From positions 1-49,144 of the forward strand of contig WFTC01000004.1 of assembly GCA_015485665.1 (NCBI GenBank): a stretch of 49,144 nt of DNA, given 5' to 3'. The notes under the pieces are model-generated. The model was not told the origin of the DNA and did not search any database. It saw nothing but the letters and a program-made list of their open reading frames with translations. Each line of letters starts with the position of its first letter. Positions within the stretch are counted from its first letter, which is position 1. The translations under genes and the position numbers were made by a program. Below are positions 1 to 49,144 of this stretch, piece by piece. Source of the stretch: Candidatus Altimarinota bacterium (lineage in GTDB: Bacteria; Patescibacteriota; Gracilibacteria; UBA1369; 2-02-FULL-48-14).

Positions 1-33
1 ACAATAAAAATCATTTTATTTTTAATAAAAGAG

Positions 34-62
34 TTGCAAAAATAACTTTAGTTTATTAAATT
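34..62 (+). promoter_or_regulatory. Possible sigma70 promoter for the HTH gene
   Basis: TTGCAA (34-39) and TAAATT (57-62) are separated by 17 bases, with the ATG of the small HTH gene 28 bases downstream. The surroundings are extremely AT-rich, so a chance match is possible. No RNA evidence is available. Confidence 0.35.
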
Positions 63-89
63 TAAACTCAGTTAAGTAAACCACTCCAA

Positions 90-263
90 ATGATGAAGCG
101 ACTTCTGACGCCGGAAGACGTGGCTGAGGTCTTGCAACTCCATCATTTGACTGTACTTAAACTTATTAAAAGCAAAAAACTCCGAGCTGTGAAGCTCGGT
201 CGGGTCTACAGGATTCGAGAAGAAGATCTTGAAAAATTCTTCCAAGAACAGTCTACGGCCTAG
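90..263 (+). CDS. Excisionase/MerR-like small HTH DNA-binding protein
   Basis: This 57-residue protein starts ATG ATG at 90 and ends with TAG at 261-263. Nearly the whole chain is one winged helix-turn-helix of the excisionase type (HTH_17/MerR-like). Residues 6-17 (LTPEDVAEVLQL) are the entry helix and turn. Residues 20-31 (LTVLKLIKSKKL) are the recognition region. The following AVKLGRVYRIREEDLEKF is the usual beta-wing and closing helix. Such proteins bind DNA as recombination directionality factors or as small regulators. No integrase or att site lies in the window, so a regulator is as likely as a mobile-element remnant. A longer open frame on the opposite strand at the same place is judged its shadow. 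Confidence 0.75.
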   Translation: MMKRLLTPEDVAEVLQLHHLTVLKLIKSKKLRAVKLGRVYRIREEDLEKFFQEQSTA

Positions 264-292
264 ATTTCTCCACCCTTTTAAACTCAAATAAC

Positions 293-463
293 GTGCTCTT
301 CAATTGCTTCTCTTGTGGCAAGCTTATATCTCTAAAAAAAGATCTTTGCCCTTATTGCATGATAGATTTATGTGAAGCGCGTAAGGCGGTTGAAGAAGAA
401 GTAAAAACTAAAAAACCGGCAATCAAAAAGAAATACAGTTTCTTTTCATTGCTTTCTCGTTAA
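293..463 (+). CDS. Small zinc-ribbon-like protein (GTG start)
   Basis: A 56-residue frame starts at GTG 293 and ends with TAA 461-463. Its first half holds two CxxC knuckles: CFSC at residues 5-8 and CPYC at about residues 19-22, spaced by a short basic loop, as in a small zinc ribbon. The second half is acidic then strongly basic and ends KKKYSFFSLLSR. The frame lies 29 bases after the HTH gene and may be cotranscribed with it. Its stop overlaps the stop of the converging minus-strand gene. The GTG start is a guess: no ATG is available in frame, and the frame opens after a TGA at 230-232. The zinc-ribbon reading rests only on the cysteine pattern. Function unknown. Confidence 0.5.
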   Translation: MLFNCFSCGKLISLKKDLCPYCMIDLCEARKAVEEEVKTKKPAIKKKYSFFSLLSR

Positions 464-1512
464 CCAGCTGAGCATTGTCTTCCATAAATCCCGCTTAAAG
501 CATCCAAAATAGCAGGGAAGTCTTGGACATTATTCATATTTATAGTTTGATTGATTCTATCAAGCAGCATCACTGATCTTGTAGTGCTAAGTGCACTTAT
601 TTCACCATAGAGTAATTCATATTCCGCCATGCGTTTATCACTTGCCAAGATGATATCTTCTTCATTTTCATCGGATTTAATCATGTCAAGATAAGTATTG
701 AAGTCAAAAGGAAGGCTTTCACTTTCGTCTATATTGGATTCTTCTCTTATTTCTTGGGAATAATTAAAATTAGAATTGAATTTGTTCCAAGCATCGGTAA
801 CATTTTGAACACCTTCACTAAAACCATCTTCCAGTCCTGAGTTATCAACTTCCGGAGTTATTGCATCTATAAAGCTTTTTTCTTGTGGAGTTTCAATTTG
901 AAAGTCAAGTTCACTCAAAGTGTCTTGAAAATCAAACCAGCTTTCATAAAGATCCCATGTAGGACCTTCTTGACAACTGGCATAGCTAAACAGAGAATCT
1001 GAATATTTTGACTGCCAAGTTTCAAACATCGCATCTAATTCTTCTTCTTTTACCATTGCATTCTTTTCAACAAAACGATTTTTCATATCTTCTTTTAAAA
1101 GCGTGAAAATCGCACTTTCTCTTTCTTCTATTTGAGAAATATCATCCGTATTGCGTACTTCCGCATTCAAATTTCTTACAAAATATTGTTCAAGCAAAAC
1201 ACGTTTTAATTCATACTGATATTCATTTACTTGAGCACCGCAAACTGCAGCTGCATTTTTGTAATCTTCTTTTATTGCATCATATTCCTCATAAAGAGGC
1301 AGTAAATCATTAACTTGGCACCAAGGTTTTAAAACATCTGTAAAGACTTTACCCTGTAATTCAGGTGGTTTAACACTTAATATAAAATTATAATAATCTT
1401 GCATACATGCGCCACCTTGAATATCTTTTGCAGCAAAAACATTCATTACTGAAGGAAGAAATAATCCAAGGCTCAAAAATAATACGCCTATGAAATTTTT
1501 GAATTTAATCAT
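460..1512 (-). CDS. Secreted helical protein, last gene of the giant-protein cluster
   Basis: A 350-residue protein of unknown family. The start is ATG 1510-1512, which overlaps the TGA of the upstream gene as ATGA; a TTG two codons earlier is less likely. Residues 1-27 form a signal peptide (basic IKFKNF, hydrophobic VLFLSLGLFLP, then NVFA). The mature part is acidic and mostly predicted helical, with cysteines near the N-terminus (GGAC, PWCQ, AVCG) and one internal (ASCQ). The chain ends R-Q-C-S-A-G, so a cysteine is fourth from the end, as in its three neighbours. It is the last of five overlapping genes that begin with the giant S-layer-type gene. This suggests a partner in the same extracellular assembly (inference). 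Its stop overlaps that of the converging zinc-ribbon gene. Confidence 0.8.
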   Translation of the reverse strand: MIKFKNFIGVLFLSLGLFLPSVMNVFAAKDIQGGACMQDYYNFILSVKPPELQGKVFTDVLKPWCQVNDLLPLYEEYDAIKEDYKNAAAVCGAQVNEYQYELKRVLLEQYFVRNLNAEVRNTDDISQIEERESAIFTLLKEDMKNRFVEKNAMVKEEELDAMFETWQSKYSDSLFSYASCQEGPTWDLYESWFDFQDTLSELDFQIETPQEKSFIDAITPEVDNSGLEDGFSEGVQNVTDAWNKFNSNFNYSQEIREESNIDESESLPFDFNTYLDMIKSDENEEDIILASDKRMAEYELLYGEISALSTTRSVMLLDRINQTINMNNVQDFPAILDALSGIYGRQCSAG

Positions 1513-3347
1513 GGACAATATGGTTTTTTAATAAGTTGATTTAGTGGAGCTTGTTCATCTACATAAGTATCTTTAAGCCAATCACTATAGTTTTGAAAAT
1601 ATATAAGAATACTGTTTAATTCTTCTTCCATTTGATTGTAGAGTTCATAGCTGCTTTTAACTTTTACTTTTAAATCTTGTTCAGCAATTATGTTTTCAAG
1701 TGCTTCTTTCTTTGCAATTTCAATTTCAGTCAATGCTTCCAAAGCTGTATCCATGCTTTCCGTCTGTCCACTAAGATTTAAATTGTTTAAATAATTTTCC
1801 TGTTCAAATTCAGTCGGCGTCTGACCGGCTGCATTAACATTGTTTAAATAAGACCAATCAATCAATGCATCCACAGTTTCATTAAAAGCTTTGTTGGCAT
1901 CATCATCAATATCATCACCAAGGTCTGTTGGAATTGGAACTGGCATAGAGTAAACGTTCAGGTCCAAATTTAATCCGTCCGCAACACTTTTACAAGTTCC
2001 GTCTTCAAACCAATTCTGAGGAACTTTATTTGCTTGTACTCCTCCGTTTAAAGTATCAGTTGTGGCAGCTGCAATATATTCAAGATGACATGCTATGCAA
2101 TCTTCATTTGCATCATAGTCTGAAACTGAAGATCCACCAGAGCTACCCCATGAATCTTGAACCAAGTTGACTGTTATACAAAAAACATCATCACAAGGTA
2201 AACTTCTGCTCCAATCACCTTCTTGAGCGCTAAGTGAATCCACAAAATTTTCAAAATTTTCTCTTAAAGCTGCCGTCTCAGGATTTTCACTCATGTTTGC
2301 CGGACTTGAATCTTGCACTTCGCTTTCTGTAGCAATGGCATCGGAGTCTTGATTTTTATTTTTTTCATAAGTTTCGTAAGCATCAAGAGCTTCTTGCAAG
2401 CTTTCATCTTCCAAGCAAACATATGGATTTATTACATCTTCCGTGTCCGTACTGTTTATATCATTTGTATCTCTTTCAATAAAAGTGACGCTCGGCAGCA
2501 AAGCCGTGACATTTTCTTCAGAGCTCAATTGCACACTTTCATTATCTGTTCCACTACGATCCGGATAATCAATAAATTTACCAAAGAGCAAATAATTTAT
2601 TAGATCCAAATCATAAAGAATGTCTATATTGGCGGAATTGCCAAGATCATTGTCAAAGAAAATTTCTGTGGCATAGGATTGGTAGGCAAGTTGACGATTT
2701 TCCATTTGAAAATCTAATTCTGCTTCATATGCTTTTTGTAAACTTGCAACTTCATTCAAAAGATATTCTTGAGTTCCAACAGAACTGTTTGTTTCAAGTA
2801 ACCTTTTTTTTGCATTTATGTAATTGCTTTGAGCCATAAAAGCTAAAAATTCTTCATTGATGCCGGATTCTTCATCTGCAAGCTGAGCGGCTTTCGCATT
2901 CATTTCTTCTTCCAAAGCTTTTAAATCCGCTTCTGCTTGCGCCACTTCCTCCGGTGTCATTTTGGCTCTCTCATTTATGGGGCTGAAATCATCTTCAAAT
3001 AATATAGCTTCAAGTTCATTTTTACTGTACATGCTTTCAACTTGCGCTAATTGAGAAAGTGCAGCTTCCGCAGGTGCTTTTACTATATTTTGATAAGTGA
3101 AAAGGTACAGATTCTGAAAAGGAGCATCTGCATTTTGAGCCAGTTCTTGGAGAGCTTGAGGGTCTCTTCCTTTATCTTTAAAACAATCTTCTCCTTGATT
3201 TTCCGCATATTCACAATATTTTTCCAATACCAAATCCACAAGATCACCACTTATCTCTTTAGCTTTTACAAAGGTGACATTTCCAAAGCTTATGCCAAGA
3301 AACAGGCTCAGAGCTATTCCGAATATGAAAGGCGATTTTTTTTTCAT
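1509..3347 (-). CDS. Secreted coiled-coil-rich protein with terminal Cys and one CxxCH
   Basis: A 612-residue protein of unknown family. The ATG at 3345-3347 overlaps the preceding TAA (TAATG), which fixes the start better than the TTG three codons upstream. The N-terminus is a signal peptide (MKKKSPFIFGIALSLFLGISFGNVTFVKA). Two long, acidic, Ala/Glu-rich helical stretches (roughly residues 95-230 and 520-600) flank a low-complexity Asp/Ser/Asn-rich middle. Residues 417-421 read C-I-A-C-H, which matches a haem c attachment motif, although a disulfide or metal site is as plausible. The chain ends KKPYCP, with cysteine second from the end. Gene coupling to both neighbours points to a shared complex (inference). 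Confidence 0.8.
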   Translation of the reverse strand: MKKKSPFIFGIALSLFLGISFGNVTFVKAKEISGDLVDLVLEKYCEYAENQGEDCFKDKGRDPQALQELAQNADAPFQNLYLFTYQNIVKAPAEAALSQLAQVESMYSKNELEAILFEDDFSPINERAKMTPEEVAQAEADLKALEEEMNAKAAQLADEESGINEEFLAFMAQSNYINAKKRLLETNSSVGTQEYLLNEVASLQKAYEAELDFQMENRQLAYQSYATEIFFDNDLGNSANIDILYDLDLINYLLFGKFIDYPDRSGTDNESVQLSSEENVTALLPSVTFIERDTNDINSTDTEDVINPYVCLEDESLQEALDAYETYEKNKNQDSDAIATESEVQDSSPANMSENPETAALRENFENFVDSLSAQEGDWSRSLPCDDVFCITVNLVQDSWGSSGGSSVSDYDANEDCIACHLEYIAAATTDTLNGGVQANKVPQNWFEDGTCKSVADGLNLDLNVYSMPVPIPTDLGDDIDDDANKAFNETVDALIDWSYLNNVNAAGQTPTEFEQENYLNNLNLSGQTESMDTALEALTEIEIAKKEALENIIAEQDLKVKVKSSYELYNQMEEELNSILIYFQNYSDWLKDTYVDEQAPLNQLIKKPYCP

Positions 3348-3991
3348 TAAGTGCAATAAGGTGAAGTTGCATTATTGAAGCGGGAAGGATAAAGCTCCAT
3401 TTGACGGCGGATTTCAGCCAAATTATTACGATAATTTTCCATATTCAAAATTAAATCTGCCATTTCTTTATGCAAAGGGTAAACGCTTGCAACTTGATTA
3501 TATACCGCCAAAGTAAGATCCAAACTGCTGCGAGCCACTTTTATCTCTCTATCAATTTTTGCATTGTCGTTTAAGACTTTAACGAAGGCACTATCCAGAT
3601 CTGTGATTGCTGTATCTTCTTCATCATATAGATCCAAATCGGTTTCCATTGATCTTAATTTCAATTCAAAATCAAGTAAATATTCATTTAAAAGCACAGC
3701 CAAACAATAAGTTGATACATTTGCATCACTACATTCATCCGCAGATACATAAGCTGTAGCTTCATAATCTTGATAATCCTCGTCAGTCAATTTTTCCAAA
3801 TATTTATTGACAGCTTCATTAACAAGAAGATGATACTGCACAACAACTTCATCTACACTATCTATCCCCTCAAAGAAATTGGCATTTGTAATGTCAGCTT
3901 TCAATCCTTGTCCAAACAGTGGGGAAATCAGAGTGCCAATTAAGAAAGATAGAGCAAGTCCGCGATAATGTTTTTTTAAAAAATTAATCAT
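3347..3991 (-). CDS. Secreted helical protein with terminal Cys
   Basis: A 214-residue protein of unknown family. ATG 3989-3991 overlaps the upstream TGA as ATGA; an in-frame TTG four codons earlier is rejected for that reason. A signal peptide covers about residues 1-31 (MINFLKKHYRGLALSFLIGTLISPLFGQ and on). The mature protein has a cysteine pair near residue 90 (ADECSD, STYCLA) and long amphipathic helices to the end. It finishes SPYCT, with cysteine second from the end. The overall design (export signal, N-terminal cysteine pair, helices, terminal cysteine) is the same as in the genes on either side, which suggests distant paralogy or a shared maturation rule (inference). Confidence 0.8.
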   Translation of the reverse strand: MINFLKKHYRGLALSFLIGTLISPLFGQGLKADITNANFFEGIDSVDEVVVQYHLLVNEAVNKYLEKLTDEDYQDYEATAYVSADECSDANVSTYCLAVLLNEYLLDFELKLRSMETDLDLYDEEDTAITDLDSAFVKVLNDNAKIDREIKVARSSLDLTLAVYNQVASVYPLHKEMADLILNMENYRNNLAEIRRQMELYPSRFNNATSPYCT

Positions 3992-4611
3992 TGACCCACG
4001 CAAGAGTTAATATAACAAGAAAAGGAATTATTAAATTTATTGAACATATTTGGGAAAGTAGCTTGAAAACTTTGCGACATATCCTTAAGACCTTCATTTA
4101 TGGCTTTCATTCCGTCAGTTGCCACAAAAGTACTTTTGCTGGCAGAAGAACTTATTATGTAAGTGCGCAACATGCTTGATGCAAGCAAAAGATATTGATC
4201 CCTGATACTTGCACAATATTCTTGTTTATCAGATGCGGCGTTAAAAGTATCATTTGCTCTGTCTTGTGCAATACTTTCTTCATATATATTTTCAAGACTG
4301 TAAGACACGTAACGATAATAAGTCATAATTTCATCCAAACGATCACTGGCAGGACGTATATCTCTACTTTGAATGTCAAGAAAGTTTCTATAATTTTCAA
4401 TCAGCGGAGCGGCTTCCTCTGCAAGTGTTTGCCCGCAAATATAATTTTTATAAGATTCTGTTTCACTTTCAATATCTTCTACTTCAATATCATCTCCAAC
4501 TTGAGCCTCTGCTTCATGTGAGACAAGCATTATAAAAAAGGCTATAAGTAAAGTTAGAAATATAATTCCAAGTAAAGATGCCAGAGTTTTCATGAAGCGT
4601 GAGTTAATCAT
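3988..4611 (-). CDS. Secreted helical protein, first small gene after the giant gene
   Basis: A 207-residue protein of unknown family. The ATG at 4609-4611 overlaps the giant gene's end by 8 bases. A second ATG at 4591-4593 gives a cleaner signal peptide (MKTLASLLGIIFLTLLIAFF) and is a real alternative. After the hydrophobic segment comes an acidic stretch, then helical sequence with cysteines at YICGQT and EYCASI. The end reads SCYINSCVGQ, with cysteine fourth from the end. It directly follows the 4350-residue gene on the same strand, so the two are almost certainly cotranscribed. No enzymatic motif is seen. A structural or chaperone-like partner of the giant protein is a guess from context. 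Confidence 0.78.
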   Translation of the reverse strand: MINSRFMKTLASLLGIIFLTLLIAFFIMLVSHEAEAQVGDDIEVEDIESETESYKNYICGQTLAEEAAPLIENYRNFLDIQSRDIRPASDRLDEIMTYYRYVSYSLENIYEESIAQDRANDTFNAASDKQEYCASIRDQYLLLASSMLRTYIISSSASKSTFVATDGMKAINEGLKDMSQSFQATFPNMFNKFNNSFSCYINSCVGQ

Positions 4612-7600
4612 CTATTATAAGAGTGTTACTGCTTTCAAATATAGTTCCTTCTTCATTACGTATTATAGCAAATACACTGTCACCCGCTCGTAAATCTGCA
4701 TCCCAATCAATATTGCCAAGGCATGGGCAGGCATTGCAGTTTTCACGAATCGCATAAATTCCAGCTTCAAGCATATATTCATAAGCATCGTCAAAGTCAT
4801 CATTTGAATCTTTTGGATCAGTACCTCTTGCAACTTCACTTCCATCGTCCACTCCACCTGCATCCGAATCCGGATTGTAAGGATCGGTACCGTATAAGCT
4901 TTCTTCATCATAATTAATCAAACCGTCTCCATCACTATCCAGATCAAAACAATTATTTGCTTTGAGTACGCGCACAGACATTTCAACAAAATCATAACGA
5001 GTAAGAACTTGATTTGGATTTGCAGCTTCTTCAGGAGTCACAATAAATAAAGCATCTCCGGCACTGTTGTCACCAAGCAAGTAAGGACCAAGATCCTGTG
5101 CAACTTCCATATAAGGTGCATACCAAGGCTCTCCTTCAGGATTGATATCTTCAATAACTCCCTCGTTTATCAGAGCTTCAATTATTATTTTTACAGCTTC
5201 CGCTCGGTTTATTGTATTTTCAGGTTTGAAAGGAGCTTGTCCATTCTCATCCAATTCCCCAAGATATCCAGTGATTAAATCATTCAAGAATGCTTCCTTT
5301 GTAAAAGGGTAGTACCAAGATGATACATCTAAAATATCATTGAAAACATTTGGTTCTAAATAAGCCTCTTCTCTTGGAACTATACATAAAATGCTCAGCA
5401 CGATCTTGGAAAATTCCGCTCTGTTAATGTTGTTGTCTGGCAAGAAATAGCGTTTACCATCAATTTCACTTCCTTCAATAACACCACGTTCAACCAATTC
5501 TAATATATCCGGATATAGTGGGTCATCCACGGAAATATCTTCAAAATAAATTCGTGTATCTTCACTAAGATCACCACTTTCTCCAAGCAATTTAGATTCA
5601 GAAAGACCCATTTCCGCAGTACTTTGAATTGTAGTTGTTTCAGGTCCTCCAACCCAAATTTCCATTTCCAAAACACCGTAATCATAGAGCTCAATTATCA
5701 TATAGTCATCCAAAGAGTCGGCGTATCGTTTAACAATTTTATAACGTTCAGAATTGTAGATATTTATATTCCCATCTGAAGTTATCTGCATATCCAAACT
5801 TCCATTTGCATTTCTGGCAGTGATCATTTTATCAGTGACCTCATATTGATTGCGATCAACATAGAAGTATGCCGTAAGGCTTTCCTGCAGTCCCAAATTA
5901 AGTCTTTCAAGTTTATTTGGAGATATAACTATGCTGCGCTGACTGTCTGAAACAAAAATGAAACTTCCCAAAACCGTACCGTTGCTCGTATCATAAACGG
6001 ATAAATGAGAAGGCCATCCATTGCCTGCTGCCAAAGCTTCCACATCATAGCCATCCTCTAATATGACAACTTGACGTGTATTTGGATTAAGCTGAGCAAT
6101 TACAAGTCCGTTTTTATCAAATACATTCAAAAGCTCATTATCTTTTAAATCATTAACAAGTAAATTACCCGCTTCATCTGTGAAATAAGGTCCATTGCCT
6201 ATTTCATTCACTGCGCCTTCTCTCTCTCTCACAAGGTAATAAGGCAGTTCATCTGTTGCAGGATCTGAAATACCTGAAACTTGGCTTGTTTTTGCTTCTT
6301 CCAAAATCAAATCGGGTACATAGACATTGACATTGACATATGTACTGGCTTGATTGCCAGCCACATCTGTGATAGTTAAAATGACTTTTTTTGTATCCGT
6401 ATTATCATAAGGACCTATTTCAGTTACCAGACCGCTTGCATCTACATCATTTTCAGAATCACCATCACCGTCACTATCTTTTGAAGCATCAAAATCCCAA
6501 AAGGCAGATACTATCTCTGAATCGCTATCAAAGGAGTTTTCAGCTGAAATTTCTTTTGTTTTGAAAATTGCAACATCTACACTTCCATTTCCAGCATTGA
6601 TAATCGGGTAAGGAGGTGAGGCATCTGCGCAAATTTGTGGATTAAGGAGAATATTATCAGATAAGGTGCCAATGCTGCCATCAGGATAAATACCACGTGT
6701 GCGAGTGTAATATGCACCATCTGATACATCAATAGTTGCACTTGGATTATCCGGATTGAGTAATTTTTCAAGCACAAAATTTTCATCATTATTTAAAGTT
6801 AAGTTTACACCTTCAGAAGTTTTAAGTTTTACCTTGCTTATCCATCCTTGCACTTTGATACCTTCATTTGGGAAAATCTCCATCCCTTCAATTATTTCCT
6901 GATCAGGATCTTTAGTGTTGAAATCAATCCATATTACACGCCCAGAGTCTATTCTCAGCACACGACTGGGATCTCTTCCCAGATTGATTATAATATTTTC
7001 AGGTAGTTCAACATTCATAATTCCACTTTCAGTTTCAATCTCAATTCTGACATTTGTTAAAGTTTGCAAGACTACATCTTTGGAAGTTTCAATTTCACCA
7101 TTTGCACCAATTAACAGACGAGCATAGGCATCATTCAGTTTTGCTCTCCCAAGCACATTATCCACAATTACACGGCTTTTTCTTATTTCCGGTATAAATA
7201 TGCCTCTTCCTTCTACTTCCATTTCAATATCTTCTTCTTCATTCCGCAGTACAACTTTACCTTCTTCCGAGTACAGAGTATTACCTGCCGAATTGCTTTT
7301 ACCATTTTCGTCATATAGTTCAATAGTGTTATTTTCCTCATTTTCAAGTAAAAGACGGCGTTCAATATTTTCTTCGGGAGAACCTATCATTGCGTCCATG
7401 GAATCATAAAGCAATACATCATATGCACTTGCTTCAAGTGAATCATTCATTGCAAAACTGGCGGATTTATAACTGTTCTTTCCAGTTTTAAAGTTCTTTA
7501 CAGCTCCATAGGCAGGCATTAAGTCTTTTACACTGTAAGAAATTGGATCTTTTTTTACATATCGTAAGCGAGGATTTTTACTGTAATTTTCTTTGAAATA

Positions 7601-10600
7601 AATATCTCCGCCCAAAGAATAAAGGACATCTTCATCTCCATCATTATCAAGATCCATGAACAAGATATTAACTTTTTTATTTGATTCTTGAGAGTAAGCG
7701 ACTAATTTTTCATTTACTCCAGACTCTTCATTGTAAATAAATATTCCTTCATTATATGCATAAGCTTCACTACCATATTCCAGAGCTTCAAGACCACCTG
7801 TTTCGTCAAGAGACGCAAGCTTAATATCCATTTCATCTTCTTTCACCAAAGTTTCAGGGTACCAAAGCTCTGAGCTCTGAAGTTCTTTTGAATCTTCGGA
7901 AGCTAATAAGAAACGAGGTTGCAGTGAATTTTCTTGAGCCAAATAACGATTAAAAGCTTCATCATCCAGACCTTTAAGAATTTGTGTGCCTTTATCAATA
8001 TTTTCAACATAAGCTATCAAACTTTCCCTCATGAAAGCCAATCCTGCAAGTGGGGTGTTTTGAATTGTTGCAAGGAATTTAGCATCCAAATCACGGCGAT
8101 TTGTAATGATTTCATCATATTTTTGCAGTAGCGGATCATCTTTAGCCAAGAATTCCTGACCGGCAATAAGCTCCACATTTTTTTCAGGCAGAGTCTTTGC
8201 CCATTCGCTTATACTTTCTTGTATCTTCTCAATTCCGGACTTTAAAGAGAGTAAGTTATTGCGCACAAGAGGATCATCTTTATATGCAAGAGCAGTTTCC
8301 AAAGCAGGATTATTTATATTGGAGTAGTTTAAAGATGCACTTAGATCCGACTGTGTTTTTGCTCCCAAATTGACTGAGTTTTCAATGCCTTCCACTGCTT
8401 CTATTATGGCATTTTTTACATCATCCACACTGCTGTTTATAAAGCTTTGGCTTTGAGTGCCTATATCTTTTACATAGTCATATATGGGTGTGAAATCCAT
8501 TGTAAGGTTCAAATAAGTATTAATTTCAATGCGCTCCAAGAAATCTTTCCGAAAGCCCGGCCATTCATAACTCAAACGAAGATCTGATGCTAAAAGCAAT
8601 CCGCCGGGGCGCTCTGTAAGATCTTCAATTTTTCCTTTGAGTAACATTTCATCAATTGGTATGAAACCGCTGCGAATTAAAGAGATTATTCTTAATATAT
8701 TGCTGCTTATGTTCAGTGCCGCTTGTACATCAGGTAAAATTTCAGGAATTGCGGGAGGAGGTGGCAAACTTGGTAATGTAGGCAAAGTTAAGGCTGGCAG
8801 ATCCGGCAATTCAAAATTCATATCAAAAGTTGGAAGAACCGGTATTTCCACATTGATATTGAAGTCCAAGTCAAGATCTGTGCTTGGTAAAATAAGTCTT
8901 GGCAGACTGGGTAAGCTGATTGGAGAAGGTTTAAATTTTACATCTGGCCATTTTACATCAAGACCGGCTTGAATTTGAGAAACATCAATTACAATATCCG
9001 GTAATTTTGGAAATTCTATAACCGGAAACTCAGGGACGAATACAAATAAATTGAATATCAATTGCAAAGCGCTATAGCGTTGATTGGTGCCCTGATCCGT
9101 TGCCTGCATAAAGTCCAAAGACAGATCAATTAGCAATTTCCAGCCATCAATTATTGATTTCATATCCACAACCCACTGAGCCCAAGCTTCAATGCGCTGA
9201 ATATTATCACTCATATAAGCTGCGGTTCTACTTAGAATCAGATCCAAATAAGAGATAATGCTTTTTGCGTAATATGATTGCAGGCTTCGTATTTCAAGAA
9301 TTTGTTGAGGTATTTCTGCATAGCTCTCCACTGCCGAAATATTTGCGTTTACAGCTCCTATTGTGTCATCTACGGCGGCAACGATTTCCCTGAGAACTTG
9401 CTCTTTTGCAGGATCCAATTTTTCTCCCACACAATTTTCTTTGGCAATCAGTTCACGTTTTCCGGCTTCCCCTTTCAATTCCAGACAAAACAATCCCAAA
9501 AAGCGCTCCAACTCTTCAATGGCATCTTGTGACCAGTCCGTGGCTTCCAAAACAAAAGCAAGCCGCTCTTCTTCACTGACTTGAGGGTAGTAAATTGTTA
9601 CAGGTTCAGGTTTGATATCTATCAATGGCAAAGATTGCGCATAATTCAGCCATTGTTCCAAATTAAAGATTCCACCACTTGTCAATTCTTCCACTTTTTT
9701 GCCATTTTCCGATGATAGAGTAAATTGGCTTTTTAAGCTTGAGCCACTGGGATACTTGAAAGTTATATCAGGCAGATCCAACATTTTGTAAAATTCCAAT
9801 TTTTGTTTTTTCCACCATTCTGTGAATACGGATGGAAAGCCGGGTACTTGTATATTTTTTTGAGAAGCAACTAAAGGTTCGTAATTTGTGAATATATCTG
9901 AGCTTAGAGTGCTTGGATCCGATTCCATTTGAATTTGGGAAGAAGCATCAATGCTGAAGGCTTGATTTATGCCGTCTTCAAATTCCGTAGCGCCACTTAA
10001 ACTTTCAGCAATAAATCTGTTTATTGCATCCGTTATGCCAAGAGCTTGGGTGATTGGCAGAGCAAAGCTGTAACATTTACCGGTAGGATATGCTCCTAAA
10101 CAAAGACCAAGTCCCAGACCCAAAGTGGTTGTTGGAGCCAAGTAGGTACGCATAGTGAAAGAAACATAACAAGATTTTCCAAAACATACGGGAGGTCCGG
10201 CGGGAGGTGCTATACCTGTTATTCCAAAAACCGGTGTGCCGGGATCAAACATCAAAGGAGTTCCCGTTAAAGGATCGTGAAAATAACCAGGCGCCAAAAA
10301 TGCCACACTTCCTGGCATTGCAATACACGATTCATTACAATTAAAAGTTGAAACAATATTTTCTATACTTGTTGAAATTGATTTTGAATTTTCGTCAAAC
10401 TTAGTCAGAGCACTTTCAATATCTTCACCGGCTTCAACGCCGGACTCTTTCCAAGCTTCAAGTGCCAATTCGGGATCTAGTAGCAGCTTACCGTCTTGGA
10501 CCCAGTTGTCTATAGTATCATTCCATCCATCTTCATCAATGTCAGCCTTACTTGAATAGAATTCATCAAGTGTATAAAATCCATCTCCATTCAAATCTTC

Positions 10601-13600
10601 AGCTCCCAAAATCTCAGCTGCCGGATCATAAGTTCCTGATGGTGCGACCGGTAAGCCGCGGTCAGAATTAATTGATTCCACAATATCCGGAATCCCGTTT
10701 TTATTTAAGTCTTCCAAGATTGTATCTTGAGTATAATTTTCTTCCTGATATTCTTCCGCATAACTTTCAGGCGAATACTCTTTTTCAGTATAAATAATAC
10801 GTTTGTAAGAATTAGCTCCAAAACCTAGAAAATTGAAAGAATCATCTTCTTTGCTTTCAGTAATAAAACCGTCTGAGTAATATACCATTAATTGACCGGT
10901 AGTGTTTCCTTCAAGAGATACACCTATATCAGGGTAATCATCATCTCTATAGTCACTTTGTAAGTCTTGTCCGATTAAGACTTCAACTTTAGGTAGGTTC
11001 TTAACTTTCATTAAGTATGAAAGTTGAATGCTCTCACCCGCTGCAACATTTAGAGGACCGAATATCCAAGGTCTACTGCCGCTGCCTTTTGAAATTTCAG
11101 GATTTCCATTGCCGTCATTACAATTAATACAATTCAAATTGTCATTTTGATAGTCATAAATACCACTGACTTGATCTGACAAATACAGATCTTCCACATT
11201 CTCACCACTTTGATTTTTGATAAATATGCTAACCTCCATCATGTCTTCATTGCGCACTTTCCCACCGTTTTTGTCAGTTATATTTTTTCTTATGTAGAAA
11301 TCCTGTTTTACATTTTCATTATTTGCATATTTGAAAGAAAGATTTTTACTTTGAGTTATGATTTCACCTTCGCTGCTTATTCCGTCTATCTCTAAATCTA
11401 TAGCTTCATTCAGACTTAAACTGTCAAGCAAGGTTTGGATTTCAGTATCCATATCCGGTGAAATATTCTCACTGCTGCGTATTGGCAGGAGAGTATCTCC
11501 TTCTTCCATGTTGTTGTAGCGTAAGACGAGATCGGAATATAGGTTTTCGTTATTTGAGCTTGTCAGTCCAAAGTCACGAATAGTGTCCACCGCTCTGATT
11601 TCGCCCTTCACATTCCAAGCCACGTATAACACCATATTTTCATCCACAAGTATCAAGTCCGTACTTCCATCTTGATTAAGGTCCGCAGCCTTGACTTGTA
11701 CAGGCTGAACCGGAATTTCATCCAAAGTAAGGTTTTTGGCTACAAATCCACCACCTATATTCTCAAAAACGTAAAGGCACATTTCATCAGCAAAACAGGA
11801 TTCTTTTGTAACTACAAAGAGATCATCCAGACCGTCTCCGTTATAGTCGCCGCTGTCTACGGATCTTATTCCCGTTTCAATTTGAAGCAAAGTGCCACGA
11901 TTTATCAGCCTGCCTGGACTCTTAACATTTTGCAGTAGTTCAACACGTCCATCTTCATAAGCAAGAAGTACATCTTCTTGATCATCATTATTGAAATCAA
12001 GGGCAATCATATCCAGCAATGTATTTTCATTTGCATATACCATCCTTCCAATATCATCACTAAAACCAAGCTCATTTACTTCACCGGAAGTTGTCAGTTT
12101 AATAGTAGGATCTCCAAGTACGGTTCCTATTTCGGAGTTATAATACATATTTGATTCGCCTACAGAACTTCCGGCGGCATAAAGCAAAAGAGTTTTATTG
12201 TCTTTCTCCCAACCTGTTTCATTTGTTTCTACAGGTTTTTGCTCCGAAGGAACTTCTTGATCTGGATTTATTATGGCAAGCCCCTTTGGGGAAAGAGAGC
12301 TATTTCCGGTGGGAATGGTAATTATTGAGTTTTCAAGCCCATCAGATGCTTTTAAATAAATTCCGCTACCCCAAGATTTCCAATTGCTCAAATTTGCAGT
12401 TGAGTCTAAATACTGCACGTCTTTCTCCCAATTTGTTTCATATTCAATCAATAAAACTTGATTACTTGCTTTGCTAACCACAATACCGATTCCTTGTGAA
12501 TTTTCACTTACCGCCATGCGATAATTAGGATCTTTTATAACAAGCTGACCATTTTCCAGCACTTTCAAAACCACCACTCCATTATCACGTAAAAGATACT
12601 CACCATTTGACTCATCAAGCTCAATATTGGAATTCAAACTCAGAAGCTCTGCCTTTACTTTTGTATTGGAAGGGAAGGCATAAATAACTTCCGCAAGTAG
12701 GGCATCACTTGGATATTCTCTCAGCTGAAAGCGCATGGGCAGATCTGAGGAAGCATCCAAAGCGTTTAAAGTTATAAGACTGCTTGAAGACAGCATAATA
12801 TTTCCATTTGCATCCACTCCGGCAAGTCTTTCTTTTGGAGATGGATCCGATAATAAAGTACTAATGGCTTGGGTTTTTCCATTGAAAGTTAGCCATCCTC
12901 CAATATAGTTTTCTTGAGTTACATCTCCGAAAGGACCACCCAAAACAGATGCATACAACATTTGAGGTTCCATATTTGCGAAATCTTTTCCCGAAATACT
13001 GTAATTTATTTTTCCACCCCAAGTGCCGGCAAGTAGATCACCGGAGCTTGCTATGATATTAATTATTCCGCTAAGAGAATTTGTTTGCACATTAAAGCTC
13101 GCACTTCCTTGATTCAATTTAAAGCGTTTTTTAGATAAGGAGCCAAACTTTTCCGTGGATTTTGTTAAACGAATTTCTCCACTTGTACTGCTGTCCGTTG
13201 TGACTTTATTCCCATATTTGTCAAAAGATTCAATTATAAAGGTGGAAGATTCACCAGCATTTAATTGAGTTGCTCCATTTGCACTGCGGATTCTAAGTTC
13301 ATAAGGGCGAGCAGGTTTAACTTCCAAATTTGTGCTGCCGCCCGTCAAACCGGGACCATCGGCAATTATCTGCACATTGCCGGCTCTATCACCAACTTTA
13401 AATAATGCCTTGCCTTCACCATTGATTAGAGTCAATGAATCTTCTTCAAAACTACCGAAAGCAGGATCACCTATTGAAAGATATATTTCACCGTTGAAGT
13501 TTTTAATTATACGTCTCAAATCATCTACAACTTTTACATCAATGCTTTGTACTGATTCGCTGCCGGCAAACATGAATTTCTCACTTAGCTTAAGTTTAAG

Positions 13601-16600
13601 ATATAAATCCTCAACATTATCAATGGTGAAAATATCTCCATTTTCAATTATTCCTGGCATTGATGCACTTATTTTGGCAGTGCCTGAAGTATCCGAAGAC
13701 AGCACACGAAATTCAATAAAGCCATCGGAAGTTGTAACTTGCATACCTTGCATTGCTGTATTTTCATCATAAAGGTCCAATATTTCCATGCCAGAATCAG
13801 CCTCCAATGTAACAGTATAAAAGGCATTATTTACAAGATTTCCAAAAGCATCTTGCAACTCAACTCGCATAGCTCCGGTACTTTCTCCGCCTGCCGGTAA
13901 AATACTTGACTCACCACTCAGAACCAAAGCACTTAGCTCACCTATTTCTTTTTCCATCCCATTTACATCTTTGTTTTCTATTTCTTCAGAAAGCTCAACT
14001 TCACGATCAATAGACAAGCTTAATTCTTCAAACCAATCGGAAATGGCTTGCATCCATTCCGTGAGCACTACTGGACGATAATCTTCCAGACCACCTATAT
14101 CTTCATAATCCGCTTCAGCTAAAGATTCGGAAGCAGCCAAAGCAGCATCAATGGCATCTTGGCTTCTATATTGCCATTCCAAATCGCCTTCCATTTCAGG
14201 CACATCTCCATTGAAAGCTGCATATAGCTCTGTAGCTGTTCCATTTGCAATAATTGAAACCAGTTCATAACCTTGCCGTGATTTCCCTATTATTGGTTCA
14301 TCAAGACCAACATAACTGTTTAGAACATAGGCATGTTTTTCATCAATATTCATATTCATCCACTTGAGCGCATCTTCAAGTTGATAAGCATTAATATCTT
14401 TTTGCCATTCCAAAACATCTTTTGCATAAGCATTTCCATTTCGCACTGTGCCAACCGATTCCGATAAATCCTGAAACATGGCATTCACATCCTCCATGTT
14501 CTTTGCATTAAATAAATTTATATAATTTAAACTTACTTCATTGCGATCTTCATTACCGTCATAAAAACTGATACGGCGTATTTTATCTATTGGCAGATTT
14601 GGGACGCTAGCAGCTTCAATCTGATCATTTAGCACTGACTTCCAAGGTTGCGTATGTTTATAAACTGATGAAATGCTATAAGCATCTGAATTTTCATAGG
14701 TGAATTTGCCTTTTGTGCCACGTTCATTTGTTGAATCTTTTTCAAAGTAAGCTTTTTTTATGTACACTTTTATCTTCCCAACATTCTCCATTCCACTTCC
14801 ATAACTTGGATTATCAATTTCCACATATTCATTCAGACCTAAATAAAGGTCCATTTGATCTTCGCTGTAATTCTCCATGCCAAGATCTTTGAACATGTCA
14901 TAAACCGTGTAGCGTATCCCATCTTCTTTTTGAAACATATCAAGTTCATGATACTTCTTTTTGAGAGTTTTAGTGCCAACGCCAAGTTCCTCTATTTTAT
15001 TTTGAGCGGCATCAAGAAAATCAGCGTAAGACTCCTCATCATCCGCTTCACCTTGTTTTCTTAACTTACGAATTTTTGCAGCTATCCAGTCATTGAATCC
15101 GCCATTTGCTTCCTTATAATCATAATAAGTGCTCAGTTCACGAAATTCAAAACAAGCTCCGAAACCACGCTCCCATTGTTCTTCTTTTTCATAAATTTCA
15201 ATACGTCCGTCACCGTCTTCATCTTCAGTTAAGCTTGGCATCACTGCGCCAGTATTACTGCGAATAGGTTCCTCAACAAGAGCGCTGTCACAAACATAAG
15301 GCAGGTCTTCTTTAACTGATGCCATATCAGGCACACAGTTTGCAATTGCTCTATAATCTTCCTTTGATTGAATATCTGTTGTGTCTTCATAACTGTATAG
15401 CAAATTGAAATCAACAATCTGACCTCCATCTTCGGAATAAGTACCTCCTGCATTTCCACATTGATAAACTCTGTCTATAGTCCAAAGCTCCTGACCGTTT
15501 ATGAAAATATCTTTAGTATCACCGCTTCCGTTTGTAATTTCTTTAAAAGATTTACTTTGCCAATCTTTTGAGATTGTGTGGTTCACAAATTGAACGCAAG
15601 CATCATCATCCAAGTCAGGTGTACTATTGCTCATATCCTTACAGCCCGCATTCCATTTTTCCTCATCTTCATCAAAGTATTCCACATAAATCTCCATGGC
15701 TGCCACCAAAGGAATTTCTACTTGCAATTCATCTTCAACTAAATTGTTTAGCTTATCTTCAAGTTCACGATTCACTTGATCCAGATATTGCAAAGTATAC
15801 TCATCTTTCTTGGCAATTAAAGAAACGGCACTGTCGTAATCATTTACCGTATTTGCATTTTCATCCAATACTTGCGTGTCCCATCTTCCTGATTGTCCAA
15901 TAAGCTTATTCCATTTCGCTATGGGCTTTTGAAATATATCTGTATATCTGGCTGTAAGTGCTTCAATCAATGCCTTTGATTGAATGTCAGGTAAATTTTC
16001 AAATTGAGACTCAGTTTTGAATCCTTCGGGATCTTCATCAATCAAACCGTCACAATCACCATCGTTATATACACAAGATCCTTGATAGGGAGTAGCATAT
16101 TCATCAGCCCATAATTTTACAGTTGTGGACCCGTCTTCATCACAAAATCCGTCTTCATCATCATCCCATTCCGGATGAGGATTGCCTTCTTCGTCATAAC
16201 AAGAAGGGTGCAGATAATAATCTTTAAAAAATCCGTCTGTAAACTGATCTTCCGCCCAAGCTATTGCTTCTTCATCTTTCGCAAAAGAAAGATTGGCTCC
16301 GTAATTATCATTCATTAACTTTTCCAGTTTATTCCCTATTGTTTGCCAAGGGCGTTTGGTGTCTTGCCAATCATATCCGAAAACAATTTCAATCCCTGTA
16401 GGATAACCGTCTCCGTCATGGTCTGTGGCATAACCGCTGTCATCCACTCCGCACAAACCGGGGCAGCCATCTCCGTCCGGTAATCCGTCTCCATCCAAAT
16501 CCTCACCGCCGGTTACGTCTCCGGGAGGATCTTCATCAATTTTTTTATCTTCAAACCATTCTCCACTACCCAAATTCATTACCCAATCTGAATCATTATT

Positions 16601-17656
16601 GTTGTCGGATATTCCATCTTCATCAATTAATCCGTCTTGATCATTATCAATTTGATAAAAACCGTCACCTATGTCTTCATCAATTAATCCGTCTCCATCA
16701 TCATCCACACCGTTGAGCGCCTCTTCGTCATAAAGCCCGTCTTGGTCATTATCCAGCCCGTCTCCGGCTTCAACTGAAGAATTCATATCTAAAATCAAGG
16801 ATTCCAGCAGCCTGCTTGAATATTGATAAAAAGCAATTTCCTCCCATATTTTCAGAAAACGCTCATAGCTGGCAAAAGAAATGCTGTTTACTGCGGATGA
16901 TTCACCTATAAAATCACCCATAAATACTTTTTTATCAAAACTTGTATACTCTTCATCCCCATTGTAATAGGAATTATTTTTTTCAAAAAACTTTCCAAGC
17001 AAATCGTAACCTGCTTGTCCGCGCAAAGGTGGAATAATCAAGCCTTGCCAAACTTCGCTTTGTACATTTTGAGATTCCGTATTAGGGATAAAATCCAAAC
17101 TGTATTCATCAGGAACATAAGCTGGATCTTCAAAATCTGTGTAAGGAAGCATGGAAAGGAAAGTGTAACCGTTTTTATTCACAACTGGCAAAGGCACTTT
17201 GTCTCCAACAATTACTACTCCACTTAATTGAGTTATATCCTCATCATTAGGGTTGCCTTCAAAATAAAGCCTTTCAAGCATTTTATGAATTTCCATAGTT
17301 CCATCTTCTTCTCCCACCGTAATTATCATACTTTTTGTCCATGGCAATGCAGACTGAACATTCTCCGCATAATTTTTTATCTTATCGGATATTGCTTTAT
17401 TTTCAAAAGTAGCAAATTCACTTTCACCGCTTGTTTGTGCATTCCATGTATCTTCATCAACTAAAATCGCTACCAGTCCATATATTGTATCTACAGACCC
17501 AACATTCCTAATTTCTGCCAGTCCCCCTCCAGGTCTTACTTCGCTAAAATCCACAGCCTCCACTATAGGGTTTATAGGCAAAATAGTGCTTAGCAAACTA
17601 ATCAATACAAGAGCGGCAAAACTTCTTTTAAAGAAGTGGGTGGAGTGAAGTGGCAT
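4604..17656 (-). CDS. Giant multidomain S-layer-type exported protein, 4350 aa
   Basis: One uninterrupted frame for about 480 kDa, starting at ATG 17654-17656. Residues 1-34 are a signal peptide. Visible modules, approximate residues: 45-180, an alpha/beta region with GVVIVGDKVPLP, faintly like peptidase C25 but with no catalytic His/Cys seen; 295-430, 500-545 and 810-825, Asp/Gly-rich DxDxDG calcium-binding repeats (thrombospondin-3/dockerin type); 1255-1580, three Ig-like invasin-type domains; 1876-2002, FG-GAP/VCBS repeats; 2119-2230, DUF11-like; 2315-2385, more DxNxDG loops; 2690-3270, helical with a Pro/Leu-rich stretch at 2880-2970; 3330-3350, another FG-GAP; 3460-3606, a beta-rich FecR-like region; 3690-3783, PKD; 4050-4233, two clear SLH domains and a third weak one; 4238-4290, TSP3 repeats; then CNACPC. 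SLH domains bind cell-wall glycans, so this is probably a wall-anchored adhesin or S-layer scaffold. It heads the five-gene unit. Confidence 0.88.
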   Translation of the reverse strand: MPLHSTHFFKRSFAALVLISLLSTILPINPIVEAVDFSEVRPGGGLAEIRNVGSVDTIYGLVAILVDEDTWNAQTSGESEFATFENKAISDKIKNYAENVQSALPWTKSMIITVGEEDGTMEIHKMLERLYFEGNPNDEDITQLSGVVIVGDKVPLPVVNKNGYTFLSMLPYTDFEDPAYVPDEYSLDFIPNTESQNVQSEVWQGLIIPPLRGQAGYDLLGKFFEKNNSYYNGDEEYTSFDKKVFMGDFIGESSAVNSISFASYERFLKIWEEIAFYQYSSRLLESLILDMNSSVEAGDGLDNDQDGLYDEEALNGVDDDGDGLIDEDIGDGFYQIDNDQDGLIDEDGISDNNNDSDWVMNLGSGEWFEDKKIDEDPPGDVTGGEDLDGDGLPDGDGCPGLCGVDDSGYATDHDGDGYPTGIEIVFGYDWQDTKRPWQTIGNKLEKLMNDNYGANLSFAKDEEAIAWAEDQFTDGFFKDYYLHPSCYDEEGNPHPEWDDDEDGFCDEDGSTTVKLWADEYATPYQGSCVYNDGDCDGLIDEDPEGFKTESQFENLPDIQSKALIEALTARYTDIFQKPIAKWNKLIGQSGRWDTQVLDENANTVNDYDSAVSLIAKKDEYTLQYLDQVNRELEDKLNNLVEDELQVEIPLVAAMEIYVEYFDEDEEKWNAGCKDMSNSTPDLDDDACVQFVNHTISKDWQSKSFKEITNGSGDTKDIFINGQELWTIDRVYQCGNAGGTYSEDGGQIVDFNLLYSYEDTTDIQSKEDYRAIANCVPDMASVKEDLPYVCDSALVEEPIRSNTGAVMPSLTEDEDGDGRIEIYEKEEQWERGFGACFEFRELSTYYDYKEANGGFNDWIAAKIRKLRKQGEADDEESYADFLDAAQNKIEELGVGTKTLKKKYHELDMFQKEDGIRYTVYDMFKDLGMENYSEDQMDLYLGLNEYVEIDNPSYGSGMENVGKIKVYIKKAYFEKDSTNERGTKGKFTYENSDAYSISSVYKHTQPWKSVLNDQIEAASVPNLPIDKIRRISFYDGNEDRNEVSLNYINLFNAKNMEDVNAMFQDLSESVGTVRNGNAYAKDVLEWQKDINAYQLEDALKWMNMNIDEKHAYVLNSYVGLDEPIIGKSRQGYELVSIIANGTATELYAAFNGDVPEMEGDLEWQYRSQDAIDAALAASESLAEADYEDIGGLEDYRPVVLTEWMQAISDWFEELSLSIDREVELSEEIENKDVNGMEKEIGELSALVLSGESSILPAGGESTGAMRVELQDAFGNLVNNAFYTVTLEADSGMEILDLYDENTAMQGMQVTTSDGFIEFRVLSSDTSGTAKISASMPGIIENGDIFTIDNVEDLYLKLKLSEKFMFAGSESVQSIDVKVVDDLRRIIKNFNGEIYLSIGDPAFGSFEEDSLTLINGEGKALFKVGDRAGNVQIIADGPGLTGGSTNLEVKPARPYELRIRSANGATQLNAGESSTFIIESFDKYGNKVTTDSSTSGEIRLTKSTEKFGSLSKKRFKLNQGSASFNVQTNSLSGIINIIASSGDLLAGTWGGKINYSISGKDFANMEPQMLYASVLGGPFGDVTQENYIGGWLTFNGKTQAISTLLSDPSPKERLAGVDANGNIMLSSSSLITLNALDASSDLPMRFQLREYPSDALLAEVIYAFPSNTKVKAELLSLNSNIELDESNGEYLLRDNGVVVLKVLENGQLVIKDPNYRMAVSENSQGIGIVVSKASNQVLLIEYETNWEKDVQYLDSTANLSNWKSWGSGIYLKASDGLENSIITIPTGNSSLSPKGLAIINPDQEVPSEQKPVETNETGWEKDNKTLLLYAAGSSVGESNMYYNSEIGTVLGDPTIKLTTSGEVNELGFSDDIGRMVYANENTLLDMIALDFNNDDQEDVLLAYEDGRVELLQNVKSPGRLINRGTLLQIETGIRSVDSGDYNGDGLDDLFVVTKESCFADEMCLYVFENIGGGFVAKNLTLDEIPVQPVQVKAADLNQDGSTDLILVDENMVLYVAWNVKGEIRAVDTIRDFGLTSSNNENLYSDLVLRYNNMEEGDTLLPIRSSENISPDMDTEIQTLLDSLSLNEAIDLEIDGISSEGEIITQSKNLSFKYANNENVKQDFYIRKNITDKNGGKVRNEDMMEVSIFIKNQSGENVEDLYLSDQVSGIYDYQNDNLNCINCNDGNGNPEISKGSGSRPWIFGPLNVAAGESIQLSYLMKVKNLPKVEVLIGQDLQSDYRDDDYPDIGVSLEGNTTGQLMVYYSDGFITESKEDDSFNFLGFGANSYKRIIYTEKEYSPESYAEEYQEENYTQDTILEDLNKNGIPDIVESINSDRGLPVAPSGTYDPAAEILGAEDLNGDGFYTLDEFYSSKADIDEDGWNDTIDNWVQDGKLLLDPELALEAWKESGVEAGEDIESALTKFDENSKSISTSIENIVSTFNCNESCIAMPGSVAFLAPGYFHDPLTGTPLMFDPGTPVFGITGIAPPAGPPVCFGKSCYVSFTMRTYLAPTTTLGLGLGLCLGAYPTGKCYSFALPITQALGITDAINRFIAESLSGATEFEDGINQAFSIDASSQIQMESDPSTLSSDIFTNYEPLVASQKNIQVPGFPSVFTEWWKKQKLEFYKMLDLPDITFKYPSGSSLKSQFTLSSENGKKVEELTSGGIFNLEQWLNYAQSLPLIDIKPEPVTIYYPQVSEEERLAFVLEATDWSQDAIEELERFLGLFCLELKGEAGKRELIAKENCVGEKLDPAKEQVLREIVAAVDDTIGAVNANISAVESYAEIPQQILEIRSLQSYYAKSIISYLDLILSRTAAYMSDNIQRIEAWAQWVVDMKSIIDGWKLLIDLSLDFMQATDQGTNQRYSALQLIFNLFVFVPEFPVIEFPKLPDIVIDVSQIQAGLDVKWPDVKFKPSPISLPSLPRLILPSTDLDLDFNINVEIPVLPTFDMNFELPDLPALTLPTLPSLPPPPAIPEILPDVQAALNISSNILRIISLIRSGFIPIDEMLLKGKIEDLTERPGGLLLASDLRLSYEWPGFRKDFLERIEINTYLNLTMDFTPIYDYVKDIGTQSQSFINSSVDDVKNAIIEAVEGIENSVNLGAKTQSDLSASLNYSNINNPALETALAYKDDPLVRNNLLSLKSGIEKIQESISEWAKTLPEKNVELIAGQEFLAKDDPLLQKYDEIITNRRDLDAKFLATIQNTPLAGLAFMRESLIAYVENIDKGTQILKGLDDEAFNRYLAQENSLQPRFLLASEDSKELQSSELWYPETLVKEDEMDIKLASLDETGGLEALEYGSEAYAYNEGIFIYNEESGVNEKLVAYSQESNKKVNILFMDLDNDGDEDVLYSLGGDIYFKENYSKNPRLRYVKKDPISYSVKDLMPAYGAVKNFKTGKNSYKSASFAMNDSLEASAYDVLLYDSMDAMIGSPEENIERRLLLENEENNTIELYDENGKSNSAGNTLYSEEGKVVLRNEEEDIEMEVEGRGIFIPEIRKSRVIVDNVLGRAKLNDAYARLLIGANGEIETSKDVVLQTLTNVRIEIETESGIMNVELPENIIINLGRDPSRVLRIDSGRVIWIDFNTKDPDQEIIEGMEIFPNEGIKVQGWISKVKLKTSEGVNLTLNNDENFVLEKLLNPDNPSATIDVSDGAYYTRTRGIYPDGSIGTLSDNILLNPQICADASPPYPIINAGNGSVDVAIFKTKEISAENSFDSDSEIVSAFWDFDASKDSDGDGDSENDVDASGLVTEIGPYDNTDTKKVILTITDVAGNQASTYVNVNVYVPDLILEEAKTSQVSGISDPATDELPYYLVREREGAVNEIGNGPYFTDEAGNLLVNDLKDNELLNVFDKNGLVIAQLNPNTRQVVILEDGYDVEALAAGNGWPSHLSVYDTSNGTVLGSFIFVSDSQRSIVISPNKLERLNLGLQESLTAYFYVDRNQYEVTDKMITARNANGSLDMQITSDGNINIYNSERYKIVKRYADSLDDYMIIELYDYGVLEMEIWVGGPETTTIQSTAEMGLSESKLLGESGDLSEDTRIYFEDISVDDPLYPDILELVERGVIEGSEIDGKRYFLPDNNINRAEFSKIVLSILCIVPREEAYLEPNVFNDILDVSSWYYPFTKEAFLNDLITGYLGELDENGQAPFKPENTINRAEAVKIIIEALINEGVIEDINPEGEPWYAPYMEVAQDLGPYLLGDNSAGDALFIVTPEEAANPNQVLTRYDFVEMSVRVLKANNCFDLDSDGDGLINYDEESLYGTDPYNPDSDAGGVDDGSEVARGTDPKDSNDDFDDAYEYMLEAGIYAIRENCNACPCLGNIDWDADLRAGDSVFAIIRNEEGTIFESSNTLIIDD

Positions 17657-17749
17657 GAATGAATTTTATCAAATCTTTATTCTTTTTCTAATACGATTGC
17701 TTGCTATTGCAGTCTTTATGTTGACAAAATTCAAAAAAAATATCAAAAA

Positions 17750-17774
17750 GAGCCTTCTCGCAAAGAGAAGGCTC
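17750..17774 (-). terminator. Intrinsic terminator of the pilus operon
   Basis: A perfect 10-bp stem (GAGCCTTCTC / GAGAAGGCTC) with a 5-base loop lies just after the pilin gene on the minus strand. It is followed on that strand by TTTTTGATATTTTTTTT. It separates the pilus operon from the giant gene, which therefore needs its own promoter between 17657 and 17750. Confidence 0.88.
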
Positions 17775-17787
17775 GAGGGAAGATAGT

Positions 17788-18318
17788 TTAACGAGCAATT
17801 ACATAATAACATGCACTGGATGAACTGCTGCAATCCGTAAGACTTCCTAGAACTGTAGCCGCATTATCGCCTGTATTGATAGTTACGGAAGAGGGATCTG
17901 TTTCATAAAGACCGGTTTTTGCAGCGGGATTTTCCACCGTTGCAAAAATCAAGAAGTTTTTTGCGGAATTCCATGTGCGTATTGAATAACATGGGCTGCT
18001 TCCGGTAGTGCTATTACTCGGATCATCAGGAACAGTTGATAAAACGCCTGCCGTAAGAAGGTCATTTGCAACACCGCTACCATCTGCTTTTGTAATACAA
18101 CTGGCTGTTCCAGATGCGGGATAAGTACCCGTAGAGTCCGAATATAGTTCCAAACCTGTTGCCACTTGCTGAAGGTCAGCCATGCGTGCAGCATCACGCC
18201 CTTTTGAAGGAACGCCTATAATGCGAGGTACAAGGGCAACCGCAAGTACACCTATAATTGTTATAACGATTAGCAATTCAACAAGAGTGAATCCTTTTCG
18301 TACCTTCAAAGCTGTCAT
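17788..18318 (-). CDS. Type IV pilin / GspG-like pseudopilin
   Basis: A 176-residue prepilin. The type III leader is short and basic (MTALKVRKG), and prepilin peptidase should cut G9|F10, leaving FTLVELLIVITIIGVLAVALVP with the conserved Glu5 of the mature protein. This hydrophobic helix anchors the subunit in the membrane and packs the filament core. The globular part has DAARMADLQQVATGLELY followed by the segment TGTYPASG, typical of GspG-type major pseudopilins, and four cysteines (ASC, SPC, TDC, SAC) that could form two disulfides. It is the last gene of the operon, followed at once by a strong terminator, which suits an abundant subunit. No prepilin peptidase gene is in the window. Confidence 0.92.
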   Translation of the reverse strand: MTALKVRKGFTLVELLIVITIIGVLAVALVPRIIGVPSKGRDAARMADLQQVATGLELYSDSTGTYPASGTASCITKADGSGVANDLLTAGVLSTVPDDPSNSTTGSSPCYSIRTWNSAKNFLIFATVENPAAKTGLYETDPSSVTINTGDNAATVLGSLTDCSSSSSACYYVIAR

Positions 18319-18410
18319 TTTAAAATGGGTAAAGTAGCGTGCTAATCCAAGTATACATTCAGCTTTTTTCTATGCAAGCTTTTTTCGGCAGATGTTTTAT
18401 TTTTAAATCA

Positions 18411-19610
18411 TTAAATGCTTCCTGATAAATCACTTAAGGCCATGATGGGCTGCATGATTGCTGCAACTATAAATCCAACCGCTCCACCCATAAACACCAG
18501 AATGATCGGTTCCATAAGCTTTGACATTGAGGCAATTACAGTATCAACTTCATCTTCGTAATAATCTGCAATTTTAGTTGCGACTTCTGATAATTTTGAA
18601 GTTTGTTCACCTACGCTAATCATGGAAGCAACCATTGGAGGAAATAAAAATTCATTATCTGTTAGATTTTCTCCCAGAGGAATTCCTTGAGCTACATCTT
18701 GAGAAGCAAATTCAATACGTCTCCTGTATACGCTGTTTCCAAGTGCGTGGGCATTTATTTCAAGCGCTTTTACAATTGGCAGACCTGCATCCATCAAGCT
18801 GGATAGCATTCGTGCAAAACGAGCAATCATAAGTTTGCGCATCAAATTTCCAAAGATTGGAATATAAAGAAGGGTGTAGTCCATGGCATATTTCACTTGT
18901 TTGTTGCGCCTTGCAAAGCGAAATGCCGCAATTAAAAATATAATTGAAAATATGATGCCAACCCAAGAATTTTGCGCCCAATTTGATAAAGACAAAAGAA
19001 TTTGCGTTGTTTTCGGCAGCTCTTGCCCTCCGTTCATAAATAATGTTTCCAGTTTTGGAATTACCATGGTTAGCATAATGAAAAGTGCAATAAACATTAT
19101 TGTAATTATGGCAATGGGATAAATCATTGCAGCTTTTACTTTTGACAATATATGTGCGTTTTTTTCACTTTGATGAGCAATATCATTTAGAATATTATTC
19201 AAATTACCTGAAGCTTCTCCGCTGGCAACCATTCCACATTCCGCTTCAGTGAAAATTTTTAGATGAGCGCTCATAGCATCTGCAAAATTAACGCCCTCTT
19301 CCATACTTTTCCCCATTTGACGAATAATTATTTTCAAATAAGGATTTTTACTTTGATCGGAAAGCACATAAAGAGCACGAATTATAGGTACACCGGCATT
19401 TATCATGACAGCAAGCAATTGGAAAAAAGTAACTTTTTCCCGCAATTTTACTCCACTGAGTTGTGCCACAAATTCATTTGCTTTTGCGAAGTAGCTGCGT
19501 TTTACATGAGAGTTATCTATGTCCACACGACGCAGTTGCTCTATACGCTCCAAATCTTCTTTGGAGAGTCCTATGTCAAGCGTAACAGTATCTTTGTTTG
19601 TAAAGTTCAT
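18411..19610 (-). CDS. pilC: Type IV pilus inner-membrane platform protein PilC/GspF
   Basis: A 399-residue polytopic protein with the duplicated GspF fold. The first repeat begins around residue 62 (FFQLLAVMINAGVPIIRAL) and the second around 265 (FARMLSSLMDAGLPIVKAL). Each is followed by GMVASGEASGNL- or MISVGEQTSKL-type motifs. Hydrophobic segments lie near residues 160-190, 215-235 and 370-395, as expected for the family. PilC connects the cytoplasmic ATPase to pilin insertion. It starts 11 bases after the stop of pilB and is followed by the pilin gene. Length is normal for the family. No prepilin-like or cysteine anomaly is seen. Confidence 0.93.
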   Translation of the reverse strand: MNFTNKDTVTLDIGLSKEDLERIEQLRRVDIDNSHVKRSYFAKANEFVAQLSGVKLREKVTFFQLLAVMINAGVPIIRALYVLSDQSKNPYLKIIIRQMGKSMEEGVNFADAMSAHLKIFTEAECGMVASGEASGNLNNILNDIAHQSEKNAHILSKVKAAMIYPIAIITIMFIALFIMLTMVIPKLETLFMNGGQELPKTTQILLSLSNWAQNSWVGIIFSIIFLIAAFRFARRNKQVKYAMDYTLLYIPIFGNLMRKLMIARFARMLSSLMDAGLPIVKALEINAHALGNSVYRRRIEFASQDVAQGIPLGENLTDNEFLFPPMVASMISVGEQTSKLSEVATKIADYYEDEVDTVIASMSKLMEPIILVFMGGAVGFIVAAIMQPIMALSDLSGSI

Positions 19611-19621
19611 TCTGATTTAAC

Positions 19622-20887
19622 TTAAGCGGCATCGGGACGTGCCACGGCATAAACTTCCTCAAGAGAGGTTATTCCCTGTAAAGCTTTCAAAATACCGGCT
19701 TGTTCAAGACTAACCATTCCGGATTTCATTGCAGCATTTTCAATCTCCAAAATACTGGCATCTTTAATTATCATTTGTCTTATGTGATCATTCATTTTCA
19801 TTACTTCAAACAATCCGATTCTGCCGTAATATCCAACTCCTTTGCATGATTGGCAAGTGCTTTGGTCTTCAGCTTTTTTTCCGGGTCCGTAAAATTGAAG
19901 ATTTTCTATAAGCGCTTGATCAACAGCTTCTTCGGGATGCAGTTTTTGCAGCGCTGTACGAACCATCTGCATTGTTTTTTCATCAATTTGTACAATTTGC
20001 CTACAGTCTGGACAAAGCTTACGTACAAGTCTTTGTGCTATGACAGCATTCATAGTTGCGGTTATTAAAAAATTCGGCACTCCCATATTCAAAATACGAG
20101 TCAAGGTTTCCACAGCCGAATTGGTATGAATAGTTGAAAGTACAAGATGTCCGGTAAGAGAAGCTTCAATGGCAACATCAACTGTTTCTTTATCACGAAT
20201 TTCTCCAACCATGATAATGTCCGGATCTTGACGTAGTGCAGTTCTGAGTCCCATGGCAAAAGTATAGTCAATATCAGGATGCACTTGAGATTGATTTAGT
20301 CCATCCATTTGAATTTCAACAGGATCTTCAATTGTCATTATATTGACTTCCGGTTTATTTAGGAGTGTCATGCCAGAATAAAGAGTGGTTGTTTTACCTG
20401 AGCCTGTAGGTCCGGAAGTTAAAATTATGCCATTTGGCAAGGCAAGAGCTTCATTTAGAAATCTCAAAGCATTGCCGGATATGCCCAGCTCCGCAAAACT
20501 TGGAATGTTTCTGGACTGATCTTGAATACGCATTACAATTTTTTCACCATTTACAGTTGGTAGAGAAGACACACGTAAATCAAGCTCACGTCCATCGGCT
20601 GTACTTACTTGCGCTCGTCCGTCTTGAGGAATTCTTTGTTCATCAATTTTTAAATTAGCCATGATTTTAATTCTGGAAACTACAGCAGGATGTATATTTG
20701 GCGGATATTCAACTACGCGACGCAGTGCACCATCAATTCTGTAACGCATTTGAACCGTATTCTTCAAAGGTTCTATGTGAATATCAGAAGCTCGTGAATC
20801 AATTGCGTATGATACTGCATTCATAACCAATTGAGGTATGTTGCCTCCAACAATGGCATCTTGTAATTCTTGTAGTTTTGCGTCCAT
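19622..20887 (-). CDS. pilB: Pilus assembly ATPase PilB/GspE, lacking the N-terminal domain
   Basis: A 421-residue hexameric secretion ATPase powering pilin polymerisation. Visible motifs: Walker A GPTGSGKT at 159-166, Asp box TIEDPVE near 185, Walker B DPDIIMVGEIRD near 222-233, His box STIHTN near 250, and a zinc tetracysteine (CPDC near 293, CQSC near 343) typical of PilB/GspE and absent from PilT. Family members usually have about 550-570 residues because of an N-terminal T2SSE_N/MshEN domain. Here the chain starts directly at the N2-like domain. The start is well fixed because its ATG overlaps the previous stop (TAATG at 20885-20889). The missing domain normally contacts PilM/GspL, and no pilM is seen in the operon. 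Confidence 0.92.
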   Translation of the reverse strand: MDAKLQELQDAIVGGNIPQLVMNAVSYAIDSRASDIHIEPLKNTVQMRYRIDGALRRVVEYPPNIHPAVVSRIKIMANLKIDEQRIPQDGRAQVSTADGRELDLRVSSLPTVNGEKIVMRIQDQSRNIPSFAELGISGNALRFLNEALALPNGIILTSGPTGSGKTTTLYSGMTLLNKPEVNIMTIEDPVEIQMDGLNQSQVHPDIDYTFAMGLRTALRQDPDIIMVGEIRDKETVDVAIEASLTGHLVLSTIHTNSAVETLTRILNMGVPNFLITATMNAVIAQRLVRKLCPDCRQIVQIDEKTMQMVRTALQKLHPEEAVDQALIENLQFYGPGKKAEDQSTCQSCKGVGYYGRIGLFEVMKMNDHIRQMIIKDASILEIENAAMKSGMVSLEQAGILKALQGITSLEEVYAVARPDAA

Positions 20888-21456
20888 TAAATAGCGTTAA
20901 AGTAAGCATTAAGTTCAATATTGACATCATAAGTTCCTCCGTATTCAAGAGGATAGCTTACAGTAAGATCTTCAATGCTCATCAAACGAACTTGCCCCTC
21001 GAACGAACCTGAATTTTCAATATATTCCAAAAATTTAATAAGATTTTTTTTTGAAGTGTTAAGTTGCATGCTTACTGGAACATAAAAATATTCTTCTTCA
21101 CCATATGATTGAGCTGCTTTGTAATTAATGTTGCTTATAAAGAAAGGGTTGCTGTTAAAATTGTTCTTCGTTGCAAAATCATCAAAAAGCCTTGTGAGCT
21201 TTGTCAAATCTTCATCAATCGGGAAGACAATATTAAGTTCTTGTGACAAGCTGCTTCGTTCATTTGATACGGAGGTTTTTATGTTTTGATATTCTTCTAT
21301 AAGTAGATTTTTTTCTACAGACAGATTGGATGCTTGTCGCTTGTAGCTTTCCGCTTGTATTTTGTTGCTTTGTAAAATGCCTGCTTGCCACAGGGAACCT
21401 ATCAATGTGATAAGTATTATTAATAAAGCTGCAATGAATTGATTTCTGTTACTCAT
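20887..21456 (-). CDS. PilO-like pilus assembly protein
   Basis: A 189-residue bitopic protein. One transmembrane helix near residues 8-28 (FIAALLIILITLIGSLWQAG) is followed by a coiled coil (about 30-75) and an alpha/beta domain. That domain contains VPVSMQLNTSKKNLIKFLEYIENSG, the pattern seen in PilO/GspM-type ferredoxin-like domains. PilO pairs with PilN to link the cytoplasmic motor to the envelope. The call rests on topology, this motif and position. The start ATG overlaps the previous gene by 8 bases (ATGAGTAA), and the stop overlaps the pilB start by one base, so the three genes are translationally coupled. Confidence 0.75.
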   Translation of the reverse strand: MSNRNQFIAALLIILITLIGSLWQAGILQSNKIQAESYKRQASNLSVEKNLLIEEYQNIKTSVSNERSSLSQELNIVFPIDEDLTKLTRLFDDFATKNNFNSNPFFISNINYKAAQSYGEEEYFYVPVSMQLNTSKKNLIKFLEYIENSGSFEGQVRLMSIEDLTVSYPLEYGGTYDVNIELNAYFNAI

Positions 21457-22708
21457 TTTGAAGTTCTAAAGAAATGCGAAATTGACCTTCATATTCCTCT
21501 TCGGATTTATTTTTACTGTAGCTTCTGTCTTCAACATTCATAAAGCTGGAGGAAGATTCAAGCAGATCAATGTAATTGGAAACAAGAGTAAAGTTTTTAC
21601 TGTCATCTGTTACTGTAAATCCGGATATACTTATTTTGTAACCTTCAAACCGAATATCCCTTAAAATTAGATTGCCAGGAAATTCAGTATTGAAAAGAGG
21701 ATCCACTTTCTTTGTAAGGCTTTCTATTTCACTGAAATATTTTGACCACTCCATGCGATTATTTCTGATAGAAGAAATAAGGGCATATACGCTACGGTTT
21801 AAATTATTATAACCTTCCATCAATGAAGCTATTGCATCTTCATTCGCATCTTCCGGATTTAAAGCTATCAAATCTGACCTGAATGAATCATTTAAAATTA
21901 GACTTCTTGTATTCTGCAGGTCTTGCAAATCTTGAGTTAGCGTACTTTCGTCTACGGTGCCAGCTTTTGCTTCAAGTGCATCAATAAGATTGGTGATCAA
22001 TATGTTCGCTGCAACTTTCTGATCTTGACTAATTGAGCTATCCACTTTTTTTTGAATAGATTGCAGCAAGTTAATAATTTCATCTTTATCCGCTTGAGCG
22101 GCGGATGCAAATGCTTCTTTTTTATTTGATGAGTTTACATCTGATGCCGCTTGCCTCAGATTGTAAAGGTAAGAGTCACTTTTCCCGGCAAATTGATCCA
22201 GCAGCAATATTGCAGACAGATGTTTTTGCACAAGCACTTCCGCTTCCACCTCTGTCAGTTGATTGAGCGCCACAAGACGTTCTTGAGCAGGATTTGCACC
22301 CAGTATTCCAAATTCAGCTTTATTTTGGGTATAGAAAAAACTTCCACTTAGAGCAAAGAGCATAATAGAAACACGCAGCATTATTTTCCCATTAGACACC
22401 TTTGATTTTTTATTTTTTTGACTTTTTTTAATGCTTTCCAAGTTTAATTTTTTCTTGAAAGAGGAGAGCTTTCGTCCCGCAACTTGTTTTTTAATGGGGT
22501 CCATTAAATTTGATGACTGCATAACTTTGTCATCACCAAAAAGTTGGGTAAATACATTACTTTCTGGTTTTTTTACGGCAGGTTTTTTCTCTTTGTTCAA
22601 ATCTACTTGAAGCGGTTTCGGCTTTGGCATTATTTGAATTTGCGCCTGCTGTGAAGCGGATACGTTTTTATTTGGCTCTGAATTTTTAGGCTCTGCACCC
22701 TCTGCCAT
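21449..22708 (-). CDS. PilN-like bitopic protein with long cytoplasmic tail
   Basis: A 419-residue protein, first in the pilus operon. Residues 1-108 are a charged, Lys/Pro/Gln-rich, probably disordered cytoplasmic tail. Residues 109-127 form one membrane helix. The rest is helical, ending with a beta-alpha domain (ILRDIRFEGYKISISGFTVTD, then VSNYIDLLESSSSFMNVED) that resembles PilN/GspL C-terminal domains. Classical PilN is about 200 residues with a very short cytoplasmic end that binds PilM. Here the long tail may replace that contact (inference). It starts 18 bases downstream of a strong promoter's expected transcription start and overlaps the PilO-like gene by 8 bases. The family assignment is tentative. 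Confidence 0.6.
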   Translation of the reverse strand: MAEGAEPKNSEPNKNVSASQQAQIQIMPKPKPLQVDLNKEKKPAVKKPESNVFTQLFGDDKVMQSSNLMDPIKKQVAGRKLSSFKKKLNLESIKKSQKNKKSKVSNGKIMLRVSIMLFALSGSFFYTQNKAEFGILGANPAQERLVALNQLTEVEAEVLVQKHLSAILLLDQFAGKSDSYLYNLRQAASDVNSSNKKEAFASAAQADKDEIINLLQSIQKKVDSSISQDQKVAANILITNLIDALEAKAGTVDESTLTQDLQDLQNTRSLILNDSFRSDLIALNPEDANEDAIASLMEGYNNLNRSVYALISSIRNNRMEWSKYFSEIESLTKKVDPLFNTEFPGNLILRDIRFEGYKISISGFTVTDDSKNFTLVSNYIDLLESSSSFMNVEDRSYSKNKSEEEYEGQFRISLELQNE

Positions 22709-22732
22709 TGTTTTTATTTTTTATATCTCTTA

Positions 22733-22761
22733 ATTATAGCAGAAATTCGCATTTTCTTCAA
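22733..22761 (-). promoter_or_regulatory. Strong extended -10 promoter of the pilus operon
   Basis: Read on the minus strand: TTGAAG (756-761 of the 22-kb block), a 17-base spacer, then a perfect TATAAT (22733-22738) preceded by TGC. The expected start of transcription is about 18 bases upstream of the PilN-like ATG. Confidence 0.8.
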
Positions 22762-22773
22762 TACCTTGTATTA

Positions 22774-23237
22774 TTAGGTGAAAAGTGATTCCGGTATTTT
22801 TGAAATAAATAGTACTTCTTCATCCCACTTGGAAGGATTAAGACCTTTAGGTGCGAAAATAACGCATCCATCACAAGGGGCATATAGAGGACCTTGATCC
22901 CCATTAGCTAATTTTTGCCCTTTATGAATTTTTTCAAAAGGTTGAAAGATGCGCTCTAGGCTGTAACTTTGATTTGGGAAAATAAGGCTATCTATAATTT
23001 CATAGTTTTTAATTGCAGGTAGATCTGATCTGGGGCCATCAATCATATCAAGATTAATAAGCAAGCGCTCACAGCACTTTTTAGCAATAATTTCGCTTTT
23101 AGGGTTCTCATAGCTACAAGTTCTTCAATCCAAGGGGCTACTCTATTTTCAAAACGAGATTGTTCATCACGCCCTGCTGGGTACATGTAGGCTAGATTAG
23201 TATCGGGCCTATAAAATTGATCTAAAGTAGTTTCCAT
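22774..23237 (-). pseudogene. Decayed aspartoacylase/succinylglutamate desuccinylase-like gene
   Basis: Two frames together resemble parts of the AstE/AspA zinc-hydrolase family (M14-like). The upstream part (from ATG 23237) has FYRPDTNLAYMYPAGRDEQ followed by ENRVAPWIEEL, matching the family's D-x-N-R region and the helix after it. The reading then shifts. The other frame gives ENPKSEIIAKKC, matching the family's E-x-P-x-S helix, and continues through IDGPRSDLP and a C-terminal beta domain (LYAPCDGCVIFAPKG) to the stop. The HGNE zinc motif, the middle DLH segment and probably about 100 codons are missing, so activity is unlikely. A stop lies just upstream of the first ATG. The assignment is from motif memory. 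A sequencing error could explain the frameshift but not the missing parts. Confidence 0.6.
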
Positions 23238-23553
23238 AATTTAATAGTCTGATAAATAGAAAACCCCACCATATGAGTGAAGGGAATTTTCTGTTCTGTT
23301 TGGCTCAATGTAGATGTACAAGGACCGCTAAACACCCACCCCCACCTTAACAATGATGAAGCCAATTAGCTACACGAGTGCTGTTTACAATGCTGAAAAC
23401 TGTATTTTGATTATTTAGCAATAAAAATTTCATAATGCCATTTAAACGCAACAGCAAGGTAACAATATTTTTTATATTATGTCAATATACAATCTTTATC
23501 CAAAAAAAGATGCCCGCAAAGAGAGCATCTTTTTTCAATTTTTTTAAAAGTAA
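23238..23553. other. Non-coding gap between pseudogene and rplL
   Basis: This 316-base stretch holds the bidirectional hairpin at 23502-23536 and nothing else I can support. All frames upstream of the pseudogene are broken. I looked for the missing HGNE motif of the aspartoacylase family in the three minus frames and did not find it. The part at 23400-23500 is AT-rich; a TTGACA on the minus strand (480-485 of the 23-kb block) has no acceptable -10 box. Confidence 0.6.
23502..23536 (-). terminator. Terminator of rplJ-rplL (bidirectional)
   Basis: GATGC (23509-23513) pairs with GCATC (23525-23529). Runs of A and T outside extend the stem and give a U-tract on either strand. It lies 18 bases past the rplL stop. 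Confidence 0.82.
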
Positions 23554-23967
23554 TTATTGAAGTTCAACGGAAGCACCTGCTCCTTCAAGAGTGGATTTTG
23601 CTTCTTCGGCTTTAGCTTTGTCAACGTTTTCCAAGACAGTACCGTTGTTGTCAACAACTTCTTTTGCCTCTTTAAGTCCAAGTCCGGTTATTTCTCTCAC
23701 CGCTTTAATAACGGCGATTTTTTGGGCACCGGCTCCAGTCAATACTACATTGAAGCTGGATTTTTCTTCTCCACCACCGGCATCTCCACCACCGGCAGCG
23801 GCTCCGCCAACAGCAGCAACGGCAACAGGAGCAGCAGAAATTCCGTACTCTTGTTCCATAAATTTAACTACATTATTGACTTGTATGATATTGAGCTTTT
23901 CAAGGGCGTCTATAACAGCCTTTTCTTCTTTTGAAAGCTCAATCTTTTCCACATTTTCTTCAGACAT
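23554..23967 (-). CDS. rplL: Ribosomal protein L7/L12 (bL12)
   Basis: A 137-residue stalk protein that recruits translation factors to the ribosome. The N-terminal dimerisation region (about 1-50, ending [12 protein letters not shown]) leads into an Ala/Gly hinge (about 52-68). Then comes the C-terminal factor-binding domain with [35 protein letters not shown]. This is a few residues longer than typical because the hinge is very glycine-rich. It lies 27 bases downstream of rplJ and is followed by a terminator. Two long plus-strand frames overlapping it are shadows. Confidence 0.97.
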
Positions 23968-23994
23968 GAGAAATTATTGTTAATAATAAAAATT

Positions 23995-24582
23995 TTAAGC
24001 ATTTTCTGCCGAAGTCTTATCTTCGGCGGCGGTAGCTTTTTCCGCTTGATTAGCCTCATTGTCGGGCATTTGTTCAGCATAAGCTTCAAGTGCGCGTGCA
24101 AAAGAGGATAGTCCTCCATTCAACATTCCTTGGAATCCTCGCAAAGGTCCTTGCATCATGGACATGAATTTTGCAAGCAATTCTTCTTTGGATGGGAGTT
24201 CGGCTAATTCTTTCATCTCTATGATGGATAAGATTTTTCCTTCCATAACTCCACCCATAAGTTTCACTACGGGCACTTTTTTTGAGCTGGCCTTAAGAAG
24301 TTTAGGTCCGGACACAACATCTTCAAAAGAAAATGCGGCACCAACCGTGCCTTCCATGATTTCATCCGGAAGTTCAATGCCGTTTTCCTTGGCTGCAAGT
24401 TTGAAAAGGCTACGTTTTGCAACTTTAAACTTTACTCCTTGACTGCGCATTTCATTACGCATATCGCTTATTTCGGATACACTCATTCCTGCGTACTGAC
24501 CGAATGTAACGGATTTTGCATCCTTGAATAGCTCAACCAGCTCTGCAAGGATTTCTTCCTTCTTTTTTCTGGAAACTGCCAT
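23995..24582 (-). CDS. rplJ: Ribosomal protein L10 (uL10)
   Basis: A 195-residue protein that anchors L7/L12 dimers to the large subunit. Early residues MAVSRKKKEEILAELVELF and the segment VTFGQYAGMSVSEISDMRNE are family hallmarks. The C-terminal part carries the helix that binds L12 dimers, followed by an Ala/Glu-rich tail (from about residue 172) longer than in Escherichia coli. The gene is preceded by a long structured leader, so autoregulation by free L10 (or the L10-L12 complex) is expected. It is cotranscribed with rplL. Confidence 0.96.
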   Translation of the reverse strand: MAVSRKKKEEILAELVELFKDAKSVTFGQYAGMSVSEISDMRNEMRSQGVKFKVAKRSLFKLAAKENGIELPDEIMEGTVGAAFSFEDVVSGPKLLKASSKKVPVVKLMGGVMEGKILSIIEMKELAELPSKEELLAKFMSMMQGPLRGFQGMLNGGLSSFARALEAYAEQMPDNEANQAEKATAAEDKTSAENA

Positions 24583-24645
24583 AAGTATAGATTGTTTTTT
24601 TAAGATGAAGTGATAAGCTGAGTCGACCTATCTTATTAAAAGAAC

Positions 24646-24673
24646 TCAACTCGCGTTTCAGAGTGCGAGTTGA
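24646..24673 (-). terminator. Attenuator-like hairpin in the rplJ leader
   Basis: On the minus strand TCAACTCGC pairs with GCGAGTTGA (9 bp, 10-base loop), followed by GTTCTTTTAATAAG. It lies between the L10-leader-like core and the rplJ start, the place of the terminator in regulated L10 leaders of Firmicutes. The U-tract is imperfect, so termination would be partial. Confidence 0.55.
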
Positions 24674-24696
24674 ATCCAAGAAGGAATTCAGCTTTC

Positions 24697-24752
24697 GCAT
24701 CTCGGTAGGTCTTCTGTCATCCTTCATCATTGATGACCGCCTACGGTCTTAA
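24697..24752 (-). ncRNA. L10 leader (ribosomal-protein autoregulatory RNA)
   Basis: Read on the minus strand, AAGACCGTAGG comes first and CCTACCGAGATG comes last, with GTAGG pairing to CCTAC. Between them TCATC/GATGA and GTCAT/ATGAC form an inner hairpin. The closing CCTACCGAG-type sequence is what I recall from L10 leaders of Firmicutes. It sits upstream of rplJ-rplL, within the first 15-70 bases after the promoter. Binding of L10 here would repress its own operon (family knowledge). A covariance search against the L10 leader family would settle it. Confidence 0.7.
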
Positions 24753-24762
24753 ACGCGGGTGC

Positions 24763-24791
24763 ATTCTAGTATTATTTGACGGATTTGTAAA
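24763..24791 (-). promoter_or_regulatory. rplJL promoter
   Basis: On the minus strand: TTTACA (24786-24791), 17 bases, TAGAAT (24763-24768). Transcription would begin just before the L10-leader-like RNA, about 175 bases upstream of the rplJ ATG. Confidence 0.75.
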
Positions 24792-24813
24792 GTGAAATCT
24801 AATGCAAACTTGC

Positions 24814-24835
24814 AGGTGTTTATAGATGAACACCT
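24814..24835. repeat. 7-bp inverted repeat upstream of the CADD-like gene
   Basis: AGGTGTT (814-820) and AACACCT (829-835 of the 24-kb block) are separated by 8 bases and end 8 bases before the -35 box of the plus-strand promoter. It could be an operator or a weak hairpin; there is no T-run that would make a good terminator. Confidence 0.5.
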
Positions 24836-24843
24836 TTGAATGC

Positions 24844-24872
24844 TTGTCATTAAAGAATAGAGTTTATATTCT
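24844..24872 (+). promoter_or_regulatory. Promoter of the CADD-like gene
   Basis: TTGTCA (24844-24849), 17-base spacer, TATTCT (24867-24872). The ATG lies about 32 bases after the expected transcription start. Confidence 0.65.
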
Positions 24873-24911
24873 CAAAAGGCTCAATATAAATGCCAATTAA
24901 CCCTTATCACC

Positions 24912-25595
24912 ATGATATTCATTCAAGAACTAAAAGAGCTCATTGCGGAGAAGCACCTTCTTGGACATCCGTTCTATCAAGCTTGGACGGCAGGAACGCT
25001 CCCCATTGAAGTGATGCAGAAATATGCCGAACAGTACTACCATCTTGAGAAAAACTTCCCAAATTTTCTGAGCTCCATGCTAATGACAGCAGATTCAAAA
25101 AAGGCGCGAGAGATTATTTTGAATAACTTTCTTGATGAAGCGGAAGGAAAGGACAACCACAGAGAACTCTGGATAAAGTTTGGAGAAGGAATCGGTGCAA
25201 CTCGTGCAGGCATGAAAAACTCTAATGCTCTTCAACAAACTGCTGACGCAATAGAGACCTTCCAAACTCTTTCTGAAAAATCTTTTCTTTTGGGGGCTGC
25301 GGCTTTGGCGGCCTATGAAACTCAAGTGCCTGAAGTGGCTAAAGAAAAGATTGATGGTCTGATTAGAAACTACGGCATAGACAGTGAAGAAACCATGCGT
25401 TTCTTCAGAGTGCACAAAGAAGTGGATGTTGCTCATGCAGATGCATGGTGGGAAATTATTGAAAAATACTGTGATGATGAAGCCATTAAAAAAGAAGTAC
25501 GTGAATCTGTGATAAAAGGGAGAGATGCACTTTGGAACTTTCTTACAGGTATTATGGAGGCTTATTATCCTGAAGCATGCGATTGCGAAATCTAA
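24912..25595 (+). CDS. CADD-like diiron oxygenase (TenA/PqqC fold), putative para-aminobenzoate synthase
   Basis: A 227-residue all-helical protein of the TenA/PqqC superfamily, closest in motif spacing to chlamydial CADD. CADD makes para-aminobenzoate for folate by destroying one of its own tyrosines. Probable metal ligands are E76, H83, E136, H168, D172 and H175, whose spacings match the CADD ligands as I remember them (E81, H88, E142, H174, D178, H181). The sacrificed tyrosine (CADD Y27) corresponds to Y22, Y43 to Y38, Y141 to Y135, and the amine-donor K152 to K146; CADD Y170 is a Phe here (F164). The C-terminus has EACDCEI. The gene has its own promoter and heads a plus-strand run with miaA and recJ, so context gives no pathway. 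TenA or PqqC activity is less likely because of the metal site. Confidence 0.8.
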   Translation: MIFIQELKELIAEKHLLGHPFYQAWTAGTLPIEVMQKYAEQYYHLEKNFPNFLSSMLMTADSKKAREIILNNFLDEAEGKDNHRELWIKFGEGIGATRAGMKNSNALQQTADAIETFQTLSEKSFLLGAAALAAYETQVPEVAKEKIDGLIRNYGIDSEETMRFFRVHKEVDVAHADAWWEIIEKYCDDEAIKKEVRESVIKGRDALWNFLTGIMEAYYPEACDCEI

Positions 25596-25661
25596 TACAG
25601 AAGAACTTTAATCCGCACATAAAAAGGCTCTCCTAAGCTACTCTTTTTTGTTAAACTGCAG

Positions 25662-26609
25662 ATGATGAATGACTTGATGCATCACATTTCTTTGTTTCTC
25701 AAAGAGGCTGAAAAGGCAGGTGAGACACCGCTTTTGGTGGTTTGTGGACCTACAGCATCAGGCAAGACTAAACTGAGCCTCGTATTAGCGGAGCATTTTA
25801 ATGGAGAAATTATCTCAGCAGATTCAATGCAGATTTATAGAAAGATGAATATTGGAAGCGATAAGATTGATTCTACAACCTCAAAACGAGTTAAGCATCA
25901 TATGATTGATATTATTGACCCATGTCAACGTTTTACAATGGCGGATTTTCAACGTGAAGCTAAGCGAGCGATCACGGACATCGCTAAGCGCAATAAATTA
26001 GCTATTTTGACAGGAGGAACAGGTTTGTATATCAATGCGGTCATAGAAAATTACCAGCTTCCAAAGGCCCCTCCGGATCCAAAAATAAGAGAAGAATTGC
26101 AGGCTATTTATGAAAAACACGGAAAGGATTATCTTTATAATATGCTTCTTAATCTTGATCCAAAGGCTGCAGTAAAGATACACCCGAACAATGTAAGATA
26201 TGTTGCACGTGCATTGGAAATCGTTCTCCAGACAAAAGCGCCAAAAAAAGCACGGCAAGGAAAGCGCCTTTATGATGTCTTTAAAATTGCTGTGGAATGG
26301 GACAGAGAGGTTTTATATGAGCGCATTAATAAACGTGTAGATGAAATGATTGAAAGAGGGCTGATCAGTGAAATCAAATCTTTGATTGCAGAGGGTTACA
26401 CAGAATCCTGCCAAGCCATGCAAGGACTAGGTTATAAAGAGTATTTCCCATATTTAAGGGGTGAGAAATCTTTGGAGGAATGTAAAGAGGAACACAAAAA
26501 GGCTACACGAAATTTTGCCAAACGTCAGATAACGTGGTTTGGCAGGGAAGAAGATATTTATTGGATTCAGCCTGACGAATTCTTTGACCTCATCAAACAT
26601 GAATCCTAA
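25662..26609 (+). CDS. miaA: tRNA dimethylallyltransferase MiaA
   Basis: A 315-residue enzyme that adds a dimethylallyl group to A37 of tRNAs reading UNN codons. Visible motifs: P-loop GPTASGKT (29-36), DSMQIY (54-59), GGTGLYINAV near residue 120, and the late region QAMQGLGYKEYFPYLRG followed by KRQITWFGRE. All are characteristic of MiaA, and the length is normal. A second Met directly follows the first, so the start is uncertain by one codon. The 3' end overlaps the recJ start by 11 bases. No MiaB is in the window. Confidence 0.96.
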   Translation: MMNDLMHHISLFLKEAEKAGETPLLVVCGPTASGKTKLSLVLAEHFNGEIISADSMQIYRKMNIGSDKIDSTTSKRVKHHMIDIIDPCQRFTMADFQREAKRAITDIAKRNKLAILTGGTGLYINAVIENYQLPKAPPDPKIREELQAIYEKHGKDYLYNMLLNLDPKAAVKIHPNNVRYVARALEIVLQTKAPKKARQGKRLYDVFKIAVEWDREVLYERINKRVDEMIERGLISEIKSLIAEGYTESCQAMQGLGYKEYFPYLRGEKSLEECKEEHKKATRNFAKRQITWFGREEDIYWIQPDEFFDLIKHES

Positions 26610-28245
26610 AGCAAGAGTGAAAGAATGGAAAATCAAATACATACGAAAAGCAGATGAATCACTGTGGCAAGCACTTTTGGCAGCTCGTCAGATTCAAAAT
26701 CCGGGTAGTTTTTTTTCTTCTGCGGCAATTGAAGATCTTAATGATCCCTTTCTCTTTGAAGATATGAAAAAAGCGGTTTATAGAATTTTACAAGCTTTGC
26801 AATTAAAAGAACGCATAGTGGTTTATGGAGATTATGATGTGGATGGAACAAGTGGTGCAGCCCTACTTATTCATACTTTAGACATTTTAGGCGCAAAAGT
26901 CTCATACAGAATTCCGCATCGCCATAAGGATGGATATGGATTGCACGATCATTATGTTGAAGAGTTAGCGGATAAATCAGTGTCTTTGATTATAACTGTA
27001 GATTGTGGGATTTCTTGTTACCGTCAGGTTGAATTGGTAAATAAGAAAAAAATTGACCTAATCATTACAGATCACCATAGTTTGCCTGAGAAAATACCCA
27101 ATGCTTATGCGATTTTGCATCCTGCTTTATCACAAAATTATCCATTTAAAGATTTATCAGGCAGTGGTGTTGCCTTTAAGCTTGCCTGCGCTTTACTTGA
27201 GGAGATTGGAAGGAAAGATTTCATCACTTCTTTGACCGATATTGCATGCTTGGGTACAGTGGCGGATTGTGTGCCATTGCATGGGGAAAATAGAACAATA
27301 GTGAAATTGGGTCTTAAGCAAATGCAAGTAACAAAATGGGATGGATTGAAGGCAATATTACAATCCTCGGGAGTTTGGGGCTCTCCAAGTTTTTGCAGTG
27401 ATACGGTGGGCTTTCAAATCGGTCCGCGCATAAATGCTTCAGGGCGTATGGATTCTCCTTACTGGGCCTTGCAAACTTTACTTTCAAATGGTCTCTCTTC
27501 AATGGAAAAAGCTATGCAACTGGAGAAGTTAAATCTTAAACGTAGAGAACTTACAAAGAGTGTATTTGAAGAGGCGGAATATCAGGTGGATTTAAATCGG
27601 ACTTTGTTAATTGCTTCAAATCAAAATTGGCCCAGCGGCATTGTAGGTTTGATTGCCGGTCGCCTTCAGGAAAAATATGGCAAACCGGCTTTTATAATGG
27701 AAGAAAGGGAAGATAAGCTTGTAGGTTCTGCAAGAAGTTTACCAGGCTTTCATTGTCTTAGAGCGATTGAGCAAGCAGAATCTCTTTTAATCTCTTACGG
27801 AGGACATGAGCAAGCGGCAGGTTTTAGTCTGCACAAAGAAAATCTTGAAGATTTCAAAAGTGTAATGCACAAATACGCAGATGAGTTTTTTAAACAAAAA
27901 CCTTTAAAGCACATCTTGGAAGTTGATTGTATGCTGCATGAGGAAGATTTTAATATAAAGAATATTAAATGTATTGATAAATTTGCACCATTTGGCGTTG
28001 GTAATTTTGTTCCACGATTTTTAATGAATAATGTTCAGGTTAATTCTATAAAAACCGTAGGCTCCGAAGGAGGGCATTTAAAGTTTAGTATAAAATTTGG
28101 TCAAGTTATATTGGATGGCATTGCATTTAATTTTTCACAAGATAAAGAATCTTTTGAGCAAGCGAAGGATCTTGTTGTTGAGTTGGCAATCAATGAATGG
28201 AACGGCATATCCAAACCTCAGATAAAATTAATTGATTATCGTTAG
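26599..28245 (+). CDS. recJ: Single-stranded-DNA-specific exonuclease RecJ
   Basis: A 548-residue 5'-3' ssDNA exonuclease of the DHH superfamily, used in recombination and mismatch repair. DHH-domain motifs: YGDYDVDGTSG, TVDCGIS, ITDHHSLPE, SGSGVAFKL and CLGTVADCVPL. The DHHA1 domain carries SGIVGLIAGRL, GSARS and SYGGHEQAAGFSL, and an OB-like domain ends the chain. The start is placed at ATG 26599 (MNPKARVKEWK), inside the miaA end. A longer frame opening at 26539 would bury 60 more bases in miaA and adds residues unlike the family. The core-length protein lacks the extra C-terminal domain of Firmicute RecJ. Confidence 0.94.
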   Translation: MNPKARVKEWKIKYIRKADESLWQALLAARQIQNPGSFFSSAAIEDLNDPFLFEDMKKAVYRILQALQLKERIVVYGDYDVDGTSGAALLIHTLDILGAKVSYRIPHRHKDGYGLHDHYVEELADKSVSLIITVDCGISCYRQVELVNKKKIDLIITDHHSLPEKIPNAYAILHPALSQNYPFKDLSGSGVAFKLACALLEEIGRKDFITSLTDIACLGTVADCVPLHGENRTIVKLGLKQMQVTKWDGLKAILQSSGVWGSPSFCSDTVGFQIGPRINASGRMDSPYWALQTLLSNGLSSMEKAMQLEKLNLKRRELTKSVFEEAEYQVDLNRTLLIASNQNWPSGIVGLIAGRLQEKYGKPAFIMEEREDKLVGSARSLPGFHCLRAIEQAESLLISYGGHEQAAGFSLHKENLEDFKSVMHKYADEFFKQKPLKHILEVDCMLHEEDFNIKNIKCIDKFAPFGVGNFVPRFLMNNVQVNSIKTVGSEGGHLKFSIKFGQVILDGIAFNFSQDKESFEQAKDLVVELAINEWNGISKPQIKLIDYR

Positions 28246-28300
28246 ATTATTTTTAATAAAAGTCTTGTAATTGGCATAAGAAAGCTATATAGTTGCGTAC

Positions 28301-28339
28301 TTGCCATATATAGACAAAAGTGGCAAAATCTGCTAAAAT
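28301..28339 (+). promoter_or_regulatory. Promoter with overlapping inverted repeat, DHH gene
   Basis: TAGACA (28311-28316), 17 bases, TAAAAT (28334-28339) preceded by TGC. An inverted repeat TTGCCA (28301-28306) / TGGCAA (28321-28326) brackets the -35 box. A protein bound there would block RNA polymerase, so it may be an operator, but it could be chance. Confidence 0.6.
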
Positions 28340-28358
28340 AGATAGATTAATCTAGGTA

Positions 28359-29792
28359 ATGCCAAATATAAACCAAGACCAAGCACGTGACCTAATTCTA
28401 AGGTCTAATAAGATTCTCATAGCACCTTCAACACCGGATGGTGATTCAATTGGGAGTGCGTTGGCAATGATGAAGGTTTTAAACAGAATGGGCAAAGAAG
28501 TAAGAGTTGTATCTACTGCCGCATTGCCGGATTATTTGAATTTTCTTCCTTTCAAAGATGAAATTGAATCTGAACTTGAAGGAGCTAAGGATTTTATAAT
28601 AACTCTCAATACTGAAAAAGCTGAAGTTGATCATTTAAAGTATGAAGTGGCACCAGGTAAAATTCACATTATTGTTACACCGAAAAATGGACGCTTTACC
28701 GGACACGACATTGCTTTTCAAAACCCTGCTCCAAATTATGATCTTATAATCACTGTAGACACAGGCGATCTTGTCCAACTTGGAAGTCTTTATACTGAGA
28801 ATGAAGCTTTTTTTAAGTCTACACCTCTTTTAAACATTGACCATCATGCTTCCAATGGACATTTTGGCACTCATAATTGGTTAGATTTTTCTGTAGCGGC
28901 TACAACACAAATGATTACGCCTCTTATTTTAGAATTTGAAAAACAATCAAATGCACTTCTGATGGACGAAGACATTGCAACACTTCTTCTACTTGGAATT
29001 ATTACGGATACGGGAAGTTTTCAACATAGCAATACATCACCGGAAGCATTTGAAGTTGCTGCGGAATTATTGGAGCATGGAGCAAGGCAGCAAGAAATTA
29101 TTAAACGTATTTTCAAAACGAAAAGTCTGGAAACTCTTAAATTGTGGGGTAGAGTTTTATCAAAAATCGCTTATCTACCTGAATCAAAGTTGGTATATTC
29201 AACTGTAACATTGGAAGATTTGGTTGATACAGGTGCAACTATGGATGATACGGGAGGGATAATAGACGAGCTTATGTCAAATGCGCCGGAGGCGGAAGTG
29301 GTAATGCTGTTGAAAGAAAAGGAAGTGGGATTTATAGGAGGTAGTTTGCGTGCACCGGGTAAAATTGCAGATGTTAGTGAAATTGCAGGAATTCTTGGAG
29401 GTGGAGGACATAAAAAAGCAGCCGGCTTTCGTATAAGAGATAAATCTTTTGAAGAGGCAAAACAAATTGCAATTGAAAGTATAAGATCATATATGAGTGA
29501 AAAATTAAGTTTTGAATCTGATAAGCAAACAAGTGAAAAAGAAGGAAAAATGTTTCCTGGACTTGTTGTAAAGCCTCAAAAAAGTATTCCAGTGCCTTTA
29601 CCAGGTGGGGAAGATATGCTGCTTAAAGATTTTAGGCAACGGAAAAATCCGCAAGAAGAACGTCTTAAAGAAATGAGTGCAAAGTTTTTTCAAGACAAAG
29701 ATGGACAAGAAAAGACAGTTGGCGACATCTTGCAAAATATGGCTCAGTCAAGTTCGGCCAGTACGGATTCTGATATATCGGCATCAGTATAG
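28359..29792 (+). CDS. DHH/DHHA1 phosphoesterase (NrnA-like)
   Basis: A 477-residue protein. The N-terminal DHH domain has PSTPDGDSIGSA (motif I), TVDTGD, LLNIDHHASNGHFG and GIITDTGSFQHSNT. The C-terminal DHHA1 domain ends with the nucleotide-binding GGGGHKKAAGF near residue 350. NrnA-type enzymes degrade nanoRNAs and/or pAp; related proteins hydrolyse cyclic dinucleotides. Substrate cannot be told from sequence. After about residue 385 a Lys/Gln/Ser-rich tail of about 90 residues follows, unusual for NrnA (about 320 residues). The last 49 bases are antisense to the 3' end of yebC. It has its own promoter 113 bases after recJ. Confidence 0.88.
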   Translation: MPNINQDQARDLILRSNKILIAPSTPDGDSIGSALAMMKVLNRMGKEVRVVSTAALPDYLNFLPFKDEIESELEGAKDFIITLNTEKAEVDHLKYEVAPGKIHIIVTPKNGRFTGHDIAFQNPAPNYDLIITVDTGDLVQLGSLYTENEAFFKSTPLLNIDHHASNGHFGTHNWLDFSVAATTQMITPLILEFEKQSNALLMDEDIATLLLLGIITDTGSFQHSNTSPEAFEVAAELLEHGARQQEIIKRIFKTKSLETLKLWGRVLSKIAYLPESKLVYSTVTLEDLVDTGATMDDTGGIIDELMSNAPEAEVVMLLKEKEVGFIGGSLRAPGKIADVSEIAGILGGGGHKKAAGFRIRDKSFEEAKQIAIESIRSYMSEKLSFESDKQTSEKEGKMFPGLVVKPQKSIPVPLPGGEDMLLKDFRQRKNPQEERLKEMSAKFFQDKDGQEKTVGDILQNMAQSSSASTDSDISASV

Positions 29793-30487
29793 ACATTGTT
29801 TACATCATCATCTTCCTCTAAAGCCTCAATTAGCCTTAATATCTTCTTTGCAGTGTCAACATTGTCAATCGGAATATCATTTTTCGCTTTCCAAACAACT
29901 TCGTCTTTTTTTATTTGGAAACCTGAATCTTTAAGGGACTTTTTTACCTCACCGTAAGTGGATAAATCTGCAAAAAGAACAAAATTATCATCATTATCCT
30001 CCTCTATATCCAAAGCTCCACAGTCGATCAGAGTAAGTTCCGCTTCATCACGTTCCATATCTCCTGCGTTCACAAGAAAAAATGCCATACGGTCAAATTT
30101 CCATGCAGTACTACCTTGAGATCCTCCATTTTTATTTAAAATGGTCTTTACATTTGTGTTGGAACGATTTTTATTATCTGTGATTACATCTATCATAAAA
30201 GAACTACCACCAGGGCCCATTGCTTCATAGCTTATGGCTTCATAATTTGCACCATCTTTATCTTCCCCTGTTCCCTTTTTAATTGCACGATCAATATTCG
30301 CATTTGGAACATTATCAGCTTTTGCACGATCAATGGCAGCACGCAATGCAGGATTCATTTCCGGATCTCCTCCTGATTTGGCAGCTATGCTGATAAGTTT
30401 GGCATGCATAGTAAAAACTTTACCGCGCTTGGCATCTGCAGCAGCTTTTTTATGTTTAATATTCGCCCATTTACTGTGTCCTGCCAT
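29744..30487 (-). CDS. yebC: YebC/PmpR family regulator or translation factor
   Basis: A 247-residue protein with the invariant beginning MAGHSKWANIKHKKAAADAKRG and the family's MGPGG (AISYEAMGPGGSSF) and NGG (KNGGSQGSTAWKF) segments. The family was described as DNA-binding regulators and more recently as ribosome-associated factors that relieve stalling. Length is typical. The end is TGA at 29744-29746, lying inside the converging DHH gene. It sits 51 bases downstream of malic enzyme on the same strand, so readthrough is possible. Confidence 0.95.
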   Translation of the reverse strand: MAGHSKWANIKHKKAAADAKRGKVFTMHAKLISIAAKSGGDPEMNPALRAAIDRAKADNVPNANIDRAIKKGTGEDKDGANYEAISYEAMGPGGSSFMIDVITDNKNRSNTNVKTILNKNGGSQGSTAWKFDRMAFFLVNAGDMERDEAELTLIDCGALDIEEDNDDNFVLFADLSTYGEVKKSLKDSGFQIKKDEVVWKAKNDIPIDNVDTAKKILRLIEALEEDDDVNNVYTDADISESVLAELD

Positions 30488-30538
30488 TGTATTTTCAGTT
30501 TAATTGCTTATTATTTCTCTCATAGCATGCAAGGAAGG

Positions 30539-31687
30539 TCAAGAGGCTTGTTGCACAATTGATTGAGATATGGCATCCAAAACTCTTTCATCAAATATAC
30601 TGGGAATAATATGTTTAGGATCCGGAGATTCAACAAGATCGGCTAAAGCTTCAGCAGCTGCAATATACATTTCATGTGTAAATTGAGATGCTTTGGAATC
30701 TAAAATACCTCGGAATATTCCTGGGAAAACCAATACATTATTTAACTGATTTAAAGAATCACTGCGACCTGTTGCAACTACAGCCGCTCCTGCTTTTATA
30801 GCCTCATCTTCAGTAATTTCAGGGTCGGGATTTGCCATTGCAAATATAATTGGCTTTTCAGCCATATTGTGAATCATCTCTTGTGTAAGCAAGCCTGCCT
30901 TGGAAACACCAAGAAATATATCTGCTCCAATCAAAATATCCGCTAAACTTCCGGATTTTCGTTTAGTGTTTGTAAGTGTAGCAATTTCTTCTTTAGCGGA
31001 ATTCATCCTTTCTTTTCTGCCTTTATAAATCACACCTGCACTATCAACAACATTTAGATTGGTAAATCCATAAGAAAGCAATAATTTTGCAATCGCAAGA
31101 CCTGCGGCACCAGAACCATTTATGACTATCTTTGCGTCTTTATTTTTATCCGTTGCTTTAATCGCATTTATAAGACCTGCCAGTACTACAATTGCAGTTC
31201 CATGTTGATCATCATGAAAAACTGGAATATTAAGCTGTGCTTTTAATTTTTTTTCAATTTCAAAACAGCGAGGTGCGGCAATATCTTCCAAATTTATTCC
31301 TCCAAAGCCAGCTGATATATTAACAATTAAATCAACTATTTCATCAACTTCTTGAGTATGCACTACAATGGGAAAGGCATCTACATCGGCAAATCTTTTA
31401 AAAAGTGCACATTTACCTTCCATTACTGGGTAGGCGCCTTCGGCTCCTATGTTGCCAAGTCCAAGAACCGCACTGCCGTCTGAAACCACCGCAACCATAT
31501 TGCCTTTGGGTGTAAATTCGTACATTTTATCTTTATTTTCAGCTACAGTTTTGGAAACAGCGGCAACACCCGGAGTATATGCAAGACTCAAATCTTCTTT
31601 GTTATTTATGGATACTTTCAAAGAGACGCCCAACTTTCCACTGTTATTTCTATGAAGATTCAGCGCATCTTCATCAAATTTACTCAT
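30539..31687 (-). CDS. NAD(P)-dependent malic enzyme (oxaloacetate-decarboxylating)
   Basis: A 382-residue short-form malic enzyme converting malate to pyruvate, CO2 and NAD(P)H. Visible: catalytic YTPGVA (37-42), VVSDGSAVLGLGNIGAEGAYPVMEGK with the catalytic Lys at 92, the metal-binding ED/D region (GGINLEDIAAPRCFEIE, then FHDDQHGTAIV), and a Rossmann GSGAAGLAIAKLL. The absence of a C-terminal phosphotransacetylase domain makes it the small maeA/sfcA-like bacterial type. Cofactor preference is not clear. The start overlaps the upstream lipoprotein gene by 8 bases (ATGAGTAA), so the two are coupled. It is the only recognisable central-metabolism enzyme in the window. Confidence 0.95.
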   Translation of the reverse strand: MSKFDEDALNLHRNNSGKLGVSLKVSINNKEDLSLAYTPGVAAVSKTVAENKDKMYEFTPKGNMVAVVSDGSAVLGLGNIGAEGAYPVMEGKCALFKRFADVDAFPIVVHTQEVDEIVDLIVNISAGFGGINLEDIAAPRCFEIEKKLKAQLNIPVFHDDQHGTAIVVLAGLINAIKATDKNKDAKIVINGSGAAGLAIAKLLLSYGFTNLNVVDSAGVIYKGRKERMNSAKEEIATLTNTKRKSGSLADILIGADIFLGVSKAGLLTQEMIHNMAEKPIIFAMANPDPEITEDEAIKAGAAVVATGRSDSLNQLNNVLVFPGIFRGILDSKASQFTHEMYIAAAEALADLVESPDPKHIIPSIFDERVLDAISQSIVQQAS

Positions 31688-31895
31688 TTGCTTCGCCGGT
31701 TATATTTTCAATTTCGGATGGAAGAAACGTTGGACCTTCGGAAACAGGTATTTCATATTGTATTTCTTCAGATGTGTCTTCTTGTTCAACTTCTGTCAGT
31801 ATGCCATCTAAAAGATCACTGTCTATATCATCTTTTTTACTTACACATGCCGTTAAAATTGAGCTTAGCATCATGAGTATGAGTAGTTTTTTCAT
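31680..31895 (-). CDS. Small lipoprotein
   Basis: A 71-residue protein. The signal peptide MKKLLILMMLSSILTAC ends in a lipobox (L-T-A-C), so Cys17 should be lipidated after signal peptidase II cleavage. The remaining 54 residues are acidic, without recognisable domain. It lies 32 bases after the SLH-protein gene and overlaps the malic-enzyme start by 8 bases. Function unknown; the coupling to malic enzyme may only reflect genome compaction. Confidence 0.75.
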   Translation of the reverse strand: MKKLLILMMLSSILTACVSKKDDIDSDLLDGILTEVEQEDTSEEIQYEIPVSEGPTFLPSEIENITGEANE

Positions 31896-31927
31896 AAATA
31901 TGGAGTTTTAAAAGAGTTATATAGCAT

Positions 31928-33244
31928 TTAAAATGCGGTACTTTGTCCATTTTCAATGTCTAAAATGACATCAAAAGAACGTTCATACTTTATAGTGATA
32001 TCTGCTGTTGGGGAATAGTAATAATCTACCGGACCTGTCCCTATTCCTATCGTATCTGTTTCAATTATAGAAATGTCAGGAAGTAAGTTGATTTTTTCCA
32101 TTCCAACACCGTCAACTTGAATTGCGGCTCTTAAAGTTGCCAAAATTTCATCCATGGTCATTCCAGTATCACCTGTAGGTAGATACTTTACGCTATCCAC
32201 AATTTTGTTCAGATAAGATTCCAAAGCATCTGAATAAGCACCTTTTCCACGTAAAGCAAGAAAATGGACCAAGCGACCATTGTCCAAATAAACATACCAT
32301 TCCCTGTAATATATATCTTCATCTTTATGGATTATCAAAGTGGGATATCCGTTTATTTCACTTTCAACAGTTGTTGCTTCAGTTTGAGCTTCAATATTTG
32401 CGAACAAAGTTGCCGCATCCGAATTTTCACTATTGCTATAACGAGTCATAAGCAATGTTGCTCCGTTATCATAAGGTGTAAGTAAACTGTATTGATTATT
32501 CAGAACGTCTAAAAGCCATACAGCCCCTACACCATCTTGTTTAACGTACCAATTTGGAGGAACTGTCAATGTTACATCCACAGTTGGAAATTCAGTTTCA
32601 AGCCAAGTTAAAGTTTCATCATAAGCCTCTTGATTTTCCATAAAATATTGGAAGCGATATATCATTTCAGCAAATTCTCCTCTACTCATTTCTTCATGAG
32701 GATACCAATAGCCATCCATTTGAGTGGCTACAATATTGTATTTTACTGCTAAGATTGCATAAGGAGCGAACCAATCATCAGGTTGAATATCCGGATAGAG
32801 ATCTTCATATTCACTTGCATCTATTCCTTCAATTTCAGCACCGCTAAACAATATTTTTACAGCCTCTGCTCTGCTTACGTTTTGATTTGGCAAAAAAAGA
32901 TCATTTTCATAGCCTTGAACAATGCCAAGATCATAAGCGGTTTTGACGTAATCAAAATACCAATCTCCATCTTTGACATCCACAAAATTAAATTCTCTTA
33001 CCTCTTTAAGATCAAGACCAAGACCCAATAAAACAATTTTTACCGCTTCTGCTCTGCTAACTTCTTTTTCCGCTTTAAAAGTGCCATCATCATAACCTTC
33101 CAAAACTCCTTGCTCCACAAGGTCCATAATTGCGGTATAATTTGGATTACCTTCATCCAAATCTTTGAAATAATCACTTTCCGCCAAAGTTGGTGAGGGA
33201 AGCAAGAGTACGGATATTAGAAAGACATGGATAAGTTTACGCAT
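31928..33244 (-). CDS. Exported protein with three SLH domains and a C-terminal PsbP-like domain
   Basis: A 438-residue protein. Signal peptide residues 1-21 (MRKLIHVFLISVLLLPSPTLA). Three S-layer homology domains follow, at about 24-80, 85-140 and 145-205. Each has the pattern of acidic YxDL/FVDV, then A..YDLGIV.GY, then SRAEAVKI or SRGEFAEM. After about residue 215 a separate alpha/beta domain begins with VDVTLTVPPNWYVKQ and continues through YPTLIIHKDEDIYYREWYVYLDNGRLVHFLAL. This is like PsbP/DUF1795-type domains (tentative). SLH domains tie the protein to wall polysaccharide, as in the giant protein. It lies between hisS and the lipoprotein gene on the same strand. Confidence 0.88.
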   Translation of the reverse strand: MRKLIHVFLISVLLLPSPTLAESDYFKDLDEGNPNYTAIMDLVEQGVLEGYDDGTFKAEKEVSRAEAVKIVLLGLGLDLKEVREFNFVDVKDGDWYFDYVKTAYDLGIVQGYENDLFLPNQNVSRAEAVKILFSGAEIEGIDASEYEDLYPDIQPDDWFAPYAILAVKYNIVATQMDGYWYPHEEMSRGEFAEMIYRFQYFMENQEAYDETLTWLETEFPTVDVTLTVPPNWYVKQDGVGAVWLLDVLNNQYSLLTPYDNGATLLMTRYSNSENSDAATLFANIEAQTEATTVESEINGYPTLIIHKDEDIYYREWYVYLDNGRLVHFLALRGKGAYSDALESYLNKIVDSVKYLPTGDTGMTMDEILATLRAAIQVDGVGMEKINLLPDISIIETDTIGIGTGPVDYYYSPTADITIKYERSFDVILDIENGQSTAF

Positions 33245-33282
33245 GGAGTGGAAAAGTTAAAAAACAAGCACATGGATATTTT

Positions 33283-34638
33283 TTAATCGCTGCTTCCGAG
33301 AGAAACTTCACCGGGGGTGTATTTATCAAGATTATCTTCTCCTATCAGTTTAACAATTTCTTCTACTACATTGTCCATAGCTACATGACGTTGTTGTCCT
33401 TTCTTCATATCTCTAATTATTATGCTGCCTTCACGAACCTCCGTACTTCCCAAAATAAGAGCGTAAGGAACTTGGTGCTTGTTTGCTAGTTTAAGTTGTG
33501 ACTTAATGCTGGCTTTTCCCATAGATCCAACCGTTTTCACACCACGATCTCGCAAGGCCTCAATAATGCGAAGACATTTCTTTTTTGCCAAATCCCCAAG
33601 TTGAGCCACCAAAACATGAATATTATCTTTTGATGGAGGAAGCAGATTGTTTTGCTTCATGTGCATGATAAGACGATCAATTCCGCATGCAAAACCCACA
33701 GCCGGAGTTTCAGTACCTCCCATTATTTCTACAAGTCCATCATAACGACCCCCTCCGCCAACCGCATTTTGCCCTCCGGTACTTTTATCCCAAAATTCCC
33801 ATACTGTTTGAGTATAATAATCAAGACCGCGTACAAGTCTATCATTTTCTTTAAAAGGTATATTCAATTCCTCAAGGAATTCTTTTACTTTTTCATGATG
33901 CTCTTTGTCTTCCTTGCTGCGATAAGCTTCAAATTTTGGCGCCAATTCGGATAAGATACTGCAATCTTCCTCTTTACAGTCAAGTAAGCGTAAAGGATTT
34001 TTATGCAGTCTATCCTGACAAGCCTCGCAAAGAGATCTTTCTTTGCCAATATAATAATTAATAAGAGCTTCTTTGTATTGAGAGCGACTCTTGAGAGTAC
34101 CTATATTATTTATTTGAAGCTCAAAAATATCTTTTAAGCCAAGGTCTTCAAAAATTTTGAATGCCATTTGAATCATTTGCACATCCAAGGCAGGGTCATC
34201 TTCGCCTATTACTTCAAATCCAAACTGCCAAAACATTCGGTAGCGTCCTTTTTGAGGACGATCATAACGAAAGTGAGGCTCAATATAGTAAAGTTCTACC
34301 GGGGCCGGCCATGACCCCATTCCATGTTGCAAATAAGAACGGATAACGCCGGCAGTACCTTCGGGTTTTAAGGTCATACTGCGTCCGCTGCGATCTTCAA
34401 ATGTATACATTTCTTTTTCAACCACATCCGTGTGCTCTCCAACACCGCGCTTAAATACTTCCGTAAATTCAAGAACGGGGGTTGTAATTCTTGTAAAACC
34501 CGCTTGACGAGCCCTATGGCGCACAACCTTTTTAATAAAAGTGTGATATTCATGATCCTTTGGAAGGATATCATGAATACCGGGGGCGGTTTGAATGCGC
34601 CTCACTTTGACATTTTCATCTGTAGCGGTGTCGGACAT
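33283..34638 (-). CDS. hisS: Histidyl-tRNA synthetase
   Basis: A 451-residue class II synthetase charging tRNA-His. Motif 1 region: TPVLEFTEVFKRGVGEHTD. Motif 2: HFRYDRPQKGRYRMFWQFGFEVIG. HisA region: LVRGLDYYTQTVWEF. HisB/motif 3: GGGGRYDGLVEIMGG and GFACGIDRLIMHM. The C-terminal anticodon-binding domain starts near residue 340 (VLVAQLGDLAKKKCLRI). A cysteine-rich insertion (CEACQDRLHKNPLRLLDCK, CSIL) is seen mid-protein, as in many bacterial HisRS. Length normal. It follows tsaD at 53 bases. Confidence 0.97.
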   Translation of the reverse strand: MSDTATDENVKVRRIQTAPGIHDILPKDHEYHTFIKKVVRHRARQAGFTRITTPVLEFTEVFKRGVGEHTDVVEKEMYTFEDRSGRSMTLKPEGTAGVIRSYLQHGMGSWPAPVELYYIEPHFRYDRPQKGRYRMFWQFGFEVIGEDDPALDVQMIQMAFKIFEDLGLKDIFELQINNIGTLKSRSQYKEALINYYIGKERSLCEACQDRLHKNPLRLLDCKEEDCSILSELAPKFEAYRSKEDKEHHEKVKEFLEELNIPFKENDRLVRGLDYYTQTVWEFWDKSTGGQNAVGGGGRYDGLVEIMGGTETPAVGFACGIDRLIMHMKQNNLLPPSKDNIHVLVAQLGDLAKKKCLRIIEALRDRGVKTVGSMGKASIKSQLKLANKHQVPYALILGSTEVREGSIIIRDMKKGQQRHVAMDNVVEEIVKLIGEDNLDKYTPGEVSLGSSD

Positions 34639-34691
34639 AGCGATAAGGTCATAAGATAGTTAGCATTTTAAACATAACCTTATTTTAAGGT

Positions 34692-35660
34692 TTAGACAAG
34701 CTTATGCTTGAGCTTTTGAAAGCCTGCAGCTCCTATCATTGCTGCATTGTCAGTGCAATAACTCATTTTTACAGGAAATCTGAACAAGGGTGGATAAGAC
34801 AACTCGTTTAATTCTATTTGAATACGAGATCTCAGGGCTTTGTTTGCAGATACACCTCCCGCCAAATGAACTTCCTTGGGCTTCTTTTCTTTTACAGCTT
34901 TCATAAGCTGGTAAATAAGTGATTCAATCACCGCATATTGAAAAGAGGCTGCAACGTCAGCTATAAAATCTTTATCTTGCAGCAAATTTTGCTTTGACTG
35001 AAGATAGTATAAGACTGCGGTTTTCAGTCCTGAAAAGCTGAAATTGTATTCTTCCAACTTTGGAATTGGGAACTTAACGGCAAGATGATTTCCTTTTTGT
35101 GCTGCTTTTTCAATTGCCGGACCTCCGGGATATCCAAGACCTAAAAGGCGTGCGGTTTTGTCAAAAGCTTCGCCTGCTGCATCATCCATGCTGCGCCCCA
35201 AGCTCTCAATTACTCCATCTTTTGGCATCCATATAAGTTCATTGTGTCCACCTGAGACCGTTAGGCTCAAGATTGGAAATTGAGGTGAGTCTTTAATGTC
35301 CAGCCAGTTTGAATAAATGTGTCCGTGAATATGATTTACTTCAATCAAAGTTTTGTCCATTGCAAATGCAAACGCTGCTGCGCTCATACGTCCCACCAGT
35401 ACCGAGCCTATCAAACCGGGTTCTTTTGTGACTGCAATATGGGTAATATCATTCCAATCAAGTTTAGCTTCTTTAAATGCTTCTCTCAGAGTAGGCAGAA
35501 TGGCTTTCATATGTTCTCTTGATGCAACTTCAGGGACAACTCCTCCGGTAAGGCTATGAATATCAATTTGTGAAGCTATAACATTGGAATGCACTTTTGT
35601 TCCTTGCTCAACAATGGCAACAGCACTTTCATCGCAAGAAGTTTCAATTGCAAGTATCAT
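34692..35660 (-). CDS. tsaD: tRNA N6-threonylcarbamoyladenosine transferase TsaD
   Basis: A 322-residue catalytic subunit for t6A37 synthesis. It starts MILAIETSCDESAVAIV, the family signature. The metal-binding histidines are H110 and H114 (VNHIHGHIYSN); other marks are LSLTVSGGHNEL, GLGYPGGP and LAGGVSANKALR. The frame extends 129 codons further upstream, but that part is antisense to cca and unlike TsaD, so the start is placed at ATG 35658-35660. It is slightly shorter than usual (about 335-340). Its partner tsaB lies 12 kb away; tsaC and tsaE are not in the window. Confidence 0.96.
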   Translation of the reverse strand: MILAIETSCDESAVAIVEQGTKVHSNVIASQIDIHSLTGGVVPEVASREHMKAILPTLREAFKEAKLDWNDITHIAVTKEPGLIGSVLVGRMSAAAFAFAMDKTLIEVNHIHGHIYSNWLDIKDSPQFPILSLTVSGGHNELIWMPKDGVIESLGRSMDDAAGEAFDKTARLLGLGYPGGPAIEKAAQKGNHLAVKFPIPKLEEYNFSFSGLKTAVLYYLQSKQNLLQDKDFIADVAASFQYAVIESLIYQLMKAVKEKKPKEVHLAGGVSANKALRSRIQIELNELSYPPLFRFPVKMSYCTDNAAMIGAAGFQKLKHKLV

Positions 35661-35679
35661 AAGAAAAAGTAAATGGCGA

Positions 35680-35729
35680 CTTAACTCTATCATAACCTCG
35701 ATTTTATTATGAGCTTTGATTGAGTTAAG
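35680..35729. promoter_or_regulatory. Nested inverted repeats between divergent tsaD and cca
   Basis: CTTAACTC (35680-35687) pairs with GAGTTAAG (35722-35729), and inside it CATAA (35691-35695) pairs with TTATG (35707-35711). The pair fills the 81-base space between the two divergent starts. TTAACT/TTATTA with a 17-base spacer could serve as a weak plus-strand promoter for cca in the same place. Confidence 0.45.
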
Positions 35730-35741
35730 ATTCATATTATT

Positions 35742-36989
35742 ATGAATATAATGAAAAATGCCGCTATTGAAATTGTCAAAAAACTTCAAAATGCGGGACA
35801 TACCGCTTATTGGGCAGGAGGATGTGTTCGGGATCTGCTTATGAAGAGGCATCCAAAAGATTATGATATTGCAACGAGCGCAAAGCCGGAAGAAATTGAA
35901 GCTCTTTTTAATAAAACAATCCCAATAGGTAAATCTTTTGGAGTAATCAGTGCTGAGCAAAATGGACACCATTTTGAAATTGCAACGTTTCGCAGTGATT
36001 CCTGTCACAGTGACGGACGAAGACCAAATGCAGTAACTTTCACTCATCCGGCGGAAGATGCTTTACGGCGTGACTTCACTGTAAATGGTTTATTTTTTGA
36101 TCCGATTTATGAAGAAATTCATGATTTTGTAGGTGGACAAAATGACATTCAAAATAAACTTATACGCTTCATTGGTGATCCTTATGAACGCATATTGGAG
36201 GATCATTTGCGCCTGTTGAGAGCATTGCGCTTTAGAAATACTTTGGGCTTTGAATATCACAATGACACTTATAAGGCGATAAAACGTCATTCTCATTTGG
36301 TGAATAAAGTCAGCAGAGAAAGGGTGCGTGAAGAGCTGAATAGGATGATAATGCACGAACAAGTTGATCAGGCTTTTGCAGATATGCAAGACACTGGTAT
36401 ATTGCGGCATATACTGCCGGAGTTGTGTGTAGACAAAAATGACAAAGAAGTTTCAATTCTGATAAGTGCCATCAAACATGCAAGCAGAGATTCATCTCTG
36501 GCGGCAAGATGGTCTATTATATTGCATTTTGGGACTTTAAATGAAAAGTACAAGGACAGACGTTTTGATATCTTTGCAATTATCATGCGGCGTCTTCGTT
36601 TTTCACGACAAGAAAAGGAACATGTCATGTGGATACTTCGTAAATACCCATCCATGCAGACATTGATGAACTTGGATTTGGGGCGGCGCCGTTATTTGTT
36701 TCTGGATTCAAGATTCGTTGATTTATTGGAATTGCTCCGTGTTGAAAGGCTTTTGAATATTTCAAAAAATCCTTCTCTTTATGAAGAGATGAAAGAAGCT
36801 TATGAAGCTACATTACAAAAGTTCACAAGCATGCCTTTGCCTTTATTGACAGGTATTGATGTAATGCGCATTAAGTCTATAAAACCGAGTCCGCAGATTG
36901 GTGAAATACTGCAAAAAGCCATAGAGTATCAGCTGGCGGGTTATATAAAAACACGCAATGAGGCTTTAAAATGGCTTAAAAGTCTTTAA
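35742..36989 (+). CDS. cca: CCA tRNA nucleotidyltransferase / poly(A) polymerase family
   Basis: A 415-residue class II nucleotidyltransferase that builds or repairs the 3' CCA of tRNAs. Motifs: GG 26-27, RD at 30-31 (GGCVRDLLM), and the catalytic pair D40/D42 (KDYDIAT). Then come RRDFTVNGLFFDP, the RLLRALRF region, and the SRERVREELNRM helix. An alternative start is the Met at position 4. The C-terminal half is helical, with no HD domain visible. Its last 14 bases overlap the 3' end of the converging methyltransferase gene. The window's tRNA-Gly already encodes CCA, so repair is at least one of its tasks. A poly(A) polymerase role cannot be excluded. Confidence 0.92.
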   Translation: MNIMKNAAIEIVKKLQNAGHTAYWAGGCVRDLLMKRHPKDYDIATSAKPEEIEALFNKTIPIGKSFGVISAEQNGHHFEIATFRSDSCHSDGRRPNAVTFTHPAEDALRRDFTVNGLFFDPIYEEIHDFVGGQNDIQNKLIRFIGDPYERILEDHLRLLRALRFRNTLGFEYHNDTYKAIKRHSHLVNKVSRERVREELNRMIMHEQVDQAFADMQDTGILRHILPELCVDKNDKEVSILISAIKHASRDSSLAARWSIILHFGTLNEKYKDRRFDIFAIIMRRLRFSRQEKEHVMWILRKYPSMQTLMNLDLGRRRYLFLDSRFVDLLELLRVERLLNISKNPSLYEEMKEAYEATLQKFTSMPLPLLTGIDVMRIKSIKPSPQIGEILQKAIEYQLAGYIKTRNEALKWLKSL

Positions 36990-38337
36990 CAAGTCTGCAT
37001 AGGCATTCTATGTGAGCCGTATGAGGAAACATATCAATAGGCAAGACACACTCCGTTTTGTATCCGAGAGAGGCAAATTGCTTTAAATCCCTAGCTAAAC
37101 TTGTTGGATTGCATGAAATATAAATTATACGTTCGGCCTGAAATTCATATACAAGGTCAACGGTCTTTGATCCGAGTCCGCTGCGTGGTGGATCAACTAT
37201 TATTACATCTGGTCTTTCTTTTAAAGATTTAAGTGTATCTTCAACACGGCCGCAGATAAATTCTACATTTTGAATGTCATTTTTAATTGCATTATTCTGC
37301 GCATTTTCAATGGAGCTTGGATTTATCTCCAAACCATATACTTGCTTAACTGCATGAGAGCAAAAAAGACCTATGGTGCCGGTTCCGCAATATAAATCAA
37401 AAAGTAGTTCATCACCTTTGAAATCGGCATATTCCAAGACTTTTGAATACAGTATTTGCGCTTGTTGTGTATTGGTTTGAAAGAAGGCTCTGGGCAGTAT
37501 GTCAAAAGAAAGAGTTTTTCCATTTTCCAATTTCAAATTTTCCACCAAGAGTTTCGGACCGGACAAATGTTTTATATGAAAGCTTGTACGGTGTCCTTTT
37601 TCTTGCTCAACAATACATCTGTAGACAGAAACATGAGCTTGAAATAATTGAATAAAAGATTCATGGTCCATTTCCTCAGTTGATGTAGTTAAAATAATCA
37701 TTTTTTCTCCGGTATTTTTCCCTTCTCTAACAGTCAAATTGCGAAGCAGTCCTTTGGGGTTCTTTTTGGAGTCATAATGTGTGAGTTTAAATTTATTTGC
37801 CCAATTTCTAACATTACTAACAAGTTCAGACATATCCGCAGATTGCAAATAACATTCTTCTAAGTCAAAAACTTCATAGTGATAACCGGGCGGATAAAAA
37901 CCTAGCATCACACCTCCATTTTTACTTGGCCCAAAGCTAAGTTCCATTTTATTCCTATAGAACCATTCAGAATTACAAGGGAGTATTTCTTGAACCCTAA
38001 TGTCGGGCAATCCGGCTAAACGCTCAAGAGCATCTCTAACATGTTGTTCTTTAATTTCCAACTGCTTTTGATAGCTTAGAAATTGAAATTTACAACCACC
38101 GCATACATCGAAATGTTTACAGCGTGGTTCAATACGTAAAGGAGAAGCTTTTAAAACATTCAAGCAGCGACCTTCTGCATAATTCTTTTTAACCTTGCCG
38201 ATTTTAATGTTTAGTAAATCACCGGGGCAAGCGTCAGGAACAAAAATCTTAAAACCGTTCTTTTCACCAATGCCTTTCCCACCAAAGGCAATGTTATTTA
38301 TTTTAAGTTCAAGTTCTTGACCTTTTTTAATTTTCAC
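36976..38337 (-). CDS. 23S rRNA (uracil-5-)-methyltransferase, RlmD/RlmCD type
   Basis: A 453-residue SAM-dependent m5U methyltransferase with an N-terminal TRAM domain (about 1-62). A 4Fe-4S site is indicated by C73, C79 and C82 (CKHFDVCGGC) and a later Cys in EECYLQ. The SAM-binding motif is LFDLYCGTGTIGLF, the catalytic region is DPPRSGLG and ISCNPTSLARDL, and the ending is PIDMFPHTAHIECLCRL. The TRAM plus iron-sulfur arrangement fits RlmD (U1939) or the dual-site RlmCD of Gram-positives; the exact uridine cannot be told. It converges on cca with a 14-base overlap. Confidence 0.93.
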   Translation of the reverse strand: MKIKKGQELELKINNIAFGGKGIGEKNGFKIFVPDACPGDLLNIKIGKVKKNYAEGRCLNVLKASPLRIEPRCKHFDVCGGCKFQFLSYQKQLEIKEQHVRDALERLAGLPDIRVQEILPCNSEWFYRNKMELSFGPSKNGGVMLGFYPPGYHYEVFDLEECYLQSADMSELVSNVRNWANKFKLTHYDSKKNPKGLLRNLTVREGKNTGEKMIILTTSTEEMDHESFIQLFQAHVSVYRCIVEQEKGHRTSFHIKHLSGPKLLVENLKLENGKTLSFDILPRAFFQTNTQQAQILYSKVLEYADFKGDELLFDLYCGTGTIGLFCSHAVKQVYGLEINPSSIENAQNNAIKNDIQNVEFICGRVEDTLKSLKERPDVIIVDPPRSGLGSKTVDLVYEFQAERIIYISCNPTSLARDLKQFASLGYKTECVLPIDMFPHTAHIECLCRLVKDF

Positions 38338-38433
38338 GGCGTGATCTTAGCGGGAAGTTCCTTTAAGTGCAATAAACTGCATTGATATTTTCATATTCTG
38401 TGTATTATCTCTGATGTAGATCAAAAAATTACA

Positions 38434-38895
38434 ATGAAAATTCAAATTATTCAATTCTCAGCTACAAAAAACAAAGCTTTACTTCAAGTGGAAAAAGATT
38501 ATGAAAAAAGATTGTCGGCTTATTTTAAATTGAACATCCTAACTCTTTCTGCAAGTAAATCGGATGATAAAGTAAAGGCGCAAACAGAAGAAAAAAGGGC
38601 AATAATAAACAAACTGGACAAACAGTCATATATCATTGCTTTGGATGAAAGAGGTGAAGAGATTGATAGCATGGATTTTGCAGAGCTTATAAAAGTACAA
38701 AGAGATTTTGGTTCAGGGAAAATTCAATTTCTAATTGGAGGTTCTCACGGATTACATCCTGACATTATCAGGCTCTCTAATTTCAGATTGTCTTTTTCAA
38801 AGATGACTTTCACACATGAGATGATAAGGATTTTTTTAAAGGAGCAACTTTACAGATCTGTACTTATCATTGCGGGTCGCAGGTATCACAAGTAG
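38434..38895 (+). CDS. rlmH: 23S rRNA pseudouridine1915 N3-methyltransferase RlmH
   Basis: A 153-residue SPOUT-fold methyltransferase acting on the pseudouridine at position 1915 of 23S rRNA in assembled 70S ribosomes. It shows YIIALDERGEEIDSMDFAELI, the knot sequence FLIGGSHGLHPDI, and the C-terminal THEMIRIFLKEQLYRSVLIIAG..YHK. These are family hallmarks; length is normal. The upstream region contains TTGATA and TATTAT with a too-short spacer, so no promoter is assigned. Confidence 0.96.
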   Translation: MKIQIIQFSATKNKALLQVEKDYEKRLSAYFKLNILTLSASKSDDKVKAQTEEKRAIINKLDKQSYIIALDERGEEIDSMDFAELIKVQRDFGSGKIQFLIGGSHGLHPDIIRLSNFRLSFSKMTFTHEMIRIFLKEQLYRSVLIIAGRRYHK

Positions 38896-38899
38896 GGCA

Positions 38900-38929
38900 T
38901 TGGACTTTTCTACAAAATAATGCTAAAAT
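38900..38929 (+). promoter_or_regulatory. Promoter of the beta-CASP nuclease gene
   Basis: TTGGAC (38900-38905), 18-base spacer, TAAAAT (38924-38929) directly preceded by TGC. The ATG is 24 bases downstream of the -10 box. Confidence 0.65.
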
Positions 38930-38953
38930 TATAGGAATATAATCAAAAAAAAT

Positions 38954-40354
38954 ATGCAACTTGAATTCCGAGGAGCAAATGGGGAAGTAACCGGCTCACG
39001 TCATTTGCTGCATGTGAATGGTATGACTTTATTAATGGATTGTGGCATGTATCAAGGAAGACGTGACGAAGAAAGAGAGAAAAATAACAACTTCGGATTC
39101 AAAGCGGAAGATGTGGATGCGGTATTATTATCGCATGCGCATATAGATCATTCAGGAAATTTACCAAATTTGCTTAAGCAAGGTTTTAACGGACCGATTT
39201 ATTGTACAAAAGCAACTAAAGATTTATTGGAATATATGCTTGGCGATTCCGCTCATATTCAAGAAAGGGAAGCTGAGTGGCTCAACAAGAGAAAAAAGAA
39301 ACGAGGTGAAGAGGATTTAATCCAACCTCTTTACACTCAAGAGGATGTTCTTGAAACATTAAAATTGCTACAAGTTTTGGACTATGATTCATGTATTGAA
39401 ATTTTTCCTGGCATCAAGGCTTGCTATAGAGAGGCTGGACATATTTTGGGGTCTGCACTTATTGAACTGTATGTGCAAGATAAATCCGATGGACGCAGCA
39501 AAAAATTTGTGTTTTCAGGAGATTTGGGTAGACCGAATATGCCACTCATTCGTGATCCTTATCAAGTTAAAGAAGCGGATGTTTTGATGATAGAATCCAC
39601 TTATGGCAATAGATTGCATGAATCCTTGCTGGAAGCAGAAGATAAATTGGCAAAAGTCATCAATGATACGGTTGCAAGAGGAGGTCGCTTGCTTATTCCT
39701 GCTTTCTCTTTGGGGCGAACTCAAGAATTAGTAGTCTCAATTCATAAATTAATGAATGAAGAGAAGATTGTGCATTTGCCGATTTACGTTGATTCGCCTT
39801 TATCTGTAAATCTTACGCAGGTATTTCAAAAGCATTTGGATATTTTAGATGAAGCTGTTCAAAAGAACTTTTTGGATAAGGATCAAGACCCTTTTGGCTT
39901 TGAATGTGTTAGTTATGTAAGGTCGGTTGAGGAATCCAAAGCACTGAATGACATTAAAACGCCAATGATTATTATTTCTTCTTCCGGAATGGTAGAGCAT
40001 GGAAGGATTTTACATCATTTGAGAAATGCTATTGAAGACCATAGAAATTCATTGCTGATTGTAGGTTATCAAGCTAAAAACACACTCGGTCGCAAATTGA
40101 TTGAAGGCTTTAAAGAGGTAAAAATATTTGGTGAGCCTCACATGGTAAAAATGGAAATTCATGTTATGAATGCATACTCGGCTCATGCAGACAGAAGTGA
40201 TCTTCTTAATTATATTTCAAAAGTGGAAAGACTTGGTAAGATTGTGCTTGTACATGGAGAAGAGGAGTCATCTCAAGATTTGAAATTAGCTTTACATGCT
40301 AACGGTTTTGAGGATGTAGTCATTCCCGATTTCGGTGATAGATTGGATTTTTAA
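38954..40354 (+). CDS. Beta-CASP metallo-beta-lactamase ribonuclease (YSH1/TTHA0252-like)
   Basis: A 466-residue zinc-dependent RNase. Zinc motif HAHIDH at 61-66; further ligands in AGHILGSA and the FSGDLGR segment. The beta-CASP insert is marked by ESTYGNR (motif A region), IPAFSLGRTQEL, ISSSGMVEHG and AYSAHADRSDL, ending with LVHGEEES. This is the architecture of eukaryotic CPSF73 and bacterial TTHA0252-type RNases rather than RNase J, which has a different insert and C-terminus. It probably takes part in RNA decay or processing. It has its own promoter, and a structured terminator region follows. Confidence 0.93.
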   Translation: MQLEFRGANGEVTGSRHLLHVNGMTLLMDCGMYQGRRDEEREKNNNFGFKAEDVDAVLLSHAHIDHSGNLPNLLKQGFNGPIYCTKATKDLLEYMLGDSAHIQEREAEWLNKRKKKRGEEDLIQPLYTQEDVLETLKLLQVLDYDSCIEIFPGIKACYREAGHILGSALIELYVQDKSDGRSKKFVFSGDLGRPNMPLIRDPYQVKEADVLMIESTYGNRLHESLLEAEDKLAKVINDTVARGGRLLIPAFSLGRTQELVVSIHKLMNEEKIVHLPIYVDSPLSVNLTQVFQKHLDILDEAVQKNFLDKDQDPFGFECVSYVRSVEESKALNDIKTPMIIISSSGMVEHGRILHHLRNAIEDHRNSLLIVGYQAKNTLGRKLIEGFKEVKIFGEPHMVKMEIHVMNAYSAHADRSDLLNYISKVERLGKIVLVHGEEESSQDLKLALHANGFEDVVIPDFGDRLDF

Positions 40355-40367
40355 AACATAAGAAAAA

Positions 40368-40435
40368 GACCTGCAAGTGAGGCATAAAGACAGTGGAGTA
40401 CATCCGCTGGCAAAAGGAAGCCAAACCTGCAGGTC
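40368..40435 (+). ncRNA. Structured RNA element of unknown family
   Basis: Outer stem GACCTGCA (40368-40375) / TGCAGGTC (40428-40435), 8 bp and perfect. Inside, GGC (381-383) can pair with GCC (420-422), and CAGTGGA (391-397) / TCCGCTG (403-409) forms a 7-bp hairpin with loop GTACA and one G-T pair. Purine-rich bulges ATAAAGA and GCAAAAGGAA flank the inner hairpin. A U-rich terminator hairpin follows. I cannot match it to SRP, 6S, tmRNA or a known riboswitch. It may be a small RNA, a 3'-end processing product of the nuclease mRNA, or merely an elaborate terminator. Confidence 0.45.
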
Positions 40436-40460
40436 AAGACCAAATTAAGGTCTTTTTTTA
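40436..40460 (+). terminator. Intrinsic terminator after the nuclease gene
   Basis: AAGACC (40436-40441) pairs with GGTCTT (40449-40454), 7-base loop, then a T-run. The GGTC of the preceding outer stem (40432-40435) could compete for the same GACC, giving alternative folds. On the minus strand the outer stem is followed by TTTTTC and could end ung transcripts. Confidence 0.75.
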
Positions 40461-40592
40461 TTTTTATTTTTTCTCTAGCTTTCAAAAGCATACTTTGATG
40501 CTTCTCTCAATTATCCGCTCTATATATTTTTTATGCAAGTTTTGAGGCTAGACAGTAACCTAAAAAGATTGTCTGGATATAAATCCAAACTG

Positions 40593-41258
40593 TTATCCTA
40601 TCCAGTCAATTTCTTTTTTGCCATGCCATTTCAGATATTTATTCACTTTGCTGAATGGTTTTGAGCCAAAAAAACCACGATGAGCTGAAAGTGGAGAGGG
40701 GTGAGGTGATTTTATAATGAGGTGTTTTTTTATATCTATGAGTTTTTCTTTATTCTGCGCATAACGTCCCCATAATATAAATACAACATTATTTTGCCTG
40801 CTGGATACCGTTTTGATTACGGCATCTGTAAATTTTTCCCAACCTTTTCCTTGATGTGAGCCGGCTTGACCAGCAATTACGGTTAAGCTTGAATTTAATA
40901 GAAGCACACCTTGTTTTGCCCAAGCAGTAAGACTGCTTGACTTTGGATAATAACCTAAGTTTGCATATATCTCTTGGAAAATATTTCTTAAAGAAGGTGG
41001 ATGTGCAAAGCCTTCATTCACAGCAAAGCACAGTCCGTTTGCTTGATTTGGTCCGTGGTAAGGATCTTGACCTAAAATCACTACTTTCACTTCATTTAAA
41101 GGACATAAATCAAATGCACGAAAAATATTTTTAGCCTGAGGGTAAACTTTCTTAGTTCTATATTCATTTTTTACAAATTCAACTAAGGCATGAAAGTATT
41201 CCGCTTCAAATTCAGATTGCAAGGCGCTCCTCCAAGAATCATGGATTTTAACATTCAT
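40593..41258 (-). CDS. ung: Uracil-DNA glycosylase, family 1
   Basis: A 221-residue base-excision repair enzyme removing uracil from DNA. The catalytic water-activating motif GQDPYHG is at 63-69 (Asp65). Then comes GLCFAVNEG with the uracil-binding Phe, LLLNSSLTV with the uracil Asn, and HPSPLSAHRGFFG with the catalytic His and minor-groove loop. Length typical. It sits 92 bases downstream of the tRNA-Gly gene on the same strand; tRNA processing could release the message. Confidence 0.97.
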   Translation of the reverse strand: MNVKIHDSWRSALQSEFEAEYFHALVEFVKNEYRTKKVYPQAKNIFRAFDLCPLNEVKVVILGQDPYHGPNQANGLCFAVNEGFAHPPSLRNIFQEIYANLGYYPKSSSLTAWAKQGVLLLNSSLTVIAGQAGSHQGKGWEKFTDAVIKTVSSRQNNVVFILWGRYAQNKEKLIDIKKHLIIKSPHPSPLSAHRGFFGSKPFSKVNKYLKWHGKKEIDWIG

Positions 41259-41350
41259 GGGTGTATTTTAACTGTAAGTTTTTATAAATACAGTTCAAAA
41301 ATCGCAATATTAAACGTGGCTGGCCTTTTAGCAATCGGAAAATCCCAAAG

Positions 41351-41425
41351 TGGAGTAGGTGAGGGGAATCGAACCCCTATCAACGGCTTGGAAGGCCGTG
41401 GTAATAGCCATTATACGACACCTAC
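41351..41425 (-). tRNA. tRNA-Gly (anticodon UCC), CCA encoded
   Basis: On the minus strand the 7-bp acceptor GTAGGTG/CACCTAC is followed by discriminator T and an encoded CCA (41351-41353). The anticodon arm is ACGGC-CTTCCAA-GCCGT, with TCC at positions 34-36. The T-arm AGGGG-TTCGATT-CCCCT is regular. The D-arm TCGTATAATGGCTATTACC is the one I know from Escherichia coli glyT. It reads GGA and GGG codons. Confidence 0.96.
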
Positions 41426-41447
41426 TCAAAAGAAACAGAGCAGTGCC

Positions 41448-41476
41448 ATTTTATGAATTTAATGCAGGATTTGCAA
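41448..41476 (-). promoter_or_regulatory. tRNA-Gly promoter
   Basis: On the minus strand: TTGCAA (41471-41476), 17 bases, TAAAAT (41448-41453). Expected transcription start about 16 bases before the mature tRNA 5' end. The -35 box is palindromic and shared with the promoter on the other strand. Confidence 0.72.
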
Positions 41477-41498
41477 GGCATTTTTTATCTGCTATAAA
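41471..41498 (+). promoter_or_regulatory. rnhA promoter
   Basis: TTGCAA (41471-41476), 16-base spacer, TATAAA (41493-41498) preceded by TGC. It uses the same palindromic hexamer as the divergent tRNA promoter. The preferred rnhA ATG (41566) is 67 bases downstream. Confidence 0.65.
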
Positions 41499-41565
41499 AC
41501 AGACGGACTAAGTCTATGAGGTGCCAGTTTTAATATACGCTCAAGACTTTGAAAAAGCACGAAAA

Positions 41566-42048
41566 ATGAGTAAGATTAAGTATGTGAATATCAAAATTTA
41601 TACAGATGGAAGCTGCCTCGGTAACCCAGGTCCGGGAGGATGGGCTTACTTAATTGAGTTTGAAGGCGGACATTTTGATGGGACAGGTGGTCAGCCTTAT
41701 ACAACAAATAACAGAATGGAGCTTCAAGCGGTTATAGAGGCACTCAAAACATTGAAAAAAAAGAACTTGGATGGAAAAATTTTTATTTATAGTGATTCTT
41801 CTTGGGTGGTCAAGACCATGAAAGAAAATTGGAAACGCAAAAAAAATCTGGATTTATGGAGTGAGCTCATGCCACTTTTAATTAATAAAGATATAGAGTG
41901 GCAATGGGTTAAGGGGCATTCAGGTCATCCGCAAAATGAATTTTGTGATAAAAAAGCGCTACAATCTGCAAAGCATTATGCAATCCTTGCAAAGGATATG
42001 GATCCTAAAGATCTATGCCTTCCTGACGAAGCACCAACTCTTTTCTAA
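41566..42048 (+). CDS. rnhA: Ribonuclease HI
   Basis: A 160-residue enzyme cleaving RNA in RNA-DNA hybrids. Catalytic acids: D14 (YTDGS), E52 (NRMELQ), D77 (SDSSWVV) and D128 (NEFCD), with the assisting His region VKGHSGH at 116-121. The basic helix KENWKRKKNLDLW is the substrate handle. The start is put at ATG 41566; an in-frame GTG at 41521 adds 15 residues not seen in the family. A short C-terminal tail of about 20 residues goes beyond the core. The last 44 bases are antisense to the end of the antiporter gene. Confidence 0.95.
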   Translation: MSKIKYVNIKIYTDGSCLGNPGPGGWAYLIEFEGGHFDGTGGQPYTTNNRMELQAVIEALKTLKKKNLDGKIFIYSDSSWVVKTMKENWKRKKNLDLWSELMPLLINKDIEWQWVKGHSGHPQNEFCDKKALQSAKHYAILAKDMDPKDLCLPDEAPTLF

Positions 42049-44065
42049 GCTCTTGATACACTTTCGGACTGGTCATCCCGCTATGATACAATTTTTCAAG
42101 CATCTTGTTTTCAACATTCAAAGCTGCTTGTTGAGCTAGGTAAAGTTGTACATTTTTACATATATCTGGATGAGATTTTTCCAACTCATACAACTTTTCT
42201 TTTGCTTTTCTTTTCCAAGTTTTATAGCGTTTTTCAAATTTCTTAATCACACTCTCATCAAGGAATACGTTTCCATCTTTAATCTCTTCTAAAGCTTCCA
42301 AAACATCTGAAGTGCCAATTAATCTGGCTCTAAACATTTCATAGCGTAGCATCACCTCTTTTTTCTTTAAAGATTTCCGATATGAAGATACTCCAAGCTT
42401 TTCAATGCTTCGGGCAAGCCAACTGTTTGGAGAAGGCCACACCAAGCTCCCCAATCTTATCTTATCTTTTGATTCCAAATTTTCCATCTGATGATTTACA
42501 TTGTTCAATAAAATATTTAGCAATTCTTGAGTTATCTCTCCGTAATAATAAAGTTTTGTAAAACTACGTTTTTCTATGCCAAGCAGATGCCTTTTTAAAA
42601 CAAGCGTCAGTTGATCATGATCAAGTTCATTACGATTATGCTCAAAAAGTTCGTGAATGGATTGATTACACATTGAACAATGTGCTTCATAACGAGCGAT
42701 CATTTCATTATAAATATCTTGAGAAATAAATTTTTGCTTCAGCATCTGATTGAGTTTGCTATTGACTCTCTTGTCAATCAGCACCAAGTTTTCTTGATGT
42801 TCAAAGCGTTCCAAAATGGAAAAAGATTTCAGGCCCAAGAAAGAAAGTAAAGGTTCTATTGTAAATCCGTTAAAAATAATTGTGAAAAATATCACAGCAA
42901 CCGTGAAAATCAGCATTTCGTCATAAAAAGGAAAACTTTCCGGCAAGGTTAGCATGAGGGCAATTGCCAAAGCTCCACGAAGCCCGCTCCATTGAATTAT
43001 ATGTATCCATGATGCGGGAATTTTTTCTTTGGGATTTATTTTATTTAGTATGGGCAACAGTCCGTAAACTGAGATCATGCGTGCAAAAAGTACAATTGAA
43101 ATAAGCATTAAAGCAGGAGCCAAAAGAGGGAAAATAGAGTCATTGACGCTATATACAATCAGTCCCACCATCAAAAAGAGCAGCGAATTGGCTATAAAAG
43201 CGGAATAATCCCAGAAATGAGTCATGATCTCTTTTACTTCCGGAGAAATTTTATAAGCTCCATAGTTGCCAATGACAATTCCAGCTGCAACCGTTGCCAA
43301 AATACCTGACACACCAAGGAAATATTCCGCAATAATGAAAGTTGCATGAGCTAAAATAAGTGTAATTGATATTTCAATTTCTTTTGAATTACGGACATAG
43401 TCCAGAGCCTTGGAAAAAATAAAGCCAAGTAGAACACCGATTCCTATACCTCCGAAAACCACAACACCGAAATTTCCAAATGAACCTAAGAGCTCGGCTC
43501 TACCGAAATGTGCAGCTTGATTGTTTGCAATTTCAAGTAAAATTCCAAAGAGAACCAAGGCAGTGCCATCATTAAACAAGCTTTCACCTTCAACAATTGT
43601 TTGCAAACGTTTTGGTGCGCCTATCTTTTTAAATAGTGCAATAACTGAAATAGGATCCGTTGCGGAAATAAGAGCGCCGAATAAGAAAGCGATTATCCAA
43701 GGAAAATCCAAAAAATAATGCATACCAACTCCTATTACTCCGGCAGATATCAATAAACCTAGGGTTGAAAGAGTTACAATGCTACCCATATTGCGGGTAA
43801 AGTGTTTTATATTGGTATGAAAGGAAGATTCAAAAATAAGTGTTGGCAGGAAGACATAAAAAACAAGCTCCGGAGACAGGCGAAACTCATCTAGAAATTG
43901 AAAAATTTTCAAGTGCTCAACAAGCAATCCCAGTCCAAGACCCACAATAACCAATGCAACAGTGTAAGGGACTCGTGAATTTCTCAGTAAGAAATTAACA
44001 AGAGTAGCAACAAAGAGAAGCGTGATAACTGCAAGTGCGGAACTTAAGACTAAGGTATTCTCCAT
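42005..44065 (-). CDS. NhaP-type Na+(K+)/H+ antiporter with long cytoplasmic tail
   Basis: A 686-residue CPA1-family transporter exchanging protons for Na+ or K+. About 12 hydrophobic segments fill residues 5-425. Key motifs are TDPIS (136-140) and EGESLFNDGTAL (159-170), with the ion-binding Asn-Asp at 165-166; an SGLRGALAIALML segment follows near residue 360. The C-terminal 260 residues are soluble and helical, with one CSMC and no TrkA/RCK nucleotide-binding motif visible, so the tail is not of the standard regulatory type. It starts 16 bases after trxA on the same strand and converges with rnhA, overlapping it by 44 bases. Confidence 0.92.
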   Translation of the reverse strand: MENTLVLSSALAVITLLFVATLVNFLLRNSRVPYTVALVIVGLGLGLLVEHLKIFQFLDEFRLSPELVFYVFLPTLIFESSFHTNIKHFTRNMGSIVTLSTLGLLISAGVIGVGMHYFLDFPWIIAFLFGALISATDPISVIALFKKIGAPKRLQTIVEGESLFNDGTALVLFGILLEIANNQAAHFGRAELLGSFGNFGVVVFGGIGIGVLLGFIFSKALDYVRNSKEIEISITLILAHATFIIAEYFLGVSGILATVAAGIVIGNYGAYKISPEVKEIMTHFWDYSAFIANSLLFLMVGLIVYSVNDSIFPLLAPALMLISIVLFARMISVYGLLPILNKINPKEKIPASWIHIIQWSGLRGALAIALMLTLPESFPFYDEMLIFTVAVIFFTIIFNGFTIEPLLSFLGLKSFSILERFEHQENLVLIDKRVNSKLNQMLKQKFISQDIYNEMIARYEAHCSMCNQSIHELFEHNRNELDHDQLTLVLKRHLLGIEKRSFTKLYYYGEITQELLNILLNNVNHQMENLESKDKIRLGSLVWPSPNSWLARSIEKLGVSSYRKSLKKKEVMLRYEMFRARLIGTSDVLEALEEIKDGNVFLDESVIKKFEKRYKTWKRKAKEKLYELEKSHPDICKNVQLYLAQQAALNVENKMLEKLYHSGMTSPKVYQELRKELVLRQEGIDL

Positions 44066-44081
44066 GGAGGAGGGTCAAACG

Positions 44082-44399
44082 CTACATGAGTGCGTTGAGC
44101 TTTGCTTCAAGGGAATCTTTAGGTAGAGCTCCCGTGATACGTTCCACCTCTTCACCTTTTTTGAAGAAAATTAAAGTGGGAATGCTCATCACACCATATT
44201 TTTGCGCCGTTTCTGGACTCTTGTCAACATCTAATTTGAAAATTTTAACTTTCCCTTCCCATTCTGATGCAAGTTCGTCAATAATCGGAGCCAGCATTTT
44301 ACAAGGTCCGCACCACTGTGCAAAGAAGTCAACAAGTACTGGCAATTCTGAATTAAGTACTTCCGAATCAAAGTTTTGATCTGTAATAATAGTTGCCAT
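44082..44399 (-). CDS. trxA: Thioredoxin
   Basis: A 105-residue disulfide reductase with active site WCGPC (about 29-33), the buried Asp in LVDFFAQ, KLDVDKSPETAQKYGVMSIPTLIFFKKGEEV with the cis-Pro, and the terminal helix. Length is standard. On the minus strand TAAAAT (44429-44434) may be its -10 box. It is divergent from the amidase-SpoIID gene and upstream of the antiporter. The reductase (trxB) is not in the window. Confidence 0.96.
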   Translation of the reverse strand: MATIITDQNFDSEVLNSELPVLVDFFAQWCGPCKMLAPIIDELASEWEGKVKIFKLDVDKSPETAQKYGVMSIPTLIFFKKGEEVERITGALPKDSLEAKLNALM

Positions 44400-44449
44400 A
44401 GTTAGCTTTTATTAATTGTAGTAATATAATTTTACCACGTTTAGCTGCA

Positions 44450-44478
44450 TTGAAGAAAGCTTTGCGCTATGTTATACT
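44450..44478 (+). promoter_or_regulatory. Promoter of the amidase-SpoIID fusion gene
   Basis: TTGAAG (44450-44455), 17-base spacer, TATACT (44473-44478) preceded by TGT. The -35 box is identical to that of the pilus operon. ATG is about 12 bases after the expected transcription start. Confidence 0.78.
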
Positions 44479-44497
44479 TAGAAGATAAATTTAGGCA

Positions 44498-47400
44498 ATG
44501 AAACGATTTTTATTTTTTCTTTTAACACTTCCTTTATTATTTTGGCTCACTCAGCCGGCTGTACCGGTTCGCGGAGGCAGAGTGTCCGGAGCTGATTATT
44601 TGAGTTTGGAGCCGGTGAAATCCGCCGCTACAGAAGGCACGGAGGCACGCTATAAACGTGTAAGTAATTTTATATCACCTGTTTTTACAGCTCCTTATGA
44701 ATTTCAACTTTTAGGCTTGAATTGGGAACAGTCTATTCCGGATGGCACACAAGCAATAATTGAACTTCGTTTTCAAAATAGTAAAGGTGATTGGTCGGAT
44801 TGGGAGCAAGTAAGGTCTGATCAAGATTATCCTGATAAAGAGAATTCTGGAGAACAATGGAGTTATTCAATAAGCGGAAACAGTATTGCTTTCCAGTATC
44901 GGGCTACACTTAGTACAAATGATGCCGGTATAACACCAAAGCTTGCTGATATTCGTTTTGATTACATTGATGGTGGTCAAAAATCCACTATGGATAAATT
45001 AACAAGATTGGTTTTTGATCAAGATAAAGATATTGTTACTCGTGAGGAATGGGGTGCTGATGAAGCTTATCTTTATGCATCCAATTATAATTTAAGTGAA
45101 ATAGATGAAGAGGATGAAAAAGAGAAGTCAAAAGAGGATGAAGATTATCCGGAATTGGAAATTGTCAAAACAGTATCAACTTTGAAAGGTAAAGAATTGC
45201 TTTGGCCGGTAGAGTACCCTAAAGAAATTAAAAAAGTCATCATTCATCATACTGCTTCAACAAAAGATTTGGATGATCCTGAAAAGCTCATGCGATCCAT
45301 TTATGCTTATCATGCTTTGACTCGTGGATGGGGAGATATTGGATACAATTACTTGATTGATTCAGATGGGAAAATTTACGAGGGAAGATACGGCGGAGAT
45401 GGTGCTGTTGGAGGGCATACAGCGGGCTACAATACTGCTTCTGTGGGTATAGCTTTGCTGGGTAATTTTGAAGAAAATCTGATCTCTGCTGAGATGATGA
45501 AATCTCTCATGGGATTGGTTTATGACACAGCTGTAAAATATGATATTGACCCTGACGGTTCCAGTGAGTTTAGAGGTGAAATGATGCCAAACATATTAGG
45601 TCATAGAGATTTAGGCGCAACTTTATGCCCTGGAGCTATTGCATATGAATATCTTGATCAGATTAGGGAGTCATTGGGTAAAAGTTTAGATAAACGTAGG
45701 AATATGAATTTTGATGAAGATTATGCTTATGAAGAAATTGGAGATCGTGAAATGCTTGCAATGGGGCCTGAGGATAAAGAGCGAGTAACATTAAAGATAA
45801 AAAATACCGGTAATAAAACTTGGAATGAAGATACATTTTTGACTTATGACATTAACAATGATGGAGTGGCATCAATAGAAAAAGATTCTCAGCGATCAAT
45901 TGCAAAGATGAAAGAAAATTCTGTGAAACCGGGGGAAAGTGCAACATTCACTTTTGATGTAAATGGCACTCTTAAAGGAGGCATGACACATTTTAACTTG
46001 GCACCCATTTTCAATGGAGAAAAGAAAACAACACGTTATATGGATCTGACTGTATATGTTGAGCAGCCTGAAATTGATTTCAAATTGATTGCAGATGATA
46101 TGCCTGCTTTTATTAATGCCGGTCAGAAATACACCGTGACAGTGGATATTAAAAACGAAGGAAACTTCACATGGCTAAAAGATGGAGATTATCCGGTAAA
46201 GCTCATGCAAAGTGGAGCTTCGGCTTTCACTTCAAAAACGATATTGGCTGAAATGCAGGAAGATGCAGTTAAACCGGGAGAAAATGCAAGCTTTAAATTT
46301 CAAATCACGGGACCTGAGGATGATAGCAAGCAAAGCATTTATATTTATCCGGCAATAGAAGGATCTACCGCTATTGCTAAAGCTACAATTCGTTTGAGCT
46401 CTCAAACTTCTGGAGCTAAAGAGGGTGCAAGCATTGAATCTATAATGCCGGAACTTGAATTTGAGCCCGGAGAAAAGAAATATTTTTGGATTGAATTAAA
46501 AAATACAGGCGCCGAGTCTTGGAGTAATGACAAGCTTGGAGTCAGTTTTGACACCAGAGGGAAAATAGATATTTCTTCAGCTTATATGCGGGTTAGAAGT
46601 TTGCCATCCGGAGCAAGTGCAAAGGTCTTTTTTATGATTGAAGCTCCAAGTGCAGAGGGTCGTTATTCAATTAAGTTAATGCCAGATTACAAAGGTCAAG
46701 ATCTGCTTGGTGAAGCTTACAAGTTTGATATTGTGGTTACATCTTCAAAAGAACTGTCCGAGTCTTCTGATAACACTATACGCATCAAATTGACTCCGGA
46801 TGAAGTAAGTGTGCCTGTTCTCACATCAAGTACAGATTTTGATATTTACGGAGGTGATGAATTATTACAAACTTTCAATGGTGGAAGTCGTGTTTTTGTG
46901 GATAAAAGTGGAGATGGTTACAGTGTAGGTTCTTTGAAAGGACGTTTTCTTACGAAAGAACCTGTGCGCATAGTTCCGAAAGATGAAGGTATTATTGAAA
47001 TTTTAAGCATGAGCCAAGTTCCGGCTTGGAATTTAGATTTGAATGACAATAAATTTAGAGGTGTTATTGAAGTAAGGGAAGAGGAAGGAGAGCTGATTTT
47101 AATTAATGAATTACCCCTTGAAGATTATTTGAAAGGCATTGCGGAAGTATCTAATGATGCACCGCCTGAAAAGGCAAAAAGCATTTTGGTTTTGGCTCGC
47201 AGTTATGCTTATTACTACATGACTCAAGATGAAAAATTTCCGGGTAAAGCTTATGATTTAGATGATGACCCTGACAGTTCTCAAAAATATCTGGGTTACG
47301 GTTTTGAATCCAGATCTGAAAATATTGCAGATTATGTGGAGGCTACCAAAGGGCAAGTAATAACATATGAAGGTGTAGTTGTAAAGACGCCTTATTTCAG

Positions 47401-47626
47401 TCAATCTCCCGGTTACACTAAGAGTGCAAAGGAAGTCTGGGGATGGACAGACACGCCTTGGCTTCAAGGTGTTCAAGATCCTTATTGTGAAGCGGATAGT
47501 TTTGAGGGGCATGGAGTTGGACTTTCGGGGTGTGGTGCAAGCAAAATGGCGGAAGTTGGCTTTTCTTACGAAGAAATAATAGATTATTACTATCAGAATG
47601 TTGAACTTTCAGTAATCATGGAGTAA
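44498..47626 (+). CDS. Exported fusion of a peptidoglycan amidase (PGRP/Amidase_2) and a SpoIID-type domain
   Basis: A 1042-residue protein. Signal peptide about 1-25; a beta-rich domain 50-165; an acidic linker (200-220). An Amidase_2/PGRP domain spans about 240-395 with zinc ligands H250, H369 and C377 and the segment GWGDIGYNYLI; the H369-C377 spacing equals that of T7 lysozyme. Three NBR1/CARDB-like Ig domains follow at about 425-530, 530-635 and 645-748, each with a KNTG/KNEG..W pattern. A SpoIID/LytB domain covers about 760-1042 with LPLEDYLKGIAEVSND, ILVLARSYAYY and GHGVGLSGCGASKMAEVG. Amidases strip stem peptides and SpoIID cuts the bare glycan, so one chain could do both (inference). 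It has its own promoter, and the stop overlaps the tsaB start (TAATG). Confidence 0.9.
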   Translation: MKRFLFFLLTLPLLFWLTQPAVPVRGGRVSGADYLSLEPVKSAATEGTEARYKRVSNFISPVFTAPYEFQLLGLNWEQSIPDGTQAIIELRFQNSKGDWSDWEQVRSDQDYPDKENSGEQWSYSISGNSIAFQYRATLSTNDAGITPKLADIRFDYIDGGQKSTMDKLTRLVFDQDKDIVTREEWGADEAYLYASNYNLSEIDEEDEKEKSKEDEDYPELEIVKTVSTLKGKELLWPVEYPKEIKKVIIHHTASTKDLDDPEKLMRSIYAYHALTRGWGDIGYNYLIDSDGKIYEGRYGGDGAVGGHTAGYNTASVGIALLGNFEENLISAEMMKSLMGLVYDTAVKYDIDPDGSSEFRGEMMPNILGHRDLGATLCPGAIAYEYLDQIRESLGKSLDKRRNMNFDEDYAYEEIGDREMLAMGPEDKERVTLKIKNTGNKTWNEDTFLTYDINNDGVASIEKDSQRSIAKMKENSVKPGESATFTFDVNGTLKGGMTHFNLAPIFNGEKKTTRYMDLTVYVEQPEIDFKLIADDMPAFINAGQKYTVTVDIKNEGNFTWLKDGDYPVKLMQSGASAFTSKTILAEMQEDAVKPGENASFKFQITGPEDDSKQSIYIYPAIEGSTAIAKATIRLSSQTSGAKEGASIESIMPELEFEPGEKKYFWIELKNTGAESWSNDKLGVSFDTRGKIDISSAYMRVRSLPSGASAKVFFMIEAPSAEGRYSIKLMPDYKGQDLLGEAYKFDIVVTSSKELSESSDNTIRIKLTPDEVSVPVLTSSTDFDIYGGDELLQTFNGGSRVFVDKSGDGYSVGSLKGRFLTKEPVRIVPKDEGIIEILSMSQVPAWNLDLNDNKFRGVIEVREEEGELILINELPLEDYLKGIAEVSNDAPPEKAKSILVLARSYAYYYMTQDEKFPGKAYDLDDDPDSSQKYLGYGFESRSENIADYVEATKGQVITYEGVVVKTPYFSQSPGYTKSAKEVWGWTDTPWLQGVQDPYCEADSFEGHGVGLSGCGASKMAEVGFSYEEIIDYYYQNVELSVIME

Positions 47627-48270
47627 TGATTTTGGCTATAAACACAGCTCAGAGGGAACATGAATTGGCTTTGCTGGAAAAAGATCGTATCTTGATTGAA
47701 GATAGATGGACGGGTTCTCGTGATGATGTGGAGCGTTTGGTGCCTACACTCAGAAATATGTTAAAGAAAATTCGGCGTAAGAAAGAAGAAATTAAAGATA
47801 TTATAGTTGTGAAAGGTCCGGGGCCTTATACCGCATTACGTATTGGGGTGAGCTTTGCCAAAGCGCTTGCTGAAGGATTACAGGCCAATCTTCACGGCAT
47901 CAGCACTTTTGAACTTATGAAGCTTAAAGCCGGAAATAATAATCAACTTATGGTTATACTTTTTTCAGGTGGAGATAATGTTGCTGTTTACAATGAAGAT
48001 GAGTATTTTATAACTTCACTCAGATCTGCAATGGCATTGCATCAATTCAAAAATCATATAATCATTGCCGATTTGCCGGAAAACTTGATGGAAGAATTGA
48101 ATATCCTGTGCAAGGAAAAAAATCGTAGGCAGATAAAAGTTGAAGATGCTCTAAGCATGGGAGAGGTATTTATAAAGCAAAAAGCATGGGAAATAGATCC
48201 TTATGTGGAGGAATTTTATCTTAGAGCTCCAAACATAACACCATCCACTAATAAATGGAAACAAGCATGA
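47626..48270 (+). CDS. tsaB: TsaB, tRNA t6A synthesis subunit
   Basis: A 214-residue inactive paralogue of TsaD that acts as its scaffold partner in t6A37 synthesis. It begins MILAINTAQREHELALL and has the family's VKGPGPYTALRIGVSFAKALAEGL, clearly the TsaB GPGSFTGLRIG segment with substitutions. The second half is divergent, common in the family. The start overlaps the previous stop (TAATG) and the end overlaps rsmI as ATGA. Its partner tsaD is encoded 12 kb away. Confidence 0.9.
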   Translation: MILAINTAQREHELALLEKDRILIEDRWTGSRDDVERLVPTLRNMLKKIRRKKEEIKDIIVVKGPGPYTALRIGVSFAKALAEGLQANLHGISTFELMKLKAGNNNQLMVILFSGGDNVAVYNEDEYFITSLRSAMALHQFKNHIIIADLPENLMEELNILCKEKNRRQIKVEDALSMGEVFIKQKAWEIDPYVEEFYLRAPNITPSTNKWKQA

Positions 48271-48947
48271 CTTTATTTATTGTAGCTACGCCGATAGGAA
48301 ATTTGGAAGATATAACTTTGCGGGCATTAAACATTTTAAAAGAAGTAGATTTGATTGCGGCGGAAGATACACGCCATTCAAAAAAACTGCTCACTCATTT
48401 CAAAATAAACACAGCAATGATCAGCTATCATAGCCATAGCGGACAAGCTAAAGTAGACAAAATTATAGCTCATATTAAAGCAGGTAAAAAACTGGCTCTT
48501 ATTTCGGATGCAGGTACGCCGGGCATTTCAGATCCTGCATGGACACTTATTCAAGCCGCTTTGAATGCCGAGATTAAGATAGTTCCAATACCGGGAGCAA
48601 GCGCTTTCCTAACAGCACTTATGGCTTGCGGACTTCCAATGAATCAGTTCAATTATTTAGGTTTTTTACCTGCCAAAAAAGGACGTCATTCATTATTTAC
48701 TTCACTTTTAGATGCAAACCGCACCAGCATTTTTTATGAATCACCACATCGTTTATTGAAGACATTGAAGCAATTGGAAGAAATTTTGGGTCCTGACAGA
48801 TCAATTGTAATTGCCCGTGAACTAACAAAATTGCACGAAACTTTTTATCGTGGCACTACATTCACATTACTCGAACAATTCAATAAACAAAAACCAAAGG
48901 GGGAGATTGTAATATTAATTGCTCCACAAAATTTCACTTGGAGCTGA
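48267..48947 (+). CDS. rsmI: 16S rRNA (cytidine1402-2'-O)-methyltransferase RsmI
   Basis: A 226-residue tetrapyrrole-methylase-fold enzyme modifying C1402 in the ribosomal P site. Marks are VATPIGNLEDITLRALNIL, AAEDTRHSKKLL, LISDAGTPGISDP, VPIPGASAFLTALMACGLP, FLPAKKGRH, FYESPHRLL and ARELTKLHETFYRG. The start is set at ATG 48267, which overlaps the tsaB stop as ATGA and puts MTLFIVATPIGN at the N-terminus. An ATG four codons upstream is possible. The short C-terminal domain of longer RsmI proteins is absent. Confidence 0.95.
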   Translation: MTLFIVATPIGNLEDITLRALNILKEVDLIAAEDTRHSKKLLTHFKINTAMISYHSHSGQAKVDKIIAHIKAGKKLALISDAGTPGISDPAWTLIQAALNAEIKIVPIPGASAFLTALMACGLPMNQFNYLGFLPAKKGRHSLFTSLLDANRTSIFYESPHRLLKTLKQLEEILGPDRSIVIARELTKLHETFYRGTTFTLLEQFNKQKPKGEIVILIAPQNFTWS

Positions 48948-48976
48948 AAGTTCCTTTTCCACACCAAGCACCAGAT

Positions 48977-49144
48977 TTAATTTCTTTTTCTACGTAGCAA
49001 AGCAGCAAGTCCTGCGGCAAAGGCCCAAGTTCCATTAGCCGGAGTAGGTGTTGTGGAACAACCACCGGCTTCAGGAGCAGGAGAAATAGCATTAGTTCTG
49101 TCAGGTTTAACATCTCCATTTGTTTCACCTTCACTAGCTGTATC
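48977..49144 (-). CDS. C-terminal end of a surface protein with a sorting-signal-like tail (partial)
   Basis: Only the last 55 codons are in the window; the gene enters from beyond 49144 and stops with TAA at 48977-48979. The tail has a Gly-Gly-Cys-Ser motif (residues 27-30 of the fragment), a Thr/Pro spacer, a short hydrophobic helix (WAFAAGLAALL) and a basic end (RRKRN). This is the layout of bacterial C-terminal sorting signals such as the Synerg-CTERM and MYXO-CTERM types, in which the cysteine is processed or lipidated. The region before it is Thr/Glu/Asn-rich and probably a linker. A frame on the same strand at 48934-49134 is a shadow. Confidence 0.7.
   Translation of the reverse strand, partial: DTASEGETNGDVKPDRTNAISPAPEAGGCSTTPTPANGTWAFAAGLAALLRRKRN

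Follow-up and report, generated by a model that had tools for sequence, protein, structure and literature searches.

Where does a bacterium with a genome of 860 kb and genes for its own folate pathway obtain its para-aminobenzoate (pABA)? This question is raised by an open reading frame (24912..25595, + strand) in the DNA analysed here, a stretch of 49,144 nucleotides (the window) that makes up one entire contig of the patescibacterial genome G000 (23 contigs, completeness given as 100%, contamination 0.04%). An earlier note had read this frame as a CADD-like, self-sacrificing pABA synthase outside Chlamydiae. With the corrections given below this reading is supported, the activity being judged from that of related enzymes. 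Very probably, the product of the gene is a self-sacrificing pABA synthase that feeds the folate pathway of its own host and replaces PabA/PabB. The data presented here show the family, the residues, the fold prediction, the folate genes, the absence of PF00425, that pabB has been lost beside folP and that homologues cluster with folate genes. Patescibacteria are usually seen as cofactor-poor, with a partial folate capacity (PMC11974145). If the reading is true, one-shot cofactor synthesis would reach well beyond intracellular pathogens, and a patescibacterial lineage would have an apparently complete folate route whose pABA comes from an expendable protein, not from chorismate.

Family, residues and predicted chemistry of the protein

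The frame runs from an ATG at 24912 to a TAA at 25593-25595 and encodes 227 aa, as the note had described it. A profile search with TIGR04305 (fol_rel_CADD) gave 226.2 bits at a curated cut-off of 200 (E = 3e-67). Searches with phmmer against solved pABA synthases gave E-values of 8e-46 for 9pj4, 4e-36 for 1rcw and 2e-35 for 8va9, with 35-40% identical aa overall. The values for the family model, 9pj4 and 1rcw exclude a chance match. The predicted structure (mean pLDDT 95) is a heme-oxygenase-like helical bundle with CtCADD as the nearest solved structure (8va9/1rcw; TM 0.90/0.95, the latter target-normalised, at 1.2-1.3 A), which ranked ahead of PqqC (TM 0.89/0.80), TenA, UndA and BesC in the fold search. 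The gene thus belongs to the CADD/PabS family, for whose proteins the NCBI family model would already give the name 'CADD family putative folate metabolism protein'.

A residue map was built by counting along the phmmer alignments, with 9pj4 numbered minus 21 to fit the published NePabS numbers. In the order window protein/CADD (CT610)/9pj4, the sacrificed tyrosine is Y22/Y27/Y25, its partner Y38/Y43/Y41 and the lysine amino donor K146/K152/K159; two further aromatic columns are Y135/Y141/F148 and F164/Y170/F177. The ligand columns are E76/E81/E88, H83/H88/H95, E136/E142/E149, H168/H174/H181, D172/D178/D185 and H175/H181/H188. All 3 His and 3 carboxylates are kept in the window protein, in agreement with the claim of the note on six metal ligands. 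The alignment with CADD that it had proposed matched Y22 with Y27 and K146 with K152, and bore out its partner Tyr Y38 (CADD Y43) and its Phe at CADD Y170 (F164) as well. Across 12 homologues there is no variation at Y22, Y38 and K146, nor at the ligand positions E76, H83, E136, H168 and H175. On the + strand, the codon of the predicted aromatic donor Tyr22 lies at 24975..24977, that of the predicted amino donor Lys146 at 25347..25349 and that of Phe164 at 25401..25403. A site of three His and three carboxylates is the dimetal site described for these enzymes (PMC11965152).

Compared with CADD of Chlamydia trachomatis (1rcw, 8va9, 8vag), the window protein has the same fold (TM 0.95), the six ligands and the equivalents of Y27, Y43, Y141 and K152 at about 34% identity, but differs in the Phe at the Y170 position; its host is a patescibacterium in which the gene adjoins miaA and the folate genes lie elsewhere in the genome. 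Work on NePabS (NE1434), the enzyme of Nitrosomonas europaea, addressed Y25, Y41, F148, K159 and F177 (PMC11965152). Since these columns of 9pj4 match the published numbering, 9pj4 is probably NePabS, and its identity to the window protein is 40% over 218 columns with all essential residues in common.

Like the window protein, NePabS has F at the CADD Y170 position, a metal-selectivity position (PMC11965152). The two differ at F148 of NePabS, where the window protein has Y135 and thus resembles the NePabS variant F148Y; this variant, with Tyr there and Phe at 177, showed roughly the same activity whether it held Fe/Fe or Mn/Fe (PMC11965152). The Y135/F164 pair, natural in the window protein and its clade, equals this laboratory combination, and the use of Fe/Fe or Mn/Fe is therefore predicted. 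The variants of that one paper thus point to a cambialistic enzyme, and the natural pair offers a ready test of what determines Fe/Fe versus Mn/Fe use.

In CtCADD and NePabS, a reduced dimetal centre and O2 give rise to a radical at the sacrificed Tyr, whose side chain is released and oxidised; the amine comes from a Lys nitrogen, and the carboxylate of pABA holds two O2-derived oxygens (PMC11965152, PMC13108848). Every residue needed for this mechanism is present in the window protein, and we infer its chemistry, single turnover and metal use from these characterised relatives. A dimetal centre on E76, H83, E136, H168, D172 and H175 would react with O2, and the oxidising equivalent would reach Y22 by way of aromatic residues, of which Y38 and Y135 are the probable ones. 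The side chain of Y22 would be cut off, its oxidation would form the carboxylate with oxygen from O2, and K146 would provide the nitrogen for its amination; one polypeptide would give at most one pABA. FolP would couple this pABA to the pterin from FolE, PTPS-I/III and FolK, and FolC and DHFR would complete tetrahydrofolate. The CADD route would make folate synthesis O2-dependent.

Folate and chorismate genes of the host

G000 was examined by family searches and in chosen stretches. The search for a folate pathway, proposed by the note as a check, found folP, folC, folA (DHFR), folE, folK and PTPS-I/III; thyA is also present and adjacent to folA. The PTPS gene (L053:10162-10602, contig C19) lies between folP and folK and encodes the motif CEHLHGH. 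CExxHGH is the signature of PTPS-I/III hybrids able to serve folate (PMC5041015), and the G000 enzyme probably stands in for FolB.

A profile search for PF00425 (chorismate-binding; PabB, TrpE) revealed no candidate in G000. The expectation that pabABC would be missing therefore held for pabB but not for pabC: on the same contig, an aminotransferase-IV (PabC-like) domain is fused in frame to FolP (dihydropteroate synthase; L053:8687-10165). This domain covers the entire Aminotran_4 profile at 129 bits and keeps the putative PLP lysine. The folate pathway is present in this genome and chorismate-dependent pABA synthesis is incomplete. If PabB is truly absent, nothing should be available for the PabC-like domain to act on; the domain may be a remnant that the fusion has preserved or may use another substrate, or PabB may have been missed. 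It is very improbable that the domain cooperates with CADD in a hybrid pABA route of a kind not described before, in which it would use a CADD-derived intermediate or hand pABA over to FolP.

An apparently complete shikimate operon is found in the 860-kb genome (L075:1084-7667, contig C11) in the order aroA, aroK, aroQ, aroE, DAHP synthase, aroB, aroC and prephenate dehydratase, where aroA, aroK, aroQ and aroE were named by reading their translations. Because it includes chorismate synthase, chorismate is probably made, at least for phenylalanine. The claim that the organism makes pABA without chorismate would accordingly apply to the CADD route alone, as the organism itself has the operon with chorismate synthase and prephenate dehydratase. 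No enzyme converting chorismate to aminodeoxychorismate was found in G000. A lack of chorismate does not explain the exchange of pabB here, since pabB was lost while chorismate is apparently still made.

Probable replacement of pabB among relatives and competing explanations

The gene is flanked upstream by the divergent rplJ (ribosomal protein L10, identified from its translation; 23995..24582, - strand), with rplL beside it (23554-23967), and downstream by miaA (25662..26609, + strand), which begins 66 bp after the CADD stop. CADD scored above the cut-off in 3/89 genomes of the order. These are three of the six genomes of the window's family (G000, G287, G188), and the gene always lies between rplJ and miaA. 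Their CADD proteins form one group in the tree (support 92/93), and the window protein is the longest branch in its clade.

The folP locus of this family differs between genomes with and without CADD. In G147, which has no CADD, the order is NDK-pabB-pabC-folP-PTPS-folK. In the CADD-containing G188 it is NDK-folP-PTPS-folK, with both pabB and pabC gone from this place, and no aminotransferase-IV match was found anywhere in the genome. In G000 an unbroken stretch reads NDK, an unrelated ORF on the opposite strand, the pabC::folP fusion, PTPS and folK. G289, also without CADD, carries pabA-pabB-pabC elsewhere in its genome. Over the 89 genomes of the order, PF00425 was found in 0/3 genomes with CADD versus 66/86 without (Fisher p = 0.016, a test that ignores kinship); with well-assembled genomes only, and equally ignoring kinship, p was 0.09. 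We claim no strict statistical co-occurrence; the picture of pabB being lost where CADD is present is consistent and comprises few independent events. G288 was considered as a counter-example without CADD and pabB and was rejected: its pabC is cut off where the contig stops, which makes this genome uninformative. As folP occurs with neither PF00425 nor CADD in five genomes of the same class but other families (G004, G027, G092, G243, G252), missing pabB alone proves no substitute.

The nearest named homologues came from Candidatus Magasanikbacteria (L014-L016) and from two contigs that bear the labels Verrucomicrobia (L017) and Woesearchaeota (L018). Those of L014-L017 share 50-54% of their residues with the window protein and have its Y135/F164 pair; the Magasanikbacteria proteins together with those of G188 and G287 reach 52-59% identity and keep every key residue, including Y at position 135 and F at position 164. 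In contrast to the site between rplJ and miaA in G000, G188 and G287, the Magasanikbacteria genes lie within folate clusters: pdxS-pdxT-CADD-folP-folB-folK in L014, CADD-folP-(folB-like)-folK-pdxS-pdxT in L015 (folB and pdx genes assigned by reading), and CADD between folP and a FolC-like ligase in L016. In L017, CADD is followed by folP-folK.

These data bear on other explanations of the locus. It is improbable that the CADD homologue is auxiliary or decaying while PabA/PabB/PabC still make pABA, PabB having been missed by the assembly or the profile. Such a situation would fit the persistence of a PabC-like domain with its putative PLP lysine in the FolP fusion, the aro operon leading to chorismate and the long branch of the window protein, and a gap between the 23 contigs could in principle hide PabB. 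However, no PF00425 candidate exists in a genome whose completeness is given as 100%, the place filled by pabB beside folP in G147 is taken by an unrelated ORF in a contiguous stretch of G000, and G188 has CADD without pabB and pabC at this place and without an aminotransferase-IV match genome-wide. The window protein also has its catalytic residues intact. We find it quite unlikely that the protein is a different dimetal oxidase of the heme-oxygenase-like type (PqqC-, BesC-, UndA- or TenA-like) whose substrate is a small molecule and whose likeness to CADD is one of fold only. The broad Pfam models TENA/THI-4/PQQC and Haem_oxygenas_2 do match the protein, and the BesC and PqqC models match weakly, but at 59 bits with a cut-off of 500 (BesC, NF042919) and 51 bits with a cut-off of 240 (PqqC, TIGR02111), whereas TIGR04305 passes. 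The CADD-specific Y22, Y38 and K146 are invariant, the target-normalised TM is 0.95 for CtCADD versus 0.80 for PqqC, and homologues adjoin folP, folB and folK; a PqqC, BesC or TenA identity was rejected on the profile scores and the fold.

That the contig or the gene stems from contamination by Chlamydiae or Verrucomicrobia is scarcely credible, even though contigs under the names Verrucomicrobia and Woesearchaeota contain relatives of the protein. On both sides of CADD, the genes rplL, rplJ, miaA and recJ keep the order that they have in G188, at 55-70% identity, and on the ground of this synteny we reject contamination; the common CADD site in G188 and G287, the grouping of the three proteins of the family and the low contamination of the genome agree with this.

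Occurrence outside Chlamydiae and further observations

A self-sacrificing pABA synthase outside Chlamydiae, as the gene was read above, agrees with the note for this organism, but such an occurrence is not new: it is known from Nitrosomonas europaea (PMC11965152) and from degraded loci of Rickettsia (PMC5615194). The Rickettsia gene frC (fol_rel_CADD) falls under the same model, TIGR04305, and likewise occurs in small genomes without PabABC; in contrast to the intact window gene with its folate pathway, it is reported to be degraded in almost all Rickettsia, which have no complete folate pathway (PMC5615194). Among the freely accessible papers searched, none was found on CADD/PabS in Patescibacteria or Magasanikbacteria. 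As far as found, the patescibacterial occurrence of CADD/PabS together with the replacement of pab genes is new.

Divergent CADD-like proteins were observed in four genomes of the same class as G000 but of another family (L061:10099-10764 in G078, L057:9440-10129 in G260, L059:2356-2997 in G177 and L063:9039-9704 in G268). At 25-27% identity and 126-143 bits they stay under the TIGR04305 cut-off. They keep the Tyr, Tyr and Lys and most ligand columns, have Glu for the Asp ligand and are 4 residues shorter in the segment from the first Glu to the His. All four genomes contain folP, folE and DHFR. No aminotransferase-IV gene was found in any of the four, and PF00425 is absent in two and represented only by TrpE in one; this PF00425 gene, in G078, was rejected as PabB because it reads as TrpE within a trp operon. 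Judged by their sequences, these proteins are possibly an unannotated subgroup of pABA synthases.

Elsewhere in the window, two overlapping short ORFs in different frames (23043-23237 and 22774-23064, within 22774-23237, - strand) could be one frameshifted gene. At 4604-17656 (- strand), near type IV pilus genes, lies the gene for a predicted surface protein of 4350 aa in which an S-layer homology domain is combined with an FG-GAP-like repeat.
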